DNA from: Pelagibacteraceae bacterium AG-447-N18
Lineage (GTDB): Bacteria > Pseudomonadota > Alphaproteobacteria > Pelagibacterales > Pelagibacteraceae
Direction of reading: 5' to 3'
DNA length: 63,648 nt
NCBI GenBank assembly: GCA_003212275.1
Contig: QCQE01000005.1
Location: forward strand, 1-63,648
Below the pieces are notes generated by a model. It was not told the DNA's origin. It saw only the letters and a list, made by a program, of their open reading frames with translations, and did no database searches. Position numbers and translations under genes: made by a program. Positions 1 through 63,648 of this stretch are shown here, piece after piece (positions within the stretch are counted from its first letter, which is position 1; every line of letters starts with the position of its first letter).

Positions 1-1
1 A

Positions 2-1183
2 GCAAAACAAAAAGCTGCTGAAGAGAAGAAGAAAGAACAAGAGTTACTAGCAAAACAAGAAGAAGCGGAAGAAAAGTTTAAAGAAAAACAAAAAGATCAA
101 AATATTGATAAAAGCGCGCCTGAGATTTTAGTTGCTGAAAAAATTACTACTAACTCACAGGTATATACTTTGAAAGGTAAAGTTAAAGATCAAAGCAAAT
201 TCATTTTAGAAATTGATGGTCAGCCATTAAAATTAGATGAAAAAGGAAACTTTATATTTGAAGGATTTATTATAGATGAAGATGAAGGAGAAGAACTTAC
301 TTTAATTGCAACCGATAGATGGAATAATATTTCAGAAAAAATTGTTAAAGTTAATGTTGAAATTAAAAAAACTAAAGTAGTAAAATCTTACGAAAAACTA
401 ATGCCTAACAAAATTAATGTTAAGAAAGATGAAAATAGAATAGCGTTAGTTATTGGAATTGAAAAATATGAAAACCTAACAAATTTAGATGCAGTTTATG
501 CCAATAGAGATGCTAAAGCTTTTAAAGCTTATGCAAATAGAGCGTTAGGAATTCCAACTGAAAATATAAAACTATTGGTAGATCAAGAGGCTAGTCGATC
601 TGACACTCTTAAGGCATTAAAACTATGGTTACCACAAAAAACAAAAGGATCAAAAAAAGATATTTTTATCTTTTTCGCGGGTCATGGTCTAGCTTCTGAT
701 GATGGAGAGGATTTGTATGTATTACCTCAAGATGGTGACTCTATTCTTTTAAAAGATACTGCTATTTCAAGAGCCGAGATGTTTGAGCAAATTCAAAAAT
801 TAAATCCTAATTCAGTAACCATGTTTTTTGATACTTGTTACAGTGGCCAAACTAGAAAAGAAGAAACTTTAATTGCTGGCTTAAGACCAATTAGAATTGT
901 TGCTGAAAAAAGTAAAACACCAAGTAATTTTACAATTTTTTCAGCATCTAATTTAACTCAAACTTCAGGAAGTATAGAGGAAGCTAAACATGGAATTTTT
1001 TCTTACTATTTAATGAAGGGTCTCGAGGGTAAAGCAGATTTAGATCAAAATAAAAAAATTACTAATGGTGAATTAATAGCTTATTTAAAACAAAATGTTT
1101 CTGAGGAAGCATTTACTAATAATAGACAGCAAGAGCCAATGTTATCTGGCAACCCTGAAAAGGTTTTAATTAGTTTCAGATAA
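2..1183 (+). CDS. Caspase-like (peptidase C14/metacaspase) protein, 5'-truncated by window edge
   Basis: This gene is open from the first bases of the window, so its start lies outside. Seen: the first ~40 visible residues are a Lys/Glu/Ala coiled coil. Next comes a small beta-rich, Ig-like region beginning near SAPEILVAE (visible residues ~40-125), then a caspase-fold domain from about residue 140 to the end. The catalytic dyad is present: His228 of the visible fragment in FFAGHGLASDDG and Cys279 in FFDTCYSG. Family knowledge: such domains are cysteine peptidases cutting after Arg/Lys or Asp. Substrate unknown. The fragment is strongly similar to the C-terminal half of the next gene, so the two are tandem paralogs, and its missing N-terminus probably carries an export signal like that paralog (inference). 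A TTG at 170 is an internal codon, not a convincing start. Confidence 0.85.
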   Translation, partial: AKQKAAEEKKKEQELLAKQEEAEEKFKEKQKDQNIDKSAPEILVAEKITTNSQVYTLKGKVKDQSKFILEIDGQPLKLDEKGNFIFEGFIIDEDEGEELTLIATDRWNNISEKIVKVNVEIKKTKVVKSYEKLMPNKINVKKDENRIALVIGIEKYENLTNLDAVYANRDAKAFKAYANRALGIPTENIKLLVDQEASRSDTLKALKLWLPQKTKGSKKDIFIFFAGHGLASDDGEDLYVLPQDGDSILLKDTAISRAEMFEQIQKLNPNSVTMFFDTCYSGQTRKEETLIAGLRPIRIVAEKSKTPSNFTIFSASNLTQTSGSIEEAKHGIFSYYLMKGLEGKADLDQNKKITNGELIAYLKQNVSEEAFTNNRQQEPMLSGNPEKVLISFR

Positions 1184-1205
1184 ATATTAATTCTTAAACA
1201 CAAGT

Positions 1206-1236
1206 TTGATTATATAAAGGTCTTTTATAATATAAT
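1206..1236 (+). promoter_or_regulatory. Possible promoter between the two caspase-like genes
   Basis: The 74-base gap holds TTGATT (1206-1211) and two overlapping TATAAT boxes (1226-1231 and 1231-1236) upstream of the ATG at 1258. Spacings are 14 and 19 bases, neither ideal, so this is a weak candidate. It suggests that the second caspase gene may have its own promoter. Confidence 0.3.
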
Positions 1237-1257
1237 TAAAAAGATAATATGTGATTA

Positions 1258-4200
1258 ATGAAAAAAATATCAAAATATATATTTCTAGTAATTATTTATG
1301 GATTATTATTTGTTGTTAATGCTTTTTCAAAAGTTTATTGCGTAGATGAAAATATTGAAAGTAGAATTGAAAATTTTAAAAAAGATTATTCAAAAAGAGT
1401 AGACGAATTTTTTTATACTTCTTCAGTAAAAGGTGTGGCATGCATGACTTCTTATTATGGAGTAAGTAAAAAAGAATATAATTTTATTAAAAAAAAGTTT
1501 CTGGCTCAAATCAAAGATGGAACCTTACAAAAAAATACAAAAGATAATTCTTTAAAGTCTGGATTTGAAATTAATAAAAAGAAAAAGATTAACTACGTTG
1601 ATGATAACAATTCAGCCTATTGGCAATTTATGCAATTAAAAATGAATGATTTAAGAGGTGATGGAATAGTTTATTATTTATTTGATATTAATAGATTTTA
1701 TAGAGTAAATGAAAATTTTGAGGTTGTCTCAGAAGGTAATTATTCAGTTAATAGAGACAAAAAATTATATGAATTAACAACTGAAGATAATCAAAAATTT
1801 TTATTTAAGATTTCCTTATCAAGTCAGATAGTCGATATTAAATCTAAATTTTACGACTATAAAGGATTTAGAAGATATCAATTTGTATTAGCTGACACCA
1901 ATGAACAGGAAAAAATAAGATCTGCAATACAAAATTTTAAAGAAAATAGATATGCAAAAATTGAAACTGATCCATCACAAGCAAAAAATGTAGAATTAGA
2001 ATCTGCTTTAGATATTGATAAAAGTGAAAAAGTAAAATTTCTAGAAGGTAATGAAAGTTATTTTTGGGGCTATACATTTTTGATAGATGATCTTCGAGGT
2101 AATGGAGCTGTTTATTATAAATTTCAAATTGATAATTATCATAGACTTGATAGAAACTTTAATGTTATATCGAAAGGAAGTTATAAATTTGATGATGGAA
2201 TTTTAAAGTTAAAAGAAGATAAATTTAAATTTGATTTTAAAATTTCAATTACTAATAAAGTAGTTGACATCAAATCAAAGTTTTATGATTACAAAGATTT
2301 CAAGAGATATCGTATTTTAGAAGCAACAAAAAAACAAAAAAAACTTGTTACAAAATCTGTAATCAATTTTGGAAAGAATAAATATGCAGGCTATAGCGAA
2401 AGTGATGATAATTTAGATAGGCTATGGAAAATAATTTTAGATGATAAAGATATTAAAAAGAAATATCTTAAATATACCATAAGTAAAAAATTAGGATCAG
2501 ATCGATCATATCCTAAATTTAAAGGTGACAAAATTAAGACCATGGGTCTTGCAGTTTTCATGGATTATAAAAAAGAATTATCAAAATTAACAAGAGATAA
2601 AAATTTAAAAGAGATTTCAGCATTTGCATGGGGATGGGCTTACTCCACTAAAGATGAATCATCTAAAACTGAACTTGAGGCAATTAAAAATTGTTATAAG
2701 GATGTCGCAAAAAAGAAATTTAATATGGTAGATAGAAAATGTATAATAGTAGATGCAAGACGATTTACTGACGACCACCAATATCCAATGATTTGGAAAA
2801 ATATGTTGAGAGTTGCCAAAAAAAACAGAATTCTATTAGCAAAAGAGTCTGAAAAATCAGAACAACAACTCGCTGAAGAAAAGAAAAAAAAAGAGGCGGA
2901 TGAAAAAAAGAGAAAAGAATTACTTATAGCTCAAAAAAAAGCTGAAGAAGAGAGAAAAAAACAAGAATTACTTTTAGCAAAAAAAAAGAAAGAGGAAGAA
3001 AAAAGAAAAAAAGAGCTTTTATTAGCTCAAAAAAAAGCTGAGGAAGAACGAAAAAAAGAGGAAGAACTTTTAGCTAAAAAAAAAGATGAAGATGAACGAA
3101 AAAAACAAGAGTTAATATTAGCTCAAAAAAAAGCTGAGGAAGAAAAGAAGAAACAAGAGTTACTTCTTGCACAAAAAAAAGCTGAAGAAGAACGAAAAAA
3201 AGAGGAAGAACTCCTTGCCCAAAAAAAAGCTGAAGAAGAAAAAAAGAAACAAGAATTACTTCTCGCACAAAAAAAAGCTGACGAAGAAAAAAAACAAGAT
3301 GAATTAATAGCCAAACTTAAAGAACAAGAAAAGAAAAAACTAAATGAACTAGAGCTTGCTCAAAAAGAAGCAGAAAAAGCATTTGAAGAAAAGAAAAAGA
3401 AATTAAACGTAGATAAAGAGTCACCAGAAATACTTGTTGCTGAAGCAATAACAGTTACCAGTCAAGCTTATAAGCTTAAAGGAAAAATAAAAGATAAAAG
3501 TGATTTCTTTTTGGAAGTTGACGGACAACCAATTCAAGTAAACGAACAAGGAGAATTCATATTTGAGGGTTTTATCATTAATACAAATCAGGGTGAGGAA
3601 CTAACTTTAGTAGCGGTTGATAGATGGAACAATTCTTCTGAAAAAAGTGTAAAAATTAATGTCGAATTAAAAGAAATGAAAGTAGCAAAAGGTTATGAAA
3701 AATTACTTCCGAATAAAATTAAGGTAAATAAAGATAAGAATAAGATCGCTATTATTATTGGTGTTGAGAAATATGAATATCTAACAAATCTAGATGCAGC
3801 ATTTGCTAATCGAGACGCTAATGCTTTTAGGGAGTACGCTGTAAGAGCTTTAGGTGTTGATCCATCAAATATTAATCTACTAGTCGATAAAGATGCTAAT
3901 AGACCTAAAATTTTGAAAGCTCTAAAACTTTGGTTACCAAAAATTGGTGGAGAGAACAGAGATATATATTTATTTTTTGCTGGTCATGGTCTAGCATCAG
4001 ATGATGGAAAAAATCTTTATATCTTACCTCAGGATGGTGATGCAAGTTTATTAGAAGATACAGCAATAACTAGAAGTGAAATTATAAAATTACTACAAAA
4101 AACAAATCCTAAATCAGTAACAATGTTTTTTGATACTTGTTATAGTGGTCAAACTAGAAATGAAGAAACATTAGTAGCTAGTTTAAGACCTGTAAGAATT

Positions 4201-4485
4201 GTTGCTGATGATCAAGAAATTCCAAATAATTTTACAATTTTTACTGCTTCTGCAAATGATCAAACATCAGGAAGTATCGAGGAAGCAAAACATGGAATGT
4301 TCTCTTATTACCTGATGAAAGGGATGGAAGGGGCGGCAGATCAAAATAATGATAATAAAATTAGTAATGGTGAATTAATTGCTTATGTTCAAGAAAATGT
4401 TAGTAAAGTAGCTTTTTCACAAAATAGAGAGCAGGATCCGAATATGTCTGGTGACAGGGATAAAATATTATTTTCTTACAAATAA
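1258..4485 (+). CDS. Exported multidomain caspase-like protein (duplicated N-terminal module, coiled coil, Ig-like, C14 domain)
   Basis: A 1075-residue protein. Seen in order: signal peptide (1-25); two copies of an unrecognised ~115-residue module (about 119-235 and 266-380), each with DLRG-GVYY-like and VDIKSKFYDYK motifs; a region with FAWGWAYS and paired Cys (~400-505) that recalls DUF4189-like domains; a long Lys/Glu/Ala coiled coil of QKKAEEE-type repeats (~535-715); an Ig-like beta region (~720-800); and a caspase-fold domain (~820-1075). The catalytic dyad is His910 (FFAGHG) and Cys961 (FDTCYSG). The C-terminal half is paralogous to the preceding gene. The stop lies 5 bases from the end of the convergent coiled-coil gene. 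Function unknown. An exported cysteine protease or signalling scaffold is the simplest inference. Confidence 0.85.
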   Translation: MKKISKYIFLVIIYGLLFVVNAFSKVYCVDENIESRIENFKKDYSKRVDEFFYTSSVKGVACMTSYYGVSKKEYNFIKKKFLAQIKDGTLQKNTKDNSLKSGFEINKKKKINYVDDNNSAYWQFMQLKMNDLRGDGIVYYLFDINRFYRVNENFEVVSEGNYSVNRDKKLYELTTEDNQKFLFKISLSSQIVDIKSKFYDYKGFRRYQFVLADTNEQEKIRSAIQNFKENRYAKIETDPSQAKNVELESALDIDKSEKVKFLEGNESYFWGYTFLIDDLRGNGAVYYKFQIDNYHRLDRNFNVISKGSYKFDDGILKLKEDKFKFDFKISITNKVVDIKSKFYDYKDFKRYRILEATKKQKKLVTKSVINFGKNKYAGYSESDDNLDRLWKIILDDKDIKKKYLKYTISKKLGSDRSYPKFKGDKIKTMGLAVFMDYKKELSKLTRDKNLKEISAFAWGWAYSTKDESSKTELEAIKNCYKDVAKKKFNMVDRKCIIVDARRFTDDHQYPMIWKNMLRVAKKNRILLAKESEKSEQQLAEEKKKKEADEKKRKELLIAQKKAEEERKKQELLLAKKKKEEEKRKKELLLAQKKAEEERKKEEELLAKKKDEDERKKQELILAQKKAEEEKKKQELLLAQKKAEEERKKEEELLAQKKAEEEKKKQELLLAQKKADEEKKQDELIAKLKEQEKKKLNELELAQKEAEKAFEEKKKKLNVDKESPEILVAEAITVTSQAYKLKGKIKDKSDFFLEVDGQPIQVNEQGEFIFEGFIINTNQGEELTLVAVDRWNNSSEKSVKINVELKEMKVAKGYEKLLPNKIKVNKDKNKIAIIIGVEKYEYLTNLDAAFANRDANAFREYAVRALGVDPSNINLLVDKDANRPKILKALKLWLPKIGGENRDIYLFFAGHGLASDDGKNLYILPQDGDASLLEDTAITRSEIIKLLQKTNPKSVTMFFDTCYSGQTRNEETLVASLRPVRIVADDQEIPNNFTIFTASANDQTSGSIEEAKHGMFSYYLMKGMEGAADQNNDNKISNGELIAYVQENVSKVAFSQNREQDPNMSGDRDKILFSYK
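2905..3370 (+). repeat. Coiled-coil coding repeats in the caspase-like gene
   Basis: The DNA repeats units encoding QKKAEEE(R/K)KK(Q/E)ELLLA with near-identical nucleotide stretches, for example around 3030-3070 and 3170-3212. Runs of A within each unit make the tract prone to slippage and copy-number change. The unit phase keeps the heptad pattern. Confidence 0.8.
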
Positions 4486-4490
4486 TTTTT

Positions 4491-6083
4491 TTAAGCTCCA
4501 GCAAAATCAACTACATAGGCCTCTAGTTCTTTAAAGGTATCTGTATTTTTGATTGCTATCAGAGATTCTTTTATCTCTTTAGAATTTTCTAATCGATTAA
4601 TAAATGCCTTGTATAGATTTCCTACAGGATACTCTAATAATATAAAACTTCTATATTTGCCGTTATCCATTTTGAACATTTTAGTTTTTGCGATTTCATA
4701 ACCACTGATAGTTACTTCTTTAACAACTAAAGTTGAGACTCTTTCCATTTCAGATTTTGTTTTTATATCTTCTCCAATACCAGCTTGAATTACTGTTTCA
4801 TTAACTTTTGTGTTAAGTCTTGTCTCCAGTTTTTTTCCCAGCTCTCTTAAAGCAGCATTAGTTGCAGAGTCTATTGAGCCTTGTAGAGTATCTACAACAG
4901 CTGTACCTCTTACATAGATTACTTTTTCATTCGCCTTTGGCATCATGATAAACCATTCAGGAATAGACTCTTGGATTTCCTTTTCCTCTTGGGCTTTAAT
5001 TTTTTTGATTTCTTCAAGTTGACTATTTAATGCTTTAATAAATTCATCTTCATTATTAACTACGTATTCTGAAATTGGTGTTTCACCTAATTCCAATATT
5101 TCTTTTCTAACTACTTGAATTACCTCTTGTCTTTCACCCTCAAGTTTTTCAGCAGCTTTTTTGCTTTCTGCTTCTATTCTCAATTGTTCTAATTGTTTAC
5201 CTAGAGCTTGAATATTTGCATCATCAGCAAATTCACTATTTTGTGTTACAGGTTTAGCACCAAGTGCTATGATTTCACTTTCAATTTCTTCTTTTAAAGC
5301 TTTTAATCTTTCTTCTTTCTCTTTTTCAGCTTTCGCTTTTTTTAGTTCATCATATTTATCTTTTAAGGCTTTTATTTTTGCTTTTTTAACTTCTTCAAGT
5401 TGACTCTGAAGTGCTTGAATTTCTTCATCATCAGCAAATTCACTTTTTTTAGTTACAGGTTCTACTCCAAGAGCAATTATTTGATCTTCAATTTCTTTTT
5501 TTAGTGCTTGTCTTTTATTTTCTTTTGCATCTTTTTTCTGTTTTTCAGCAGTTTCCTTTTCTTCTTTTGCTTTTAGTTCTTTAATTTCACTTAATTGTTT
5601 CTCAAGTGCTTGAATTTCCTCATCATCTGCAAATTCTTTTTCTTTTTTTTGTGTAACTGGCTCAAATCCAAGAGCAGTAATTTCATCTTCAATTTCTTTT
5701 TTTAGTGCTTGTCTTTTATTTTCTTTTGCATCTTTTTTCTGTTTTTCAGCAGTTTCCTTTTCTTCTTTTGCTTTTAAATCAGCAGATTTTTTATCTTTTT
5801 CTTCTTGTATTTTTATCAATTCATTTAGTTGTTCTTTTAACGAAATGATATATTTTTTGTCAGATTGGACTAATTTTCTTTTTACAGGTTCACTATCTAA
5901 ATTATAAATCTTTATTTTTAATTCTTTGATCACTGCTTTTTCAGCAGTGTGTTCATCAGCCATTACATTAGTAAAAATACTAAAAGCACTTAAAATGCCA
6001 TGACCAAAAGTTATTGATTGAACTGAGGCATTTATCAAAATACCAAAAAATAAAGATAATAATATTTTTCTTAAATTTTTCAT
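4491..6083 (-). CDS. Exported coiled-coil repeat protein with LPP20-like C-terminal domain
   Basis: 530 residues, start ATG at 6083 overlapping the stop of the upstream gene. Seen: N-terminal hydrophobic export signal (~1-42); five imperfect ~65-residue charged helical repeats (about 50-385), each with a LG-EPV motif followed by a DDEEIQAL--QL segment; and a C-terminal domain (~390-520) with YVRGTAVVDTLQGSIDSATN and a conserved helix-strand pattern resembling the LPP20 family. No lipobox Cys was seen, so it is probably soluble periplasmic or signal-anchored. It is the last gene of a three-gene operon with the DUF4384-like and TPR-protease genes. Role unknown. The repeats suggest a scaffold or spacer (inference). 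Confidence 0.75.
   Translation of the reverse strand: MKNLRKILLSLFFGILINASVQSITFGHGILSAFSIFTNVMADEHTAEKAVIKELKIKIYNLDSEPVKRKLVQSDKKYIISLKEQLNELIKIQEEKDKKSADLKAKEEKETAEKQKKDAKENKRQALKKEIEDEITALGFEPVTQKKEKEFADDEEIQALEKQLSEIKELKAKEEKETAEKQKKDAKENKRQALKKEIEDQIIALGVEPVTKKSEFADDEEIQALQSQLEEVKKAKIKALKDKYDELKKAKAEKEKEERLKALKEEIESEIIALGAKPVTQNSEFADDANIQALGKQLEQLRIEAESKKAAEKLEGERQEVIQVVRKEILELGETPISEYVVNNEDEFIKALNSQLEEIKKIKAQEEKEIQESIPEWFIMMPKANEKVIYVRGTAVVDTLQGSIDSATNAALRELGKKLETRLNTKVNETVIQAGIGEDIKTKSEMERVSTLVVKEVTISGYEIAKTKMFKMDNGKYRSFILLEYPVGNLYKAFINRLENSKEIKESLIAIKNTDTFKELEAYVVDFAGA
5484..5776 (-). repeat. Perfect 92-bp direct repeat inside the coiled-coil gene
   Basis: Positions 5484-5575 and 5685-5776 are identical over 92 bases and are offset by exactly 201 bases (67 codons). 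They encode the KQKKDAKENKRQALKKEIED segment twice. The lack of any synonymous difference indicates recent duplication or gene conversion. Confidence 0.9.
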
Positions 6084-6874
6084 TATCTGTAAATTGTATA
6101 TCCTTTATACTTATATATTATAAATTTTTCCTTTATATAAGCATTTTTTAAGTCTTCAAATTTTGTATATTTATCAAGCCAATTTATCTCTTTTTCAGAC
6201 CCTATAATGAACAAATATTCATCTACATTTTTTTTATTTAAGTTTTCAGGAAAATAAATTTGAAATTTACCTTTTTTTGGAATTGTTAAATTATCTACAT
6301 CTACAAAGTTTTTATTATCTAATTTATTTGGAAATATTTTATAAACTTGGTAGTCTTTTTCTTCATAAGGTAATATTTGAAATATACTAACATACAATGG
6401 TCTGTTTAATACTAAATCAATTTTAAGCTCATCTCCCTCTTTAAAATTTTTTTCATTTAATTTGACATTAAAATCAAAACTATTATCTAAGGTTTTTGTA
6501 ATTTTAATTACTTCTGCTTGAATCTTTATGGTACAGATATAACTTTGTTCATCTGCACCTTCTATTTTTTGAACTGAAATATCTTTTTTAAGCTCTTGTA
6601 AATTGGTTATTTCACTATCAAATGAACTTAAAAAAAATTGATTTCTTTCACAAGATGTTTTTCCATCGACATCCGAACACATTTCAATTTCATCTGATGA
6701 TATTCTTTGCCCCGAAACCTTCTCTAATGCTTTTAATTTTGCTCTCTGTTTAGCAAGGGTACAACCCTCATTTTCACTCATGTTACCACTATAAATATAT
6801 TTTCCTTCAGAGATTACCACTTCAGCCATGACTGAAAAATTAAGTAGTAAGAAAATTATAATTAAACGTTTCAT
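6083..6874 (-). CDS. Exported DUF4384-like protein
   Basis: 263 residues with a clear signal peptide (about 1-17, ending near MAEVV). The N-terminal half has a QRAKLKALEKVSG segment and a Cys-containing stretch (CSDVDGKTSC) that recall LPP20/FlgO-type exported proteins. The second half (~125-240) has the RPLYVSIFQILP and YKIFPN strands typical of DUF4384. Known: DUF4384 is often fused to, or encoded next to, caspase-family domains, which fits the convergent caspase genes here. Start ATG overlaps the stop of the TPR-protease gene, and its stop overlaps the start of the coiled-coil gene, so the three are translationally coupled. Function unknown. Confidence 0.7.
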   Translation of the reverse strand: MKRLIIIFLLLNFSVMAEVVISEGKYIYSGNMSENEGCTLAKQRAKLKALEKVSGQRISSDEIEMCSDVDGKTSCERNQFFLSSFDSEITNLQELKKDISVQKIEGADEQSYICTIKIQAEVIKITKTLDNSFDFNVKLNEKNFKEGDELKIDLVLNRPLYVSIFQILPYEEKDYQVYKIFPNKLDNKNFVDVDNLTIPKKGKFQIYFPENLNKKNVDEYLFIIGSEKEINWLDKYTKFEDLKNAYIKEKFIIYKYKGYTIYR

Positions 6875-8367
6875 TAATTTGAGACTGCTATAAGGGCAAT
6901 ACTGGGTAACATTTTTTCATAAAGAGTAGATTTATCAAATTTTATAGACCGAGTTAAATTTTTATTATCATATGGAAATATTTCTTTAATCATATTGCTT
7001 TTAATAGCGAAACCCATGTCAGAGGGAATTTGACCTGTAGTCATCAAAACTCCTAATTTATCTAATGTTGCAAAACTTACTCCAACTAATTTACCCTCTA
7101 AATTAAAAATTGGACCACCACTATTACCTTGATTAATGGCTGCTGTGGTAAGCATTATACCAGTTTCATCATCGAAAATCTTACTTATGATACCTTGAGT
7201 AATGGTTGGTTGATCAAATGTTATACCAATACCTGGAAATCCGATACTTATTACATCAGCTCCTATTTTAGGTTCAGCAAAATTTTTACTATCAATGGCA
7301 AATTTTTTTGGATACGGATTTTCTAATTTTAAAATTGCAAGATCATAATCTCTAGAAAAATTAGAAATTCTTGCTTCACTCACGATACCTGTTCCATTTC
7401 TGACAGCAATTTTTTTGGCAGTCTGAACAATATGATAATTTGTTATTACATACTTACCATCCCCAACAATAAACCCACTCCCAGTACCGGTTGGCGCAAA
7501 AATAAAATCTTCATAATCTGGTTTGACTTCCTTTTCATCATAGTTTTCAATTTCTTTTTCTATATATCCTAAGATTTTTTCTACAATATTTTCAATTACT
7601 ACTGGTTCATCAAAATATGTGGGATCAACTGATAATATCCAGGATTTACTTGAGAGTATTTTTTTTTTATCTTTATTAAGTTCATGAAATTTATAAACTT
7701 TTAGCTTAGCTTCTATTGCTTTTTCTTTTTTGCCTTTAAATAAATACAAACCAGCTATTTGATCTAAAACTCTAATATGATTTGGATTTCTTTTAAGATA
7801 ATTTTCTAAAATATTAATAGCTGCATCAATATCATTAAATGAAATGTAATAATCTGAAATTGCTAAAGAAACTGCTGCGGTTTTTTGGTTATTATGTAAT
7901 TCTTGTAATATCTCAATGGCTTTCTGTCCTTCACCAATTCTAGTGAGTGCGGTAGCTAATGTGATTTTTGGTCTTATTAAATCTGGATTTATTGAAATTG
8001 CTTGCTTTGATAATCTTATAGATTTATCAATTTTTCCCTGAATTAATTTTACTTCAGCTAACCCGACCAAACTTAAAGACTCAACATACTTGTTTGTTGT
8101 AAAAAAAGCTTTTTCATAAAACTCTTCTGCTTTAAAAGTTTGATTGATTTTTAGATAAATATCACCATACATGATGTGGACTTTATCTTGCTGAGTATCG
8201 TTGCCTATCTTAATTTTCTTTAATAGATTTATCGCTGACTTTAAATCATTTCTGTTAATTTCAGCTCTTATTTCATCAATTTTAGTGTCAAAAGCATCAG
8301 CTAAAATTACGTTAATTTGAAAAAAAAAGATTAAAAAAAGATTTATGAAAAAATTTTTTTTAAACAT
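6874..8367 (-). CDS. Exported TPR plus trypsin-like (Deg/S1C-type) serine protease
   Basis: 497 residues. Seen: signal peptide (1-24); about six TPR-like helical repeats (~28-240); a linker; and a chymotrypsin-fold protease domain (~285-465). The full catalytic triad is visible: His312 (TNYHIVQ), Asp342 (DYDLAILKL) and Ser416 (GNSGGP). There is no PDZ domain, unlike typical DegP/DegQ. Known: HtrA-family enzymes act on misfolded or regulatory periplasmic proteins. Inference: the TPR part recruits a protein partner or substrate, possibly from this locus. First gene of the operon that continues into the DUF4384-like and coiled-coil genes. It is divergent from rarD across a 77-base gap. Confidence 0.85.
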   Translation of the reverse strand: MFKKNFFINLFLIFFFQINVILADAFDTKIDEIRAEINRNDLKSAINLLKKIKIGNDTQQDKVHIMYGDIYLKINQTFKAEEFYEKAFFTTNKYVESLSLVGLAEVKLIQGKIDKSIRLSKQAISINPDLIRPKITLATALTRIGEGQKAIEILQELHNNQKTAAVSLAISDYYISFNDIDAAINILENYLKRNPNHIRVLDQIAGLYLFKGKKEKAIEAKLKVYKFHELNKDKKKILSSKSWILSVDPTYFDEPVVIENIVEKILGYIEKEIENYDEKEVKPDYEDFIFAPTGTGSGFIVGDGKYVITNYHIVQTAKKIAVRNGTGIVSEARISNFSRDYDLAILKLENPYPKKFAIDSKNFAEPKIGADVISIGFPGIGITFDQPTITQGIISKIFDDETGIMLTTAAINQGNSGGPIFNLEGKLVGVSFATLDKLGVLMTTGQIPSDMGFAIKSNMIKEIFPYDNKNLTRSIKFDKSTLYEKMLPSIALIAVSN

Positions 8368-8444
8368 AGTTTATTTTAAGTATTTATAATTAAATTATCA
8401 ATATATAGTCTCATTAAACTTAAATTTAATTCTTTAAATTTTCA

Positions 8445-9323
8445 ATGAACAAAGATTTTAATAGAGGATTATTGTTAACTTCATTGGGTTCCTTTTGGTG
8501 GGGATTTATTGGCGTTATATATTTCGAGTCTGTTTCTTTTATTGGCCATACTGAATTAGTTGTCCATAGATGTTTATGGACTGCAATAATGTTGATTTTT
8601 ACCACTACATTTTTATCTAAGTGGAAAATTTTTTATAAAGAAATTAAAGATAAAAAAAAATTAATTGCATTATTTTTGTCTGGTTTTTTAATTTTTGTTA
8701 ATTGGTCAATATGGATTTATGCCGTTGCATCGGAGAGGATTATTGATGCTAGTTTTGGTTATTTTATAATGCCAATAATTAGTGTTCTTCTAGGATATAT
8801 TTTTTTTAAAGAAGAACTTAATAACAAAAGGATTTTTTCTATTATTTTAGTTTTTGTATCAATATTAATTTTAATCTTTTTCAATCTTAAATCCTTGCCG
8901 TGGGTCGGTCTTATTGTAGCTTTTAGTTGGGCCTTTTATAATTTAGTCAGAAAAAAAATTGAAATTGATACTGATATTGGATTGCTAATTGAAAGCTTAT
9001 ATATTTTTCCTTTTGCTTTAGTGGCATTTTATATAATCGCAAATAATGGTCTAAATGACTTTAATTTAAGTAATCCAGGATTAAGTCTATATTTACTTTT
9101 AGCTGGTCCAATGACTGTGATTCCTTTGTTTCTCTATGTAAGAGGGGTTGAGTTGATTGGATTAGGTCCTACTGGAATGATATTTTATATTACGCCAACA
9201 TTACAGTTCATTTTAGGTTATTTTTATTATGGTGAGGATTTTTCATTAGTTAAATTTCTAAGTTTTATTATTATTTGGATTGCTGTAATTATATATTTAA
9301 ATGATTTATATGAAAAAAATTAA
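8445..9323 (+). CDS. rarD: RarD-type EamA/DMT permease
   Basis: 292 residues with ten hydrophobic segments and the N-terminal GLLLTSLGSFWWGFIGVIYF signature of RarD. Known: RarD proteins belong to the drug/metabolite transporter superfamily. Several are amino-acid or small-metabolite exporters, and the chloramphenicol phenotype of E. coli rarD is not a firm substrate assignment. Overlaps the start of the next gene, a transglycosylase, by several codons, so the two are probably co-transcribed. Substrate here unknown. Confidence 0.85.
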   Translation: MNKDFNRGLLLTSLGSFWWGFIGVIYFESVSFIGHTELVVHRCLWTAIMLIFTTTFLSKWKIFYKEIKDKKKLIALFLSGFLIFVNWSIWIYAVASERIIDASFGYFIMPIISVLLGYIFFKEELNNKRIFSIILVFVSILILIFFNLKSLPWVGLIVAFSWAFYNLVRKKIEIDTDIGLLIESLYIFPFALVAFYIIANNGLNDFNLSNPGLSLYLLLAGPMTVIPLFLYVRGVELIGLGPTGMIFYITPTLQFILGYFYYGEDFSLVKFLSFIIIWIAVIIYLNDLYEKN

Positions 9324-10311
9324 CATTTTTTTTTTAATTCTATTTTTTTTTAACTCCAGTTTATTAGCAAATGAAAGTATTGATTTTGAGAAGTGGAAAA
9401 AAGATTTTAAAAAAAGAGCTTTAGCAAATAATATTTCTGAGAAAACTTTTGATCTTGTAATGACGGATACTAAGTTCTTAGCAAATGTTATAAAATATGA
9501 CAGGTACCAACCTGAATTCTATGAAGACACTAAAACTTATGTATCAAAAAGATCTTCTGCAAAAAAATTAAATAAAGGTATCGACTTTTATTTAGATAAT
9601 AAAGATTTGATTAATGTTGTTGAAAATAAGTTTGAGATTGAGAAGGAATTATTGTTGTCATTGATGGGTATTGAAACTAATTATGGAACTTATGTCGGAA
9701 AAATGGATATTCTTTCCTCTTTAGCAACATTGAGTTATGATAAGAGAAGATCTGAGTTTTTTACTAAAGAGCTTTTGATTTTACTAAAATTAATTGATGA
9801 AAATCAAATAGATTATAAATCATTATATGGTTCATGGGCAGGTGCATTTGGTTTTTTTCAATTTATGCCCTCAACTATTAAAAATCATGCGATTGATTTT
9901 AATACTGATAATTATATTGATTTAAAAAATTCTCAAGATGCTTATGCTTCAGCAGCGAATTATCTTAAAAAAATTGGTTGGAAAAAAGACTCACCTTGTT
10001 TTTATAGAATAGATCTTAAAGAAGATATTCCAAAAAAGTATTTAAACGTTTCTGCTAAAAAACTTCAAAATAAAAAAAAATTAGGATTTTTTAAAAAATA
10101 TATTAATAATTATGATGATATAAGCTTTTTGAAATCAAATTATAATGTTGCAATAATTACCCCAGATAAAGATATTATTCCTGGCGCAGATACTTTGAAC
10201 CCTGCATATATTGTATTTGATAATTATGAAATAATCCTCCAATGGAATAGATCTCTAAGATTTGCTTTAGCAGTTTGTACCTTAAAAGATAAATTTAAAA
10301 ATGAATTATAA
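9310..10311 (+). CDS. Lytic murein transglycosylase (MltB/SLT_2 family)
   Basis: About 333 residues. I prefer the ATG at 9310 (MKKINIFF, a clean signal peptide) over the in-frame ATG at 9301. The MltB-type fold is indicated by LLSLMGIETNYG with catalytic Glu122 (counted from 9310), GSWAGAFGFFQFMPST, and the DAYASAANYLKKIGW segment. It cleaves the MurNAc-GlcNAc bond of peptidoglycan to give 1,6-anhydro ends in the periplasm. There is no lipobox, so it resembles soluble MltB relatives. It overlaps rarD upstream and the RlpA-like lipoprotein gene downstream, in an operon with other cell-wall genes. Confidence 0.88.
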   Translation: MKKINIFFLILFFFNSSLLANESIDFEKWKKDFKKRALANNISEKTFDLVMTDTKFLANVIKYDRYQPEFYEDTKTYVSKRSSAKKLNKGIDFYLDNKDLINVVENKFEIEKELLLSLMGIETNYGTYVGKMDILSSLATLSYDKRRSEFFTKELLILLKLIDENQIDYKSLYGSWAGAFGFFQFMPSTIKNHAIDFNTDNYIDLKNSQDAYASAANYLKKIGWKKDSPCFYRIDLKEDIPKKYLNVSAKKLQNKKKLGFFKKYINNYDDISFLKSNYNVAIITPDKDIIPGADTLNPAYIVFDNYEIILQWNRSLRFALAVCTLKDKFKNEL

Positions 10312-11050
10312 AATTTTATTAATACTTTTATTATCAATTTTTTTAATAAGTTGTGAACAGGTTGCAATGAAGCCAAATAAGATTGAAACAAAAATAGAGA
10401 AAAAATATAGCAATAGTGGCTTTGCATTAATTTTTGATGAAAATGTAAAAAAAATTAAAAAATTAGACGATAGATCATTAATGATCCATCACAAATCACT
10501 AAAAAGAAAGTCTGCTGTTAAGATCACAAACCCAAAAAATGGAAAGTCTTTAATTGCAGAAGTAAAATCTAATAACCAAAAATTTTCAGATTTTTACAAT
10601 TCTGTTATATCTAAAAGAATTGCTGAAGATTTAGATCTTGACTTCAATGAACCACTATTAGAAATAATCTTAATATCTAGAAATTCTACTTTTGTTGCAA
10701 AAAAAAGTAAAACATTTGACGAGGAAAAAAAAGTTGCTGAAAAGGCACCAATTGATGGTATTCAAATTAATGATTTAAGCAAAACTAAGAAAAAAGAAAA
10801 AAAAACCACAAAAGAAAAATTCTCTTACTCAATAAAGATTGCTGATTTTTATTATAAATCTACTGCTAAAACGATGATTTCTAGAATCAAAGATGAAACT
10901 TCAATTAAAAACACTAAAATTAAAAAATTATCACAAACTAAATTTAGAGTATTAATAGGTCCTTTTAATGATATAAAAAGTTTGAAAGAGTCATTTGAAA
11001 AGTTAAAATCTCTTAATTTCGAAAACTTAGAAGTGTTAAAAAATGTTTAA
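10301..11050 (+). CDS. rlpA: RlpA-like lipoprotein with SPOR domain (degenerate)
   Basis: 249 residues. A lipoprotein signal ends in LISC (Cys18). The middle (~40-130) aligns by eye with the RlpA double-psi barrel (VKITNPKNGKSLIAEV corresponds to VRVTNLENGRSV), but the usual RINDRGPF stretch is replaced, so transglycosylase activity may be lost. A Lys-rich linker leads to a C-terminal SPOR domain (~172-247, YSIKIADFYYKSTAK to LIGPFND) that would bind denuded septal peptidoglycan. Position immediately before the D,D-carboxypeptidase gene is the usual alphaproteobacterial context. Its stop overlaps the dacC start. Confidence 0.7.
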   Translation: MNYKILLILLLSIFLISCEQVAMKPNKIETKIEKKYSNSGFALIFDENVKKIKKLDDRSLMIHHKSLKRKSAVKITNPKNGKSLIAEVKSNNQKFSDFYNSVISKRIAEDLDLDFNEPLLEIILISRNSTFVAKKSKTFDEEKKVAEKAPIDGIQINDLSKTKKKEKKTTKEKFSYSIKIADFYYKSTAKTMISRIKDETSIKNTKIKKLSQTKFRVLIGPFNDIKSLKESFEKLKSLNFENLEVLKNV

Positions 11051-12194
11051 AAATTTTCTAATTACAATTTTTATAACTCTTTTTATTTCCTATAGTGCAC
11101 ATTCTAATATTGACATAAAAGCAAGAACAGCAATTCTACAAGATTTTTTATCGGGTGAAATTCTATACGAAAAAGAGCCAGACAGGTCAATTTATCCTGC
11201 CTCAATGACAAAAATAATGACCTCCATTATTGCTTTCGATTTGATTAAATCAGGCGATTTAACTTTAGATGAAAAATTTATAATTTCCGAAAGAGCTTGG
11301 CGATTATCTACATCCGGATATTCTTCAATGTTTGTTATGGTAAATGATGAAGTAAGTGTAGAAAATTTACTTAGGGGTATTATTGTTGCCTCAGGAAACG
11401 ACGCTTGTGTTGCATTAGCTGAAGGTATAGCAGGTACAGAAGAGGAATTTGCTTTAATGATGACTTCCAAAGCACAAGAAATTGGTATGAGTAATACAAA
11501 TTTTGCAAACTCATCTGGAATTAATGATCCCGACAATTATTCAACAGTAAAAGACATAATGATAATGTCTCATTATTTAATTAAAAACTATCCAGAATAT
11601 TACGAATGGTTCAGTGAAAAAGAATTTACTTGGGATAGAACTGGTGGCGATCCAATTACTCAAGGAAATAGAAATCCACTTCTATATAAAAATATGGGTG
11701 CAGATGGAATTAAAACTGGATATCTAGCAGTGGAAAAATATTCTTTAGCATCATCATTAGAAAGAAAAGGTAGACGGCTAATTGCAGTTGCTAGTGGCTT
11801 TGAAACTAAAAATTCTAGATCTAGAGAAAGCTCAAAATTATTGACATATGGTTTAACGAATTTTGATTTAGTAGAAATAAATAAATCGGGGGAAGATTTT
11901 GATAGCGTTGATGTTTGGTTAGGAAAAAAGGATTTTGTTAAAGTTTATACTAAAGAAGATATCTATAAAATTATAAAAAAAGGTAAAAAAAAACTATTAA
12001 AAGTTAAAATGTTATATGAAGGACCTGTGGAAGCTCCAATTAAAAAAGACCAAGTTTTAGCCAAATTAAAGATCATCTACGATGATGAATTAATTGATGA
12101 ATATGATCTTTTAGCAAAAGAACAAGTTAACAAAGTAAATATTTTTTCAAGATTAATGAAATCCTTAAATTATTTGATTTGGGGTGATGTCTAA
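11043..12194 (+). CDS. dacC: D-alanyl-D-alanine carboxypeptidase (penicillin-binding protein 5/6 family)
   Basis: 383 residues with signal peptide (1-21). The S11 peptidase motifs are complete: SMTK with nucleophile Ser54 (PASMTKIM), SGN (ASGNDACVAL) and KTG (DGIKTGYL). It removes the terminal D-Ala from peptidoglycan pentapeptides in the periplasm. The C-terminal ~110 residues form the PBP5-type beta domain (VYTKEDIYKIIKKGKKKLLK to DQVLAKLKI) and end in a short amphipathic segment that may tether it to the membrane. Overlaps rlpA and tmk. Confidence 0.92.
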   Translation: MFKNFLITIFITLFISYSAHSNIDIKARTAILQDFLSGEILYEKEPDRSIYPASMTKIMTSIIAFDLIKSGDLTLDEKFIISERAWRLSTSGYSSMFVMVNDEVSVENLLRGIIVASGNDACVALAEGIAGTEEEFALMMTSKAQEIGMSNTNFANSSGINDPDNYSTVKDIMIMSHYLIKNYPEYYEWFSEKEFTWDRTGGDPITQGNRNPLLYKNMGADGIKTGYLAVEKYSLASSLERKGRRLIAVASGFETKNSRSRESSKLLTYGLTNFDLVEINKSGEDFDSVDVWLGKKDFVKVYTKEDIYKIIKKGKKKLLKVKMLYEGPVEAPIKKDQVLAKLKIIYDDELIDEYDLLAKEQVNKVNIFSRLMKSLNYLIWGDV

Positions 12195-12798
12195 AAAAAT
12201 TGTTATAGCCTTTGAAGGTATTGAAGGTAGTGGAAAAACTTTTCATATTGATAATGTTTCTAAATATTTAAAAAGAAAAAAGATACCTCATATAAAGATA
12301 AGAGAGCCTGGAGGGAATAAGAACTCAGAAAAAATAAGAGAATTAATTCTAGATAAGAAATCTAATTTTAAAAAAAAAACCGATTTATTACTTTATTTAG
12401 CGGCCAGAAGTGAAAACATGGACAATTTGAAAAAAAATTTTAGAAAAAAGATAATTTTACTAGATAGGTTTACCGATTCTACCATTGCTTATCAACACTT
12501 TGGAATGGGTGTAAATTTAGATCTTATTAAAAAGATTAATAATCATATTTTAAAATCATTTAAAGTTGACTTCACATTTTTAAGTATTGTTAACATAAGC
12601 AATATGCAAAAAAGATTGAAACAACGAAAAAAACTTAATCGTTACGATACATTCAAAGAAAAATTTTACAAAAAAGTACAAAATGGTTTTCTAAGAATAT
12701 CAAAAAATAAAAAAAAATATAAAATAATTAATTCAAACCTTCCAATAGAATTAAACAAAAAAATCATAATTGATAAAATTGAAAAATTATTAAAATGA
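12187..12798 (+). CDS. tmk: Thymidylate kinase
   Basis: About 203 residues. Phosphorylates dTMP to dTDP with ATP. P-loop FEGIEGSGKT near the N-terminus, DR motif in LLDRFTDSTIAYQ, and the REPGG substrate motif are all seen. I take the ATG at 12187; a GTG one codon upstream is the alternative. Overlaps the end of dacC, and its last bases overlap the holB start. This is the standard dac-tmk-holB order of alphaproteobacteria. Confidence 0.93.
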   Translation: MSKKIVIAFEGIEGSGKTFHIDNVSKYLKRKKIPHIKIREPGGNKNSEKIRELILDKKSNFKKKTDLLLYLAARSENMDNLKKNFRKKIILLDRFTDSTIAYQHFGMGVNLDLIKKINNHILKSFKVDFTFLSIVNISNMQKRLKQRKKLNRYDTFKEKFYKKVQNGFLRISKNKKKYKIINSNLPIELNKKIIIDKIEKLLK

Positions 12799-13715
12799 AT
12801 TTATATCCTAGCAGCCAAACAAATCTTTATGGATTACAGGATAACCTTTTAGTTTTTATTAAATTATTTGATCAAAAAAGATTACCATCAAAGATTTTAT
12901 TAACCGGTCAAAAAGGTATTGGCAAATGTACACTCGCGTATCATTTAATTAATTTTGTTTTATCAAAAGATGAAGAAATGCCTTATGATTTAGTTGAATT
13001 TAAAATAAATTTAGATAATCGCTCATTTAAGTTAATTCAAAATGGTTCTTGTCCAAATTTCAATTTAATAGACATTAATCCTGATAAAAAAAACATAGAT
13101 ATAGAACAAATTAGAGAATTAATAATTCAACTAAATAAGTCTTCATTTAATAATAAGCCAAGATTTGTCTTAATTGATAATATTGAATATTTGAATTTAA
13201 ATTCAGTAAATGCGCTGTTAAAAACGTTAGAGGAACCTAATGAGAATATATTTTTTATTTTAATAAATAGTAATAAGAAAATAATTCCAACACTTCTATC
13301 TCGTTGTATTAATTTCAATATATTCTTAGAAAATGATAAGGTTAATGAAATTAGTTCACTTCTTTTTGATAATGATATTGATGATCTCTTAAATAAAGAT
13401 TTATTAAATTATTATTCTACTCCTGGAGAAATTTATAATCTTTTAAAATTTTCTGACGAAAAAAAAATTGATTTAAAAGACATAAATTTAAAAGATTTTT
13501 TATTAAAACTGATAAGTGAAAATATTTATAAGGATGATAAGCAATCTAAAACATTTGTTTACAATATACTTGAATTATTTCTGATAAAAAATATTTCAGT
13601 TTCAAATTCAGATGTTTACAATTATTTTTTGAAAAGAATAAATGATTTTAAGAAATTTAATTTAGATGATGAATCTTTATTTTTAGAAATAAATTCAAAG
13701 CTTTTAAATGGATAA
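12795..13715 (+). CDS. holB: DNA polymerase III delta' subunit
   Basis: 306 residues. Clamp-loader AAA+ subunit of the replicative polymerase. Seen: Walker A GQKGIGKCTLA (~residues 36-46), the IDNIEYLNLNSVNALLKTLE sensor region, and SRC in LLSRCINF. The C-terminal helical collar is poorly conserved, as usual. The Cys4 zinc module of longer homologs is not evident. It sits between tmk and metG with start and stop overlaps on both sides. Confidence 0.88.
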   Translation: MNLYPSSQTNLYGLQDNLLVFIKLFDQKRLPSKILLTGQKGIGKCTLAYHLINFVLSKDEEMPYDLVEFKINLDNRSFKLIQNGSCPNFNLIDINPDKKNIDIEQIRELIIQLNKSSFNNKPRFVLIDNIEYLNLNSVNALLKTLEEPNENIFFILINSNKKIIPTLLSRCINFNIFLENDKVNEISSLLFDNDIDDLLNKDLLNYYSTPGEIYNLLKFSDEKKIDLKDINLKDFLLKLISENIYKDDKQSKTFVYNILELFLIKNISVSNSDVYNYFLKRINDFKKFNLDDESLFLEINSKLLNG

Positions 13716-15249
13716 AAATTATTATATCACAACTCCCATTTATTATCCCTCAGCCAAACCACATATGGGACATGCTTATTCGAGTATTATTGCTGATTTT
13801 TTTGCCAGGTTTAAAAGAATAGATGGATATAAAGTTTACTTTCTGACTGGGACTGATGAGCATGGTTTAAAAATTCAAAGAGCTGCTGAAAAAAAAGGAG
13901 TTGAGCCTCAAGTGTTTTGCGATGAAATTAGCAAAACATTCAAGAATTTATCAAAAACTCTAAATTTAACAAATAATGATTTTATAAGAACTACTGAGCC
14001 TCGACACAAAAAGTCTGTTCAATATTTGTGGGAAGAATTAAAAAAAAATGATGACATTTATTTATCAAAATATTCTGGTTGGTATTCAGTATCGGATGAA
14101 GCTTTTTACAATGAGGATGAAATTGAAGATCTTGATAATAAAAAAGTGGCAATATCATCCAAGTCTCCTGTTGAATGGGTTGATGAGGAATCTTATTTTT
14201 TTAGATTATCTAAGTGGGAAAAGCCATTATTAGAATTTTATGAAAAAAATCCTGATTTTATTTCTCCAGCGTCTAGAAAAAATGAAGTCATAAGTTTTGT
14301 TAAAAGTGGATTAAAAGATTTATCAGTGAGTAGAAAAAGTTTTTCTTGGGGTATTAAAGTTCCGAGTGATAATGAACACGTAATTTATGTGTGGTTAGAT
14401 GCTCTCACTAATTATATTAGTGCTTTAAATTATCCCAATAAAAATGATGAATTATATAAAAAATTTTGGCCAGCATCTGTTCATTTGATTGGAAAAGATA
14501 TATTAAGATTTCATGCAATATATTGGCCTGCGTTCCTATTGGCTGCAAAAATAGTTCCTCCAAAAAAAGTTTATGGACATGGATGGATATTATCTAATGA
14601 GGAAAAAATGTCTAAATCAAAAGGAAATATATTGGATCCATTAGAAATTATAAAACAATATGGATTGGATCCTTTGAGATATTATTTAATAAAAGAAGTT
14701 TCATTTGGAAATGATGGTAATATTTCTCAAGAAAGATTAGAGGATTGTATTAATAGTGATTTAGCCAATAATTTTGGTAATTTATGTCAACGTGTATCTG
14801 CATTTGCTATTAAAAATTGTGATAGCAAGGTGCCAGAAAAAATTAAATTTGAAAGTGATGATATAAAAGTTTTAGATGAATATAGTCAGAATTTAGACAA
14901 GTTGAGATCGGAAATAGATAATCAAAATATTAACTATTATATTGATTATATTGTAAATCGATTATTTGAAGCCAATAAATATTTTAATGACCAGGAGCCG
15001 TGGAAAAAAAAAGATGATAAAATTAGGTTAAATACAATAGTTTATACAACTCTTGAAATTGTTAGAAAAATAACTTTTTTATTATATCCAATTATTCCAC
15101 AATCATCTCTTAAAGCACTTAAAATTTTCAATCTTGAAGAAAAAGATGTAATTTTTCAGTCAATTGGAAATAATGAATTTTTAAAAAAAGGAAGTGCTAT
15201 TAATAAAATTGATATATTATTTAACAAAATAGAAAAAGAAAATGATTGA
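13708..15249 (+). CDS. metG: Methionyl-tRNA synthetase
   Basis: 513 residues. Class I aminoacyl-tRNA synthetase. The HIGH-equivalent is KPHMGHAY near residue 20 and the KMSKS loop is EEKMSKSKGN (~303). The length fits the short form without the C-terminal dimerisation (EMAP-like) domain; the protein ends after the anticodon-binding helical bundle (EPWKKKDD). ATG at 13708 overlaps the holB stop. tatD starts within its last codons. Confidence 0.95.
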   Translation: MDKNYYITTPIYYPSAKPHMGHAYSSIIADFFARFKRIDGYKVYFLTGTDEHGLKIQRAAEKKGVEPQVFCDEISKTFKNLSKTLNLTNNDFIRTTEPRHKKSVQYLWEELKKNDDIYLSKYSGWYSVSDEAFYNEDEIEDLDNKKVAISSKSPVEWVDEESYFFRLSKWEKPLLEFYEKNPDFISPASRKNEVISFVKSGLKDLSVSRKSFSWGIKVPSDNEHVIYVWLDALTNYISALNYPNKNDELYKKFWPASVHLIGKDILRFHAIYWPAFLLAAKIVPPKKVYGHGWILSNEEKMSKSKGNILDPLEIIKQYGLDPLRYYLIKEVSFGNDGNISQERLEDCINSDLANNFGNLCQRVSAFAIKNCDSKVPEKIKFESDDIKVLDEYSQNLDKLRSEIDNQNINYYIDYIVNRLFEANKYFNDQEPWKKKDDKIRLNTIVYTTLEIVRKITFLLYPIIPQSSLKALKIFNLEEKDVIFQSIGNNEFLKKGSAINKIDILFNKIEKEND

Positions 15250-16003
15250 TTCACATTGTCATCTAGATCATGAGCCATTATTTAGTGATCTAAAAAATGT
15301 TATACAGCGATCAAAAGAAATTGGTGTTAAAAAATTATTAACAATCTCAACATCAATTGAAAGCTTTTCCAGAGTTAAAGACATTGTAAATAAAGATGAA
15401 ATTATATTTGGTACAATTGGAATTCACCCGCATGAAGCAGACAAAAATAATGTCAACTCAGAATTTTTTACAAAAAATTTAGATGAAAATAAAAAAATTA
15501 TTGGTGTAGGGGAAACTGGTCTTGATTTTTATTATGATAATTCAGATAGAGATAAACAGATAGAAAGTTTCAAGATACACATTAAAGCTGCCTTGAAAGC
15601 AAACATCCCATTAATTATTCATTCAAGAAATGCTGAAGAAAAAACTTACGAAGTATTAAATGAATATAAAGATGAAAAGTTAAAAATTTTAATGCATTGT
15701 TTCACAGGATCTCAAAAATTTGCAGAAAAGCTTTTAAAATTTAATTCTTATTTTTCTGCAAGTGGTATTATTACTTTTAAAAATTCTGTTGATCTTCAGA
15801 ATACATTTAAGTCTCTTCCATTAGATAGAATTCTTATTGAAACAGATAGTCCTTTTTTAGCTCCAGTGCCAAATCGAGGAAAAAAAAATGAACCATCATT
15901 TATAGATTTTACTGCAGCCAAACTTGCAGAAATAAAGGGCATTGAAAAATCTGAACTTATTAAAATTACCACTAATAATTTTAATAATCTCTTTTTTAAT
16001 TAA
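15242..16003 (+). CDS. tatD: TatD-family metal-dependent hydrolase/DNase
   Basis: 253 residues. The amidohydrolase-fold signature is complete: HCHLD at residues 4-8, GETGLDFYYD with the bridging Glu, IIHSRNAEE, MHCFTGS and ETDSPFLAP. TatD enzymes are 3'-5' exonucleases linked to DNA repair and turnover. Physiological substrate here is not known. In the metG operon, overlapping metG and followed 6 bases later by the MBL-fold gene, as in many alphaproteobacteria. Confidence 0.92.
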   Translation: MIDSHCHLDHEPLFSDLKNVIQRSKEIGVKKLLTISTSIESFSRVKDIVNKDEIIFGTIGIHPHEADKNNVNSEFFTKNLDENKKIIGVGETGLDFYYDNSDRDKQIESFKIHIKAALKANIPLIIHSRNAEEKTYEVLNEYKDEKLKILMHCFTGSQKFAEKLLKFNSYFSASGIITFKNSVDLQNTFKSLPLDRILIETDSPFLAPVPNRGKKNEPSFIDFTAAKLAEIKGIEKSELIKITTNNFNNLFFN

Positions 16004-16009
16004 AATTAT

Positions 16010-16780
16010 ATGAAGTTTATAATACTTGGTTGTGGTAGTTCAATGGGTGTACCAAGACCAGATGGTTTTTTTGGCAATTGTGATCCTAAAATCAAAAAGA
16101 ATTATAGAACACGATGTTCTGCAATATTAAAAACCTCTAATCAAAATATTTTGATTGATACTTCACCTGATTTACGTCAACAATTATTAAGACATAAAAT
16201 TAAAAAAATTGATAAAGTTCTTTTTTCACACATGCATGGTGATCAAACACATGGAATAAATGATCTAAGATCATTTTATATAAGTAGCAAAAATCAAATT
16301 GATGTATATGCTGACCCATTTACTTCTAAATATTTAAAAAATAGTTTTTCATATATATTCAAAAGTTACTCTAGAGAGTATCCTGCTACTTTAAAATTGC
16401 ATAAATTACCTAAAACTTTTTTTACATCTAATAATAAGAAAAAAATTTCTGTTAAATCTATTAAAGTTGAACACGGAAAAGTTAAATCTAATTGCTTTAT
16501 AATTGATAAGAAATTGGCTTATATAAGCGATGTAAGTAAAATTTACACTAAAGATTTTAAATATTTCAAAAATTTGAATTTTTTAGTTATAGATTGTCTT
16601 TGGTATAATTACCATCCATCACATTTTAATTTAGAGACCTCTCTTTCTATGATAAGAAGGTTCAAACCTAAAAAAGCTATTTTAACTAATCTATCTCCAG
16701 TATTAGATTACAAAGTTCTTAAGAAAATTTTACCAAAAAACACAATACCTGCTTTCGATGGTCTTACTCTAAATTTATAA
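16010..16780 (+). CDS. MBL-fold metallohydrolase (PhnP/YcbX-like) with altered metal motif
   Basis: 256 residues. The N-terminal LGCGSSMGVPRPDG and the later SCFIIDKKLAYISDVS resemble the alphaproteobacterial MBL hydrolase next to tatD, related to PhnP phosphodiesterases. The usual HxHxDH metal motif reads HMHGDQTHG: the second-metal His is Gln (codon CAA at about 16242). The later His ligands in VEHGK and YHPSHF are kept. Its stop overlaps the end of the convergent glutathione peroxidase gene by 6 bases. Substrate unknown. Confidence 0.8.
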   Translation: MKFIILGCGSSMGVPRPDGFFGNCDPKIKKNYRTRCSAILKTSNQNILIDTSPDLRQQLLRHKIKKIDKVLFSHMHGDQTHGINDLRSFYISSKNQIDVYADPFTSKYLKNSFSYIFKSYSREYPATLKLHKLPKTFFTSNNKKKISVKSIKVEHGKVKSNCFIIDKKLAYISDVSKIYTKDFKYFKNLNFLVIDCLWYNYHPSHFNLETSLSMIRRFKPKKAILTNLSPVLDYKVLKKILPKNTIPAFDGLTLNL

Positions 16781-17320
16781 AATACTCTCTATTTTATTAA
16801 TTATTTTATTTGATAATGGTTTAGTGAAAGAGGAAAATGTATCCTCAATTTTTCCCTCTTTGTTTATTAAAATCTTATGAAAATTCCACTTTGGTACTGC
16901 TGAGCTACCATGATTAGTTTTAGCCCATTTAAATAACTCATGTGCATTATTTCCTTTTACCTCAGTAATAGCTGAAAGTGGAAAGGTGATATTAAAATTT
17001 ACTTCACAAAATTCTCTTACGTCTGAGTTTTTATTTTTTTCTTGATTAAATGAATTTGATGGTACAGCAAGAACAACTAAACCCTTACTTTTATATTTAT
17101 CCCAAAGAATTTGAAGTTCTTCATATTGATTTGTAAATCCACAATAACTTGCCGTATTTACAATTAATATTGCATTATTTTTAAAATCACTAAAATTTAT
17201 TATTTCACCCGATATGCTCTCAATATTTAGATCAAAAAAAGTTTTTTCATAATTTGCGATGGCTGAACTTTTAAAAAAAAACATAATTATTGTAAAACCT
17301 AATATAAATTTTTTTGTCAT
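16775..17320 (-). CDS. Exported glutathione peroxidase-like thiol peroxidase
   Basis: 181 residues. A signal peptide (1-22) puts it in the periplasm. Peroxidatic Cys60 lies in NTASYCGFTNQYEEL, with the Gln and Trp partners in LVVLAVPSNSF and KWNFHKIL. Cys replaces the selenocysteine of animal enzymes, as in most bacteria. There is a second Cys in REFCEVNF that may be resolving, which would make it a thioredoxin-type peroxidase. It starts inside the stop of nhaA, so the two are coupled. Confidence 0.88.
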   Translation of the reverse strand: MTKKFILGFTIIMFFFKSSAIANYEKTFFDLNIESISGEIINFSDFKNNAILIVNTASYCGFTNQYEELQILWDKYKSKGLVVLAVPSNSFNQEKNKNSDVREFCEVNFNITFPLSAITEVKGNNAHELFKWAKTNHGSSAVPKWNFHKILINKEGKIEDTFSSFTKPLSNKIINKIESIL

Positions 17321-18489
17321 TTATTAGGTGTAAGTAGTATTAAGAAGTAACCAAATAAAGTGGATAAAAGTGACCCAGTTAGTACCCCTATTTTTACACC
17401 ATCCATATATTGCATATTCTCAACAAAAGCTAAATTTCCAACAAAAAGACTCATTGTGAAACCAATACCCGTTAGAACACCCACGCCATAGAAGTTATAC
17501 CAATTTGAATTATTAGGCATTTGAGCAATTTTTGTTTTAATTGACACATATGAAAATACAAAGACACCTAATTGTTTACCTACAAATAATCCTAATAAAA
17601 TTCCAAGTGGCACTTTGTCTAACAAAGAACTAAAAGATAAGCCCTCAAGAGATACTCCTGCATTGGCAAAAGCAAATAAAGGCATAATACCAAAAGCTAC
17701 GTAGGGACTTATTGCGTGTTCAACTTTGATCAACAAAGAAAAATCTTTTTTTTTCTTTCGGTGAGGTATGGTCATGGCCAATAAAACTCCAGCAATAGTA
17801 GCGTGAATACCTGAATTATGTGTAAAGTCCCAAAGAAAAATACCCACAATTAAGTAAGGTAAAAATTTTTTAATATCAAATTTATTTATTACTAACAGGA
17901 CAATAAAAGCTAACAGCATAAGCGTTAAGTATTTAATACTCAAATCGCCTGAATAAAATAAAGCAATGATAACAATCGCTCCTAAGTCATCAATGATTGC
18001 CAAAGCAGTTAAAAAAACTTTTAGAGATAATGGTACTCTCTTTCCTAATAAAGATAATACACCAAGCGAGAAAGCAATATCGGTAGCAGAGGGAATAGCC
18101 CATCCATTCATAGTTTCGCTATCACCAAAGTTTATAAATACATAAAATAGTGCAGGAACCAACATTCCGCCTACAGCAGCAATTATTGGAAGTAAAGCTT
18201 GTTTTATATTTGAAAGCTCTCCTTGTAAAAATTCTCTTTTAATTTCTAAAGTGACAAAGAAAAAAAATATTGCCATTAAGGCATCATTAATCCAATGTAA
18301 AACAGATAATTTTAATCCAAAGTTGTTAATGCCTATAAATAAGTATTTATTTAAAGTTGAAAAATATAAGTTAGATAAATTAGAATTACTAATTATTAAT
18401 GCAATTATAGCTGCGAATAACAAAACTAAACCGCTGGCTGCTTCAAGTTTAAAAAACCATTTAAAAGGTTTAGATAAGTAATTAATCAT
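17317..18489 (-). CDS. nhaA: Na+/H+ antiporter NhaA
   Basis: 390 residues, about 12 membrane segments. Key Asp pair Asp167-Asp168 in TALAIIDDLGAI (E. coli D163/D164) and Asp137 in PSATDIAFSLG (E. coli D133) are present, as is LEIKREFLQGEL near the first loops. Exchanges external protons for internal Na+ across the inner membrane, fitting a marine organism. It follows the zinc-ribbon gene by 2 bases and overlaps the peroxidase gene downstream. Confidence 0.95.
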   Translation of the reverse strand: MINYLSKPFKWFFKLEAASGLVLLFAAIIALIISNSNLSNLYFSTLNKYLFIGINNFGLKLSVLHWINDALMAIFFFFVTLEIKREFLQGELSNIKQALLPIIAAVGGMLVPALFYVFINFGDSETMNGWAIPSATDIAFSLGVLSLLGKRVPLSLKVFLTALAIIDDLGAIVIIALFYSGDLSIKYLTLMLLAFIVLLVINKFDIKKFLPYLIVGIFLWDFTHNSGIHATIAGVLLAMTIPHRKKKKDFSLLIKVEHAISPYVAFGIMPLFAFANAGVSLEGLSFSSLLDKVPLGILLGLFVGKQLGVFVFSYVSIKTKIAQMPNNSNWYNFYGVGVLTGIGFTMSLFVGNLAFVENMQYMDGVKIGVLTGSLLSTLFGYFLILLTPNK

Positions 18490-18491
18490 GA

Positions 18492-18965
18492 TTAAACTAA
18501 GTCTTTAATAAATAATTTAATATCTTTCAATATCTCAAAAAGACTAAATATAATTAGCTCAAGAGAAGGAAATAATTGATATAAGTATGAACTAAAAGTA
18601 TCTATAACGACTAATAGTGCAACAAAAGTTATCAACAATACAATTAAATACGAAAGCAATTTAGTAAATGATAAACTTTTTCTTGGTTTATATTTTGTTA
18701 TCTCGTAATTTTTTTTATCTTTTAATTTAGAATAACTTTTTTCCTTAAACGTTTTTGCTTCGTTTTTTTTTGTTTGATTTATAGTTGGTTTTTCTTTGAT
18801 ATCAATTTTAACATTCTGTTTTATTTCTTTTTTAAAATCTGAAATTCTTGGATTATAAAACCAGACATGATTACAAGAGCCACACTGAATAGTTCTTCCA
18901 TTTTTAGGAATAAGTTCTGAATTTACTTCAAATACTTTATTACAATTAATACATTCAATAATCAT
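18492..18965 (-). CDS. MJ0042-type zinc-ribbon membrane protein
   Basis: About 157 residues from the ATG at 18965 (MIIECINCNKVFEV); an in-frame upstream start at 19013 adds 16 residues with no family match. Four Cys in two CxxC pairs (CINC and CGSC) form the N-terminal zinc ribbon, then a charged linker and one transmembrane segment (~115-140). Known alphaproteobacterial relatives are short zinc-ribbon proteins of unknown function, sometimes next to ftsEX. The C-terminal end is amphipathic. Possibly the first gene of the nhaA operon. Confidence 0.7.
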   Translation of the reverse strand: MIIECINCNKVFEVNSELIPKNGRTIQCGSCNHVWFYNPRISDFKKEIKQNVKIDIKEKPTINQTKKNEAKTFKEKSYSKLKDKKNYEITKYKPRKSLSFTKLLSYLIVLLITFVALLVVIDTFSSYLYQLFPSLELIIFSLFEILKDIKLFIKDLV

Positions 18966-19116
18966 TATTTTATAAAATAAGTTAATGCTTATCTTATATC
19001 TATTTATAAGCAAAAGTTAATTATAGTTTTTTTCAGATAAAGTTGTTGGTCTTTTTAATTTACATTTTAATTGTGATGTATAAGGTAAATTATTGAAAAT
19101 TCTTAATTATTAATAG

Positions 19117-19863
19117 ATGTTCTTTTTTAAAAGTAGAAGCAAAAATTTCAGAAATAGTAAACTTAAAATCTTATCAGGCTATAACTTTAGATATAGAGGT
19201 GTTGGAAAAGAATCAGAAAAAAATATCATTAAATATGCTAATCATTTTAAATTTGATTATGAGTTTGAAAAATCAAATAAATTTGAGAGACATTTTTATT
19301 GGTTAAAGATTAAAATGCTTATTGATAATCTCGAAAAAGGAAACCATGAGTTTTATCTTTGGTTAGATGCTGACACTTTTTTTTGCAGATATGAAAACAT
19401 ATTAAATCATATTGATAAATCAAAGCATATCTTTGTTCATAACAATTTTTTTAAATCTGTTCATAAAACAAAATACAAATTTGTGAATTATCTTACCTGG
19501 GGTCCTAATGTTGGTGTTTTACTTGTTAGGAATACAAAATGGTCGTTAAATTTCTTTAAAAATGTTTGGAACAAAAAAAAATACCTTAAACATTTTTGGC
19601 CTGATAATGCTGCTTTTATGGATGAGGTTGGTTTAAAGGCAGAGATTTCTAAAATATCAGATAATAATTTATCTAAAGATGTAAGAAATAATATTTCATT
19701 CTTATCAGGTATTTGGAATAGTATGCCAAAAAGAAATTTTGAGAATCCAGAAAATGATGAAATTTCAAATTTTTATTTTGATCCTGTCATCATTCATTTG
19801 GCTGGAATAAGAAGAAGAGATAGAATTAAATTCATCAAAAAACATAAAAAAATATTTATTTGA
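19117..19863 (+). CDS. Glycosyltransferase of the nucleotide-diphospho-sugar fold (GT34-like)
   Basis: 248 residues. Contains LWLDADTFF with a DxD metal/nucleotide-sugar motif (~residue 87), NVGVLLVRNTKWSLNF, and PDNAAFMDEV, as in galactosyl/mannosyltransferases of the GMA12/MNN10 type. It lacks a signal peptide or membrane helix, so it is cytoplasmic. The gene stands alone on the + strand, convergent with a methyltransferase gene (8-base overlap). Probably acts on cell-surface glycans, by inference from type and neighbours. Acceptor and donor unknown. Confidence 0.7.
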   Translation: MFFFKSRSKNFRNSKLKILSGYNFRYRGVGKESEKNIIKYANHFKFDYEFEKSNKFERHFYWLKIKMLIDNLEKGNHEFYLWLDADTFFCRYENILNHIDKSKHIFVHNNFFKSVHKTKYKFVNYLTWGPNVGVLLVRNTKWSLNFFKNVWNKKKYLKHFWPDNAAFMDEVGLKAEISKISDNNLSKDVRNNISFLSGIWNSMPKRNFENPENDEISNFYFDPVIIHLAGIRRRDRIKFIKKHKKIFI

Positions 19864-20638
19864 ATTTTAGATCATTGATTTGACTTTTACTGTACAGGTT
19901 TAAATAACAATTAAAACCACTATTTTTATTTAGTTCATCTTTATCTAATATTTCATGCAACGGTGTAGGCAATAAGAATGGTGGTCTAGTTAAATCTATT
20001 TCCCTGTATTCTCCATCGGGGATGTCTAAATTATCTAATTTTTTAGTTTTATCTTTCAATTTGTATGTTGTTAGCAATAAATAATTAATTTTACTTTTTC
20101 TAAAGTTTTCAAAAAATAATCTTATGCTTTCAAATGACAAATGAATTAAACAATCCCTACAAATCATTAGATCTGAGTCTGGTAAACTTTCTTTAGTAAT
20201 ATCAAGTTTTATAAATTTAAGATTATTACTTTTAAATTTCCTAATATTATTATCAATTATTTCTTGAACAATGTCTCCGCCAATATAAAATAAATTTTTA
20301 TCTAAAACGTTTTTAACCCAATTAAAATCTCCACATGGTGCATCTAAAATACTTTTTATTTGATACTTTTTAACAATATTAATAATTTCTTTTTCAATAT
20401 TGATAGTATTTTTTAATTCAGATCCATATCCCGAAACACTTTCATTCGAAGACCAAAAATTAGTTTTATAAATGAGATTAAACCTTTTTTCTGATGTATC
20501 TTGATTAAAGATTAATTTCTTATTTTTTTGATAGATCTGCTTTTTAACAATTCTGTAAGGTGTGGTTATAATCTTTATGATAGCTTTAAATAGTCCATTT
20601 TGTTTGTAAAATTTATAATATCTATTTAATATAAACAT
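19856..20638 (-). CDS. Class I SAM-dependent methyltransferase
   Basis: 260 residues. SAM motif I is IKSILDAPCGDFNW (~residues 95-108), followed by GGDIVQEII and a motif with DLMICRDCLIHLSFE. N-terminal ~60 residues are basic and family-specific. Resembles methyltransferases encoded with surface glycan genes. Convergent with the glycosyltransferase above, and both may modify the same surface structure (inference only). Substrate unknown. Confidence 0.75.
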   Translation of the reverse strand: MFILNRYYKFYKQNGLFKAIIKIITTPYRIVKKQIYQKNKKLIFNQDTSEKRFNLIYKTNFWSSNESVSGYGSELKNTINIEKEIINIVKKYQIKSILDAPCGDFNWVKNVLDKNLFYIGGDIVQEIIDNNIRKFKSNNLKFIKLDITKESLPDSDLMICRDCLIHLSFESIRLFFENFRKSKINYLLLTTYKLKDKTKKLDNLDIPDGEYREIDLTRPPFLLPTPLHEILDKDELNKNSGFNCYLNLYSKSQINDLKFK

Positions 20639-20723
20639 CGTCTCTTCTAGAAATTATATTAAAATATAGAAGGTAAAATGAATTATTTCTACTTTTCCTC
20701 ATCATTAAACCTTTTTCTTTTTA

Positions 20724-20751
20724 TTGAAAACATAAGTAAAAACGCTATAAC
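20724..20751 (+). promoter_or_regulatory. sigma-70-type promoter of tRNA-Pro
   Basis: TTGAAA (20724-20729), 16-base spacer, TATAAC (20746-20751). The expected transcription start is about 3 bases before the mature tRNA 5' end at 20761. It would also drive the complex I gene immediately downstream. Confidence 0.7.
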
Positions 20752-20760
20752 GAACATTCT

Positions 20761-20837
<77 letters not shown>

Positions 20838-20842
20838 TTGAT

Positions 20843-21124
20843 ATGAAAAAAGCAAAAATTTACATACCTAATAAAAGTGCAATGCAATCTGGTTTAGGAA
20901 AACTTGACAAATGGATACTTGAATTTGAAACTAAAGATCCCACAAAAAATCCTTTAATGGGATGGGAAAGTTCTAATGATACATATAGTGAGCTGAAACT
21001 AGAATTTTCAACCAAAGAATTGGCGATAAATTATGCAAAGAAGAAAAAAATTGATTATGAGCTAATTGAGCCAAAAAAAAGAAAAATAGTAAAAAAATCC
21101 TACGCAGATAATTTTTTAAAATAG
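20843..21124 (+). CDS. Complex I accessory subunit NDUFS4-like (ETC complex I family)
   Basis: 93 residues. Strong match by eye to the alphaproteobacterial homolog of mitochondrial NDUFS4 (18 kDa): AKIYIPNKSAMQSGLGK, then W-LEF, NPLMGWESSNDT and the YAKKKKIDYEL segment. It is a peripheral matrix/cytoplasmic-side subunit of NADH:ubiquinone oxidoreductase, absent from most other bacteria. ATG lies 5 bases after the CCA of tRNA-Pro with no Shine-Dalgarno between, so the message is probably released by tRNA 3' processing and is nearly leaderless. Confidence 0.88.
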   Translation: MKKAKIYIPNKSAMQSGLGKLDKWILEFETKDPTKNPLMGWESSNDTYSELKLEFSTKELAINYAKKKKIDYELIEPKKRKIVKKSYADNFLK

Positions 21125-21131
21125 ATAGATA

Positions 21132-22124
21132 ATGTTTAAATTTTTTACAGATAGAAGATGGTATTTATGGAGTATAGGTGGAACATTACTAATTTTAATG
21201 GCTACTTGGTATCAGGTTCAACTTGATGTGAGAATTAATGAATGGTTTGGTGAATTTTATGATACTTTACAAAAAGCTCTCACTAATCCTAATTCAGTAT
21301 CTGAAAAAGAATTTATCGCATATCTTTTTACATTTGCTAAAATTGCAGCTGTATACATTTTGGTAGTTATTTTTAGTGATTATTTTACCAGCCACTGGAC
21401 ATTTAGATGGAGAACTGCAATGGCAGATTTTTATCACGACAAATGGAATGATGCCTCTTCTATAGAAGGAGCGTCTCAAAGAGTTCAAGAGGACACTCTT
21501 AAATTTGCTAGAATAATGGAAGGGCTGGGGGCGGAATTACTTAGAAGTGTAATGACGTTGATTGCTTTTACTCCAATTTTATGGGGCTTATCAAAAAGTA
21601 TTACAGTATTACCATGGATTGGTGAAGTTGAACATGCTTTAGTTTGGGTCGCGATTATATCAGCATTGGGTGGAACAATATTATTGGCCAGTGTAGGGAT
21701 TAAACTTCCTGGCATTGAATATGATATTCAAAAAGAAGAGGCTGCTTATAGGAAAGAATTAGTTTTAGGAGAGGATTTTAAAGAAAGTGCACAACCTGCA
21801 AAAATTACAGATCTTTATGGAGGTGTTAGAAAGATTCATTATAAAATGTATTTTCACTACCTTTACTTTAATGCAGTAAAATGGAGTTACTTACAAGGTA
21901 TGGTAATTGTACCATATTTAGCATTAGCACCAACGATTGTGACTGGTGCAATAACACTTGGTTTTGTTCAACAAATTATAAGAGCTTTTGGTCGAGTTGA
22001 AACATCACTACAATATCTAGTTAGAAGCTGGCCAATTATTGTTGAACTAATTTCAGTTTGGAAAAGATTGAGAGAATTTGAATCAAAATTAGAGAAAAAT
22101 ATATCTATTGAAACTGCAAAATAA
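21132..22124 (+). CDS. SbmA/BacA-family peptide transporter
   Basis: 330 residues with about 6-7 membrane segments. The SbmA/BacA signature is clear: DVRINEWFGEFYDTLQKAL, YFTSHWTFRWRTAM, IEGASQRVQEDTLKFARIMEGLG and the C-terminal LQYLVRSWPIIVELISVWKR. Known: these are proton-driven ABC-like permeases without an ATPase domain that import antimicrobial peptides, B12-like molecules and other bulky substrates. It starts 7 bases after the NDUFS4-like gene and its stop overlaps the glpX start (TAATG), suggesting one transcript. Confidence 0.87.
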   Translation: MFKFFTDRRWYLWSIGGTLLILMATWYQVQLDVRINEWFGEFYDTLQKALTNPNSVSEKEFIAYLFTFAKIAAVYILVVIFSDYFTSHWTFRWRTAMADFYHDKWNDASSIEGASQRVQEDTLKFARIMEGLGAELLRSVMTLIAFTPILWGLSKSITVLPWIGEVEHALVWVAIISALGGTILLASVGIKLPGIEYDIQKEEAAYRKELVLGEDFKESAQPAKITDLYGGVRKIHYKMYFHYLYFNAVKWSYLQGMVIVPYLALAPTIVTGAITLGFVQQIIRAFGRVETSLQYLVRSWPIIVELISVWKRLREFESKLEKNISIETAK

Positions 22125-23071
22125 TGTCATTGGACAAAAAATTTGAAGACTTATTTTTAAATGTTTCAATCAAAGCAGCCTTATCATCTTACCATTTTGT
22201 TGGAAAAAAAGATAAAATAGCAGCAGATAAATCAGCTGTAGATGCAATGAGAAATAAACTTAATGAAATAGAAATGAGAGGAAAGGTGGTTATAGGAGAG
22301 GGAGAACTGGATGAAGCTCCTATGCTTTATATTGGGGAAACTTTAGGTACCATGAGTGGTCCCGAATTAGATATTGCTGTGGATCCTTTAGAGGGAACTA
22401 ATTTTGTAGCAAATAATCAGCCAGGAGCATTGTCTGTCATTGCAGTTGCAGAAAAGTCAAATTTATTTAGTGCACCAGAGACTTATATGAACAAAATTTC
22501 TGCAAATGTACCCTCTGAAGGTATTATTGATTTGGATTATTCAGTTAAAAAAAATATTTCTAATCTTGCAGATTATAAGAATAAACAACCTAATGAACTT
22601 TCTGCATGTATTTTAGATCGACCAAGGCATAAAAAAATTATTGAAGAACTAAGGAATTTGAAGGTTAATTTAAAACTTATTTCTGATGGAGATGTATCAG
22701 GAGCTTTATTAGTTTCTGATAAAAAATACAATATAGACATTTTTATGGGTATTGGTGGCGGACCTGAGGGCGTGCTTGCAGCTTCTGCTTTGGATGCTTT
22801 TGATTGTTTTTTTCAAGGTAGATTCATTTTCGATAATGAAAATGATGTAAATAGGGCAAAAAAAATGGGTATAGATGATCTAAATAAAAAGTATTTGTTA
22901 AATGAAATAATTACAGGCGACTCAATTTTTTGTGCAACCGGCATTACAAACGGGGACATTGTTTCTGGGATAAAAATAGAGGAAAATGATTATATATCAG
23001 AAACGCTCATTACGCATAAATCTACAAATTTGAAAAAAATAATAAAATCAAAAAATGAAATAGATGAATAA
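22124..23071 (+). CDS. glpX: Fructose-1,6-bisphosphatase class II
   Basis: 315 residues. Metal and phosphate motifs: VVIGEGELDEAPMLYIGE (~46-63), VDPLEGTNF (~86), DGDVSGALL and the GIGGGPEGVLAASAL loop. Hydrolyses fructose-1,6-bisphosphate to fructose-6-phosphate in gluconeogenesis. Overlaps the merR gene downstream by 8 bases. Confidence 0.93.
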   Translation: MSLDKKFEDLFLNVSIKAALSSYHFVGKKDKIAADKSAVDAMRNKLNEIEMRGKVVIGEGELDEAPMLYIGETLGTMSGPELDIAVDPLEGTNFVANNQPGALSVIAVAEKSNLFSAPETYMNKISANVPSEGIIDLDYSVKKNISNLADYKNKQPNELSACILDRPRHKKIIEELRNLKVNLKLISDGDVSGALLVSDKKYNIDIFMGIGGGPEGVLAASALDAFDCFFQGRFIFDNENDVNRAKKMGIDDLNKKYLLNEIITGDSIFCATGITNGDIVSGIKIEENDYISETLITHKSTNLKKIIKSKNEIDE

Positions 23072-23435
23072 AGAAGATAATTCCTACAAAACTATAGGCG
23101 AAGTTGTTAAAATATTGAATTTAAAATCAAAAAAAGGGGACTCTTTACCCACTCATACGCTTCGTTTTTGGGAAAAAGAGTTTAAACAAATTAAACCTAA
23201 AATACTTACTGGAAATAGAAGATATTATGACAAAAAAAACATTGAATTATTAAAAAAAATTCATTTTTTATTAAAAGATCAAGGAATGACTATCAAAGGT
23301 GTAAAGAAAATACTAAATAATAAAGAACCTTTAAAGCTTGACGAAATGGCAGATAATTCTATAAGAGCAGATAATTTTAAAAATAAGTTAAATAAGATTT
23401 CAAAAATTGTAAAAAGTTTAAAAAAATTTAAATAA
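23064..23435 (+). CDS. MerR-family transcriptional regulator
   Basis: 123 residues. Winged-helix DNA-binding domain with THTLRFWEKEFKQIKP and GNRRYYDKKNIELLKKI, followed by a short helix. No metal-binding Cys. In many alphaproteobacteria this MerR gene follows ihfA (plsX-fabH-ihfA-merR). Here it follows glpX instead, while ihfA lies at 36.5 kb. Targets unknown. Confidence 0.85.
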   Translation: MNKEDNSYKTIGEVVKILNLKSKKGDSLPTHTLRFWEKEFKQIKPKILTGNRRYYDKKNIELLKKIHFLLKDQGMTIKGVKKILNNKEPLKLDEMADNSIRADNFKNKLNKISKIVKSLKKFK

Positions 23436-23436
23436 G

Positions 23437-23628
23437 ATGGCAAAAAAAACTCATATAAAAGTTCGTTTAGTCCCTGAAGAAAAACCTGATAGTCCTTTTT
23501 TTTATTATGTAAAAAAACCTGCTGGTGGAGAAAAAGCCAAAGTAAAATTAAAAGCTAGAAAATATAATCCTTCAACTAGAAAACATGAAATTTTTGTTGA
23601 AAAAAAATTACCACCACATAGTAAATAA
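23437..23628 (+). CDS. rpmG: 50S ribosomal protein L33
   Basis: 63 residues. Matches L33 in IKVRLV, PFFYYVKKP and the signature LKARKYNPSTRKHEIFVEKK. It is a little longer than the usual 55 residues because of a PAGGEKAK insertion. No zinc-binding Cys (C- form). Its stop abuts the convergent chorismate mutase gene with no gap. Confidence 0.92.
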   Translation: MAKKTHIKVRLVPEEKPDSPFFYYVKKPAGGEKAKVKLKARKYNPSTRKHEIFVEKKLPPHSK

Positions 23629-23919
23629 TCATTTTTTTTTAAAATTTCTTCTTTCGTAATCAATATAAGACCAGATCATATTTTTCCATATTCTATTAGT
23701 AATACGTGGATCAATTTTATTCTTTAAAGATTTTTTTCTTATATTACTAAGTATGGATTTAATTCTTTTTTGATCAACTATTTGATTTTTTCTATCTTTA
23801 AGTTCTAAAACTTTTTTTACAAGAAATGTTCTCTTTTTTATAATTTTTATAAGTGAATTATCTATTTTATCTAGTTCTGATCTAATTTTGCTTAGTTTTT
23901 TTCGTTTTTGCGGCGACAT
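23629..23919 (-). CDS. Chorismate mutase (AroQ class, free-standing)
   Basis: 96 residues, all-helical. The AroQ pattern is seen: RSELDKIDNSLIKIIKKR at the N-terminus, VLELKDRKNQI, and Arg/Lys active-site positions, with the C-terminal helix IWKNMIWSYIDYERR. Converts chorismate to prephenate for Phe/Tyr synthesis. Adjacent to, but convergent with, rpmG. Confidence 0.85.
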   Translation of the reverse strand: MSPQKRKKLSKIRSELDKIDNSLIKIIKKRTFLVKKVLELKDRKNQIVDQKRIKSILSNIRKKSLKNKIDPRITNRIWKNMIWSYIDYERRNFKKK

Positions 23920-23962
23920 TTATATATTTGGATAATTAAAAAATTATTATATTTATGCGCAT

Positions 23963-24979
23963 ATGTACACAGCAAATCATAAGATTAATTATCAATTATC
24001 TCTCTGGTTAATTTCAATGTTTTGGATTGTGTCCATTATGATTGTTGTTGGTGGTTTAACAAGATTAACGGACTCAGGTCTTTCAATTACTAAATGGCAA
24101 CTTTTCTCAGGATTTTTACCACCTTTAAATCAAGAAGACTGGATTTCATATTTTAATCTTTATAAGCAAATACCAGAATTTAAATTACAAAATTACAATA
24201 TGAATATGCAAGAATTTAAAATTATTTTTTGGTGGGAATGGGCACATCGTTTTTTAGGAAGATTAATTGGTATCGGATTTTTAATACCATTAATTTATTT
24301 TTCTTTTAAAATTAGTATTTCAAAATTGTATAGTTTGTATTTAATTTTTTTTCTAATATGTTTTCAAGGCTTTATTGGTTGGTATATGGTCAGTAGTGGA
24401 CTTATAGATAGAGTTGATGTAAGTCATTTTAGATTATCTATTCATTTATTAATTGCTTTTATTATTTTATCATTAATATTCTGGAACTATCTCAAGCTAA
24501 ATTTGAGTTATAATACAACAAATAAAATAAATCCTTTAATACCACTCGTTTTTTTAACATTGGTCTTTACACAAATTGTTATAGGAGCTTTTGTATCTGG
24601 TATGGATGCTGGAAAAATTTACAATTCCTGGCCAAATATGGGTACAGCATATTTTCCTGATGACAATGAATTTGTTAATTTATTTAAACTATCTGCTTTT
24701 AGCGATCCATCTTTAGTTCAATTTATTCATAGAAACTTAGCTTATATAATCGGATTTTATTATTTATTTATGTTTTACAAAATTTATAAGAATAAAATTT
24801 TTGATTTATACAAATCTATAAATGTATTGGGTTTCTTTATTTTATTACAAATTTTTTTAGGAATAATAACAATTTTATATGGTGCACAAATCTATATAGC
24901 ATCTATGCACCAAATAAGTTCAATCTTTTTGGTAAGTTCTTGTATCTATTTTTTATACCTTAATACAAGATTTAACTAA
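23963..24979 (+). CDS. ctaA: Heme A synthase (CtaA/COX15)
   Basis: 338 residues, eight membrane helices. GGLTRLTDSGLSITKWQLFS near the N-terminus is the family signature. Conserved haem-ligand His are present in WEWAHRFLGR, LSIHLL, QFIHRNLAY and ASMHQIS. Oxidises the haem O methyl group to haem A for the aa3-type cytochrome oxidase. The 3' end overlaps convergent metY by 8 bases. Confidence 0.93.
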   Translation: MYTANHKINYQLSLWLISMFWIVSIMIVVGGLTRLTDSGLSITKWQLFSGFLPPLNQEDWISYFNLYKQIPEFKLQNYNMNMQEFKIIFWWEWAHRFLGRLIGIGFLIPLIYFSFKISISKLYSLYLIFFLICFQGFIGWYMVSSGLIDRVDVSHFRLSIHLLIAFIILSLIFWNYLKLNLSYNTTNKINPLIPLVFLTLVFTQIVIGAFVSGMDAGKIYNSWPNMGTAYFPDDNEFVNLFKLSAFSDPSLVQFIHRNLAYIIGFYYLFMFYKIYKNKIFDLYKSINVLGFFILLQIFLGIITILYGAQIYIASMHQISSIFLVSSCIYFLYLNTRFN

Positions 24980-26300
24980 CCGCCTTTAATTTACCTTTAG
25001 AAGATTTGTTTAAAGCTTGGTTTAAATCCTCAATAATATCATCTACATGCTCAATACCAATACAAAGTCTTACATAGCTCTGTGTAACTCCAGATGCTGC
25101 AAGTTCTTTTTCATTTAATTGGCTATGTGTTGTGCTAGCAGGATGTATTGCTAAACTTCTCACATCACCAATATTTGCAACATGATAAAACATTTTTAAA
25201 GACTCAATGAATGTTTTTCCAGCCTCAATACCACCTTTTAATTCAATACCAACCATTGGCCCATAACCACCCTTTAGGTATTTTTTTGCTCTATCGGAAA
25301 TTGGTTTATTATGTTCAGTAGAATAGATTACTTTTGTAACCTCTTTGTGCTTTTTTAAAAAATTAACAACTTTCTCAGCATTTTCACAATGTTGTTTCAT
25401 ACGTAAAGCTACAGTCTCTAAACCTTGAATTATTGCAAATGCATTATCAGGTGCTAATGCGGAACCAAGATCTCTTAGTAAACATACTCTAGCTCTCACT
25501 GCAAAAGGAACATTTGCTCCTGTTAGCTCAGGCACTGCTTTGCCCCATATTACACCACCATAACTAGCATCAGGTTCATTAAATAAAGGTTGTCTTTTTG
25601 GATCAGCTGTCCAATCAAAATTACCACTATCAACAATGCTCCCTGCTACTGCAGTTCCATGTCCACCAATATATTTAGTAAGGGAATGAATTACTATGGC
25701 TGCACCATGTTCGATTGGTTTACAAATAACTGGTGATGCAGTATTATCCATGATTAATGGAATATTGTATTTTCTGCCAATATCAGAAACTTCTTTAATA
25801 GGAAAAACTCTAAGATAAGGATTTGGTAAAGTTTCTCCATAAAAAGCTCTTGTTTTATCATCTACCATTTTTTCAAAATTTTTTGGATCACTTGGGTCTG
25901 CATATCTAATTTCAATTCCTAATTTACTTAATGTATGAGTAAATAAAGATACAGTTCCACCATATAGATCTGTTGAACTTACAATATTGTCACCCGCTTG
26001 AGCCACATTTAATATTGCAAAAGATGATGCTGTTTGACCTGAAGATACTGTTACACAAGATAATCCTCCTTCTAAAGCAGCAACTCTTTTTTCTAAAACA
26101 TCATTAGTCGGATTCATAATTCTTGTGTAGATGTTTCCAAATTCTTTTAATGCAAAAAGATTAGCAGCATGTTCAGTATTATTAAATTGATATGATGTCG
26201 TTCTATAGATAGGTACAGCTACAGCATTTGTGGCTGGATCACTTTTATAGTCACCACCATGAATGGCTATAGTTTCTGGGTTATTTCTTTTAGTACTCAT
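24972..26300 (-). CDS. metY: O-acetylhomoserine sulfhydrylase / aminocarboxypropyltransferase
   Basis: About 442 residues from the ATG at 26300 (MSTKRNNPETIAIHGG). The longer in-frame start at 26354 would lie within the riboswitch leader and is rejected. PLP-lysine in HSLTKYIGGHGTAVAG, phosphate loop SSGQTASSFAI, and the RVCLLRDLGSALAPDNAF segment identify the Cys/Met-metabolism PLP family, MetY branch. Makes homocysteine from O-acetylhomoserine and a sulfide donor. A strong AGGAG lies 5-6 bases upstream and is part of the SAM-V pseudoknot. Control by SAM riboswitches is the expected feedback. Confidence 0.93.
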   Translation of the reverse strand: MSTKRNNPETIAIHGGDYKSDPATNAVAVPIYRTTSYQFNNTEHAANLFALKEFGNIYTRIMNPTNDVLEKRVAALEGGLSCVTVSSGQTASSFAILNVAQAGDNIVSSTDLYGGTVSLFTHTLSKLGIEIRYADPSDPKNFEKMVDDKTRAFYGETLPNPYLRVFPIKEVSDIGRKYNIPLIMDNTASPVICKPIEHGAAIVIHSLTKYIGGHGTAVAGSIVDSGNFDWTADPKRQPLFNEPDASYGGVIWGKAVPELTGANVPFAVRARVCLLRDLGSALAPDNAFAIIQGLETVALRMKQHCENAEKVVNFLKKHKEVTKVIYSTEHNKPISDRAKKYLKGGYGPMVGIELKGGIEAGKTFIESLKMFYHVANIGDVRSLAIHPASTTHSQLNEKELAASGVTQSYVRLCIGIEHVDDIIEDLNQALNKSSKGKLKAVS

Positions 26301-26303
26301 TTT

Positions 26304-26345
26304 TACTCCTTTTTTAGTGCTTTTGCTTAATGCAAGGCGCACAAT
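26304..26345 (-). promoter_or_regulatory. SAM-V riboswitch in the metY leader
   Basis: On the minus strand: stem GUGC (26342-26339) / GCAC (26320-26317), loop GCCUUGCAUUAAGC, and a 3' strand CUAAAAAAGGAG. Loop CCUU (26337-26334) can pair with AAGG (26311-26308), forming the SAM-II/SAM-V-type pseudoknot that buries the AGGAG ribosome-binding site of metY. Known: SAM-V was described in Pelagibacter and controls translation. Folded by hand only. Confidence 0.85.
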
Positions 26346-26379
26346 ATAGTTCAAATGCCTACCGATTTTATGAAAGTTT

Positions 26380-26420
26380 CCTTTTTAGCAGTTTATGCCC
26401 GCAATAGGATCAAATCGGCA
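26380..26420 (-). promoter_or_regulatory. SAM-II riboswitch upstream of SAM-V (metY leader)
   Basis: The minus-strand core has P1 UGCC (26420-26417) / GGCA (26399-26396), loop GAUUUGAUCCUAUUGCG and the class-defining 3' strand GCUAAAAAGG. Loop UCCU can pair with AGGA to close the pseudoknot. It lies 5' of SAM-V, giving the tandem order known from Pelagibacter. A sequence 45-50 bases downstream (26362-26368) is complementary to CCGAUUU of the aptamer. I saw no U-tract terminator between the two aptamers. Confidence 0.82.
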
Positions 26421-26466
26421 ATACCTTTTTAACAGAATAGAGTTATTTTACAAGGTAAATATAAAA

Positions 26467-26494
26467 TTGACTTTAAACTTAATAATAGTATTAA
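26467..26494 (+). promoter_or_regulatory. Candidate promoter of rplM
   Basis: TTGACT (26467-26472), 16-base spacer, TATTAA (26489-26494), with the ATG at 26505. The start point would be within a few bases of the ATG, and no Shine-Dalgarno is seen, so rplM may be translated from a very short leader. Confidence 0.45.
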
Positions 26495-26504
26495 TCCTCG
26501 CTTA

Positions 26505-26963
26505 ATGACAAAATTTGTTAAAAAAAGCGAGCTTAATTCATCTTGGTTTGAAATTGATGCAAAAAATGCTGTTGTAGGAAGACTTGCAACAATTGTATCT
26601 AAAATCATTAGAGGAAAAAATAAAGCAACATACACTCCTCATATGGACACAGGAGATTTTGTAGTAGTCAAAAATATAGAGCATGCAAAATTTACTGGAA
26701 AAAAATTTCAAAATAAAAAATATTACAGACACACTGGCCATCCTGGAGGTATTAAAGAAACAACTCCAGAAAAATTACATGAAAAAAAACCGGGCGAGGC
26801 ATTAAAATTAGCAGTTAAAAGAATGTTACCAGGTGGTGTTTTAGGCAGAAAACAACTTACAAAACTTAAAATATACGCTGGTAACGATCATCCTCACTCA
26901 GCTCAAAACCCTAAAATAATTGAATTAGATAAGTTGAATAGCAAGAATATAGCAAGAAATTAA
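26505..26963 (+). CDS. rplM: 50S ribosomal protein L13
   Basis: 152 residues. L13 motifs: WFEIDAKNAVVGRLATIVSK, YTPHMDTGDFVVVKN, YYRHTGHPGG, and AVKRMLPGGVLGRKQL. Early-assembly large-subunit protein. Followed one base later by rpsI, the invariant pair. Divergent from the metY leader. Confidence 0.97.
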   Translation: MTKFVKKSELNSSWFEIDAKNAVVGRLATIVSKIIRGKNKATYTPHMDTGDFVVVKNIEHAKFTGKKFQNKKYYRHTGHPGGIKETTPEKLHEKKPGEALKLAVKRMLPGGVLGRKQLTKLKIYAGNDHPHSAQNPKIIELDKLNSKNIARN

Positions 26964-26964
26964 T

Positions 26965-27402
26965 ATGGAAAACGTTCAAACTTCATCAAAAACAACAAAA
27001 TTAAAACTTGATTTTAAGGATAGCAAATATGCAACCGGAAGAAGGAAAACATCTATTGCAAGAGTTTGGCTTAAAAAGGGTTCAGGAAAAATTTATGTTA
27101 ATGGCAAATTATACAATGAGTATTTTGCTAGTGAGAATCACAAAATGCAAATTACAAGACCTTTTGAATTGATTAATCAAGCTACAGATTATGATGTTAG
27201 ATGTAATGTTAAAGGTGGTGGTCCAACAGGACAAGCGGGGGCAATGGTACATGGAATTTCAAAAGCTTTAGTATTATTTGATGAAAGCTTTAAATCTACT
27301 CTCAGAACTGAGAAATTAACCACGAGAGACTCCAGGGCAGTTGAAAGAAAAAAACCTGGAAGAAGAAAAGCTAGAAGAAGCTTTCAGTTTTCTAAAAGAT
27401 AA
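26965..27402 (+). CDS. rpsI: 30S ribosomal protein S9
   Basis: 145 residues. S9 signature: YATGRRKTSIARVWL, VKGGGPTGQAGAMVHGISKA and the basic C-terminal tail GRRKARRSFQFSKR that reaches the P-site tRNA. The N-terminal ~15 residues are a lineage-specific extension. The stop is followed by a T8 run but no convincing hairpin. Confidence 0.97.
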   Translation: MENVQTSSKTTKLKLDFKDSKYATGRRKTSIARVWLKKGSGKIYVNGKLYNEYFASENHKMQITRPFELINQATDYDVRCNVKGGGPTGQAGAMVHGISKALVLFDESFKSTLRTEKLTTRDSRAVERKKPGRRKARRSFQFSKR

Positions 27403-27435
27403 TTTTTTTTTAATTTTTAACTGTTATAATAAGAA

Positions 27436-28458
27436 ATGCCTAAGCTAAATGTATTAGTCGCTGGATCAACTGGTTATATTGGTATCCAATTGATAAAATT
27501 GTTAAACAAACATAAATATGTAAAAATAAAGTATTTATGTGGAAACACATCAGTAGGAAAAAAAATTTCTTATTACGATAAGACCATTGGATTAAAAAAA
27601 TTACCCAAAATTGTAAAATTCAATAAAAAATTTTTGAATGAAATTGATGTTGTATTTACAGCACTTCCCAATGGAGAAGCACAAGTAATTTCAAAATATT
27701 TGAATAAACAGAACGTTTTAATTGATCTTGCCGCAGATTTTAGGCTTCAAAAAGCTTTAGATTACAAAAAATGGTATAAAAAAGATCATAAAGCAAAACA
27801 TAATATTAAGAATAGCATTTATTCTTTACCTGAAATCACAGGTAAAAAAGTTCAAGATTATAAAATTATTTCTTGTCCCGGATGTTATCCGACTTCTATT
27901 CTATTACCTTTAATACCTTTATTAAAAAATAGATTAATAAAAAGTCATAATATTATAATTGATTCAAAATCAGGATACTCTGGTGCTGGAAGAGGTGTAC
28001 ACAAAAAATATAAAGATAAAAATTTGTATGAGTCTTTAAGCGCTTATGGTGTTGCATCACACAGACATAATTCTGAAATTGAAGAAATGATAAAAAAATG
28101 TATTAAAGGAAATATTAAATTTGATTTTACTCCTCATTTATCGCCTATGTTTAGAGGTATTTTAAGCACAATTTATGTTGAACTTAATAAGACCTCTTCA
28201 GCATCAAAAATATTAAACACGTTGAAAAAATATTATAAAAAAGCAAATTTTATAAAAATATTAAATAAAGACAAATTAATAAGCACAAATGATGTAATTA
28301 ATACGAATAATTGCAATATATCTGTTTGTAAATCAAAAAATAAGAATAAGATAATTATACTTTCTGCTATTGATAATCTTATTAAAGGGGGAGCGGGTCA
28401 GGCAATACAAAATATGAATATGAAATTTAATTTCCCCAAAAATGCTGGTTTTAAATGA
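27436..28458 (+). CDS. argC: N-acetyl-gamma-glutamyl-phosphate reductase
   Basis: 340 residues. NADP fold GSTGYIGIQLIKLL at the N-terminus, catalytic Cys in SCPGCYPTS (~residue 150), and GYSGAGRG plus the HRHNSEIEE segment. Third step of arginine synthesis. It starts 33 bases after rpsI, consistent with the rplM-rpsI-argC order seen in alphaproteobacteria. Overlaps the small lipoprotein gene by 4 bases. Confidence 0.95.
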   Translation: MPKLNVLVAGSTGYIGIQLIKLLNKHKYVKIKYLCGNTSVGKKISYYDKTIGLKKLPKIVKFNKKFLNEIDVVFTALPNGEAQVISKYLNKQNVLIDLAADFRLQKALDYKKWYKKDHKAKHNIKNSIYSLPEITGKKVQDYKIISCPGCYPTSILLPLIPLLKNRLIKSHNIIIDSKSGYSGAGRGVHKKYKDKNLYESLSAYGVASHRHNSEIEEMIKKCIKGNIKFDFTPHLSPMFRGILSTIYVELNKTSSASKILNTLKKYYKKANFIKILNKDKLISTNDVINTNNCNISVCKSKNKNKIIILSAIDNLIKGGAGQAIQNMNMKFNFPKNAGFK

Positions 28459-28676
28459 ATAAATCATTATTTATAGTTCTCTTCATATTTTTAAATGCCT
28501 GTTCATTTAATACTGACTCTAAATATTGGAATGAGAAAAATGATAAAAAAAATGATAATAACAGATTGACCGAAATAATTAAAAAATCAAATGATATTAG
28601 ATTAATGACAATTGAAGAGTATGAAATTTATATTAATAATTATATCAAAAAAAGTAAATTTCCGGATATTAATTAA
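28455..28676 (+). CDS. Small putative lipoprotein
   Basis: 73 residues. An N-terminal hydrophobic signal ends in LNAC (Cys16), a lipobox, followed by a polar Asn/Lys/Asp-rich tail that ends in YIKKSKFPDIN. ATGA overlap with argC and a one-base overlap with hom indicate real translation. No family recognised. Function unknown. Confidence 0.65.
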   Translation: MNKSLFIVLFIFLNACSFNTDSKYWNEKNDKKNDNNRLTEIIKKSNDIRLMTIEEYEIYINNYIKKSKFPDIN

Positions 28677-29968
28677 TGAATAGAAATATAAATATTGCAC
28701 TAGTTGGATTGGGTCAGGTTGGAATATTTTTATATAATGAATTGATTTCAAAAAAGAGGGAAATCGAGACAAAAACTGGAAAAAGAATAAATATTGTAGC
28801 TATATCTGCTAAAAATAAAAATAAAAAAAGACGTTTCAATATAGATAAAAAAATTTTTTATTCAAATCCTTTAAAAATTTTTAAAGAAGAAAAAATAGAT
28901 ATTTTATTTGAATGTATTGGTTTATCTGATGGTATTTCTAAAAAAATAGTAGAACACGCTTTAAAAAATAAAGTAAATGTAATAACACCGAATAAAGCTT
29001 TAATTGCTAAACATGGGGATTATTTAGCGAAACTAGCTGAAATGAATAAAGTAAATCTAGAGTTCGAAGCTTCCGTTGCTGGGGGAATTCCAATTCTTCG
29101 AACTATTAAAGAGGGTTTGGCAACCAATACAATTAAAAAAGTTTATGGAGTCCTTAATGGGACAACTAACTATATTTTATCAGAGATGGAAAATAGCAAC
29201 GAAAGTTTTGAAAAAGTTTTAAAAAAAGCTCAGGTTCTTGGATATGCTGAGCCAGGTAATCCTAAATTAGATCTTAATGGCTTTGATGCTTTCGCTAAAA
29301 TTAGAATTTTATCAGCACTTTCATTTAATATCAAAATATCAAAAAGTAAGTGTATAATGGAAGGAATTGAAAATATTAAACTAGAAGATATTAAAATAGC
29401 AAACCAGCTAGGACTGAGGATAAAATTACTTGGGATTTCTGAAATTATTAATAATCAATTATTCGAAACAGTTCATCCATGTTTGGTGAGTAAAAACTCG
29501 TATATCGGAAATGTGAATGGTGTAATGAATGCGGTTATTACAGAAGGTAAACCAGTAGGTCAAAGTATTTTACAAGGAGAGGGGGCAGGTCCTGGACCAA
29601 CTTCATCATCCTTATTATCAGATTTACTATCAATTTTGAGAGGAAATATAAAACCCCCTTTTGGAATTTCTTATAATAAAAGAAAATCTATAAAACCCTT
29701 TAACAATCAAAATTATTCTAATTCATTATATCTTAGGTTTGAGGTTAAGGATAAACAGGGCGTTTTATCTTTAATAACAAATCGATTATCTAAATTTAAG
29801 ATCTCAGTAAAAAGAATCATCCAAACTCCTGATAAGAAAAATAAGAAGGCTACAATTGTTATTATAAGCCATAAAACTACTGAAAAAAATATAAAAAATT
29901 GTCTATCAATTTTTAAAAAAAATAAAAATATTCTCAAATTTCCAACTTTAATTAGACTTTATAATTAA
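28676..29968 (+). CDS. hom: Homoserine dehydrogenase
   Basis: 430 residues. NAD-binding GLGQVGIFLYNEL, the substrate/catalytic region GVLNGTTNYILSEM and GLDLNGFDAFAK-like motif, then a C-terminal ACT domain (~345-430, LYLRFEVKDKQGVLSLI). Reduces aspartate semialdehyde to homoserine for Thr and Met. The ACT domain suggests feedback inhibition, typically by threonine. It links functionally to metY in this window. Confidence 0.94.
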   Translation: MNRNINIALVGLGQVGIFLYNELISKKREIETKTGKRINIVAISAKNKNKKRRFNIDKKIFYSNPLKIFKEEKIDILFECIGLSDGISKKIVEHALKNKVNVITPNKALIAKHGDYLAKLAEMNKVNLEFEASVAGGIPILRTIKEGLATNTIKKVYGVLNGTTNYILSEMENSNESFEKVLKKAQVLGYAEPGNPKLDLNGFDAFAKIRILSALSFNIKISKSKCIMEGIENIKLEDIKIANQLGLRIKLLGISEIINNQLFETVHPCLVSKNSYIGNVNGVMNAVITEGKPVGQSILQGEGAGPGPTSSSLLSDLLSILRGNIKPPFGISYNKRKSIKPFNNQNYSNSLYLRFEVKDKQGVLSLITNRLSKFKISVKRIIQTPDKKNKKATIVIISHKTTEKNIKNCLSIFKKNKNILKFPTLIRLYN

Positions 29969-30870
29969 TGGATATTTATATAAAACTTTTTGAAGTTTTG
30001 TTTCCAGTATTCTTTGTTGTGGGTATTGGATATTATCTTGGTAAAAAAAATCCTAAAATTGACACTACATTTATCACTAATTTTGCTGCAAATGTTGGCA
30101 CACCAGCAATGATTATTTATGCATTAAATCCGGTAAATATATCGTTTACTATTTTCATTAACTATTTTTGGTACTATGCAATCGCAATCGTTGGGTTCAT
30201 TATTGTTGGAATAATCATATTATTTCTTTTAAATACTAAAGATATAATAAGAGAACTTCCGCCTTTAACAATGCCTAATACTGGTAATATGGGTTTACCA
30301 ATATGTTTATTCGCGTATGGTTCTCAAGGTCTTGGTGTTTCAGCTGCTATTTCTGCCTTAATTATTTTGTGTCACTTTACATTAGGTGTTTTTTTAGCAG
30401 ATAGAAAATTTAGTTTACAAGTCATACTAAAAAGCCCACCTTTTTATGCAATCATTATTGCCGTTTTTTTACTTTATTATGATTATGAACTTCCAGGATT
30501 TATAGAAAATACTACTTTTTTATTAATGTATGCAACAATATTTTTAATTTTGATGTCATTAGGAATAGCACTAACAAGACTTAAAGTTTTTTCACTTAAC
30601 AAGGCAATATTTTCTTCTTTAGGCCGAGTGATTGTTGGACCTATTATCGGTTATTTATTGATATTATATTTTGGTCTAGAAGGCTTTGCAGCTGGTGTAT
30701 TACTAATACAATGTTCAATGCCTAGCGCAGTTCTTAATTATCTTGTTGCATCAATTTATTCACCTAAAAAAATTGTTGATAGTGTTGCTAGTACAATTGT
30801 TGTGTCAACACTTATGTCTTTTATAACAATTCCAATTGTTGTATTCTTTGCTTTAAAATACTTTAATTAA
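29968..30870 (+). CDS. AEC-family (auxin efflux carrier-like) permease
   Basis: 300 residues with about ten membrane segments. AEC features: PVFFVVGIGYYLGKK near the N-terminus, an inverted repeat of five helices, TMPNTGNMGLPICLFAYG and the C-terminal CSMPSAVLNYLVASIY. Bacterial members move organic acids such as malonate/malate. Substrate here unknown. Start overlaps the hom stop. Confidence 0.83.
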   Translation: MDIYIKLFEVLFPVFFVVGIGYYLGKKNPKIDTTFITNFAANVGTPAMIIYALNPVNISFTIFINYFWYYAIAIVGFIIVGIIILFLLNTKDIIRELPPLTMPNTGNMGLPICLFAYGSQGLGVSAAISALIILCHFTLGVFLADRKFSLQVILKSPPFYAIIIAVFLLYYDYELPGFIENTTFLLMYATIFLILMSLGIALTRLKVFSLNKAIFSSLGRVIVGPIIGYLLILYFGLEGFAAGVLLIQCSMPSAVLNYLVASIYSPKKIVDSVASTIVVSTLMSFITIPIVVFFALKYFN

Positions 30871-30886
30871 TCTATATCCTTCTTAT

Positions 30887-31738
30887 ATGAAGGCTATTAC
30901 ATTTAATCTGTTAGCGTGGGTAATGCTTCCAATTATGGATGGTTTTGCTAAATATCTAAGTGCTGAATTACCTGTATTACAAATAACTTGGGCAAGATAT
31001 TTTTTTACTGTGGCGTTCACTTTCCCAATTATGTTTTTCTTTTTTCGGGAAAATCTAGTTTGGACTGACAAACCAAAACTACAATTTATAAGAGGCTTAA
31101 TACTTTTAACAGCAAATATTTGTTTCTTTTATGCCATTTCAGTAATCTCTTTAGCAAAAGCATTAACTTTAGCATTTGTTGCACCTTTGATTGTTACAGC
31201 TTTTTCTCCAATTTTTTTAGGTGAGAAGGTTGGATTTAGAAGATGGTCAGCTGTAATAATAGGATTTATAGGATCCTTGGTTGTTATAAGACCCGGTTTT
31301 GTAGAAATCAATTTAGCGAGTATTGCTGCGCTTGGAACAGGAATAATGTATGGATTTTATTTAATTATTACTCGTAAGTTAAGTACTTCAGACAACCCTT
31401 TATTAACTTTATTGTTAACCGGTGTAGTAGGGGCTGTTATTATTTCATGTGTAATGCCTTTTGTTTGGATCAAGCCAACAATTAATCAGTGGTCAATGAT
31501 GGCTGCGATTGGAGTATTTGCCTGTGTAGGTCATTTATTTTTAATATTATCTCTAAAATACGCTGATGCTTCAAAATTAGCTCCATTTAGTTACTTTGAG
31601 ATCATTACAAACATAATTATAGGTTATTATTTCTTTAGTGATTTCCCTGATAATTGGACTTTCTTAGGTTTGTTTATTATTGTATTAAGTGGTATCTACA
31701 TCTCAAGAAGAGAGAACTTAGTTAAAAAAGTAAAATAA
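30887..31738 (+). CDS. EamA/DMT-family permease
   Basis: 283 residues, ten hydrophobic helices in two EamA repeats (~1-135 and ~145-280). MLPIMDGFAKYLSAELPVLQ at the N-terminus and SLAKALTLAFVAPLIVTA fit alphaproteobacterial EamA transporters. The substrate cannot be read from the sequence. Last gene before a long non-coding stretch. Confidence 0.83.
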   Translation: MKAITFNLLAWVMLPIMDGFAKYLSAELPVLQITWARYFFTVAFTFPIMFFFFRENLVWTDKPKLQFIRGLILLTANICFFYAISVISLAKALTLAFVAPLIVTAFSPIFLGEKVGFRRWSAVIIGFIGSLVVIRPGFVEINLASIAALGTGIMYGFYLIITRKLSTSDNPLLTLLLTGVVGAVIISCVMPFVWIKPTINQWSMMAAIGVFACVGHLFLILSLKYADASKLAPFSYFEIITNIIIGYYFFSDFPDNWTFLGLFIIVLSGIYISRRENLVKKVK

Positions 31739-32112
31739 TAGGTAATAATTATTTACTATTATATAAAGTATTACATTAAGTATTGTTTATAAACTATTGT
31801 ATTTATTGAATTTAATTTAAAATAAAATAATACCAATTTTTGAATATTTTGGATTTTTTAATTTTATAATCACTTTAATATGCTCTGCAAAAGTGTAGAT
31901 TTATAGTGAATTATGAAAAATATCAAATAACCTTTTAAAATAGGGACTTTTTCCGATTGTGGTTATGAAAATTCCAAAAAAGTAGGGCAGTCTAAAAGCA
32001 TTGATATAGTTGAATAGTAGAGTGATGCACTAATTGAATATAGCATTTAAACGCCCATAGAGGGGTCTATTTTTAGTATAGGCTAATATATGGTACAACC
32101 GAAGGGTGAATT

Positions 32113-32157
32113 ATGTTATTTAGAAAGAAATCTCACAAAAAGGTAAAAAAGCTTTGA
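32113..32157 (+). CDS. Possible 14-residue basic peptide (leader-like)
   Basis: The ORF MLFRKKSHKKVKKL has AAGGG (32102-32106) six bases upstream as a ribosome-binding site and is followed by a hairpin. Half of its residues are Lys or Arg. Chance occurrence in AT-rich DNA cannot be excluded. Confidence 0.3.
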   Translation: MLFRKKSHKKVKKL

Positions 32158-32173
32158 TTTTACTCACTTTTTT
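32137..32173 (+). terminator. AT-rich hairpin with T-run after the small ORF
   Basis: AAAAAG-GTAAAA (32137-32148) pairs with TTTTAC (32158-32163) and CTTTTTT (32167-32173), with a three-base bulge. Low GC makes it a weak intrinsic terminator candidate. The loop contains the stop codon of the small ORF. Confidence 0.35.
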
Positions 32174-32198
32174 AACTTAAAAAATGTTTAAAATAGCT

Positions 32199-32474
32199 CT
32201 AAATAGCTACTTTTTCAGATCTTAGTAATTTGAGCTTTTGCTTGATTCCACCTCTACCAGAGTAACCTCCAAGAGCTCCATCAGATCTAATGACTCTATG
32301 ACAAGGTATTTTTGGGGCATATGGGTTTTTAGCACAAGCATTAGCCACAGCTCTGGCTGATTTAGGGCTTTTTATTGCAGTAGCAACTTGTTTATATGTT
32401 CTTATTTTACCTTTTGGTATAGTTTTGAGGTATTTCCAGACTTTTAATTGAAATTTAGTGCCTTTAAGATACAT
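32199..32474 (-). CDS. ogt: MGMT-family (Ogt/ATL-type) DNA alkyl-transfer protein
   Basis: 91 residues from the ATG at 32474, preceded by AGGA. A GTG at 32537 would extend it by 21 residues into the GC-rich block but has no ribosome-binding site. Seen: GTKFQLKVWKYLKTIPKGK, TYKQVATAI, the RAVANACAKNP helix-turn-helix with Arg finger, and active-site PCHRVI. It removes O6-alkyl groups from guanine using the Cys. Only the C-terminal DNA-binding/active domain is present, as in short homologs. Confidence 0.85.
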   Translation of the reverse strand: MYLKGTKFQLKVWKYLKTIPKGKIRTYKQVATAIKSPKSARAVANACAKNPYAPKIPCHRVIRSDGALGGYSGRGGIKQKLKLLRSEKVAI

Positions 32475-32530
32475 TTTTCCTGAGAAACCCCTGTTTCCTT
32501 GCACTTTTAAGGGTGCAAAGAACAGTTGTT

Positions 32531-32660
32531 TTGGCACGTCGTTGATGCGCTACCGCCATGCCTCCCGTTCTGCATGTTCAGCGATGCTTTGCAGAACTTT
32601 CTGCCCCTTGGATTTGTACCTCTCGGCTTTTGCCCAATTGGCCAGTTAAGGGTTGCCCCT
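32531..32660. other. GC-rich block (~55% GC) of unknown nature
   Basis: A hand count gives 71 G+C of 130, against roughly 30% around it. It contains nested inverted repeats (GCAGAA-AG-TTCTGC, and a competing GTTCTGC/GCAGAAC pair) and, on the minus strand, a stop-to-stop frame whose end reads KVLQSIAEHAEREAWR. No start codon precedes that frame. It is either a foreign gene remnant or a structured RNA. Confidence 0.55.
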
Positions 32661-32663
32661 TAA
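32646..32663. terminator. Perfect 7-bp stem-loop at the edge of the GC-rich block
   Basis: TTAAGGG-TTGC-CCCTTAA is a perfect hairpin. It lacks a T-tract on either side, so termination is uncertain. It could cap a structured RNA. Confidence 0.4.
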
Positions 32664-32758
32664 TTCATTAATACCTTAACAGATATGATTTTAAAGCTGT
32701 ATCACCTTTTAATTGATTCTGAAAATTTACAGAAATTCCTGTGAATATTGGGGATAAG

Positions 32759-32935
32759 TTAAGCTTTGAAAACTAAGATAAAATAGCTAATTAAAAATAA
32801 GATTGCCAAGATAGATAAAAAAATAGTTTCAATGCTTTTGCCATGATTTTTATATTGAATTGAACTTAAAATAATAAATCCCACAGAGGTAATTAAAAAC
32901 CATACAGCAGGAATTTCTCCATCAATTGAACCCAT
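32759..32935 (-). CDS. Small two-helix membrane protein
   Basis: About 58 residues from the ATG at 32935 (MGSIDGEIPAVWFLITSVGF); an upstream in-frame start adds 12 unsupported residues. Two transmembrane segments (~9-25 and ~36-55) are separated by QYKNHGKS. No family recognised. Divergent from the recombinase gene, with the inverted repeat at 32979-33013 lying between them. Could be chance, but hydrophobicity and length favour a gene. Confidence 0.45.
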   Translation of the reverse strand: MGSIDGEIPAVWFLITSVGFIILSSIQYKNHGKSIETIFLSILAILFLISYFILVFKA

Positions 32936-32978
32936 AATTTTTATATTTAAACTATTGACATTAAAAATCACTTGATAT

Positions 32979-33013
32979 ATTACTAGTGATAATTAATTGT
33001 TATCAATAGTAAT
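32979..33013. repeat. Near-perfect inverted repeat just upstream of the recombinase gene
   Basis: ATTACTAGTGATAA (32979-32992), 7-base spacer, TTATCAATAGTAAT (33000-33013). The 14-base arms differ at one position. Inner ATAA/TTAT borders with a 7-base centre match the geometry of tyrosine-recombinase core sites. It could equally be an operator. It ends 3 bases before the recombinase ATG. Confidence 0.75.
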
Positions 33014-33016
33014 TAT

Positions 33017-33970
33017 ATGAATGAACTGACAACAGACCTAAAATCGCTTCATGAAGCAACTTTAAATAACCTCAAAAGCTCTAAAGCGAAAAATACATTA
33101 AGAGCATATCAATCAGATTTTAAAGACTTTGTATCGTTTTGTGCTAAACATGGTTTTAATTCATTGCCATCAGAGCCAAAAATAGTGTCTTTATACCTAA
33201 CTCATCTTTCTAAAAATTCAAAAATCAGCACTTTAAGAAGAAGATTAGTGTCGATTAGCATGCTACATAAACTGAAAGGTCATTATTTAGATACTAAACA
33301 TCCAATTATTGTTGAAAATTTAATGGGAATAAAAAGGGTTAAAGGAAGCATTCAAAAAGGAAAAAAACCTATATTAATCAATCATTTAAAATTAATTATT
33401 AATGTAATAGATCAGCAAAAAATTGAAAATATAAAGAAGTTTAGAGACAAGTCAATTATTCTAGTGGGCTTTGGAGGTGGCTTTAGAAGATCTGAACTTA
33501 TTTCAATTGATTATGAAGATTTGGAATTTGTAACTGAGGGTCTTAAAATCACTATCAGAAGATCAAAAACTGATCAATTCGGTGAAGGAATGATCAAAGG
33601 ACTACCCTACTTTACTAATGAAAACTTTTGCCCTGTAGTCAATCTTAAAAAATGGCTAGAAATTTCTAAAATTAAATCTGGACCAATTTTTAGAAGATTT
33701 TCTAAAGGCTTATCTCTAACAGAAAAAAGATTAACCGATCAATCGGTAGTATTATTAATGAAAGAATATTTAGATTTAGCAGGCATAGAGAATAAAAATT
33801 TCGCGGGCCATAGTTTAAGATCTGGTTTTGCAACTGTTGCTGCAGAATCTGGTGCAGATGAAAGGAGTATAATGGCAATGACAGGTCATAAAACAACTCA
33901 AATGGTTAGAAGATATATCAAAGAAGCAAATATCTTTAAAAATAATGCACTAAATAAAATAAAAGTATAA
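33017..33970 (+). CDS. Tyrosine recombinase/integrase
   Basis: 317 residues. N-terminal SAM-like core-binding domain (~10-100, NTLRAYQSDFKDFVSFC) and C-terminal catalytic domain with all key residues: Arg157 (GFRRSEL), a Lys in RRSKTDQ, His265 and Arg268 (HSLRSGFA), His291 (TGHKT) and Tyr300 (RRYIKE). Sequence type is closer to integrases of mobile or accessory elements (GHKTTQMVRRYIK) than to XerC/XerD. Convergent with the glycosyltransferase gene 10 bases away. May act on the inverted repeat upstream or at a distant site. Confidence 0.9.
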   Translation: MNELTTDLKSLHEATLNNLKSSKAKNTLRAYQSDFKDFVSFCAKHGFNSLPSEPKIVSLYLTHLSKNSKISTLRRRLVSISMLHKLKGHYLDTKHPIIVENLMGIKRVKGSIQKGKKPILINHLKLIINVIDQQKIENIKKFRDKSIILVGFGGGFRRSELISIDYEDLEFVTEGLKITIRRSKTDQFGEGMIKGLPYFTNENFCPVVNLKKWLEISKIKSGPIFRRFSKGLSLTEKRLTDQSVVLLMKEYLDLAGIENKNFAGHSLRSGFATVAAESGADERSIMAMTGHKTTQMVRRYIKEANIFKNNALNKIKV

Positions 33971-33980
33971 AAACTTATAC

Positions 33981-36086
33981 TCAGATTAAAGAAACTTTTT
34001 TTCCTAAAGATTTATCAATTATATATTTTGTAATTTTTACTTCATTAAATAGTTTAAAGTATTTTTCTTTACCACTTTTAGCTATTTTAATTCTTAATTT
34101 ATCATTTTTCTTGTAAAATTTTATTTTATCAGCAAGATCGTCGATGTTATTATATGAAACTATTTCATTTGAATTAAAAAAATTGTCCATACCTACTTTT
34201 TTATCAATGAAAACCATCAAGCCATTTCCCATAAGAGAAGCAATTCTATTACTTGAGTAATGCTTTGTGGGATTTCCTCTACTAAGATTTAATGCCATTT
34301 TAGAATTTAATAATGATCTATAAAATTCATTACCCCAAACAGGTTCTTGTTTTCCAAAACCATAAAAATCGTATTTTATCCCATCAATTTTTTTTATAAG
34401 TTTATTTAAAAAGTTAACTCTAGTGTCTGTTTTTCCCTCTTTAAGGGTTGCTCTATTAACCCCATGGCTCATTGCGTAAAAAATATCATTTTGGGGTTTT
34501 AGTTTAAAAGCATCAAAACATTCTATATTTTTATCCACAGGAGTCATGAAAAAATGAATATTTTGATTATTTTTTTTTTGAAATTTCAACACAGAAGGAT
34601 TAGTTGTAATAAATGAATGATCAACATAAGGAATAAATTTTTTTAATTTTTTCATATTACCTATTGTGTCAGGTAAATCAGTCATAAAAGGATCTTCATT
34701 CCATTGAGATATAATCAAATCTTTATTTATCAATTTAAAATCATTTAAGATATTCTCTGTAATATTGTCGGAGTGTCCAAAAATAATAAGGTTTGGGTTA
34801 TAATTTTTAAAAGTTTTAATTAGATAATTGTGAAACTTTTCATTCATGTTAAATAAATTAAGTCCTTTGTTTTGTCTAACATAATCTCTGTCGCTTATTT
34901 CAATTACATCATGACCATTTCTAATAAAACCATTAGTAAATTTTTTACCTAAGGATAAATTATAAATTCTATGATTCAGTTTTTGAGCTAAATTATAAAT
35001 ATTTAAGATCCTTAATTTACCATTATTAATATTGATTTTATTGAATGGAAATAAAGACCCTCTCATTAAATCAATTACTTTAGAATTTTCCTTTAATTTA
35101 TGTTTAACAAATTTCATACTATTTTTTTGAATTTTTTTTCTAACCCTACTATTTTTAATCAATCTAATTGTTTCTGACTCAATATTTTTTACATCTAATT
35201 TTTTCAATACTATTGCATGGTCGGTAGTTTCAGTAAGTCCACCTCTATTAGAAATGATTGTAGCACATCCTCTTGAGGATGCTTCAAGAGCTGTTCTACC
35301 AAATGGTTCTTCCCATCTAGATGGAATGATTGCTATTTCAGAATTGGATAAATAATTTAGAACTTTTGAATGAGAAATTTGTCCCAAATTTTTGTGTCTA
35401 TTATGCGTTGGAAAATTTTGAAATCTTTTTTCTTCACCTATAGAAAATGCTCTCCAATTTTTATTAACATCTAAAATTTTAAACATAGATTTACAATATA
35501 AATCATATCCTTTTGACTCATTTAATTTTCCAACAAAAATAATTTGTTTTTTTTTACTAACTTTTTTTTTATATGGATCTATACTATGATAAATAATTTG
35601 GGTTTTATTATCTGATAGATCTGGTAGATCTTTAAAAAATCTTTGTTTAACCCATTTTGAAATGAATATTATTTTGTCAACATTTTCTAATAAATAAATA
35701 CGCTCGTTCACAGATTTGGCTCCTCTCATTGTAGTAGGATCATTATGAAAATATAATATTATTTTTGAATTTATTTTTTGAAAAAATTCTTTTACCATTA
35801 TAGGTCTGTTATGTAATTCAATTATATCAAAATTTGAATTTTGAATTTTGTTCATAATTTTTTTTGAGTATTCTTTGGTAGTGCTATTAAATTTAGAATT
35901 AACATCATTTATATTTATATTGATGTAGTTTTTTGAAAGATAATTTTTATTATTAGTACTTCCTATTATAAAATTTTCTTTTTTATAAACTGAGTCTCTT
36001 ATAAAATCACTAATCCATAAAGCAACTGCTCCAGCTCCTTTTAAAGTGTAGTTTTCTTTATATGGTAATATTGATGCAATTTTCAT
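33981..36086 (-). CDS. Two-domain glycosyltransferase (GT4 plus CgeB-like)
   Basis: 701 residues. N-terminal half (~1-345) is a GT-B GT4 enzyme: LNESKGYDLYCKSM, then IIPSRWEEPFGRTALEASSRG with the E-x7-E motif. C-terminal half (~350-700) resembles CgeB/DUF3880-type glycosyltransferases: WNEDPFMTDLPD, YDFYGFGKQEPVWG, and SSNRIASLMGNGLMVFIDK. No signal peptide or membrane segment. A natural fusion that may add two sugars successively to a surface glycan (inference). Embedded between a recombinase and a GIY-YIG gene. Confidence 0.8.
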   Translation of the reverse strand: MKIASILPYKENYTLKGAGAVALWISDFIRDSVYKKENFIIGSTNNKNYLSKNYINININDVNSKFNSTTKEYSKKIMNKIQNSNFDIIELHNRPIMVKEFFQKINSKIILYFHNDPTTMRGAKSVNERIYLLENVDKIIFISKWVKQRFFKDLPDLSDNKTQIIYHSIDPYKKKVSKKKQIIFVGKLNESKGYDLYCKSMFKILDVNKNWRAFSIGEEKRFQNFPTHNRHKNLGQISHSKVLNYLSNSEIAIIPSRWEEPFGRTALEASSRGCATIISNRGGLTETTDHAIVLKKLDVKNIESETIRLIKNSRVRKKIQKNSMKFVKHKLKENSKVIDLMRGSLFPFNKININNGKLRILNIYNLAQKLNHRIYNLSLGKKFTNGFIRNGHDVIEISDRDYVRQNKGLNLFNMNEKFHNYLIKTFKNYNPNLIIFGHSDNITENILNDFKLINKDLIISQWNEDPFMTDLPDTIGNMKKLKKFIPYVDHSFITTNPSVLKFQKKNNQNIHFFMTPVDKNIECFDAFKLKPQNDIFYAMSHGVNRATLKEGKTDTRVNFLNKLIKKIDGIKYDFYGFGKQEPVWGNEFYRSLLNSKMALNLSRGNPTKHYSSNRIASLMGNGLMVFIDKKVGMDNFFNSNEIVSYNNIDDLADKIKFYKKNDKLRIKIAKSGKEKYFKLFNEVKITKYIIDKSLGKKVSLI

Positions 36087-36087
36087 A

Positions 36088-36336
36088 TCAATTTATACTT
36101 AATAAGTACTTTCTTAATTTTTTATCTTTTTTTAATCTATACTCAAATTTCATAGCTAATATTTTATCATAAAATTTTTTTTTATAGATAATTTTCCATC
36201 TATAACCACGTGTTGATTTCGCTCCTTTACCTGTATTGTGTTTTTTAAGTCTTAAATTAAGGTTATTTGTGTATCCAACGTATGTTTTTGTTATTTTAAT
36301 ATTTACGCTTTTAAGCATATAAACATAAAATATCAT
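36088..36336 (-). CDS. GIY-YIG nuclease superfamily protein (UPF0213/YhbQ-like)
   Basis: 82 residues. The GIY-YIG equivalent is FYVYMLKS and TYVGYTNNLNLRLKKHN, then the conserved WKIIYKKKF and a Glu in AMKFEYRLKK. Small stand-alone members are single-domain endonuclease-like proteins of uncertain role. It starts 5 bases from the tRNA-Glu 3' end, possibly co-transcribed with it. Confidence 0.85.
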   Translation of the reverse strand: MIFYVYMLKSVNIKITKTYVGYTNNLNLRLKKHNTGKGAKSTRGYRWKIIYKKKFYDKILAMKFEYRLKKDKKLRKYLLSIN

Positions 36337-36341
36337 AAATG

Positions 36342-36416
36342 TGGCGGTCCCTAGGGGAATCGAACCCCTCTTTCGAGGATGAAAACCACGTGTCCTAACC
36401 GATAGACGAAGGGACC
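36342..36416 (-). tRNA. tRNA-Glu (anticodon TTC)
   Basis: 75 bases with encoded CCA. Acceptor GGTCCCT/AGGGACC, anticodon loop with TTC, T-arm GGGG-TTCGATT-CCCC. Its 3' end faces the accessory region with the recombinase. No second copy of its 3' end was found in the window. Confidence 0.97.
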
Positions 36417-36426
36417 AAATTTCAGT

Positions 36427-36455
36427 TTTCTATTTCAAAATGCAATCTTTATCAA
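36427..36455 (-). promoter_or_regulatory. sigma-70-type promoter of tRNA-Glu
   Basis: On the minus strand TTGATA (36455-36450), 17-base spacer, TAGAAA (36432-36427), ending 10 bases before the tRNA. Fits the gap between ihfA and the tRNA. Confidence 0.6.
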
Positions 36456-36461
36456 GTGTTA

Positions 36462-36767
36462 TTAGGTTGCATTCTTTACATTATTATTAAGTAATTCTTT
36501 AAATTCTTTTGATGGCTTGAATAGAACAACATCTCTCCTGGAAATCTCTTTTTCTTCTTTAGTTTTTGGATTTCTGCCAATTCTAGAATTCTTTGATCTA
36601 ATTAAAAATGTTCCAAACTTTGATATCTTTACATTTTTTTTTTTGCATAAATTTAAAACTATAATAGAAAAAAATTCCTCAACTAAATTTTCTGTGATTT
36701 GTTTTGAAAATCCAACTTGCATATAAATCATATTTACAAGATCTTTTTTAGTTAAATTAATTCTCAT
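36462..36767 (-). CDS. ihfA: Integration host factor alpha subunit
   Basis: 101 residues. HU/IHF fold with NLTKKDLVNMIYMQVGFSK, KISKFGTFLIRSKNSRIGRNP (the beta-arm with the intercalating Pro) and ISRRDVVLFKPS. DNA-bending architectural protein. It follows plsX by 3 bases. In most alphaproteobacteria fabH lies between them, and here it does not. The usual downstream merR is also moved. Confidence 0.92.
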   Translation of the reverse strand: MRINLTKKDLVNMIYMQVGFSKQITENLVEEFFSIIVLNLCKKKNVKISKFGTFLIRSKNSRIGRNPKTKEEKEISRRDVVLFKPSKEFKELLNNNVKNAT

Positions 36768-36770
36768 TGA

Positions 36771-37772
36771 TTAGATATTTTCTCTTATTTTATTGATTAA
36801 ATTACCTTTAACAATTTTACTACATACTTCTAATGAATTTGAAAAACCAATGAAATCTGTTCCTCCATGACTTTTTACAACTGGTGAGTCTAAGCCGATA
36901 AAAATTGCACCATTATAAAGTCTAGGGTCTAATCGTTTTTTAAATTTATTCAAATTCGAGAAATTTAACAATGCTGATAATTTACCTAAAATTGAGTCTT
37001 TAAAAACTTTTTTTAGCTCATCTGTAATAAAATTTGCTGTTCCCTCTGCTGTTTTAAGAGCAACGTTACCTGTAAAACCATCAGAAACAATGACATTGAC
37101 ATTTCCGTCCATGAGCTCATTACCCTCTATATAACCAGAAAAATCAAAATTATTAGATTTTTTTTCATTAAGTATTTGAAAAGTTTCTTTTATAATTTCA
37201 TTACCCTTCAATTCTTCCGATCCAATATTCAACAAAGCTGTATTGGGCATCTCATTTGGATAAAGAGACTTATATAAAGATGCACCCATAATTGAAAAAT
37301 CAACTAAATTTTTTGAACTACATTCTATATTGGCACCTAAATCCAATACAACACTCATTCCTTTTTTATTTGGCCACAACGCAGATAATGCAGGTTTATC
37401 TATATTTTCAATCATCTTAAGATTCAATTTAGCAATAACAAGTAACGCACCAGTATTTCCTGCAGATATTACAATATCAGTTTCTTTTTTTTTAACACTT
37501 TCAATCGCAAGCCACATGCTTGTGTCTTTTCCTCTTTTGGCAGCTTCAAGAGGACTATCTGTACTTTTAACAACATTATCTGTGTGTATTACTTCGTAGA
37601 AATCATTATTTAATTTATCTTTAATAAGTCCTTCAATTTTAATTTTATTTCCAAAGATCTTAAAAAAATTTTTTTTATTTGATTTATGATTATGGATAAT
37701 GCCGTCAATTATCTTTTTAGGTGATCCATCACCTCCCATTGCATCAACTGCAATTTTAGTTAAATCTGACAT
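36771..37772 (-). CDS. plsX: Phosphate acyltransferase PlsX
   Basis: 333 residues. Signature AVDAMGGDGSPKKIIDGI at the N-terminus, then ISAGNTGALLVIAK and VSDGFTGNVALKTAEG. Converts acyl-ACP to acyl-phosphate, the first step of the PlsX/PlsY route to phospholipids. Peripheral inner-membrane enzyme. In the order rpmF-plsX-ihfA. Confidence 0.95.
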   Translation of the reverse strand: MSDLTKIAVDAMGGDGSPKKIIDGIIHNHKSNKKNFFKIFGNKIKIEGLIKDKLNNDFYEVIHTDNVVKSTDSPLEAAKRGKDTSMWLAIESVKKKETDIVISAGNTGALLVIAKLNLKMIENIDKPALSALWPNKKGMSVVLDLGANIECSSKNLVDFSIMGASLYKSLYPNEMPNTALLNIGSEELKGNEIIKETFQILNEKKSNNFDFSGYIEGNELMDGNVNVIVSDGFTGNVALKTAEGTANFITDELKKVFKDSILGKLSALLNFSNLNKFKKRLDPRLYNGAIFIGLDSPVVKSHGGTDFIGFSNSLEVCSKIVKGNLINKIRENI

Positions 37773-37783
37773 TTTAATTATAA

Positions 37784-37966
37784 TTATTCTTCTGGGTCTA
37801 AAACTTGACGCCCTTTGTACATTCCAGTTTTTAAATCTAAATGATGAGACAATCTATATTCACCTGATTTTTTGTCTTCAATTACATTTTTAGATGAGAA
37901 TTTCATATTCTGTGATCTTCTCATACCAGTCCTAGATGGTGTTTGTTTTCGTTTAGGTACAGCCAT
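37784..37966 (-). CDS. rpmF: 50S ribosomal protein L32
   Basis: 60 residues. [20 protein letters not shown] is the L32 start. The later part ([20 protein letters not shown]) fits the alphaproteobacterial type without zinc-binding Cys. Upstream of plsX as usual. The DUF177 gene that often precedes rpmF is absent. Confidence 0.95.
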
Positions 37967-37968
37967 AA

Positions 37969-38436
37969 TTATGGACTACTTACACTTTTTAAAAAAAAAT
38001 TCAAATTTTTTTTACTCAAATTTAGGAAAAAATCATCAAAATAATCAACTAAAATATCTATTTGTTTAAAATCTTCTAAAAAAGAAGATAATTTTTTTGA
38101 TTTTTCGTTTCTGTCTAATTCATCCCAAAAATGAATTTCTGAAACAATAGCATGAAATAAATTTAAATAAATTTTCATTTTTTTATTAATCGATTGATCT
38201 CCATATCCTATCTCTCGAATACTTAATTCTAATTGTCTGAAATTGAAGTCATAAATTCTTTGTAAAATATCTTTATTTTCTTTATTTTTAAAGGTTTTTA
38301 AAAAGAAAGCAAAATGAATGAGAAAGAATGTTAACCTATCCGAAAAGGTATCTTCTCGATTTAGAGATTTATATAAGTCTTTATTTCTAGAGTAATTGAT
38401 TAAATTGTTATAAACATTAATATAATTTTCAGACAT
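37969..38436 (-). CDS. Ubiquinol-cytochrome c chaperone (Cbp3-like)
   Basis: 155 residues. Core motif pattern [40 protein letters not shown] matches the Ubiq_cyt_C_chap family, the bacterial counterpart of mitochondrial Cbp3, which assists assembly of the cytochrome bc1 complex. Its ATG overlaps the ATG of the divergent BamE-like gene in a shared CATG (38434-38437). Heads the rpmF-plsX-ihfA group with a 2-base gap. Confidence 0.85.
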
Positions 38437-38920
38437 GTTAAAAATATTATATATATTTTTTTTTGCATTAGTAGTATCTAATTGTTCTTTTAAAAAAGTT
38501 GTAAAACACCATGGTGTTCCTTTTTTAGAAAAAAAGCAAAAAGAACTAATTATTGATCAGTCAACAAGCAATGATGTGAGAAAAATTCTTGGATCACCTT
38601 CGACTCGAAGTAAATTTGATAATGATATATGGATATATATTGAGAGAAAACAAACACAATCTAAATTGAGAAATTTAGGTAAAATGAAAATTTTTAAAAA
38701 TGATGTACTAGTTCTCGAAATAGACAATTATGGAATTTTAAAGAAAAAAGAGTTTTATAACATGGAAGATATGAAAAAAATAAAAATTGTAGAAGAGACA
38801 ACGGAAGCGTCTTTTTCAAGAAATTCGTTTATTTATGATTTCATGTCTAGTATGAGACAAAAAATTAATGACCCTCTTGGTGTGAGGGCCAAAAAAAGAA
38901 AAGAAATTAGCCAGCGATAA
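38435..38920 (+). CDS. bamE: SmpA/OmlA (BamE)-like outer membrane lipoprotein
   Basis: 161 residues. A lipoprotein signal ends in VSNC (Cys17). The BamE domain (~38-105) has [26 protein letters not shown], the usual LG-P motif. A C-terminal extension of ~55 charged residues is not part of the E. coli protein. Accessory component of the BAM outer-membrane insertion complex. Divergent start shared with the bc1 chaperone. The 3' end overlaps convergent hppA by 14 bases. Confidence 0.85.
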
Positions 38921-41012
38921 CTGCTAATAAAAGTAAAGCTACAATATTTGTTATTTTAATCATCGGGTTTACAGCTGGACCCGCTGTATCTTTATAAGGG
39001 TCACCTACTGTATCACCTGTCACTGCAGCTTTATGAGCCTCTGAGCCTTTTCCACCATGATTCCCATCTTCAATATATTTTTTAGCGTTATCCCATGCGC
39101 CCCCTCCTGCTGTCATAGAAACTGCAACAAACAAACCAGTGATAATTACACCTAATAACATCGCACCAACAGAGGCTAAAGCAGCAACTTGTCCGCCAAT
39201 TGTATATATTATTAAATATAAAACGATTGGTGACAAGACTGGTAATAATGATGGGATTATCATTTCTTTAATTGCAGCAACAGTTAATAGATCAACTAAT
39301 TTAGCATAGTCAGGTTTTTGTTTTCTTTTCATGATGCCTGGATATTTCTTAAATTGTCTTCTTACTTCTATTACTACAGCACCACCTGCTCTACCAACAG
39401 CTTGCATACCCATAGACCCAAATAAATATGGTAACATTCCACCAATTAATAAACCAACAACAACATATGGGTTTGATAAATCAAAAGTTACAACTATTCC
39501 CTCTAATTTTGATCCAACTTCTTTTGAAAAATGTTTAATATCTTCTGTGTATGCTGCAAATAGAACTAAAGCACCTAATCCCGCAGAACCAATAGCATAT
39601 CCTTTTGTTACTGCTTTTGTAGTATTACCAACAGCATCTAATGCATCTGTAGTTTTTCTGACATTGTTAGGTAATTTAGACATTTCAGCAATACCACCAG
39701 CATTATCTGTAACTGGTCCATAAGCATCTAAAGCAACAACCATTCCCGCTAATGCCAACATAGTTGTTACAGCAATTGCTATACCATATAACCCAGCGAT
39801 ATGGTTAGTAAGCAAAATACCAGAAACAATTATTAAAGCTGGTATAGCTGTAGCCTCTAATGAAATTGCTAAACCTTGAATTACATTGGTTCCATGTCCG
39901 GTGGTAGAGGAACTCGCAACACTTTTTACAGGTCTATAGTTAGTTCCTGTGTAATATTCTGTCACCCAAATTAGTAATCCTGTGATAATTAATCCTATTA
40001 TGCCACAATAATATAAGCTCATTCCAGAAAATGATTTATTATTTAAATCATAAGAATTTTCTAAACCTAGAACGTAATCAGTAACTGGATATAAAATAAC
40101 TAAGGAAGCTAGTGCGGATACAACAAATCCTTTATACAACGCTCCCATCACATTTTTACTTTTTCCAAGTTTGACAAAAAAAGTCCCAATAATTGAAGTT
40201 AAGATACATGCCCCACCAATTGTTAGTGGATAAATCATCATCGATAAATCTCCTGGAAAAAATATTGAGGATAAAACCATTGTTGCAACAATGGTCACCG
40301 CATAAGTTTCAAATAAATCAGCAGCCATTCCAGCACAATCACCTACATTATCACCAACATTATCAGCTATTACAGCAGGATTTCTTGGATCATCTTCTGG
40401 TATACCGGCTTCTACTTTTCCAACTAAATCAGCTCCTACATCAGCACCTTTAGTGAAAATACCTCCACCCAGTCTTGCAAAGATTGAAATTAATGATGCA
40501 CCAAAACCAAGTGCAACTAATGCATTTACAATTTCTCTTTCATCAACATTAAATTTTAATAATAAATAATAATAAACAGCTATTGATAATAATGCTAAGC
40601 CAGCAACTAACATTCCAGTTACAGCTCCAGATTTAAAGGCTACAGATAAACCACTAGCCAATCCATTTCTAGACGCTTCAGCAGTTCTAACATTTGCTTG
40701 AACCGAAACTAACATTCCAACATATCCAGCTATACCCGATAAAGTTGCGCCAATAAGGTAGCCTAAACCAACAAGCATACTAAAAGCAAAACTTACAATA
40801 ACCAAAACAACTACACCAACAATTGCAATTGTTTTGTATTGTCTTGCAAGATAAGCTTTTGCACCTATTTGTATCGCCGATGCAATATCTTGCATTTTAG
40901 AATTTCCAGCACTTGAATTTAAAATATTTTTTCCAGTGAAATATCCATAAACTATAGATAATAATCCGGCACCAATTGTATATAGAAGAACAGTCTCGAT
41001 GGTTGAAGTCAT
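38907..41012 (-). CDS. hppA: Proton-pumping membrane pyrophosphatase (K+-independent type)
   Basis: 701 residues, about 16 membrane helices. Catalytic [39 protein letters not shown] and a C-terminal [15 protein letters not shown] loop bind Mg-PPi. The residue in [10 protein letters not shown] is Lys, where K+-dependent enzymes have Ala, so it should be K+-independent. Couples PPi hydrolysis to H+ export, saving ATP in oligotrophs. Separated from thiL by 82 bases, so it probably has its own promoter. Confidence 0.95.
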
Positions 41013-41094
41013 ATAAACCTTAATTATGTTGTTGGTTGTTAGTTATTAAAAATCGGACAATACAAAAAAAGCTATAAAAGGCAATAAATAACTT

Positions 41095-42054
41095 TTAAAA
41101 ATTATGAAAATGACCTTTGTTTTTAATGGCAATTTTATTCCCTTTTTCATCAATAATTTGTGATTTTTGACCACCTGAAGAAATATTTCCAATTTTTGAA
41201 ATCTTAATACCTAGAGATTTAAACGTTCTTTTAATGATTCTGGACTTTTTTTTTGATGCAGTAAATAATATCTGATAATCATCACCTTTTGATACAAAGT
41301 TGATCATTTTTAATTTTTTTAAAAGTATTATCTTTTTAAGATTTTTAGAGATTGGAATATTAGATATATAAATTTTATAAGATAATTTTTGTTTATTAAT
41401 TAATTTATCTAAATCAGCAAAAAGACCATCAGAAATATCTATAGAGGTATTTGCAAAATTAAATAATTTTTTTGTCAAATTAATATGTAATTCTGGAAGG
41501 TAATATTTATTAAGAAAATATTTATTGAGATTTTTTTTTAAAGAAAGCTTTTTTTTTATTATTTGTAAGCCCATGTAACTATCACCCAAGCTACCCGTAA
41601 CATAAATGTCATCATTAAATTTTGCTTTATTTCTAAATACTATATTTGAGGAAAAACCAACAGAAATTATTGTAAAGCTTAATTTGTTTGAAAAGACAGT
41701 ATCTCCACCTGAAATATGTATTCCAAACTTTTTTTGTTCTTGTTTAAGTGATTGAGAAATCTTTTTTAAATTAGACTTTTTAAATGTTTTTTTGTTTCCA
41801 GAGCCTGAAATAAAATAGTATTTTGGCTTTACACCTTTGCAAATCAAATCAGAAATTGATGATCTTAAAATTTTTTTAATAATCAAATCAGGATTTTCAA
41901 AATTAAAAAAATGAGATTTATCAACATAAGTGTCTACAGAAATAACTAATTTATTTGATTTATCAAAAAAAACATCATCATTTAAACTAAGTGAATTTTT
42001 ATTATTTAAAGAAAGTTTTGAAAAATATTTTTTGATTATATCAAATTCATGCAT
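41095..42054 (-). CDS. thiL: Thiamine-monophosphate kinase
   Basis: 319 residues. AIR-synthase-like fold: DDVFFDKSNKLVISVDTYVD near the N-terminus, ISGGDTVFSNKLSFTII, VTGSLGDSYMGLQ and ISDGLFADLDKL. Makes thiamine diphosphate from thiamine phosphate. Follows nusB with an 8-base overlap, the usual order. Confidence 0.9.
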   Translation of the reverse strand: MHEFDIIKKYFSKLSLNNKNSLSLNDDVFFDKSNKLVISVDTYVDKSHFFNFENPDLIIKKILRSSISDLICKGVKPKYYFISGSGNKKTFKKSNLKKISQSLKQEQKKFGIHISGGDTVFSNKLSFTIISVGFSSNIVFRNKAKFNDDIYVTGSLGDSYMGLQIIKKKLSLKKNLNKYFLNKYYLPELHINLTKKLFNFANTSIDISDGLFADLDKLINKQKLSYKIYISNIPISKNLKKIILLKKLKMINFVSKGDDYQILFTASKKKSRIIKRTFKSLGIKISKIGNISSGGQKSQIIDEKGNKIAIKNKGHFHNF

Positions 42055-42451
42055 TTGATGATCTTAATTTTTTAGCGGCATTGTCTAATAATGCATTTAA
42101 ATATTTTGTTTGTGTGTCATTTAAAAAGAGGTTAGATGCATTTAGGTATTCTTTAATAATTATTTTTATTGATACGTTAGGTTTATATAAAATTTCATAC
42201 GTTGCTGATTTTAAAATAACTTGAAATATCTTATCTAGTTTGAGTAAATTGAAATTATCACCTAAATTTTTATCTAATTCATCTACAATAATTTCGTTTC
42301 GTTCAATTGTACCTAAAACAATATCCTTAATGAATTTTTTAAACCTATGTTTTGGAAATTCTATTTTGTCATCGTTATTAAACAAAACACCATATAATTT
42401 TTGAATGATAATAACCCTCGGATTATTTTTGGGGCTATAATTTAGTTTCAT
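42047..42451 (-). CDS. nusB: Transcription antitermination factor NusB
   Basis: 134 residues. All-helical NusB fold: RVIIIQKLYGVLFNND at the N-terminus (normally AVQALYQ), then ILKSATYEILYKPNVSIKIIIKEYLNAS. Partner of NusE/S10 in rRNA antitermination. Between ribH and thiL as in most Proteobacteria, with 4- and 8-base overlaps. Confidence 0.88.
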   Translation of the reverse strand: MKLNYSPKNNPRVIIIQKLYGVLFNNDDKIEFPKHRFKKFIKDIVLGTIERNEIIVDELDKNLGDNFNLLKLDKIFQVILKSATYEILYKPNVSIKIIIKEYLNASNLFLNDTQTKYLNALLDNAAKKLRSSNA

Positions 42452-42837
42452 TTTTGAGATAATACCGAAATAACAGCTTTTGCTGCTTCAGCACCCTTTT
42501 TTTTTCTGGCCTTAGCTTGTTTCATATTCAAGCAAGTAAGTATTCCATTTCCTATAGGTTTTTTTGAGCTAATAGCTAAATCCATAATAGCGTTAGTTGA
42601 GGATTGAGATATGAAATCAAAATGTGGGGTTTGACCCTTGACAACACATCCAAGGGCAATAAAAGCATCAAATTTTTTTAAATGTTTTGAGATGGTTACA
42701 GGTATTTCAAACACACCAGGAACTTGAATTATCTTTATATTAAAATTTCTTGGAAGGTTTTTTTTTGCACTATTTAACAAACCTAAAGAAATATCTTTAT
42801 AGTAATTTGCTGTGACTATTAAAATTTTTTTCATCAA
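42448..42837 (-). CDS. ribH: 6,7-dimethyl-8-ribityllumazine synthase
   Basis: 129 residues, on the short side. Motifs: VPGVFEIPVTISKHL, ALGCVVKGQTPHFDFIS and GILTCLN. Condenses ArP with 3,4-dihydroxy-2-butanone-4-phosphate. Overlaps ribB and nusB by 4 bases each. Confidence 0.93.
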   Translation of the reverse strand: MMKKILIVTANYYKDISLGLLNSAKKNLPRNFNIKIIQVPGVFEIPVTISKHLKKFDAFIALGCVVKGQTPHFDFISQSSTNAIMDLAISSKKPIGNGILTCLNMKQAKARKKKGAEAAKAVISVLSQK

Positions 42838-43934
42838 ATTAATTCTTGTTTAGTTATCTTAATGTTATAACCCTCTAATCCAATAACTTTTTTTGGTGTT
42901 CTAGTAATTAATATCATGTTTTTTATTTTTAAATCTTTAATAATTTGAGCACCTATACCATAATTTCTTATAAGATTATCTTTACCTTTCTTTTTAAAAC
43001 TTTTATTTCTAAAACTTTTAAGCGTTTGAGTGACCGAATTTAAGTTAGTATCTTTAATAAAGATTAGTACACAATTATTGTGTTTCTTAAAATAGTTTAT
43101 TGTTTTATCGAATGAATTAGGAAGTTTTTGACTTATAAGATAATTATAAACTACATTTGATGAAATAACTCTAACACGTGGTACGATAGATCTTTTTAGA
43201 GATCCTTTTATGAGAGCAAAGTGTTCTGATCCGTCTAAAAGATTCTCATATATTTTAATCTTATATTTTTGATTTTTTACTTTTATATCAGAGGATTTTT
43301 TTAATTTTACTAATTTTTCTTTTTTTAATCGATAAGAGATTAAATCTTCAATTTTACCAATCTTAAGTTTATGTTTTTGTGCAAAATTTAAAAGTGCTTG
43401 ACCCTTAGCCATCGTTCCGTCCTCATTCATTATTTCGCAAATGACCGCTGAATTATTCTTTTTAGCTAACTTTGAAATATCCACTGAGGCTTCTGTGTGA
43501 CCAGCTCTTACAAGAACACCCCCATCCTTTGCAATGATTGGAAACACATGGCCAGGTGATACTATATCTTTTTTACTCACATTTTTCTTAGAGGCTATTT
43601 TGATAGTCCTTGCTCTATCTTTTGCTGATATCCCAGTTGTTATACCTTTTTTAGCTTCTATTGAAATTGTAAATGCTGTTTGATTTCTTGATTGATTAAC
43701 AGGTGACATTAAAGATAAATTTAATCTTTTAGCTTGAAGACTATCTAAGGCTAAACAAATAAGGCCTCTTCCATATTTAGCCATAAAGTTAATATTCTTT
43801 GCATTTGTATCTGAGGTTGACATAACTAAATCACCCTCGTTTTCTCTTTTTTCATCATCAACTAAAATGTACATACCCCCTTTTTTGGCAACATTTATTA
43901 TAGTTTCTATTGATGAATAATTATTTTTTTTCAT
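42834..43934 (-). CDS. ribB: 3,4-dihydroxy-2-butanone-4-phosphate synthase with degenerate GTP cyclohydrolase II domain
   Basis: 366 residues. N-terminal DHBP synthase domain (~1-205) is complete: DDEKRENEGDLVM, RGLICLAL, and GHVFPIIAKDGGVLVRAGHTEASVD. The C-terminal ~160 residues follow the GTP cyclohydrolase II fold (LIRNYGIGAQIIKDL) but lack the three zinc Cys and the catalytic GDVFGS region, as in other alphaproteobacteria. A separate ribA would be needed. Between ribE and ribH. Confidence 0.9.
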   Translation of the reverse strand: MKKNNYSSIETIINVAKKGGMYILVDDEKRENEGDLVMSTSDTNAKNINFMAKYGRGLICLALDSLQAKRLNLSLMSPVNQSRNQTAFTISIEAKKGITTGISAKDRARTIKIASKKNVSKKDIVSPGHVFPIIAKDGGVLVRAGHTEASVDISKLAKKNNSAVICEIMNEDGTMAKGQALLNFAQKHKLKIGKIEDLISYRLKKEKLVKLKKSSDIKVKNQKYKIKIYENLLDGSEHFALIKGSLKRSIVPRVRVISSNVVYNYLISQKLPNSFDKTINYFKKHNNCVLIFIKDTNLNSVTQTLKSFRNKSFKKKGKDNLIRNYGIGAQIIKDLKIKNMILITRTPKKVIGLEGYNIKITKQELI

Positions 43935-44514
43935 AAAAATAGTTTCTAACGTATTTTGAAAGAATATCTATTTCTACGTTAACTAAATTACCTTTTTTAA
44001 GAGATGATAGATTTGTTAATTTATAAGTATGAGGAATTATCCAGATCTGAAAACCTTTTTTCGTCACTTTAGAAATTGTTAATGATATACCATTTATACT
44101 AATTGAAGCTTTTTCGATTATATTTTTTCTCTCTTTTTTATTAATTTCAAAATCAAATAGATAAGATTTATCAATATTTTTTACTGATAATATTTTTCCA
44201 ACAGTATCAACATGTCCTTGGCAAATATGCCCTGAAATTTTTTGACCATATTTAAGAGGAAGTTCTAAATTAATTCTATCATCTAACTTTATGTATTTAA
44301 ATTTTGATCTTTTTATAGTTTCATTTGATAAATAAAATTCAATAATCCTTTTTTTTATTGAAATAATAGTAAGACAAACTCCATCACAGGCTACAGAAAC
44401 ACCTATATCTTTTAAACCTAATTTTAGATTAGATTTTACAAAAATATTAATTCCTTTAGGTCTTTTAATTATTTTTGTTATTAAACCTTTGTTGAAAATA
44501 ATTCCATTAAACAT
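43921..44514 (-). CDS. ribE: Riboflavin synthase alpha chain
   Basis: 197 residues in two lumazine-binding repeats: first MFNGIIFNKGLIT to ACDGVCLTII, second GHICQGHVDTVGKI to NGISLTISKV. Dismutates two lumazines to riboflavin plus ArP. It starts 1 base after ribD and overlaps ribB by 14 bases. Confidence 0.94.
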   Translation of the reverse strand: MFNGIIFNKGLITKIIKRPKGINIFVKSNLKLGLKDIGVSVACDGVCLTIISIKKRIIEFYLSNETIKRSKFKYIKLDDRINLELPLKYGQKISGHICQGHVDTVGKILSVKNIDKSYLFDFEINKKERKNIIEKASISINGISLTISKVTKKGFQIWIIPHTYKLTNLSSLKKGNLVNVEIDILSKYVRNYFYEKK

Positions 44515-44515
44515 T

Positions 44516-45619
44516 TCAATTTTTGTAAATAGTTAATTTATCGGTTGCTAATTTTGAGTTTATCTTATGTTTATTATATTTGGTATTTAAAATGCTAAAA
44601 GAGGTAAAATTAACATGTTTTTTGTTTTTAGATAAATTTTTCGAACTTCTAAACATATAAAATTCATTAAATAGTTTCTTTTGAAGTAAATTTTTTGTTA
44701 ATGTATCTCCACCTTCTACTAATAGATTTCTTATTTTCATTTTATATAAATCTTTTAGAATTTTTTTTAGATCAAAATTTTTGTATTTATCTGTAGATTG
44801 TTTTATTAGAATAGTACCTCTTTTTTTTAAAAGTTTTATTTTTGATTTATCGTTGGAATTATGGAAAATTATAGTATTTTCATTTTTAATTGATTTAGCT
44901 ATATAACTTTTCAAATTTATTTCTAGATTTCTATCTAAAATAATTCTTTTTGGGGAGAATTGATTAAAACCCTCCAACCTACAATTTAGTTTTGGATTAT
45001 CGATATTTAGTGTTTTGCCAGAAATCATTATACCATCACTTTTTAATCTTAAATAATGAGTCAATTTATCAGATGTTTTATCAGTAATTCTCTTTGATAT
45101 TTCGCTGTAAATAATCTTATTCTTTGATACTGCAATTTTTCCAATTACATATGGCAGATTCTTTTTTCTATTAAAAAAATAAGATCTGTATAAATTTTCT
45201 GCATCTTTTTTTAAAAGCCCCTTTTTAACACTAATGTTGTTTCTTCTTAATATTGAATAACTCTTGCCTTTTACTTTTAAATCAATGTCATCCATTGAAT
45301 AATAAACTTCTCCAATTTTATTCTTTATAATATTTTTGGTACAGGGCGGAGTTTTTCCATAATGATTACATGGTTCTAAAGTAACATACATTTTTGAGTC
45401 TTTTAAATTTTCTGAACAATTTAAAATAGCGTTATGTTCAGCATGAGGTCTGCCATTATAGCCTGTTTGTCCTATAGATATTATTCTATTATTCTTTACA
45501 ATTACACATCCAACCGATGGATTGTTTCCTGTTAAACCTCTTCGCGCATTAGCTAAATTTAAAGCTAATTTCATGAAATTTTTATCTTGAGTTGAAAATT
45601 TATCTTTTTTTGTAGACAT
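44516..45619 (-). CDS. ribD: Bifunctional riboflavin deaminase/reductase
   Basis: 367 residues. N-terminal cytidine-deaminase-like domain with zinc ligands in HAEHNAIL and [12 protein letters not shown], then the DHFR-like reductase (~150-365) with [21 protein letters not shown] and LLVEGGDTL. Steps two and three of riboflavin synthesis. Start lies 20 bases inside the nrdR 3' end. Confidence 0.94.
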
Positions 45620-46058
45620 CTAGCTTGTCCACAAATTGTACGAAATCTTGTTCTTCTCTAAAGTTTCTATAAACAGAAGCAAATCTAACATAAGCAACTG
45701 GATCAAGTTCCTTTAAACCTTCCATAACCATTGTTCCAATTGTATTACTTGAAATTTCATTTTGACCGAGTTCCTCAAGCGATCTAGAGATCCGACTTAT
45801 AAATTTTTCAACAGTTTCTGTATCTAAAGGTCTTTTTTTAAGTGCAATGTAAATTGATTTTGCAAGTTTATCTCTATCAAAAGCAGATTTTCTTCCATTT
45901 TTTTTTACCACCATTAATTCTCTAAATTGAACTCTTTCAAAGGTGGTAAATCTAGCACCACACACGCACAATCTTCTTCTACGTATAGCGGTACCATCCT
46001 CTGTTGGACGTGAGTCTACAACTGAGGTCTCACCTTTCTTACATATTGAACAAATCAT
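45600..46058 (-). CDS. nrdR: Transcriptional repressor NrdR
   Basis: 152 residues. Zinc ribbon with two Cys pairs (CSIC, CVCG) including [17 protein letters not shown], then an ATP-cone domain ([19 protein letters not shown]). Represses ribonucleotide reductase genes according to ATP/dATP. Canonical neighbour of glyA and ribD, overlapping each. Confidence 0.95.
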
Positions 46059-47368
46059 CTATTCAAATTTTTGTAGATTGGAAATGAAGAACATAAATCT
46101 ATTACTTCTTTCCTAACTTCTTCCTCTATTTGACTATTATCTTCTGGATTTTTGGACAATCCTTTTATTACTTTAGTTATTAATTCACCTACTTTTTCAA
46201 ATTCTTTTAAGCTAAATCCTCTTGTTGTTGCAGCTTGTGAACCAAGTCTTATACCTGAAGTTATCATTGGTTTTTCTGTATCAAAAGGGATTCCATTTTT
46301 ATTACAAGTAATATTGGCTCTACATAAACTCTCTGAGGCTATATTTCCTTTTACACCGAAAGGTCTCAGGTCAACTAACATTAAATGTGTATCAGTGCCA
46401 CCTGAGTAAATTTTAAATCCATTATTTTTCAGAGTCTCTGCTAACATTTTAGCGTTTGCTAAAACATTTTTTATGTAAGTTTGAAATTCAGGTTTTAATG
46501 CTTCAAAAAAACCTGCAGCTTTGGCCGCTATGATATGCATTAAAGGACCACCTTGATAACCAGGAAAAACAGCTGTATCAAATTTTTTTCCAAGATCTAA
46601 ATCATTTGATAAAATAATTCCACCACGTGCGCTTCTGAATACTTTATGTGTTGTGGATGTTACGACATGTGCATAGTCGCAAGGATTTGGATATCCTTTG
46701 CCCGCTACTAAACCTGAGAAATGAGCCATATCTACCATAAGATACGCACCAACTTTATCAGCAATTTCTCTAAATCTTTTAAAATCAATTACTCTTGAAT
46801 ACGCACTACCACCTGCAATAATCAATTTTGGTTTATGTTCTAGAGCAAGTTTCTCAACATTATCATAATCAATTAGTTCAGATTTTTTATCTACGTCATA
46901 ACTTATCGCATTGAACCATTTACCTGACATTGAAATTTTTAATCCATGAGTTATATGACCTCCTGAATTTAAGCTCATACCCATAAAAGTGTCATTTGGT
47001 TTCAACAAAGCTAGAAACACCGCACCATTTGCTTGAGCACCTGAATGAGGTTGAACATTTGCGTATTTACAATTGAAAAGTTTTTTTATTCTCTCAAGTG
47101 CTAGTTGTTCTGCTACATCTACATGTTCACAACCATTGTAATATCTTTTACCTGGATATCCTTCTGCATATTTATTTGTTAGAACTGATCCTTGAGCTTC
47201 TAATACAGCTTGTGAAACTATATTTTCAGAAGCTATTAACTCAATGTGATTTTGTTGTCTAATTAACTCATCATTTATTGCCTTAAATAAATCTGGATCA
47301 GATTTTGAAAGACTTTTTTCAAAAAAATCCTGGTAAGAAGAATTTATATATTTTGTTTCACTTGACAT
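46055..47368 (-). CDS. glyA: Serine hydroxymethyltransferase
   Basis: 437 residues. PLP-lysine in [15 protein letters not shown] (usually THKTLRGPRGG), [14 protein letters not shown] at the N-terminus and [17 protein letters not shown]. Interconverts serine and glycine with tetrahydrofolate, central to SAR11 one-carbon and glycine metabolism. 7 bases after rpiB and overlapping nrdR by 4. Confidence 0.95.
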
Positions 47369-47375
47369 TTTTTCC

Positions 47376-47801
47376 TTATATTTTTTTTACTCTTTTTTTA
47401 TGTCTACCACCCTCAAATTTAGTATTAATGAAAGCTTCAATACATTTAAAGGCAGTATTTTTTTTTGTCAATCTAGATCCTAATGTTATAATATTCGCGT
47501 TGTTATGCAATCTAGATAATTTTGTGTTTTTTAGTGAATAACACATCGCAGCTCGAATTTTTTTGTGTTTATTTGCAGCCATTGACATTCCCATACCTGA
47601 ACCACAAACTAAAATACCCATATTTTTTGAGTTAACGCTGACCTTTTTACATAATTTATGAGCATAGTCCGGGTAATTTACTGAGATCTTTGAATTATTA
47701 GTCCCAAGATCATGGAAATTGTATTTTTTTAGAAACTTTTTTTTAATTTGCTCTTTCAAATTATATCCAGCGTGATCTGAAGAAATAAATATTTTTTTCA
47801 A
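47376..47801 (-). CDS. rpiB: Ribose-5-phosphate isomerase B
   Basis: 141 residues. [15 protein letters not shown] at the N-terminus, catalytic Cys in [20 protein letters not shown], and NIITLGSRL. Pentose-phosphate isomerase, upstream of glyA as in many alphaproteobacteria. 1 base separates it from the oxygenase gene upstream. Confidence 0.92.
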
Positions 47802-47802
47802 A

Positions 47803-48393
47803 TTAGTTAAATTTGTAATCTAAGACACATGCAACTAAATGGATTCTATTTTCCTCTCCCCCATTGAATGCATTATGATATTTAGTATTATTAGTAATCC
47901 AAACAGATCCATCTGCAGGCATATGTTTTGCAACATTATCAATAACCATTATAGAGCCCGGGTTAGTAATTATTGGAATATGTAGTCTTGGCTCCGGATC
48001 TCTGTGCCAACTTAAAGTTGATCTTGGCTCCTTTAATAAAATTCTTACACGTCCTAATTTATACTTTGATGAAAGGACATCAAACACCTCTTTGAAATAA
48101 GTATGTTTGTAATCATCAATAAATTCAGAATAAGCAGACTCATCAATCATTTCATCTCTCATAGCCTCTTTTCCAGAAGAGTCTGGTTTAGTCCAGAACA
48201 CACCTCTTGCTTTATTACCTTTAATAGATTCTGGATCACCTGGTATTTGTGTTAATGAAATAGCACCAAAATTTGAAACACCATCAACTCCTGAAAAACC
48301 CTTGATGGATAATAATTCTTTATAAGCATTTTGAAGTTTGTTTACATCAAACTTAATATCTTGTTTTTGAAAATCGTTAAAATTTAAATTCAT
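47803..48393 (-). CDS. Aspartyl/asparaginyl beta-hydroxylase-like 2OG/Fe(II) oxygenase
   Basis: 196 residues. Double-stranded beta-helix with the iron triad His-x-Asp in STLSWHRDPEPRLHIPI and a later His in TKYHNAFNGGEENRIHLV, where the Arg binds 2-oxoglutarate. Family knowledge: these hydroxylate Asp/Asn/Arg side chains or free amino acids. Substrate here unknown. It is the first gene of a long operon running to thiL and is divergent from hemB. Confidence 0.82.
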   Translation of the reverse strand: MNLNFNDFQKQDIKFDVNKLQNAYKELLSIKGFSGVDGVSNFGAISLTQIPGDPESIKGNKARGVFWTKPDSSGKEAMRDEMIDESAYSEFIDDYKHTYFKEVFDVLSSKYKLGRVRILLKEPRSTLSWHRDPEPRLHIPIITNPGSIMVIDNVAKHMPADGSVWITNNTKYHNAFNGGEENRIHLVACVLDYKFN

Positions 48394-48423
48394 TTGTAAT
48401 ATATTGTCTCCTGATGTTGTTTA

Positions 48424-48441
48424 ATATCTTTTTTAAGATAT
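48424..48441. repeat. Inverted repeat between oxygenase and hemB starts
   Basis: ATATCTT-TTTT-AAGATAT is a perfect 7-base inverted repeat in the 91-base divergent gap. Possible operator. AT-only palindromes are common by chance here. Confidence 0.35.
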
Positions 48442-48484
48442 ATTTGTATATAACATTTGTCGCATATTTTAAATAGATTTAAAC

Positions 48485-49474
48485 ATGATTACAGGAAAAT
48501 TCCCAGCATTGAGACTTAGACGTAATAGAAAAACTGATTGGTCAAGAAGGTTAATTGAAGAAAATAATCTTACACCTAATGATTTTATTTTACCCATTTT
48601 TCTAATTGATGGAAAAAATAAAAAACAATCTATTAAATCAATGCCCGGTGTTTACAGGTACACAATCGACAAATTAAATAATATAGTAGACAGAGCTATC
48701 AAAAAAGGCATACCTATGATTGCCTTGTTTCCATACACTCAAAAAAGAAAAAAAAACAACTTAGGTACTGAGGCTCTTAACGAAAATAATCTGGTTTGTA
48801 GGGCACTACAGAGAATAAAGAATAAATATAGAAATGAGATTGGAATAATGTGTGATGTTGCATTAGATCCATATACCTCACATGGTCATGATGGACTTTT
48901 ACAAAACAAATATGTGTTAAATGATGAAACCATAAAAATTTTATTAGATCAATCTTTGTTGCAAGCACAAATGGGTTGTGATGTTTTAGCACCATCTGAC
49001 ATGATGGATGGTCGAATTGGTGAAATTAGAAAGTATCTAGACAAACATAATTTTAAAATGACACAAATACTTTCTTATGCTGTTAAATATGCGTCAAGTT
49101 TTTATGGTCCTTTTAGAGATGCTGTTGGTTCAAAAGACTTATTAAAAGGAAATAAAAAGAATTATCAAATGGATTATCGTAATAGTGATGAAGCCTTAAG
49201 AGAGGTTGCTTTAGATATTAAAGAAGGAGCTGATATGGTTATGGTTAAACCTGGGCTACCATATCTTGATATTATTAAACAAGTTAAAGAAAACTTTAAG
49301 ATTCCAGTTATGGCATATCAAGTATCAGGTGAATATTCTTTATTAGAACATGGAATTAAAAATGATTTAACTGATCGAAACATTATTTTAGAAAGTCTTA
49401 TTTCTTTTAAAAGAGCTGGAGCAAATGCTATTGTTAGCTATTACGCTGATAGGTTAGACCAAATTATTAAATAA
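48485..49474 (+). CDS. hemB: Delta-aminolevulinic acid dehydratase (porphobilinogen synthase)
   Basis: 329 residues. RLRRNRKTDWSRRLIEENNL at the N-terminus, DVALDPYTSHGHDGL (lacking the Cys zinc cluster, so Mg-type), and the Schiff-base lysines in SSFYGPFRDAVGS-- and MVMVKPGLPYLDI. Joins two ALA into porphobilinogen for haem. The stop abuts convergent recO with no gap. Confidence 0.95.
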   Translation: MITGKFPALRLRRNRKTDWSRRLIEENNLTPNDFILPIFLIDGKNKKQSIKSMPGVYRYTIDKLNNIVDRAIKKGIPMIALFPYTQKRKKNNLGTEALNENNLVCRALQRIKNKYRNEIGIMCDVALDPYTSHGHDGLLQNKYVLNDETIKILLDQSLLQAQMGCDVLAPSDMMDGRIGEIRKYLDKHNFKMTQILSYAVKYASSFYGPFRDAVGSKDLLKGNKKNYQMDYRNSDEALREVALDIKEGADMVMVKPGLPYLDIIKQVKENFKIPVMAYQVSGEYSLLEHGIKNDLTDRNIILESLISFKRAGANAIVSYYADRLDQIIK

Positions 49475-50155
49475 TTATTTTAAAGTATTAATAAATTGTA
49501 GTCTGCTGATTGGTTGGTTTAGGTTATTGGGCTTTAAAATTGACTTTTCAAGATAATCACTCAACAATTTAAGACCTGTTAGTAAAGATCCTATATCTTC
49601 AGTTGAGTTATTTTTATCTATTAAAAAATTAGGTATAATTCTTTTTTCTGTTGATGACTTCGATATATATTGTTTTTGATTACCAATAATTTTTTCATTA
49701 ACTAAATTCTCAAAATTTAAGTCATAGCCTAGAGATTTAAATAATTCCAACTCCCAAAAGATATAATTTTTTATCCAGTCTTTAGAGTTCAATAAAACAT
49801 AAAATTCTTCTAACAAAGAAAATATCTTTGCATTTTTTTGTGACTCAGCGGTAAGCAATTTAACCAAATTCATAGCTGATGTAATACAAGTTAATTTTTG
49901 ATGATTATCAAAATATAATGGAGATAAAGCTTCTTGAATCTCTACTTTAAAATAACCCATGCTATTTTCATTTTTAGAATTATAATTTACATATAGTTTA
50001 TTCCCTATTTGAAGATAGTTCTTAATTTTTTTTGAAGTACCACCGAAAATAATGCCACTTACTTTACCAAAATTTTTGGTATAAATTTCGGATATTAATG
50101 AATTTTCATTATATCTATTTTTATTCAATAAAAATCCAATATCGTCCCAAATCAT
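49475..50155 (-). CDS. recO: DNA repair protein RecO
   Basis: 226 residues from the ATG at 50155 (MIWDDIGFLLNKNRYNENS), which gives an ATGA overlap with rnc and matches the normal RecO start. A start at 50179 would overlap by 28 bases. OB-fold N-terminus with KVSGIIFGGTSKK, then helical domain. The zinc Cys of many RecO proteins are missing. Recombination mediator with RecF/RecR. era, normally between rnc and recO, is absent here. Confidence 0.87.
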   Translation of the reverse strand: MIWDDIGFLLNKNRYNENSLISEIYTKNFGKVSGIIFGGTSKKIKNYLQIGNKLYVNYNSKNENSMGYFKVEIQEALSPLYFDNHQKLTCITSAMNLVKLLTAESQKNAKIFSLLEEFYVLLNSKDWIKNYIFWELELFKSLGYDLNFENLVNEKIIGNQKQYISKSSTEKRIIPNFLIDKNNSTEDIGSLLTGLKLLSDYLEKSILKPNNLNQPISRLQFINTLK

Positions 50156-50820
50156 AATTTGTTCTGATTTTGTAAACATTTAATAGCAGCATTTTGTTCA
50201 GCATCTTTTTTTGAACTTCCCTCTGCTAAAAAAAACTTAGTATCAATTAATTTTACACCAACCTTGAAAAGAGGTTTGTGTCTTGGTCCAGTGTTTGAAA
50301 TCAGTTTATAAATAGGTAATTTCTTGAATCTTTTTAAAGAGAATTCCTGTAATTTTGTTTTTGCATCTATTTGAGTAATAACACTATCTTTAATATTTTC
50401 TGACCATAATTCTAAAATTAATTTTTCTACAGAGTTAAAACCTTTATCTAGATAGATAGATCCTATTAATGCTTCACAACAATCAGAAACAACCTTATCT
50501 TCTATCATATTTTTTTTTTTCTTAATATCTAAAGTTAAAATATACTTATCAAGATTAATTTTTTTTGCGATTTGTAAACAAGTTTTCTTATTTACTAATG
50601 ATGCAAATTTTTTATCTAATATACCCTCTTTTTCATTTGGGTAAATTTCCAAAAGTTTTTTTGCAATTACTAATCCTAAAACACGATCTCCTAAAAATTC
50701 TAATTTTTCATTATTAATTTCTTTGTTATAGCTTTTATGAGTTAATGATCTAACTAACAAATCTTTGTCTTTGAAATTGATCTTAATCTTTTTTTCTAAA
50801 GTTTGATAATTAATTTTCAT
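50152..50820 (-). CDS. rnc: Ribonuclease III
   Basis: 222 residues. Catalytic NEKLEFLGDRVLGLV and the acidic DCCEALIGSIYLDKG, plus a C-terminal dsRBD (DAKTKLQEFSLKRF to KKDAEQNAAIKCL). Processes rRNA and dsRNA. Overlaps lepB stop (1 base) and recO start. Confidence 0.95.
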   Translation of the reverse strand: MKINYQTLEKKIKINFKDKDLLVRSLTHKSYNKEINNEKLEFLGDRVLGLVIAKKLLEIYPNEKEGILDKKFASLVNKKTCLQIAKKINLDKYILTLDIKKKKNMIEDKVVSDCCEALIGSIYLDKGFNSVEKLILELWSENIKDSVITQIDAKTKLQEFSLKRFKKLPIYKLISNTGPRHKPLFKVGVKLIDTKFFLAEGSSKKDAEQNAAIKCLQNQNKL

Positions 50821-51554
50821 TATTTGATCTTTTGAAAGAATCTATCAAATCTGATTGATTTGTTCCATTTCCAAAATGAAAAAATACTTCCAATAGATCT
50901 ATCTGAAGAGAAGAAAATAAATTGAGCCTTTCCTACTAAATTATCTTTATGTACATATCCGACGCTTGATAAATATCTACTATCCTTAGAACAATCTCTA
51001 TTATCTCCTAAGTAGAAGTAGTGATCCTTTGGAACTATAAATTTATCTGAATTTTTAAATGTATAATCTTTTAAGTAAACAGTTTTATGTTTTTTTCCAT
51101 TAGGTAAAATTTCCTCAAAAGTAAATACATCAATGGTTCTATTTCCACAGAATATTTTATCATTTTCTGAGACTCTGGATTTCAAAACTTCCGCATTATT
51201 TATATACAAATTTGAATTAATAAATTGTAATTGATCTCCGGGTAAACCAATTAATCTTTTTATATAATCAGTTCTATTATCTGCAGGAGTTTTGAATACC
51301 ACAACATCTCCCCTTTTCGGCTCACTAAACATTAACCTTCCTGTAAAAATAGGTGGGCTAAATGGAAATGAATGTTTGCTATAACCATATGAATATTTAG
51401 TTACAAATAATCTGTCTCCAACTAACAGATTAGGTTCCATCGATGAAGATGGTATGTAAAATGGTTGAAGAAATATTGATCTAATAAAAATGGCAATAAT
51501 TAATGCATAAAATAAGGTTTTTATGTTTTCTTTAAAGAAATTTTTATCTAACAT
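50820..51554 (-). CDS. lepB: Signal peptidase I
   Basis: 244 residues. An N-terminal membrane segment, then nucleophile Ser in IPSSSMEPNLLVGDRLFV and general-base Lys in GDVVVFKTP...DYIKRLIGLPGD. YLGDNRDCSKDSR is the box E motif. Cleaves signal peptides of exported proteins, such as those in the caspase locus. Between acpS and rnc. Confidence 0.95.
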   Translation of the reverse strand: MLDKNFFKENIKTLFYALIIAIFIRSIFLQPFYIPSSSMEPNLLVGDRLFVTKYSYGYSKHSFPFSPPIFTGRLMFSEPKRGDVVVFKTPADNRTDYIKRLIGLPGDQLQFINSNLYINNAEVLKSRVSENDKIFCGNRTIDVFTFEEILPNGKKHKTVYLKDYTFKNSDKFIVPKDHYFYLGDNRDCSKDSRYLSSVGYVHKDNLVGKAQFIFFSSDRSIGSIFSFWKWNKSIRFDRFFQKIK

Positions 51555-51940
51555 TATCTTTTAACCAAAATTGTAAATGCTATTGAATGATCTTTTTCAT
51601 CAGATAGTGAAAGAAACAAATCATATTTCTTAATTTTGAACTTTTTTTTTATAATTTTATCAATTTTTTTTGACTTAAAGAAAAAAGGTTTACCCATTTT
51701 ATCATTTAAAATTTCAATATCTTTAAAACTTAAATTATCTCTAATTCCGGTACCAAATGATTTTGATAGGGCTTCTTTTGCTGCAAATCTTTTGGCAAAA
51801 AAATTTGTTCTATTAACTTTATTTTTAGAAAATTTAAGTTCATTAGGTCCAAAAGTTCTTTTTATGAAGTTTTGGTTTTTAATTAAAGGTTGAATTCGTC
51901 TATTATTTACTACATCAACTCCAATTCCTAATATTTTCAT
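51554..51940 (-). CDS. acpS: Holo-[acyl-carrier-protein] synthase
   Basis: 128 residues. LGIGVDVVNNRRI with the Mg-binding Asp and FFAKRFAAKEALSKSFGTGI. Transfers 4'-phosphopantetheine to ACP. Overlaps lepB by one base and follows pdxJ by 5 bases, the common pdxJ-acpS-lepB order. Confidence 0.93.
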   Translation of the reverse strand: MKILGIGVDVVNNRRIQPLIKNQNFIKRTFGPNELKFSKNKVNRTNFFAKRFAAKEALSKSFGTGIRDNLSFKDIEILNDKMGKPFFFKSKKIDKIIKKKFKIKKYDLFLSLSDEKDHSIAFTILVKR

Positions 51941-51945
51941 TTTTA

Positions 51946-52662
51946 TTATTTAATAATTTTTTTAAACTTTTTTATCACTTTGGATAAACCAAAAAAGACC
52001 GACTCGCCGATTAAATAATGTCCTATATTAAATTCTTCTATTTCTTTAAATCTAGATAATAATTCAGTTGTTTTATAATCAAGTCCATGACCAGCGTGAA
52101 CTTCTAAACCAATTCTCTTTGCAATAATTGAACATTTTTTAATTCTATTAAGTTCTTTAGAATAATTCTTTTTCAATTTTACTAATCTAGAAAGTCTACC
52201 TGTATGAATTTCTACACAATCAGATCCTAATATATATGAGGTCTTGATATCATCAATTGATGGATTTATGAATAAACTTGTTCTAATTTTTTTCTTTTTA
52301 AATTTAAAAATTATATTTTTAATTTTATCTTTATTTTTTGTTAAGTCTAAACCCCCCTCTGTGGTAACTTCTTTTCTATTTTCTGGCACTAAACAAATAT
52401 AATTTGGTTTTATTTTTAATGCTTTACTTATCATTTTTGGGTTAGTTGAAATTTCCAAATTAACCAAAATCTTTTTTAAAGAACAAATTTTTTTTGCGTC
52501 ATTATCTTTTATATGTCTTCTATCTTCACGAAGATGAATTGTTATTGAGTCAGCACCTGCTTTCTTTACAAATTTAGCAGCAAAAATCGGGTCTGGATGT
52601 AGTTCACCTCTAGCATTTCTCAGGGTAGCTATATGATCAATATTTACTCCAAGACGTCTCAC
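51946..52662 (-). CDS. pdxJ: Pyridoxine 5'-phosphate synthase
   Basis: 238 residues, TIM barrel. LGVNIDHIATLRNARGE, ITIHLREDRRHIKD, VNLEISTNP, EIHTGRL and GLEVHAGHGLDY are the diagnostic loops. Final ring-closing step of deoxyxylulose-dependent vitamin B6 synthesis. Overlaps pyrE by 4 bases. Confidence 0.96.
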   Translation of the reverse strand: MRRLGVNIDHIATLRNARGELHPDPIFAAKFVKKAGADSITIHLREDRRHIKDNDAKKICSLKKILVNLEISTNPKMISKALKIKPNYICLVPENRKEVTTEGGLDLTKNKDKIKNIIFKFKKKKIRTSLFINPSIDDIKTSYILGSDCVEIHTGRLSRLVKLKKNYSKELNRIKKCSIIAKRIGLEVHAGHGLDYKTTELLSRFKEIEEFNIGHYLIGESVFFGLSKVIKKFKKIIK

Positions 52663-53246
52663 TTCGTGTATCTACTTCCTGGTGTTGAAATTGGAATTAA
52701 TTTCAATTCGTTTGGAATTTTATTCTTTTTATAAGTTGGAACAGAAATTTTGAGATGTGAAACTATATTTTTGTTTATCTTTAAATTATTTTTTGATGAT
52801 CTATCAATAATTGTTGCAAAACCTATTAGTTTTGCTTTTGAATTTTTAATCAATTTTACACATTCCATGCTTGATTTACCTGTGGTTATAACATCTTCGA
52901 TAATTAATACTTTTGATCCTTTTTTAATTTGAAAACCTCTTCTTAATTGAAATTTTCCTTTTACTCTTTCACAGAAAATAGTTTCTTTTTTAAGTAGTCT
53001 GCCAATTTCATAACCAATTATTATACCACCCATTGCTGGTGATAAAATTAAGTCGAAGTTTTTAAATTTTTTCTTAATTTTTCTGGCTAAAGATTTACAA
53101 ATTTTCTCTGCCTTATGCGGAAAACTTAATAGTTTTGCGCATTGAATATATTTTGAAGAGTGTAATCCAGAAGATAAAACAAAATGTCCCTCTAATAATG
53201 CATTAGTTTTTCTTAAAATATCTAAGGATTTTTTGTGTGAAAGCAT
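52659..53246 (-). CDS. pyrE: Orotate phosphoribosyltransferase
   Basis: 195 residues. ALLEGHFVLSSGLHSSKYIQ near the N-terminus and PRPP-binding VLIIEDVITTGKSS. Converts orotate to OMP. Its ATG at 53246 lies 44 bases inside the rsh 3' end; no later start fits the family N-terminus, so the overlap seems real. Confidence 0.93.
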   Translation of the reverse strand: MLSHKKSLDILRKTNALLEGHFVLSSGLHSSKYIQCAKLLSFPHKAEKICKSLARKIKKKFKNFDLILSPAMGGIIIGYEIGRLLKKETIFCERVKGKFQLRRGFQIKKGSKVLIIEDVITTGKSSMECVKLIKNSKAKLIGFATIIDRSSKNNLKINKNIVSHLKISVPTYKKNKIPNELKLIPISTPGSRYTK

Positions 53247-54948
53247 TTCTTTTATCTTCGTGTCTAATTATCTTAAATTTTATACCTTTTTGTTTTAGCT
53301 CTGCAATAAAATTAGTGAAATTTTTTAAATCCCTTATGATTAATTGGAATTTAAAATTTATATAGTTAGGGTTTTTGCCTGCCATCACAAGGTTTGAAAT
53401 ATTCAGTTTATGCTCTCCGATTAATGAACTAACATTACCAAGCTGACCGGGTTTATCTGGTAAAGATATCCATAAAGTAGTATTGTACTTTTTTACTCTT
53501 TCCTCTTTTCTTTCTCCCTTTTCATGCCAATAACGTCTTATAGATGCCCTTGCTTTTCCTGTTTTAGTTATTGGGATCCAATGCAATGATGGTGAATGAT
53601 TTTTAGAGGTAATAATTTTAACTCGATCTCCATTTCTTAAAATAGTTTGGAGTTCACTTTTATTACCATTAATTTCACATCCGATTGCAGTATCTCCTAT
53701 TTTAGTATGTACGGCATATGCAAAATCAATTGGAGTAGCATCTTTTGGTAATTTAATAACCGATCCTTTTGGTGTAAAGCAAAATACATTTTCTTGGAAC
53801 ATTTGTAGTTTTGTATATTCATATGAATGTTCTGGATTTTCATTTTTTTCAATGATTTCTACTAAATCTTTTAACCAGTCATATTCTTTCCAAGTTAAAG
53901 AATTAAATTTCTCAGAAGATTTATATTGCCAGTGTGAAGCAATTCCTCTTTCAGCGAAATCATGCATTTCTGTTGTTCTAATTTGAATTTCTATGGGTTT
54001 TTTATTAGATCCAATAACTGCTGTATGAATTGATTTATAACCATTAATTTTAGGTGAAGAAATATAATCTTTAAATTTGCCAGGTATACAATTGTATTCT
54101 TTATGTAATATCCCCAAAGTTTTGTAACAATCATCAATATTTTTTAAAATTATTCTAAATCCAATAATATCTGTTATCTGTTCTAGAGAAACTCGTTTCT
54201 TTTGAACTTTTCTCCAAATTGAAAAAGGTGTTTTGCCTCTTCCATAAATTTTAGATTGTATATTTTTATCATTTAACAAAGTGTTTATTTCATTAGAAAG
54301 AGACTCAAAAATATCTTTTTTATCAGATTTGATTTCATCTAATCTATTTTGAATTAATGTTCTTGCTTCATTATTCAAAACTTCAAAGGATAAATCTTCT
54401 AGTTCATCACGAATTCGATGCATTCCCATTCTATCAGCCAATGGTGCATAAATTTCCATTGTCTCTTGTGCAATTCTTTTTCTTTTATCCTCATTGGTAA
54501 TAGCTTTTATCGTTCTCATATTATGTAAACGATCTGCAATTTTAACTAATAAAACTCTTATATCTTTTGAGGTGGCTAAAATAAGTTTTCTAAAATTTTC
54601 TGCTTTTGAGTTTGTTGTCGCAGTGTTTTCAAAAACTGAAATTTTTGTGACACCATCAACTAAATCTGCTACCTCTTCACCAAATTCTCCTTTAATAGTT
54701 TCATAAGTAGCATAGGTATCTTCGATCGTATCATGTAATAAACCAGTGGTAATAGTAGCGCTATCTAATTTAAGATCTGTTAGAATATTCGCTACTTCTA
54801 TCGGATGCACTGAATATGGGTCACCTGAAGCTCTCTTTTGGTTACTATGTGCTTTAACAGCAAAATCATAAGCTTTATTTAGTTTTTCAGGGTTAAAAAA
54901 TTTATTATAAATTTTTACTTTATTTATTAAATCTTCAGAATTAAGCAT
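53203..54948 (-). CDS. rsh: Compact RelA/SpoT homolog ((p)ppGpp synthetase/hydrolase)
   Basis: 581 residues versus ~700-750 for usual alphaproteobacterial Rsh. Seen: HD hydrolase (~25-175, GLLHDTIEDT, HNMRTI), synthetase (~235-350, GRGKTPFSIWRK, FKDYISSPK of the bifunctional type, GYKSIHTA), TGS (~385-445), then directly an ACT domain (~493-570, WISLPDKPGQLGNVSSL). The helical and zinc-finger/CC regions between TGS and ACT are missing. Master of the stringent response. rpoZ, which often precedes it, is absent from this place. Confidence 0.92.
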   Translation of the reverse strand: MLNSEDLINKVKIYNKFFNPEKLNKAYDFAVKAHSNQKRASGDPYSVHPIEVANILTDLKLDSATITTGLLHDTIEDTYATYETIKGEFGEEVADLVDGVTKISVFENTATTNSKAENFRKLILATSKDIRVLLVKIADRLHNMRTIKAITNEDKRKRIAQETMEIYAPLADRMGMHRIRDELEDLSFEVLNNEARTLIQNRLDEIKSDKKDIFESLSNEINTLLNDKNIQSKIYGRGKTPFSIWRKVQKKRVSLEQITDIIGFRIILKNIDDCYKTLGILHKEYNCIPGKFKDYISSPKINGYKSIHTAVIGSNKKPIEIQIRTTEMHDFAERGIASHWQYKSSEKFNSLTWKEYDWLKDLVEIIEKNENPEHSYEYTKLQMFQENVFCFTPKGSVIKLPKDATPIDFAYAVHTKIGDTAIGCEINGNKSELQTILRNGDRVKIITSKNHSPSLHWIPITKTGKARASIRRYWHEKGERKEERVKKYNTTLWISLPDKPGQLGNVSSLIGEHKLNISNLVMAGKNPNYINFKFQLIIRDLKNFTNFIAELKQKGIKFKIIRHEDKRNAFTQKILRYFKKN

Positions 54949-54968
54949 TCAAACACTATATCACTAAA

Positions 54969-55481
54969 TTAAATTTGTTTAATAGACCTAATGTCTCTAT
55001 TTTTTAATGATAATAATAGTTTTTTTATGGAATGTTTTGAGACTGGATGTTTCCAAGTTTTATCTATCTCAAATAATGGAAAAAGGACGAAATTTCTTTT
55101 ATGCATTCTTGAATGAGGTAGATTTAATTCACCTTTCATTTTTTTTCTATTAAAATCAATTATATCAATATCGCACTCTCTGGGAGCATTTTGAAATCTT
55201 TTCTTTCGTCCCAGGCTTGTTTCAATAGTTTTACAAACATTTATTAATTTTAAAGGCGATAATTTTGTTAGAACCTTAACTACAACATTATAAAATTTAG
55301 GATTGTTATTATCAGGCCAAGACAAGCTCTCATAATAGCTTGATGATTTTACTATCATGATATCATTAAGAATTAATTTGGATTTAGCTAATTCAATATT
55401 ATTAATTTTATTTCCAAGATTAGAACCTATACCTAAATAGACAGGACTAACTTGATTTTCTAATATATCTTGCTTTATCAC
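54969..55481 (-). CDS. folK: 2-amino-4-hydroxy-6-hydroxymethyldihydropteridine diphosphokinase
   Basis: 170 residues. [11 protein letters not shown] at ~15, FYNVVVKV, and [11 protein letters not shown] with the Mg-binding Asp pair. Pyrophosphokinase step of folate synthesis. The only workable start is a GTG at 55481, 35 bases inside smpB. The family N-terminal strand follows 14 residues later, so translation is presumably coupled. Confidence 0.88.
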
Positions 55482-55920
55482 GATTCCAGTCTCTTTGTTT
55501 TTTTACTGCTCTTTTATCAAATTGTTTTTTACCTTTAGCTACAGCTAACTCTAATTTTGCTTTTCCTTTTTTAAAATACATTTTTGTAGGTACTATAGTA
55601 AGCCCATCTCTTTGCATTTTCCCAATTAGTTTATTGATTTCTCTCTTATTTAATAACAATTTTCTTTCATCGGTTGGATTATGATTTGAATAACTAGCTT
55701 GCTTATAAGATGCAATATGTGAATTTATCAAGACTATTTCACCTTTTTTTTCTATTGCGTAAGAATCTGTTATGTTTACTTTACCATTACGAATTGATTT
55801 TATTTCAGAACCTTTTAAGACGATACCTGCTTCAAATAAATCCTCAAAAAAATAATTGAAACTAGCTTTTTTATTAAGACAAATTATTTTTAAACCACTA
55901 TTGGTTTTTTTTTTCATCAA
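55447..55920 (-). CDS. smpB: SsrA-binding protein SmpB
   Basis: 157 residues. [22 protein letters not shown]-type core seen as [13 protein letters not shown], then [12 protein letters not shown] and [13 protein letters not shown] with the basic tail [14 protein letters not shown]. tmRNA partner in trans-translation. Overlaps dapA start by 4 bases. Known alphaproteobacterial dapA-smpB order. Confidence 0.95.
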
Positions 55921-56798
55921 ACTAATTTTGCAGAATGAAGTGCTTTTTTAACAATATCCTTAGTTTCAGCTGTCACTTTTACAAGAGGTAGTCTTACATT
56001 ATCATCACAAAGATTTAACAATTTTGCTGCATATTTTACCGGACTTGGATTACTTTCGACAAACATCGCATGATGAAGAGGTTGTAATATTTTATCAATT
56101 TTTTCAGCCTCTTTAATTTCATCGTTATTTTTAGACTTTGATAATTTTTGAAAATCAGAACAAAGTTTTGGAGCAATATTTGCAGTAACACTTATAGCTC
56201 CCACTCCACCTCTTTTATTAAATTCTAAAGCATTATCATCATTACCAGTTAATTGAATGAATTCATTTCCCATTTTTTTTAACGTTTGTTCAACTCTATT
56301 TAAGTCTCCGGTTGCATCCTTGACACCAATAATATTTTTTAATTCAAATAATCTAGCCATTGTATCAACTGACATGTCAATAACCGATCTACCAGGAATA
56401 TTATAAATTATTATAGGTATTCCACATTTGTCATTTATTGCTTTATAGTGTTGGTATAACCCCTCTTGTGTTGGCTTGTTATAATAAGGTGTTACAACAA
56501 GAGCGCCAGTAGCTCCAATTTTTTCCGCATGAGTTGTTAGAGAAATGGCCTCCTTAGTAGAGTTCGATCCGGTCCCTGCAAAAACTGGTAATTTTCCATT
56601 ACTTTCTTTTACACATAACTCTATTACTCTTTCATGTTCATCGTGACTTAAAGTTGGCGACTCACCAGTTGTTCCCGCTGGAACTAATCCATTTGTACCA
56701 TTTTGGATATGGAAATGAATTAATTTTATATATGTTTCATCATCAAGTTTATCATTCTTAAACGGGGTGACTAAAGCAACATTTGATCCTTTAAACAT
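55917..56798 (-). CDS. dapA: 4-hydroxy-tetrahydrodipicolinate synthase
   Basis: 293 residues, TIM barrel. [28 protein letters not shown], Tyr in IIYNIPGRS and Schiff-base Lys in [10 protein letters not shown]. Committing step to lysine and diaminopimelate for peptidoglycan. Divergent from slt across 43 bases. First gene of the ten-gene operon ending at recO. Confidence 0.96.
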
Positions 56799-56841
56799 AA
56801 ATACTTATAACATACATTGTAGATTCATATAGTAAAAGATT

Positions 56842-59052
56842 ATGATAAAAAAAATCTTATTTTGGATAGTATTGATTAATTTGTTCAGTGTACTCTCTAT
56901 AGCTCAATCTGACATAATTCCATTAAAAAAACCTACCCAATCTGAAGAGCTAACACAAAAAAAATTATTAATAGATGTACTAAAACCTTTACCCAAACCA
57001 ATACCAAAAATAGTATCCAAAGAGATAGAAAAAAAAGTTCAATCTAAGGCGGAAAAGAAGATAAGTGGTTTATTACTTCCCAAAAAAAAACCTTTAATTG
57101 CTGGGACAAAAAAAACGACAGAAATAAAAATATCAAAATATTATCGTAAAAAAGATTTTGCGTTAGCAAAAAAAGCGATATCTGAAATGAAAAAAGCTAG
57201 ATGGACAGATGCAATAAAAACAGCCAAAAGAGCTAAAGATAAATCTATATATGATTTTATTCAATGGAGACATTTGCTTACAAAGGGAAATCAAGCTTCT
57301 TATTATGATTACAAAACGTTTATAGACTCAAATGAAGATTATCCTAGAATTGGACGAATAAAATATTTAGCTGAGCATAAACTTTCTACAGAAAAAGTTA
57401 GTCCAGAAAAAATTATAGACTGGTTTGGACCTGCAGAACCTTTAAGTGGTTTCGGTAAAATGATATTGGGTGAAAGTCTCATTCTTAATGGTAATAAAGA
57501 AAAAGGGATAAGATTTATTAAAGAAGGATGGATATCAGCTGAATTGTCTAAAACAGATTTAAGATTTTATCGTAAAAAATTTAAGAAATACCTTAATGCA
57601 GATGATTATATTAAACGTGCAGAATATCTTGCTTGGAATAACAAATACTGGGATTTAAAACGATTGTTAAGGTATTTACCCAAAGATTATGAGCTATTAT
57701 ATACAGCCAGACAACTATTAATGAGTAAATCTTATGGTGTTGATAATGCTATTTCTAAAGTTCCCCCTAACCTTAAAAATGATGCTGGTTTAAATTATGA
57801 TAGATTAAAATGGAGGAGAAAAAGAGGAAGAGTTGATAGTTCTGTTGAAATTCTTCTAAAAATAAAAAACACAAAAGATTATTTGGTACGTCCGGATAAA
57901 TGGTGGATAGAAAGAGAAATAATTTCTAGATCATTAATATATAAAAAAAAATATGAATTAGCTTATAAAATTGCCAGCAACCACGGGATGAATGATGGAC
58001 CTGAATTTGCTGCTGCTGAGTGGATGAGTGGTTGGATTGCATTAAGTTTTTTAGATGATCCAGTATTAGCCAAAGAACATTTTGAAAATTTTTATAATAA
58101 TGTTGGATATCCTATTAGTACTGCAAGGGGAGCATATTGGTTAGGTAAAACTTATAAAAAACTTGGTGATAAAGATTTATCCTACAAATGGTTTAAGGAA
58201 GCAACAAATTATTTAACTACTTATTATGGTCAATTAGCATTTATGGAAATTAATCCAAATGAAAAATTTGAACTTTCAAAAGACATGATTATTAAAAAAG
58301 AATATCGTAATTATTTTTTTAAAAAAGATTTAGTCAAATTAATATATTTACTTGATGAATTAGATGAAGATAAATATGCCAAACATATACTAAGACATTT
58401 AGCCAATGATGATGTCAGTAGTGGTAGTGAGGTTTTGGCAGCTGAACTTGCAACAAATATAGAACGATTTGATTTTGCAATTCAAATTTCTAAATTAGCA
58501 TCTTATGAAAAACGATTTCATAACAAATATAATTATCCTATCATAAGTACACCCAAATATATTAATGGAAGAAAAATTCCAGATAATGCTTTCATTCTTT
58601 CAATCATAAGACAAGAAAGTGAGTTTGATTTAAGTGCCAATAGTCATGCTGGTGCAAAAGGGTTAATGCAATTAATGCCTTACACTGCTAAACTAGTTGC
58701 TAAACAAGCAAAACTTCCATACTCAAAATCTAGATTAACTACTGATGCAGAATATAATATTAACCTAGGATCACATTACATAGCAGGATTAATTCTCGAA
58801 TACGATGGTGCTTATCCTTTTGCTGTGGCTGCCTACAATGCTGGACCAAAAAGAGTTCGTTACTGGAAAAAAATAAATAAAAATCCTCAAAAAAATCAAA
58901 TCGACTATATCGATTGGATTGAATTAATTAAATTCAAAGAAACTAGAAATTATGTCCAAAGAGTATTGGAAAACTACAATGTTTATAGATATGTGCTTGA
59001 ACAACGGCCAATTTCAATGAAAGATTTTTTTAAGAATGATCCCTTGTTTTAA
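56842..59052 (+). CDS. slt: Soluble lytic transglycosylase (Slt70-like)
   Basis: 736 residues. Signal peptide (1-21), Pro/Lys-rich stretch (~30-85), a long alpha-superhelical U-domain (~90-560) and a C-terminal lysozyme-like domain with catalytic Glu592 in RQESEFD, GAKGLMQLMPYTA and AVAAYNAGPKRV. Periplasmic peptidoglycan cleavage. The divergent slt/dapA pair is typical of alphaproteobacteria. The K/P-rich part is longer than usual. Confidence 0.93.
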   Translation: MIKKILFWIVLINLFSVLSIAQSDIIPLKKPTQSEELTQKKLLIDVLKPLPKPIPKIVSKEIEKKVQSKAEKKISGLLLPKKKPLIAGTKKTTEIKISKYYRKKDFALAKKAISEMKKARWTDAIKTAKRAKDKSIYDFIQWRHLLTKGNQASYYDYKTFIDSNEDYPRIGRIKYLAEHKLSTEKVSPEKIIDWFGPAEPLSGFGKMILGESLILNGNKEKGIRFIKEGWISAELSKTDLRFYRKKFKKYLNADDYIKRAEYLAWNNKYWDLKRLLRYLPKDYELLYTARQLLMSKSYGVDNAISKVPPNLKNDAGLNYDRLKWRRKRGRVDSSVEILLKIKNTKDYLVRPDKWWIEREIISRSLIYKKKYELAYKIASNHGMNDGPEFAAAEWMSGWIALSFLDDPVLAKEHFENFYNNVGYPISTARGAYWLGKTYKKLGDKDLSYKWFKEATNYLTTYYGQLAFMEINPNEKFELSKDMIIKKEYRNYFFKKDLVKLIYLLDELDEDKYAKHILRHLANDDVSSGSEVLAAELATNIERFDFAIQISKLASYEKRFHNKYNYPIISTPKYINGRKIPDNAFILSIIRQESEFDLSANSHAGAKGLMQLMPYTAKLVAKQAKLPYSKSRLTTDAEYNINLGSHYIAGLILEYDGAYPFAVAAYNAGPKRVRYWKKINKNPQKNQIDYIDWIELIKFKETRNYVQRVLENYNVYRYVLEQRPISMKDFFKNDPLF

Positions 59053-59134
59053 AATTATCGATGAGGAGAGTTTCGAAATCTTTCTAAAAGTTCCCTTGGA
59101 CAATAATAGAGCTAAAAAAATTTTATCAAATAAT

Positions 59135-59986
59135 TTATTTTCTTATTTTGTTAACTTTATCTTCTAACCATGAATTATTACTTACAATGAAAATATTTAC
59201 AAGAAATATTATAAAATGTTTAAATACCAAAAAGCAAAAAATGTATTTAATAAATTGCAAATTAAAATTTAATTCTAAAATAAATAATAAAATTATAAAA
59301 TCTACAGATCTAGCACGATCATCAAGGATGCTTGAAAATAATTTATAATATTTTTTTGTTTCTTTTTTAATTTCTAATTTCTTATTTTTGTTATCTTCAA
59401 TTTTAACAGGATGTGTCTTATCTAAATAATCCTTCCTTTCAACGATTTCATTAAATATTGTTGTATATGCAAAAGGTTTAAGTTTAATTGCATAAAAAAA
59501 GGGTATTAAAAATGCTAAATAAAAAAAAATTTCATTTTCATTGTTAGCTAAATAAAATCCCATACCTGATTGAAAACCAATTGCATTAACATGAGCTCCA
59601 TACCAGTCGAGCATGTGACCAGAAATACTTTTTTGATTTTTTAATCTTGCTAAAAATCCATCACAGGCATCAAATATTGTTTTAGTAAAAGCTAATAGTA
59701 GACCTAAATATATATAAATTTTATTTTCAGATGGGAGTCCTAAAAAAAATAAAGTTAATATTCCTAAAAATGCATAAAATAATGAAACATGATTGGGCTT
59801 TATTTCTGTTCTGATCAATAAATATAAAATTGGACAAGTTGTTATAAAATAAAACTTCCATTTTAGGTATGTATAAGGATTTGATTTATAATCATCAAGA
59901 TCAAGATCATGATTTTCCAAATTATCTTTTTTTTGGTGAGTAACTAGAATTCTCCAAACTTCATTTAAAGATAAGTGAAACTTCAT
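59135..59986 (-). CDS. CDP-alcohol phosphatidyltransferase-like protein with substituted fourth Asp
   Basis: 283 residues with about six membrane segments after ~40 soluble residues. The family motif reads DACDGFLARLKNQKSISG followed by HMLDWYGAH: first three Asp and the DG-AR core are kept, but the fourth Asp (proposed catalytic base) is Ala (GCT). These enzymes swap CMP from CDP-alcohols for a second alcohol to make phospholipids or phosphodiesters. Activity is therefore uncertain, or the base is supplied differently. Neighbours are methyltransferase and oxygenase genes. Confidence 0.75.
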   Translation of the reverse strand: MKFHLSLNEVWRILVTHQKKDNLENHDLDLDDYKSNPYTYLKWKFYFITTCPILYLLIRTEIKPNHVSLFYAFLGILTLFFLGLPSENKIYIYLGLLLAFTKTIFDACDGFLARLKNQKSISGHMLDWYGAHVNAIGFQSGMGFYLANNENEIFFYLAFLIPFFYAIKLKPFAYTTIFNEIVERKDYLDKTHPVKIEDNKNKKLEIKKETKKYYKLFSSILDDRARSVDFIILLFILELNFNLQFIKYIFCFLVFKHFIIFLVNIFIVSNNSWLEDKVNKIRK

Positions 59987-60055
59987 TGTATTAATTATTT
60001 AAGTAATTAAAAAGTTAATGTATATGTTATATACAATATTCAATAAATAATAAAT

Positions 60056-60727
60056 ATGACAATAAAATTTCCAGATTTCAAAAAAATGTATGAGTATGAG
60101 ACCAATTTTCATTTAACAATGAATTCTGAGAGGTTAGCTAAACTGATTTGTCATTATGAAACTTTTAAAAGTGCTAACAAAGTAAGTGGAGAAATAGTTG
60201 AATGTGGTGTGTTTAAGGGAACTTCTTTAGCAAGATTTGCTTTATTTCGTGATCTTCTTGGCTCCAAAAATACTTCTAAAATAATTGCGTTTGATGTTTT
60301 TAGTGACGTCTTTCCTAATACTCAATACAAAGAAGATAAAAAAATTAGAAAAGATTGGATTAAAAAAGCAGGCTCAAGTTCAATTTCAAAAAAACAAATG
60401 ATAAAAGTTTTCAAAAAACAGAATTCTAAAAATTTTGAATTAGTTGAAGGAGATATAACTAAAAGTTTACCTAAATATATAAAAAAAAACCCTCATTTAA
60501 AGATATCTCTTTTAAATATAGACATAGATTTTGTTGAAAGTACTTTTTGTGCTTTAGAATACTTATATCCAAGAGTTTCAAAAGGTGGGATTATTTTACT
60601 TGATAATTATGGCTTTGCGCACGGGGATACTAAAGGTGTCGATATGTATTTCAAAAAAATAAAAAAGAAACCCATTATTCAAAAATTTCCTTTTACAAGT
60701 CGGCCATGTTACATAATTAAAACATGA
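60056..60727 (+). CDS. TylF/MycF-like SAM-dependent methyltransferase
   Basis: 223 residues. GEIVECGVFKGTSLARFALF is the TylF motif I. NIDIDFVESTFCALEYLYPRVSKGG and ILLDNYGFAHGDTKG carry the metal-binding DxD/D positions. Known relatives O-methylate sugars, usually on surface glycans or secondary metabolites. Cytoplasmic. Stands alone between minus-strand genes. Substrate unknown. Confidence 0.82.
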   Translation: MTIKFPDFKKMYEYETNFHLTMNSERLAKLICHYETFKSANKVSGEIVECGVFKGTSLARFALFRDLLGSKNTSKIIAFDVFSDVFPNTQYKEDKKIRKDWIKKAGSSSISKKQMIKVFKKQNSKNFELVEGDITKSLPKYIKKNPHLKISLLNIDIDFVESTFCALEYLYPRVSKGGIILLDNYGFAHGDTKGVDMYFKKIKKKPIIQKFPFTSRPCYIIKT

Positions 60728-60766
60728 TAAGTTTTAAAGAATAGACAAAAAATAATACTTTTTTAA

Positions 60767-61525
60767 TTAGTTTTTATTTGCAAATTTTTTTCTATTATCT
60801 TTAAGATTTGGAGGGCTATTGGAGAATTTTTCTCTAAAATATATTTTTCTCGTATTTTTATTCTTCGACTCACAATATGTTATATAAATCTGATCTCTAG
60901 ATTTATTTGTAAGATTTTTGGTTGATTTATGTGGTGTGAAACCATTAAAAAGCAAAATATCTCCAGGTTGGGTTGGTTGATTTTTAAATTTAGGTTTTTT
61001 TAACTGTTTTGAATTAAGTACCTCAAACATTTTACCTCTAATTTGATCTTTATTAAGACCCGAAACATCAATAATTAAATTTCCATTTTTATTATATGTT
61101 TTAACTAGTGAAATTGTTAATGTAATGAAATTTTTAGAATATTTCAGCCAATCGCCCTGCACATCTTGATGTAGCCTATCTTCTCTTGAATTAGCTGGTT
61201 TGATGTTTATCTTTTCTTTAAAAAGTATATATTTCTTTTTTGTAAGACTAAATAATAATTTAGCAACTTTTTTTGAGTCAATCAAATCTTTAAGAACTTT
61301 TGAGAAAGAATAAAAATACTCAATTCTATGAAGATCATTTTTATTACCACTTAAATCAAGCTGATAATATTTTGCAATTTTTTTGGATTTACTCTCTTTA
61401 AGAACATTGACTTCATTTTTAAAAGATGAAATTTCTTTATTAGAGTAAAAATTTCTTAATTTTAAAAAACCATATTTCTTAAAATGTTTAATTTCTGAAT
61501 TACTAATTTTCATGAGATCATTCAA
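60767..61525 (-). CDS. Phytanoyl-CoA dioxygenase (PhyH)-like 2OG/Fe(II) oxygenase
   Basis: 252 residues. HxD iron motif in RLHQDVQGDWL, distal His in GFTPHKSTKN and Arg in KSRDQIYITY for 2-oxoglutarate. N-terminal helix HFKKYGFLKLRNFYSNKEI is typical of PhyH. Substrates of bacterial members are varied small molecules. Close to the CDP-alcohol and TylF-like genes. Confidence 0.8.
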   Translation of the reverse strand: MNDLMKISNSEIKHFKKYGFLKLRNFYSNKEISSFKNEVNVLKESKSKKIAKYYQLDLSGNKNDLHRIEYFYSFSKVLKDLIDSKKVAKLLFSLTKKKYILFKEKINIKPANSREDRLHQDVQGDWLKYSKNFITLTISLVKTYNKNGNLIIDVSGLNKDQIRGKMFEVLNSKQLKKPKFKNQPTQPGDILLFNGFTPHKSTKNLTNKSRDQIYITYCESKNKNTRKIYFREKFSNSPPNLKDNRKKFANKN

Positions 61526-61574
61526 TTATATCAAATTTGTATATTTACAAGCCTCTTTTTTAGTAGTATTAAGA

Positions 61575-61700
61575 AAATGTATTGAATCTTGGTGGGGAAT
61601 AATGTGAAAATCATTAGCTGTTCCTGCAACGGTAGAGTCCGAGTGCCACCCAATATAGTCCGCTGTTGAATGATGGCCAGGAAAAGTCTAGTTCTACAAT
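61575..61700 (+). promoter_or_regulatory. Cobalamin riboswitch
   Basis: The B12-box equivalent GCTGTTCCTGCAACGGTA lies at 61617-61634. GGTGG (61591-61595) pairs with CCACC (61646-61650), enclosing AATGTGAAAATCATT (P5-type hairpin) and AGTCCGAGTG. Downstream GCCAGGAAAAGTC completes the usual 3' part. It precedes a BtuB-like receptor, the classic regulon member. Exact ends uncertain. Confidence 0.88.
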
Positions 61701-61730
61701 TTTAATTAACATCGGCATAAAAATTAATAA

Positions 61731-61757
61731 GTTTCTATGTAGAAACTAATGAAAGGA
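61731..61757 (+). promoter_or_regulatory. Expression-platform hairpin and ribosome-binding site of the receptor gene
   Basis: GTTTCT-ATGT-AGAAAC (61731-61746) is a perfect hairpin directly before GAAAGGA (61751-61757). The spacing from GAAAGGA favours the ATG at 61765 (7 bases) over 61759. The hairpin may help control access of ribosomes when B12 is bound (inference). Confidence 0.5.
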
Positions 61758-61764
61758 TATGTTT

Positions 61765-63612
61765 ATGTTTGTTAAAACATTTATAACAATTTTACTATTT
61801 TTAATTCCCTTTAATGTTTTTGCTTTAGAAGAATGTAAATGGGATAATAGAAAAGGTGTTCCATGCTTAACTATTAGTAAAACATCAAACACATCAGCTT
61901 ACAATAATAATAGTATAATAAAAAAAGTTTTTAATAAACAAGAAATTGAAGTATCTGGTGCAAAAGATACTTTTGATCTTATCAAATTGATACCAGGTCT
62001 TGATTATTATCAATCTGGTCAAAAAGGTCAAACAGGTGCAATTTTTATGAGAGGATCTGAATCTAATCATACTCTAGTATTATTAAATGGTGTTCCAATC
62101 AATGATCAATCTACTACTAATGGCATTCACGACTTTGGTCAGGATTTTATTCAGACAATTCAACAAATCGAAGTATACAAAGGTTCTAATGGTTCTCATT
62201 TTGGCCCAGACTCAATTGGTGGAGCAATAAATTTTATAACTGATATAGATTATAACAATAGTTATTCTATAAACGGGTTTAATTTAGATAATAATAGTAT
62301 TGATTATAATCAAACCAAAATAACTAAAAATGATTGGCATTTGAACATTAAAGGTGCGATTAACCAAATGAAATCGGACAGCGCAATAGCTTTAGGTACT
62401 GAAGATGATGGAACAGAGAATTATCAAATAAATTTAAATGCTAATAAATGGGTGAATGAAAATCTTAAATTTAAATCAACATTTTATGGAAGAGATACTC
62501 GATCAGATTATGATAAAAATTCATCTACAGAAGAAAATGTATCCTCAAATAACAAAATGTATGCTTTACAAGCAGGGTTTGAAAGATTTACCAACAACAT
62601 CTTTGATAATCTAATCGTTCATTATCATAAATATGACAGAAAATATGACGAACAAGGAACAATTAACAATTATTATAGCGAATCTATTACAGCGAAAGCT
62701 GAAAGAGATTTGTTTTTTAATGAAAAAATTTCTTATGGATTTGGTGCAGAGTACAAATATGATTGGGGAGAATATTCGACTTTAACTTTTACTTCACAGA
62801 CAAAAGGACATCTTAAAAATTTTGGTATTTTTAGTAATGCGGGATATAAGTTAAATGAAAATCAATCTTTATCATTACATTTAAGAAGTGATGACCATAA
62901 AGAAACTGGTGGAAATCAGACCTATAAGATCAATTTTACTCAACTTTATAAAAACTTAAAATTTGGACTGACTCATTCTACTGGTTTAAAGAATCCAAGT
63001 CTTTATGAACTATATGGGTCTTCAAGCACGCACTCTGGAAGCAGAGCAATTGATCCTGAAAAAAGTAAAACAAACGAATTATATGCAAAATACACTTTTA
63101 CTGAAAATATCAATTTTGTCTCAACATTTTATAGAACAAATATGATCGACAGAATTAAGATCAAATCAGATTGGTCCGGATATGAAAATAAGATTCCGGA
63201 TACTACTCAAGAAGGTATTGAAAGTGAGCTAAATTTATTAATTGATAATGATCAAAAACTTTCCATTGTTTCTCATTTTGCTAAAAACAGAACTGCAAGT
63301 GGAGGTCCTAACTCAAGAAGACCAGATTTATCTTACGGTATTAATTATAAAAACAAAATCAACTCAAAAAATTTTGGTCCTTTAGAATTTAATCTAAATT
63401 ATAGATACATAGGTGATCATCTTGATTGGACAGGATCCAAAAATGAATTTGTAAAAAGTGTTGATTTAGTTGATCTAACATTAAGTAAAAAAGCTTATGG
63501 CAATATTTTTTCATTGAATCTGACGAATCTTCTAAATGAAAGATATGAAAAACCTGCCACTTACAGTCAAGATGGAAGACAATTTAGAATTGGCTTTAAA
63601 AAATTATACTAG
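61765..63612 (+). CDS. btuB: BtuB-like TonB-dependent outer-membrane receptor
   Basis: About 615 residues from the preferred ATG at 61765. Signal peptide (1-~20), plug domain (~45-165) with GAIFMRGSESNHTLVLLNG and PDSIGGAINFIT, then a 22-strand barrel ending in FRIGFKKLY with the usual C-terminal aromatic. A TonB box is not obvious. Imports cobalamin across the outer membrane in known BtuB. The upstream cobalamin riboswitch strongly supports that substrate. A Cys pair near residues 25-35 of the mature protein is unusual. Confidence 0.88.
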   Translation: MFVKTFITILLFLIPFNVFALEECKWDNRKGVPCLTISKTSNTSAYNNNSIIKKVFNKQEIEVSGAKDTFDLIKLIPGLDYYQSGQKGQTGAIFMRGSESNHTLVLLNGVPINDQSTTNGIHDFGQDFIQTIQQIEVYKGSNGSHFGPDSIGGAINFITDIDYNNSYSINGFNLDNNSIDYNQTKITKNDWHLNIKGAINQMKSDSAIALGTEDDGTENYQINLNANKWVNENLKFKSTFYGRDTRSDYDKNSSTEENVSSNNKMYALQAGFERFTNNIFDNLIVHYHKYDRKYDEQGTINNYYSESITAKAERDLFFNEKISYGFGAEYKYDWGEYSTLTFTSQTKGHLKNFGIFSNAGYKLNENQSLSLHLRSDDHKETGGNQTYKINFTQLYKNLKFGLTHSTGLKNPSLYELYGSSSTHSGSRAIDPEKSKTNELYAKYTFTENINFVSTFYRTNMIDRIKIKSDWSGYENKIPDTTQEGIESELNLLIDNDQKLSIVSHFAKNRTASGGPNSRRPDLSYGINYKNKINSKNFGPLEFNLNYRYIGDHLDWTGSKNEFVKSVDLVDLTLSKKAYGNIFSLNLTNLLNERYEKPATYSQDGRQFRIGFKKLY

Positions 63613-63648
63613 TTATTTTATTTGATTTAATTTAAAATAATTAAGTAA

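What the first reader, a model, noticed from the sequence alone, without database searches (positions are those of the whole stretch)
2..8367. Periplasmic caspase / trypsin two-protease locus with DUF4384 and LPP20-like partners
Two caspase-like proteins with intact His/Cys dyads converge on an operon encoding a TPR plus trypsin-like protease with an intact His312/Asp342/Ser416 triad, a DUF4384-like protein and a coiled-coil LPP20-like protein. All four complete proteins carry N-terminal export signals. Bacterial caspase and trypsin domains are known in cytoplasmic defence and cell-death systems, but an exported module with both protease classes in a streamlined genome is unexpected. Inference: a proteolytic cascade or envelope-stress/self-lysis system in which coiled coils and TPRs assemble the components.
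Basis: partly seen in the sequence, partly recalled or inferred. Interest (0 to 1): 0.85.

Follow-up and report, generated by a model that had tools for sequence, protein, structure and literature searches.

The report
Swappable caspase island in ocean bacteria
Some ocean SAR11 bacteria carry an inserted set of apparently exported protein-cutting enzymes in which the cutting part stays the same while the front part is swapped, sometimes for relatives of ordinary envelope proteins, which looks like a surveillance system that could be tested directly.

Summary
In detail: two exported-type caspases with intact His/Cys dyads converge on a TPR–HtrA-like protease (T), DUF4384 (D) and coiled-coil LPP20-like (L) operon. 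In a draw of 397 genomes of the order, the same seven have caspase and T, none only one. The link is not strict: in 17 caspase genomes picked otherwise, T was found in 9. T-D-L order largely persists from SAR11 to SAR116. In Pelagibacter it is an accessory island between sdhE–recG and rarD, absent there in 10 of 10 chosen comparison genomes.

Of 48 pairs with at least 80% C-terminal identity, 17 have unrelated N-termini; T, D and L give 0 of 14, 0 of 18, 0 of 28. Some cassettes are relatives of periplasmic proteins (CpoB-, TolA-, PotD-, betaine-, peptide-binding- and SurA-like), several joined by a linker alike at codon level.

Best reading: a proteolytic core with interchangeable sensor or decoy caspases guarding the envelope. 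Variation and domain origin are shown; trigger, activation and outcome are inferred. The "trypsin" is HtrA-like, so a trypsin-style cut in the lysine-rich linker is not supported.

The parts
2..1183 (+). Caspase 1: K/E-rich coiled coil, Ig-like domain, C-terminal caspase domain; 5' end missing (contig start)
1258..4485 (+). Caspase 2, 1075 aa: signal peptide (by eye), N-terminal cassettes, coiled coil, Ig-like, caspase
1549..2427 (+). Two tandem copies (1549-1992, 1993-2427) of a ~148-aa cassette domain of caspase 2; 2 to 4 copies in relatives; predicted strand-rich fold (mean pLDDT 77), no confident PDB match
2845..3402 (+). K/E/A-rich coiled-coil linker of caspase 2 (by eye)
3445..3663 (+). 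Ig-like domain (weak Glucodextran_B match, below cut-off); start of the constant C-terminal part
3748..4404 (+). Caspase domain of caspase 2 (His 3985-3987, Cys 4138-4140)
4491..6083 (-). Coiled-coil protein with LPP20-like C-terminal domain (4494-5003): core gene L
6083..6874 (-). DUF4384 protein: core gene D
6874..8367 (-). TPR + HtrA-like serine protease, triad H312/D342/S416, no PDZ domain in the Pfam result: core gene T
8445..9323 (+). rarD, a border of the island; in 10 of 10 chosen comparison genomes it lies next to sdhE-recG

Best explanation
This is an envelope-surveillance system acting outside the cytoplasm. A core (T = TPR/HtrA-like protease, D = DUF4384 protein, L = coiled-coil LPP20-like protein) usually sits as one operon beside one to five caspases. 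The caspases keep one Ig-caspase C-terminus but carry interchangeable N-terminal cassettes. Some cassettes are relatives of ordinary periplasmic proteins (CpoB-, TolA-, PotD-, betaine- and peptide-binding-, SurA-like), so each caspase samples a different envelope target or ligand. Proposed action: when a cassette is bound, cleaved or displaced by an invader or by envelope damage, the caspase is released or activated, with D and L (and T where present) as scaffold or helper, and cuts envelope proteins after basic residues, arresting or killing the cell. Shown: anatomy, linkage, largely conserved T-D-L order, island site, N-terminal polymorphism, cassettes related to housekeeping proteins and under purifying constraint. 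Inferred: export, complex formation, activation, trigger, outcome.
For: In one draw of 397 genomes of the order the same 7 pass for caspase (1e-60) and for T (1e-50), none for only one. T-first: 8 of 8 genomes (7 order, 1 class) also have D, L and a caspase in the stretch seen. T-D-L order recurs from SAR11 to SAR116. Polymorphism: of 48 caspase pairs with >=80% C-terminal identity 17 have <10% N-terminal coverage (13 of 44 without the chimaera L067; 25 distinct caspases), including tandem neighbours at 95%; control halves 0 of 14 (T), 0 of 18 (D), 0 of 28 (L). Cassettes related to periplasmic proteins: CpoB-like 72-76%, family-5 solute-binding 82% to a standalone gene on the same contig, PotD-like 56-62%, OpuAC 61-66%, TolA-like 39%, SurA_N. 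dN 0.12-0.30 against dS 0.74-1.36 over five pairs. Linker and signal-peptide codons more alike than codon usage predicts (0.749 against 0.533; 0.693 against 0.477). Caspase motifs intact in 105 of 109. Fixed site without island in 10 of 10 chosen genomes. A caspase with Sel1 repeats and a trypsin domain in one protein in L145.
Against: No expression, binding or phage data. T is not found in 8 of 17 caspase genomes picked after the loci were seen: G094, G199, G213 (69-72% complete) and the genomes of L091, L097, L106, L107, L114 (completeness not told); L068/L089 and L091 have D and L with no T beside them, so T is dispensable or lost there. 37 of 69 caspase loci show none of T, D, L above threshold in the fetched stretch. 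No match in viral contigs, phage or plasmid records, so nothing ties it to phages. The Pfam table names 25 of 41 families over 89 N-termini, each in at most 8, so for many cassettes no source is known. The CpoB-like cassette is no closer to its own genome's copy (73%) than to other genomes' (72-76%); the genomes of L066 and L070 show no close standalone copy of their cassettes, and the window's own genome has no match to the PotD, OpuAC or family-5 cassettes. The OpuAC cassette keeps Trp residues aligned with its solved relative, which fits a ligand sensor as well. The system is rare.
Confidence: 0.45

Rival explanations
1. Nutrient or osmolyte sensing: the solute-binding cassettes (polyamine-, betaine-, peptide-type) sense dissolved substrates and the caspase cleaves envelope regulators in response. 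No defence or death is involved.
For: Four N-termini match solute-binding Pfam families (SBP_bac_8 two, SBP_bac_5 one, OpuAC one), 56-82% identical to standalone proteins in transporter-like operons (operon gene names by eye); the OpuAC cassette matches solved binding protein 4xz6 with Trp residues kept (their ligand role is recalled); purifying constraint.
Against: CpoB-, TolA- and SurA-like, MORN, PDZ and Sel1 cassettes are protein- or membrane-interaction types, not nutrient binders (general knowledge); fast swapping and rarity are unusual for nutrient regulation.
Confidence: 0.21
2. Envelope stress or quality-control proteases: the HtrA-like protease and caspases degrade damaged envelope proteins, with TPR, LPP20 and DUF4384 as scaffolds.
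For: T is nearest to DegS/DegP/DegQ; CpoB-, TolA- and SurA-like cassettes point to Tol-Pal and outer-membrane biogenesis.
Against: Not found in 390 of 397 genomes of the order, T not found in part of the caspase genomes, and variable between close strains, unlike general quality control; no PDZ domain found on T.
Confidence: 0.14
3. Between-cell competition: variable caspases are released effectors whose N-terminal cassettes bind target cells by mimicking their periplasmic proteins.
For: Polymorphism, tandem arrays of up to five, and runs of small, probably exported proteins beside some caspases.
Against: Signal peptides alone lead only to the periplasm (general knowledge). Secretion-system and immunity genes were not systematically searched for, so their absence is not claimed.
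Confidence: 0.11

Closest known systems
Bacterial orthocaspases (PMC6426788 and PMC3501461; passages read)
   Same: Caspase-fold domain with His/Cys dyad; abundant in Alphaproteobacteria; TPR and Sel1 among the commonest partner domains; multi-caspase operons reported (at most three, in Desulfococcus; Alphaproteobacteria among the groups that have them)
   Different: One conserved Ig-caspase C-terminus with swapped N-termini including periplasmic-protein relatives, and a T-D-L operon beside it
Alphaproteobacterial QC-dyad pseudo-orthocaspases with N-terminal trypsin-like and C-terminal DUF4384 domains (PMC6426788, passage read)
   Same: The same three ingredients (trypsin fold, caspase fold, DUF4384) in one protein: a fusion precedent for working together
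   Different: There the His is replaced and all sit in one protein; here separate genes, dyad intact, plus LPP20-like partner and polymorphism
HtrA/DegS/DegP periplasmic proteases
   Same: Protease domain and triad
   Different: N-terminal TPR repeats, no PDZ domain found; below the HtrA-type NCBIfam cut-offs listed
Polymorphic toxin systems (PMC3482391, abstract opening in search listing)
   Same: Cassette exchange by recombination generating diversity
   Different: There the C-terminal toxin varies; here the enzyme is constant and the N-terminus varies
Nuclease-protease pairs of antiviral systems (PMC12799240, abstract opening in search listing)
   Same: A trypsin-like protease activates a partner proenzyme
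   Different: Nuclease effector; no caspase family with swapped N-termini in the lines seen
Diversified antigen-sensor conflict systems with trypsin/caspase effectors (PMC10907252, passages read)
   Same: Variable sensor plus protease effector logic
   Different: Those vary through retroelement hypermutation and many include NTPases; here whole domains are swapped
Plant NLRs with integrated decoys (recalled; PMC8813719 seen in search listing only)
   Same: Copies of host target proteins fused to an immune executioner
   Different: Bacterial exported-type caspases; function untested

Membership tests
Orthocaspase | Caspase (p20-type) domain with His/Cys dyad | tested here: met
   Pfam C14 on caspase 1; dyad in 18 of 18 aligned, motifs intact in 105 of 109
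Orthocaspase | No p10 domain | not tested
   Not examined
Orthocaspase | Cleavage after basic residues | not testable with these tools
   Biochemistry needed
EACC1-associated caspase (NF047832) | Score above the curated cut-off | tested here: not met
   67.1 and 64.4 bits against 140
HtrA/DegP family | Trypsin-fold domain with His-Asp-Ser triad related to DegS/DegP | tested here: met
HtrA/DegP family | C-terminal PDZ domain; NCBIfam cut-off | tested here: not met
   No PDZ among 21 Pfam rows; 94.8 bits against 416.2
DUF4384 | Pfam gathering score | tested here: met
   34.5 against 27; 8 of 8 members match at E<=1
LPP20 | LPP20 domain | tested here: inconclusive
   Window member below cut-off; 15 of 16 members match at E<=1; first PDB fold match Lpp20, E 7.8e-3
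Polymorphic toxin system | Constant N-terminus with variable C-terminal toxin | tested here: not met
   The reverse layout
Polymorphic toxin system | Adjacent immunity gene | not tested
   Neighbouring genes were not systematically annotated
Anti-phage defence system | Match to a described PADLOC system | tested here: inconclusive
   Caspases match the 'caspase' model; T matches RT-Protease_XI and PDC-M35A over the protease part; D and L none
Anti-phage defence system | Protects against phage | not testable with these tools
   Needs phage challenge
DGR-diversified sensor system | Reverse transcriptase and template/variable repeats | not tested
   Not searched for

The most novel reading that the evidence does not exclude
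A bacterial integrated-decoy immune repertoire in the periplasm: relatives of the cell's own envelope proteins are fused by cassette recombination to an exported caspase, so that anything attacking or exploiting the real protein also hits the copy and triggers the protease. This would be a bacterial counterpart of plant receptors with integrated decoys, in one of the ocean's most abundant bacterial groups.
Probability: 0.26. Interest if true: 0.95.

Novelty: new variant of a known kind. Interest (0 to 1): 0.77.

Why it matters
Whether bacterial caspases act in cell death or defence is a long-standing question, mostly asked of proteins inside the cells of complex bacteria. Here they look exported, in very small SAR11 genomes, with a recurrent core and a swappable front end. 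Each recognised cassette names a candidate target (Tol-Pal, polyamine, betaine or peptide uptake, outer-membrane chaperoning), which turns an unknown function into a list of direct tests.

Tried and rejected
Rejected: chance neighbourhood. Strict co-inheritance of T with the caspases: true in the 397-genome draw but not in the 17 caspase genomes (9 with T). Phage- or plasmid-borne element: no match in viral contigs, phage or plasmid records. EACC1-type caspase. Trypsin-like Lys/Arg cutter: residue six before Ser is Ala 13, Lys 7, Thr 3, Asp 3, Ser 2, Pro 2, Arg 1 of 31. Crocinitomicaceae origin for L083: its caspase N-terminus is 99.5% identical to a Pelagibacter one, so probably mis-binned.

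Led nowhere: fold search of the window's own cassette domain gave only weak matches (first 5hal, E 0.033; lipocalin- and potempin-type among the rest), none at E<=0.001. My signal-peptide rule is too unspecific. L075-L079, fetched as weak hits to T, have no caspase of this family in the fetched stretches. Literature: searches for caspase with Pelagibacter or SAR116, metacaspase with SAR11, DUF4384, orthocaspase with trypsin, bacterial caspase/antiphage terms, orthocaspase/periplasm and integrated decoy showed no description of this system; only open-licence papers are held, listings were capped (15 of 9,581, 10 of 2,864) and read by title and abstract opening, so this is weak evidence of novelty. 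Not done: reverse-transcriptase search, systematic annotation of neighbours, complex prediction.
Full report
What is there. At 2-8367 lie two tandem caspases (+) facing an operon (-) of a coiled-coil LPP20-like protein (L), a DUF4384 protein (D) and a TPR plus HtrA-like protease (T). The caspase dyad is intact in 18 of 18 aligned sequences, the protease triad in 7 of 7, and over a wider set the caspase motifs in 105 of 109; the four exceptions keep the His motif but lack the Cys motif. The first caspase is cut by the contig start.

A real system, with limits. A caspase-profile scan of named genomes kept 69 loci (196 candidates confirmed, best 80 kept, so a sample; a few overlap, e.g. L102/L110) in Pelagibacteraceae, SAR116, Magnetospirillum, Phaeospirillum and a few others. 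At my score thresholds 27 of 69 have all of T, D and L in the fetched stretch, 32 at least one, 37 none; 26 have two or more caspases and two have five. Starting from T, 7 of 397 genomes of the order match at 1e-50 and, besides the window's own, one of 385 in the class; in all eight, D, L and a caspase lie in the stretch seen. The caspase profile (1e-60) in a draw of 397 genomes of the order finds the same seven handles and no other, in two genera; relatedness is not corrected for. Against strict linkage: of 17 caspase genomes chosen after their loci were seen, T was found in 9 and not in 8. Three of these eight are 69-72% complete, the others' completeness is not told, and G199 (L068/L089) and the L091 genome have D and L with no T beside them. 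Gene order T-D-L recurs across SAR11 and SAR116, apart from split, incomplete or rearranged cases (among them L067/L086, L121, L134, L145), with the core mostly on the opposite strand to the caspases.

An island at a fixed site. In Pelagibacter, recG-sdhE and rarD flank caspases and core in many combinations, and a second site is next to the NAD kinase gene (gene names other than rarD by eye). In 10 of 10 other genomes, each at least 90% complete and picked because no strong caspase match had been seen in them, rarD lies next to sdhE-recG with no caspase match between. Between close strains the site differs: flanking genes of L061, L063 and L067 are 91-99.7% identical to the window's apart from one at 79%, yet the caspases there have different N-termini or are different paralogues, and in L067 a caspase has the first 90 residues of the L protein at 94% identity.

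Polymorphism. Among 84 caspases with a complete N-terminus of at least 120 aa, 17 of 48 pairs with at least 80% identity in the Ig-caspase part have less than 10% of the N-terminus alignable (low-complexity coiled coils masked); four of the 17 involve the chimaera L067, without which it is 13 of 44; 25 distinct caspases take part. Adjacent genes in L117 share 95% of the C-terminus and nothing alignable before it. A similar test on halves of T, D and L gives 0 of 14, 0 of 18 and 0 of 28 (pairs are not independent, and the halves are cut at a fixed fraction). DNA identity rises abruptly near the start of the Ig-like domain in four of five pairs profiled; the fifth, the window against L067, shares coiled coil and shows no sharp step. 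The L117 pair has 240 consecutive identical columns, which looks like gene conversion. Signal-peptide codons (15 genes) and a repeated linker (25 sites, near TQIAKAEPSQTQ) between unrelated cassettes are more alike than codon usage predicts (0.693 against 0.477 and 0.749 against 0.533; maxima of 200 resamplings 0.556 and 0.597). This suggests recombination joints but common descent of these pieces is not excluded.

What the cassettes are. Pfam over 89 N-termini finds 41 families, 25 of them shown: MORN (8 members), TPR, Sel1 (5), PDZ (4), SBP_bac_8 (2), SBP_bac_5 (1), OpuAC (1), SurA_N_3 (1), Trypsin_2 (1), ankyrin (1) and others; how many members have no match is not given. Some resemble periplasmic proteins of these bacteria. 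The L107 cassette is 73% identical to the TPR protein of its own genome and 72-76% to those of five others including the window's; I call it CpoB-like from its place after a pal-like gene and before tilS/ftsH-like genes (by eye). L093 carries one at 48-61% to the other genomes' copies shown; in SAR116, L117 carries one 65% identical to its own genome's homologue but 29% to the Pelagibacter one, which points to separate captures. L085 has a region 39% identical (E 2e-22) to the end of a protein that I take for TolA from its place in the window genome's tol-like cluster (no Pfam match for the cassette). L066 and L103 carry PotD-like domains (56-62% to a standalone gene in a transporter-like operon; for the PotD name). 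L070 carries a betaine-type binding domain (61-66%). L114 carries a family-5 binding domain 82% identical to a standalone gene about 10 kb away on the same contig. The genomes of L066 and L070 show no close standalone copy of their own cassette, and the window's genome has no match to any of the three binding cassettes. Standalone relatives in the same genome were seen for L114 (82%), L107 (73%), L117 (65%) and L103 (59-62%), but only in L114 are both on one contig. Pairwise dN is well below dS (0.12/0.74 to 0.30/1.36, own Nei-Gojobori script, dS partly near saturation), so the domains are maintained. The source search covered ORFs of fetched loci and a few genomes only. The window's caspase 2 carries two copies of a domain found in 2 to 4 copies in relatives, with no confident structural match.

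Mechanism. Shown: intact active sites, linkage, recurrent core, constant enzyme with variable front, cassettes related to periplasmic proteins. Inferred: export, that the core holds or processes the caspases, that the cassette sets when and where a caspase fires, and that firing damages the envelope. A defence or self-kill reading fits the rare island distribution, the swapping and the Tol-Pal and uptake relatives, which phages and bacteriocins are known to exploit (recalled). A nutrient-sensing reading fits the solute-binding cassettes. No result here separates them.

Known relatives. A published survey (PMC6426788, passages read) describes alphaproteobacterial pseudo-orthocaspases that join a trypsin-like domain, a caspase domain with a changed dyad and DUF4384; a caspase carrying a trypsin domain also occurs in L145. 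These fusions support joint action. The protease is HtrA-like by relationship. The literature searches listed in Tried and rejected showed no description of a polymorphic exported-type caspase family of this kind.

Noticed in passing
L180:4820-11531, L182:4743-18439, L181:3-4420, L096, L070 and others: A family of ~196-aa, probably exported proteins (motif near DISDFQIEGMSIGDS) lies beside caspases, up to ten in one stretch; some share the caspases' signal peptide. 69 ORFs matched in fetched loci, duplicates included. Function unknown.
   Followed up: partly
L125:10810-12522, L121:477-2114, L128:2035-3609, L149:2726-3487: Four caspase paralogues keep the His motif but lack the Cys motif, each in a locus with another caspase: possible pseudo-enzymes.
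   Followed up: no
L083: A contig labelled Crocinitomicaceae MAG carries a caspase nearly identical to a Pelagibacter one (L082): probable mis-binning.
   Followed up: partly
L145:4273-7434: Phaeospirillum caspase with Sel1 repeats and a trypsin-like domain in the same protein.
   Followed up: partly
Window 9301-12194: Next to rarD lie an MltB-type lytic transglycosylase, a weak RlpA/SPOR-like protein and, by eye, a D,D-carboxypeptidase-like gene; they belong to the conserved flank, not the island.
   Followed up: no
L117:1234-4847: Two adjacent caspase genes share 240 consecutive identical alignment columns inside a less similar region, a sign of gene conversion.
   Followed up: partly
L068:5821-8384 and L091: Loci with D and L in place but no T beside them; T not found in the genomes either.
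   Followed up: partly
L064:3900-4493, L066:14657-15997, L066:2203-5949: SHOCT-type domains occur in caspase neighbours and, weakly, in a caspase N-terminus.
   Followed up: no
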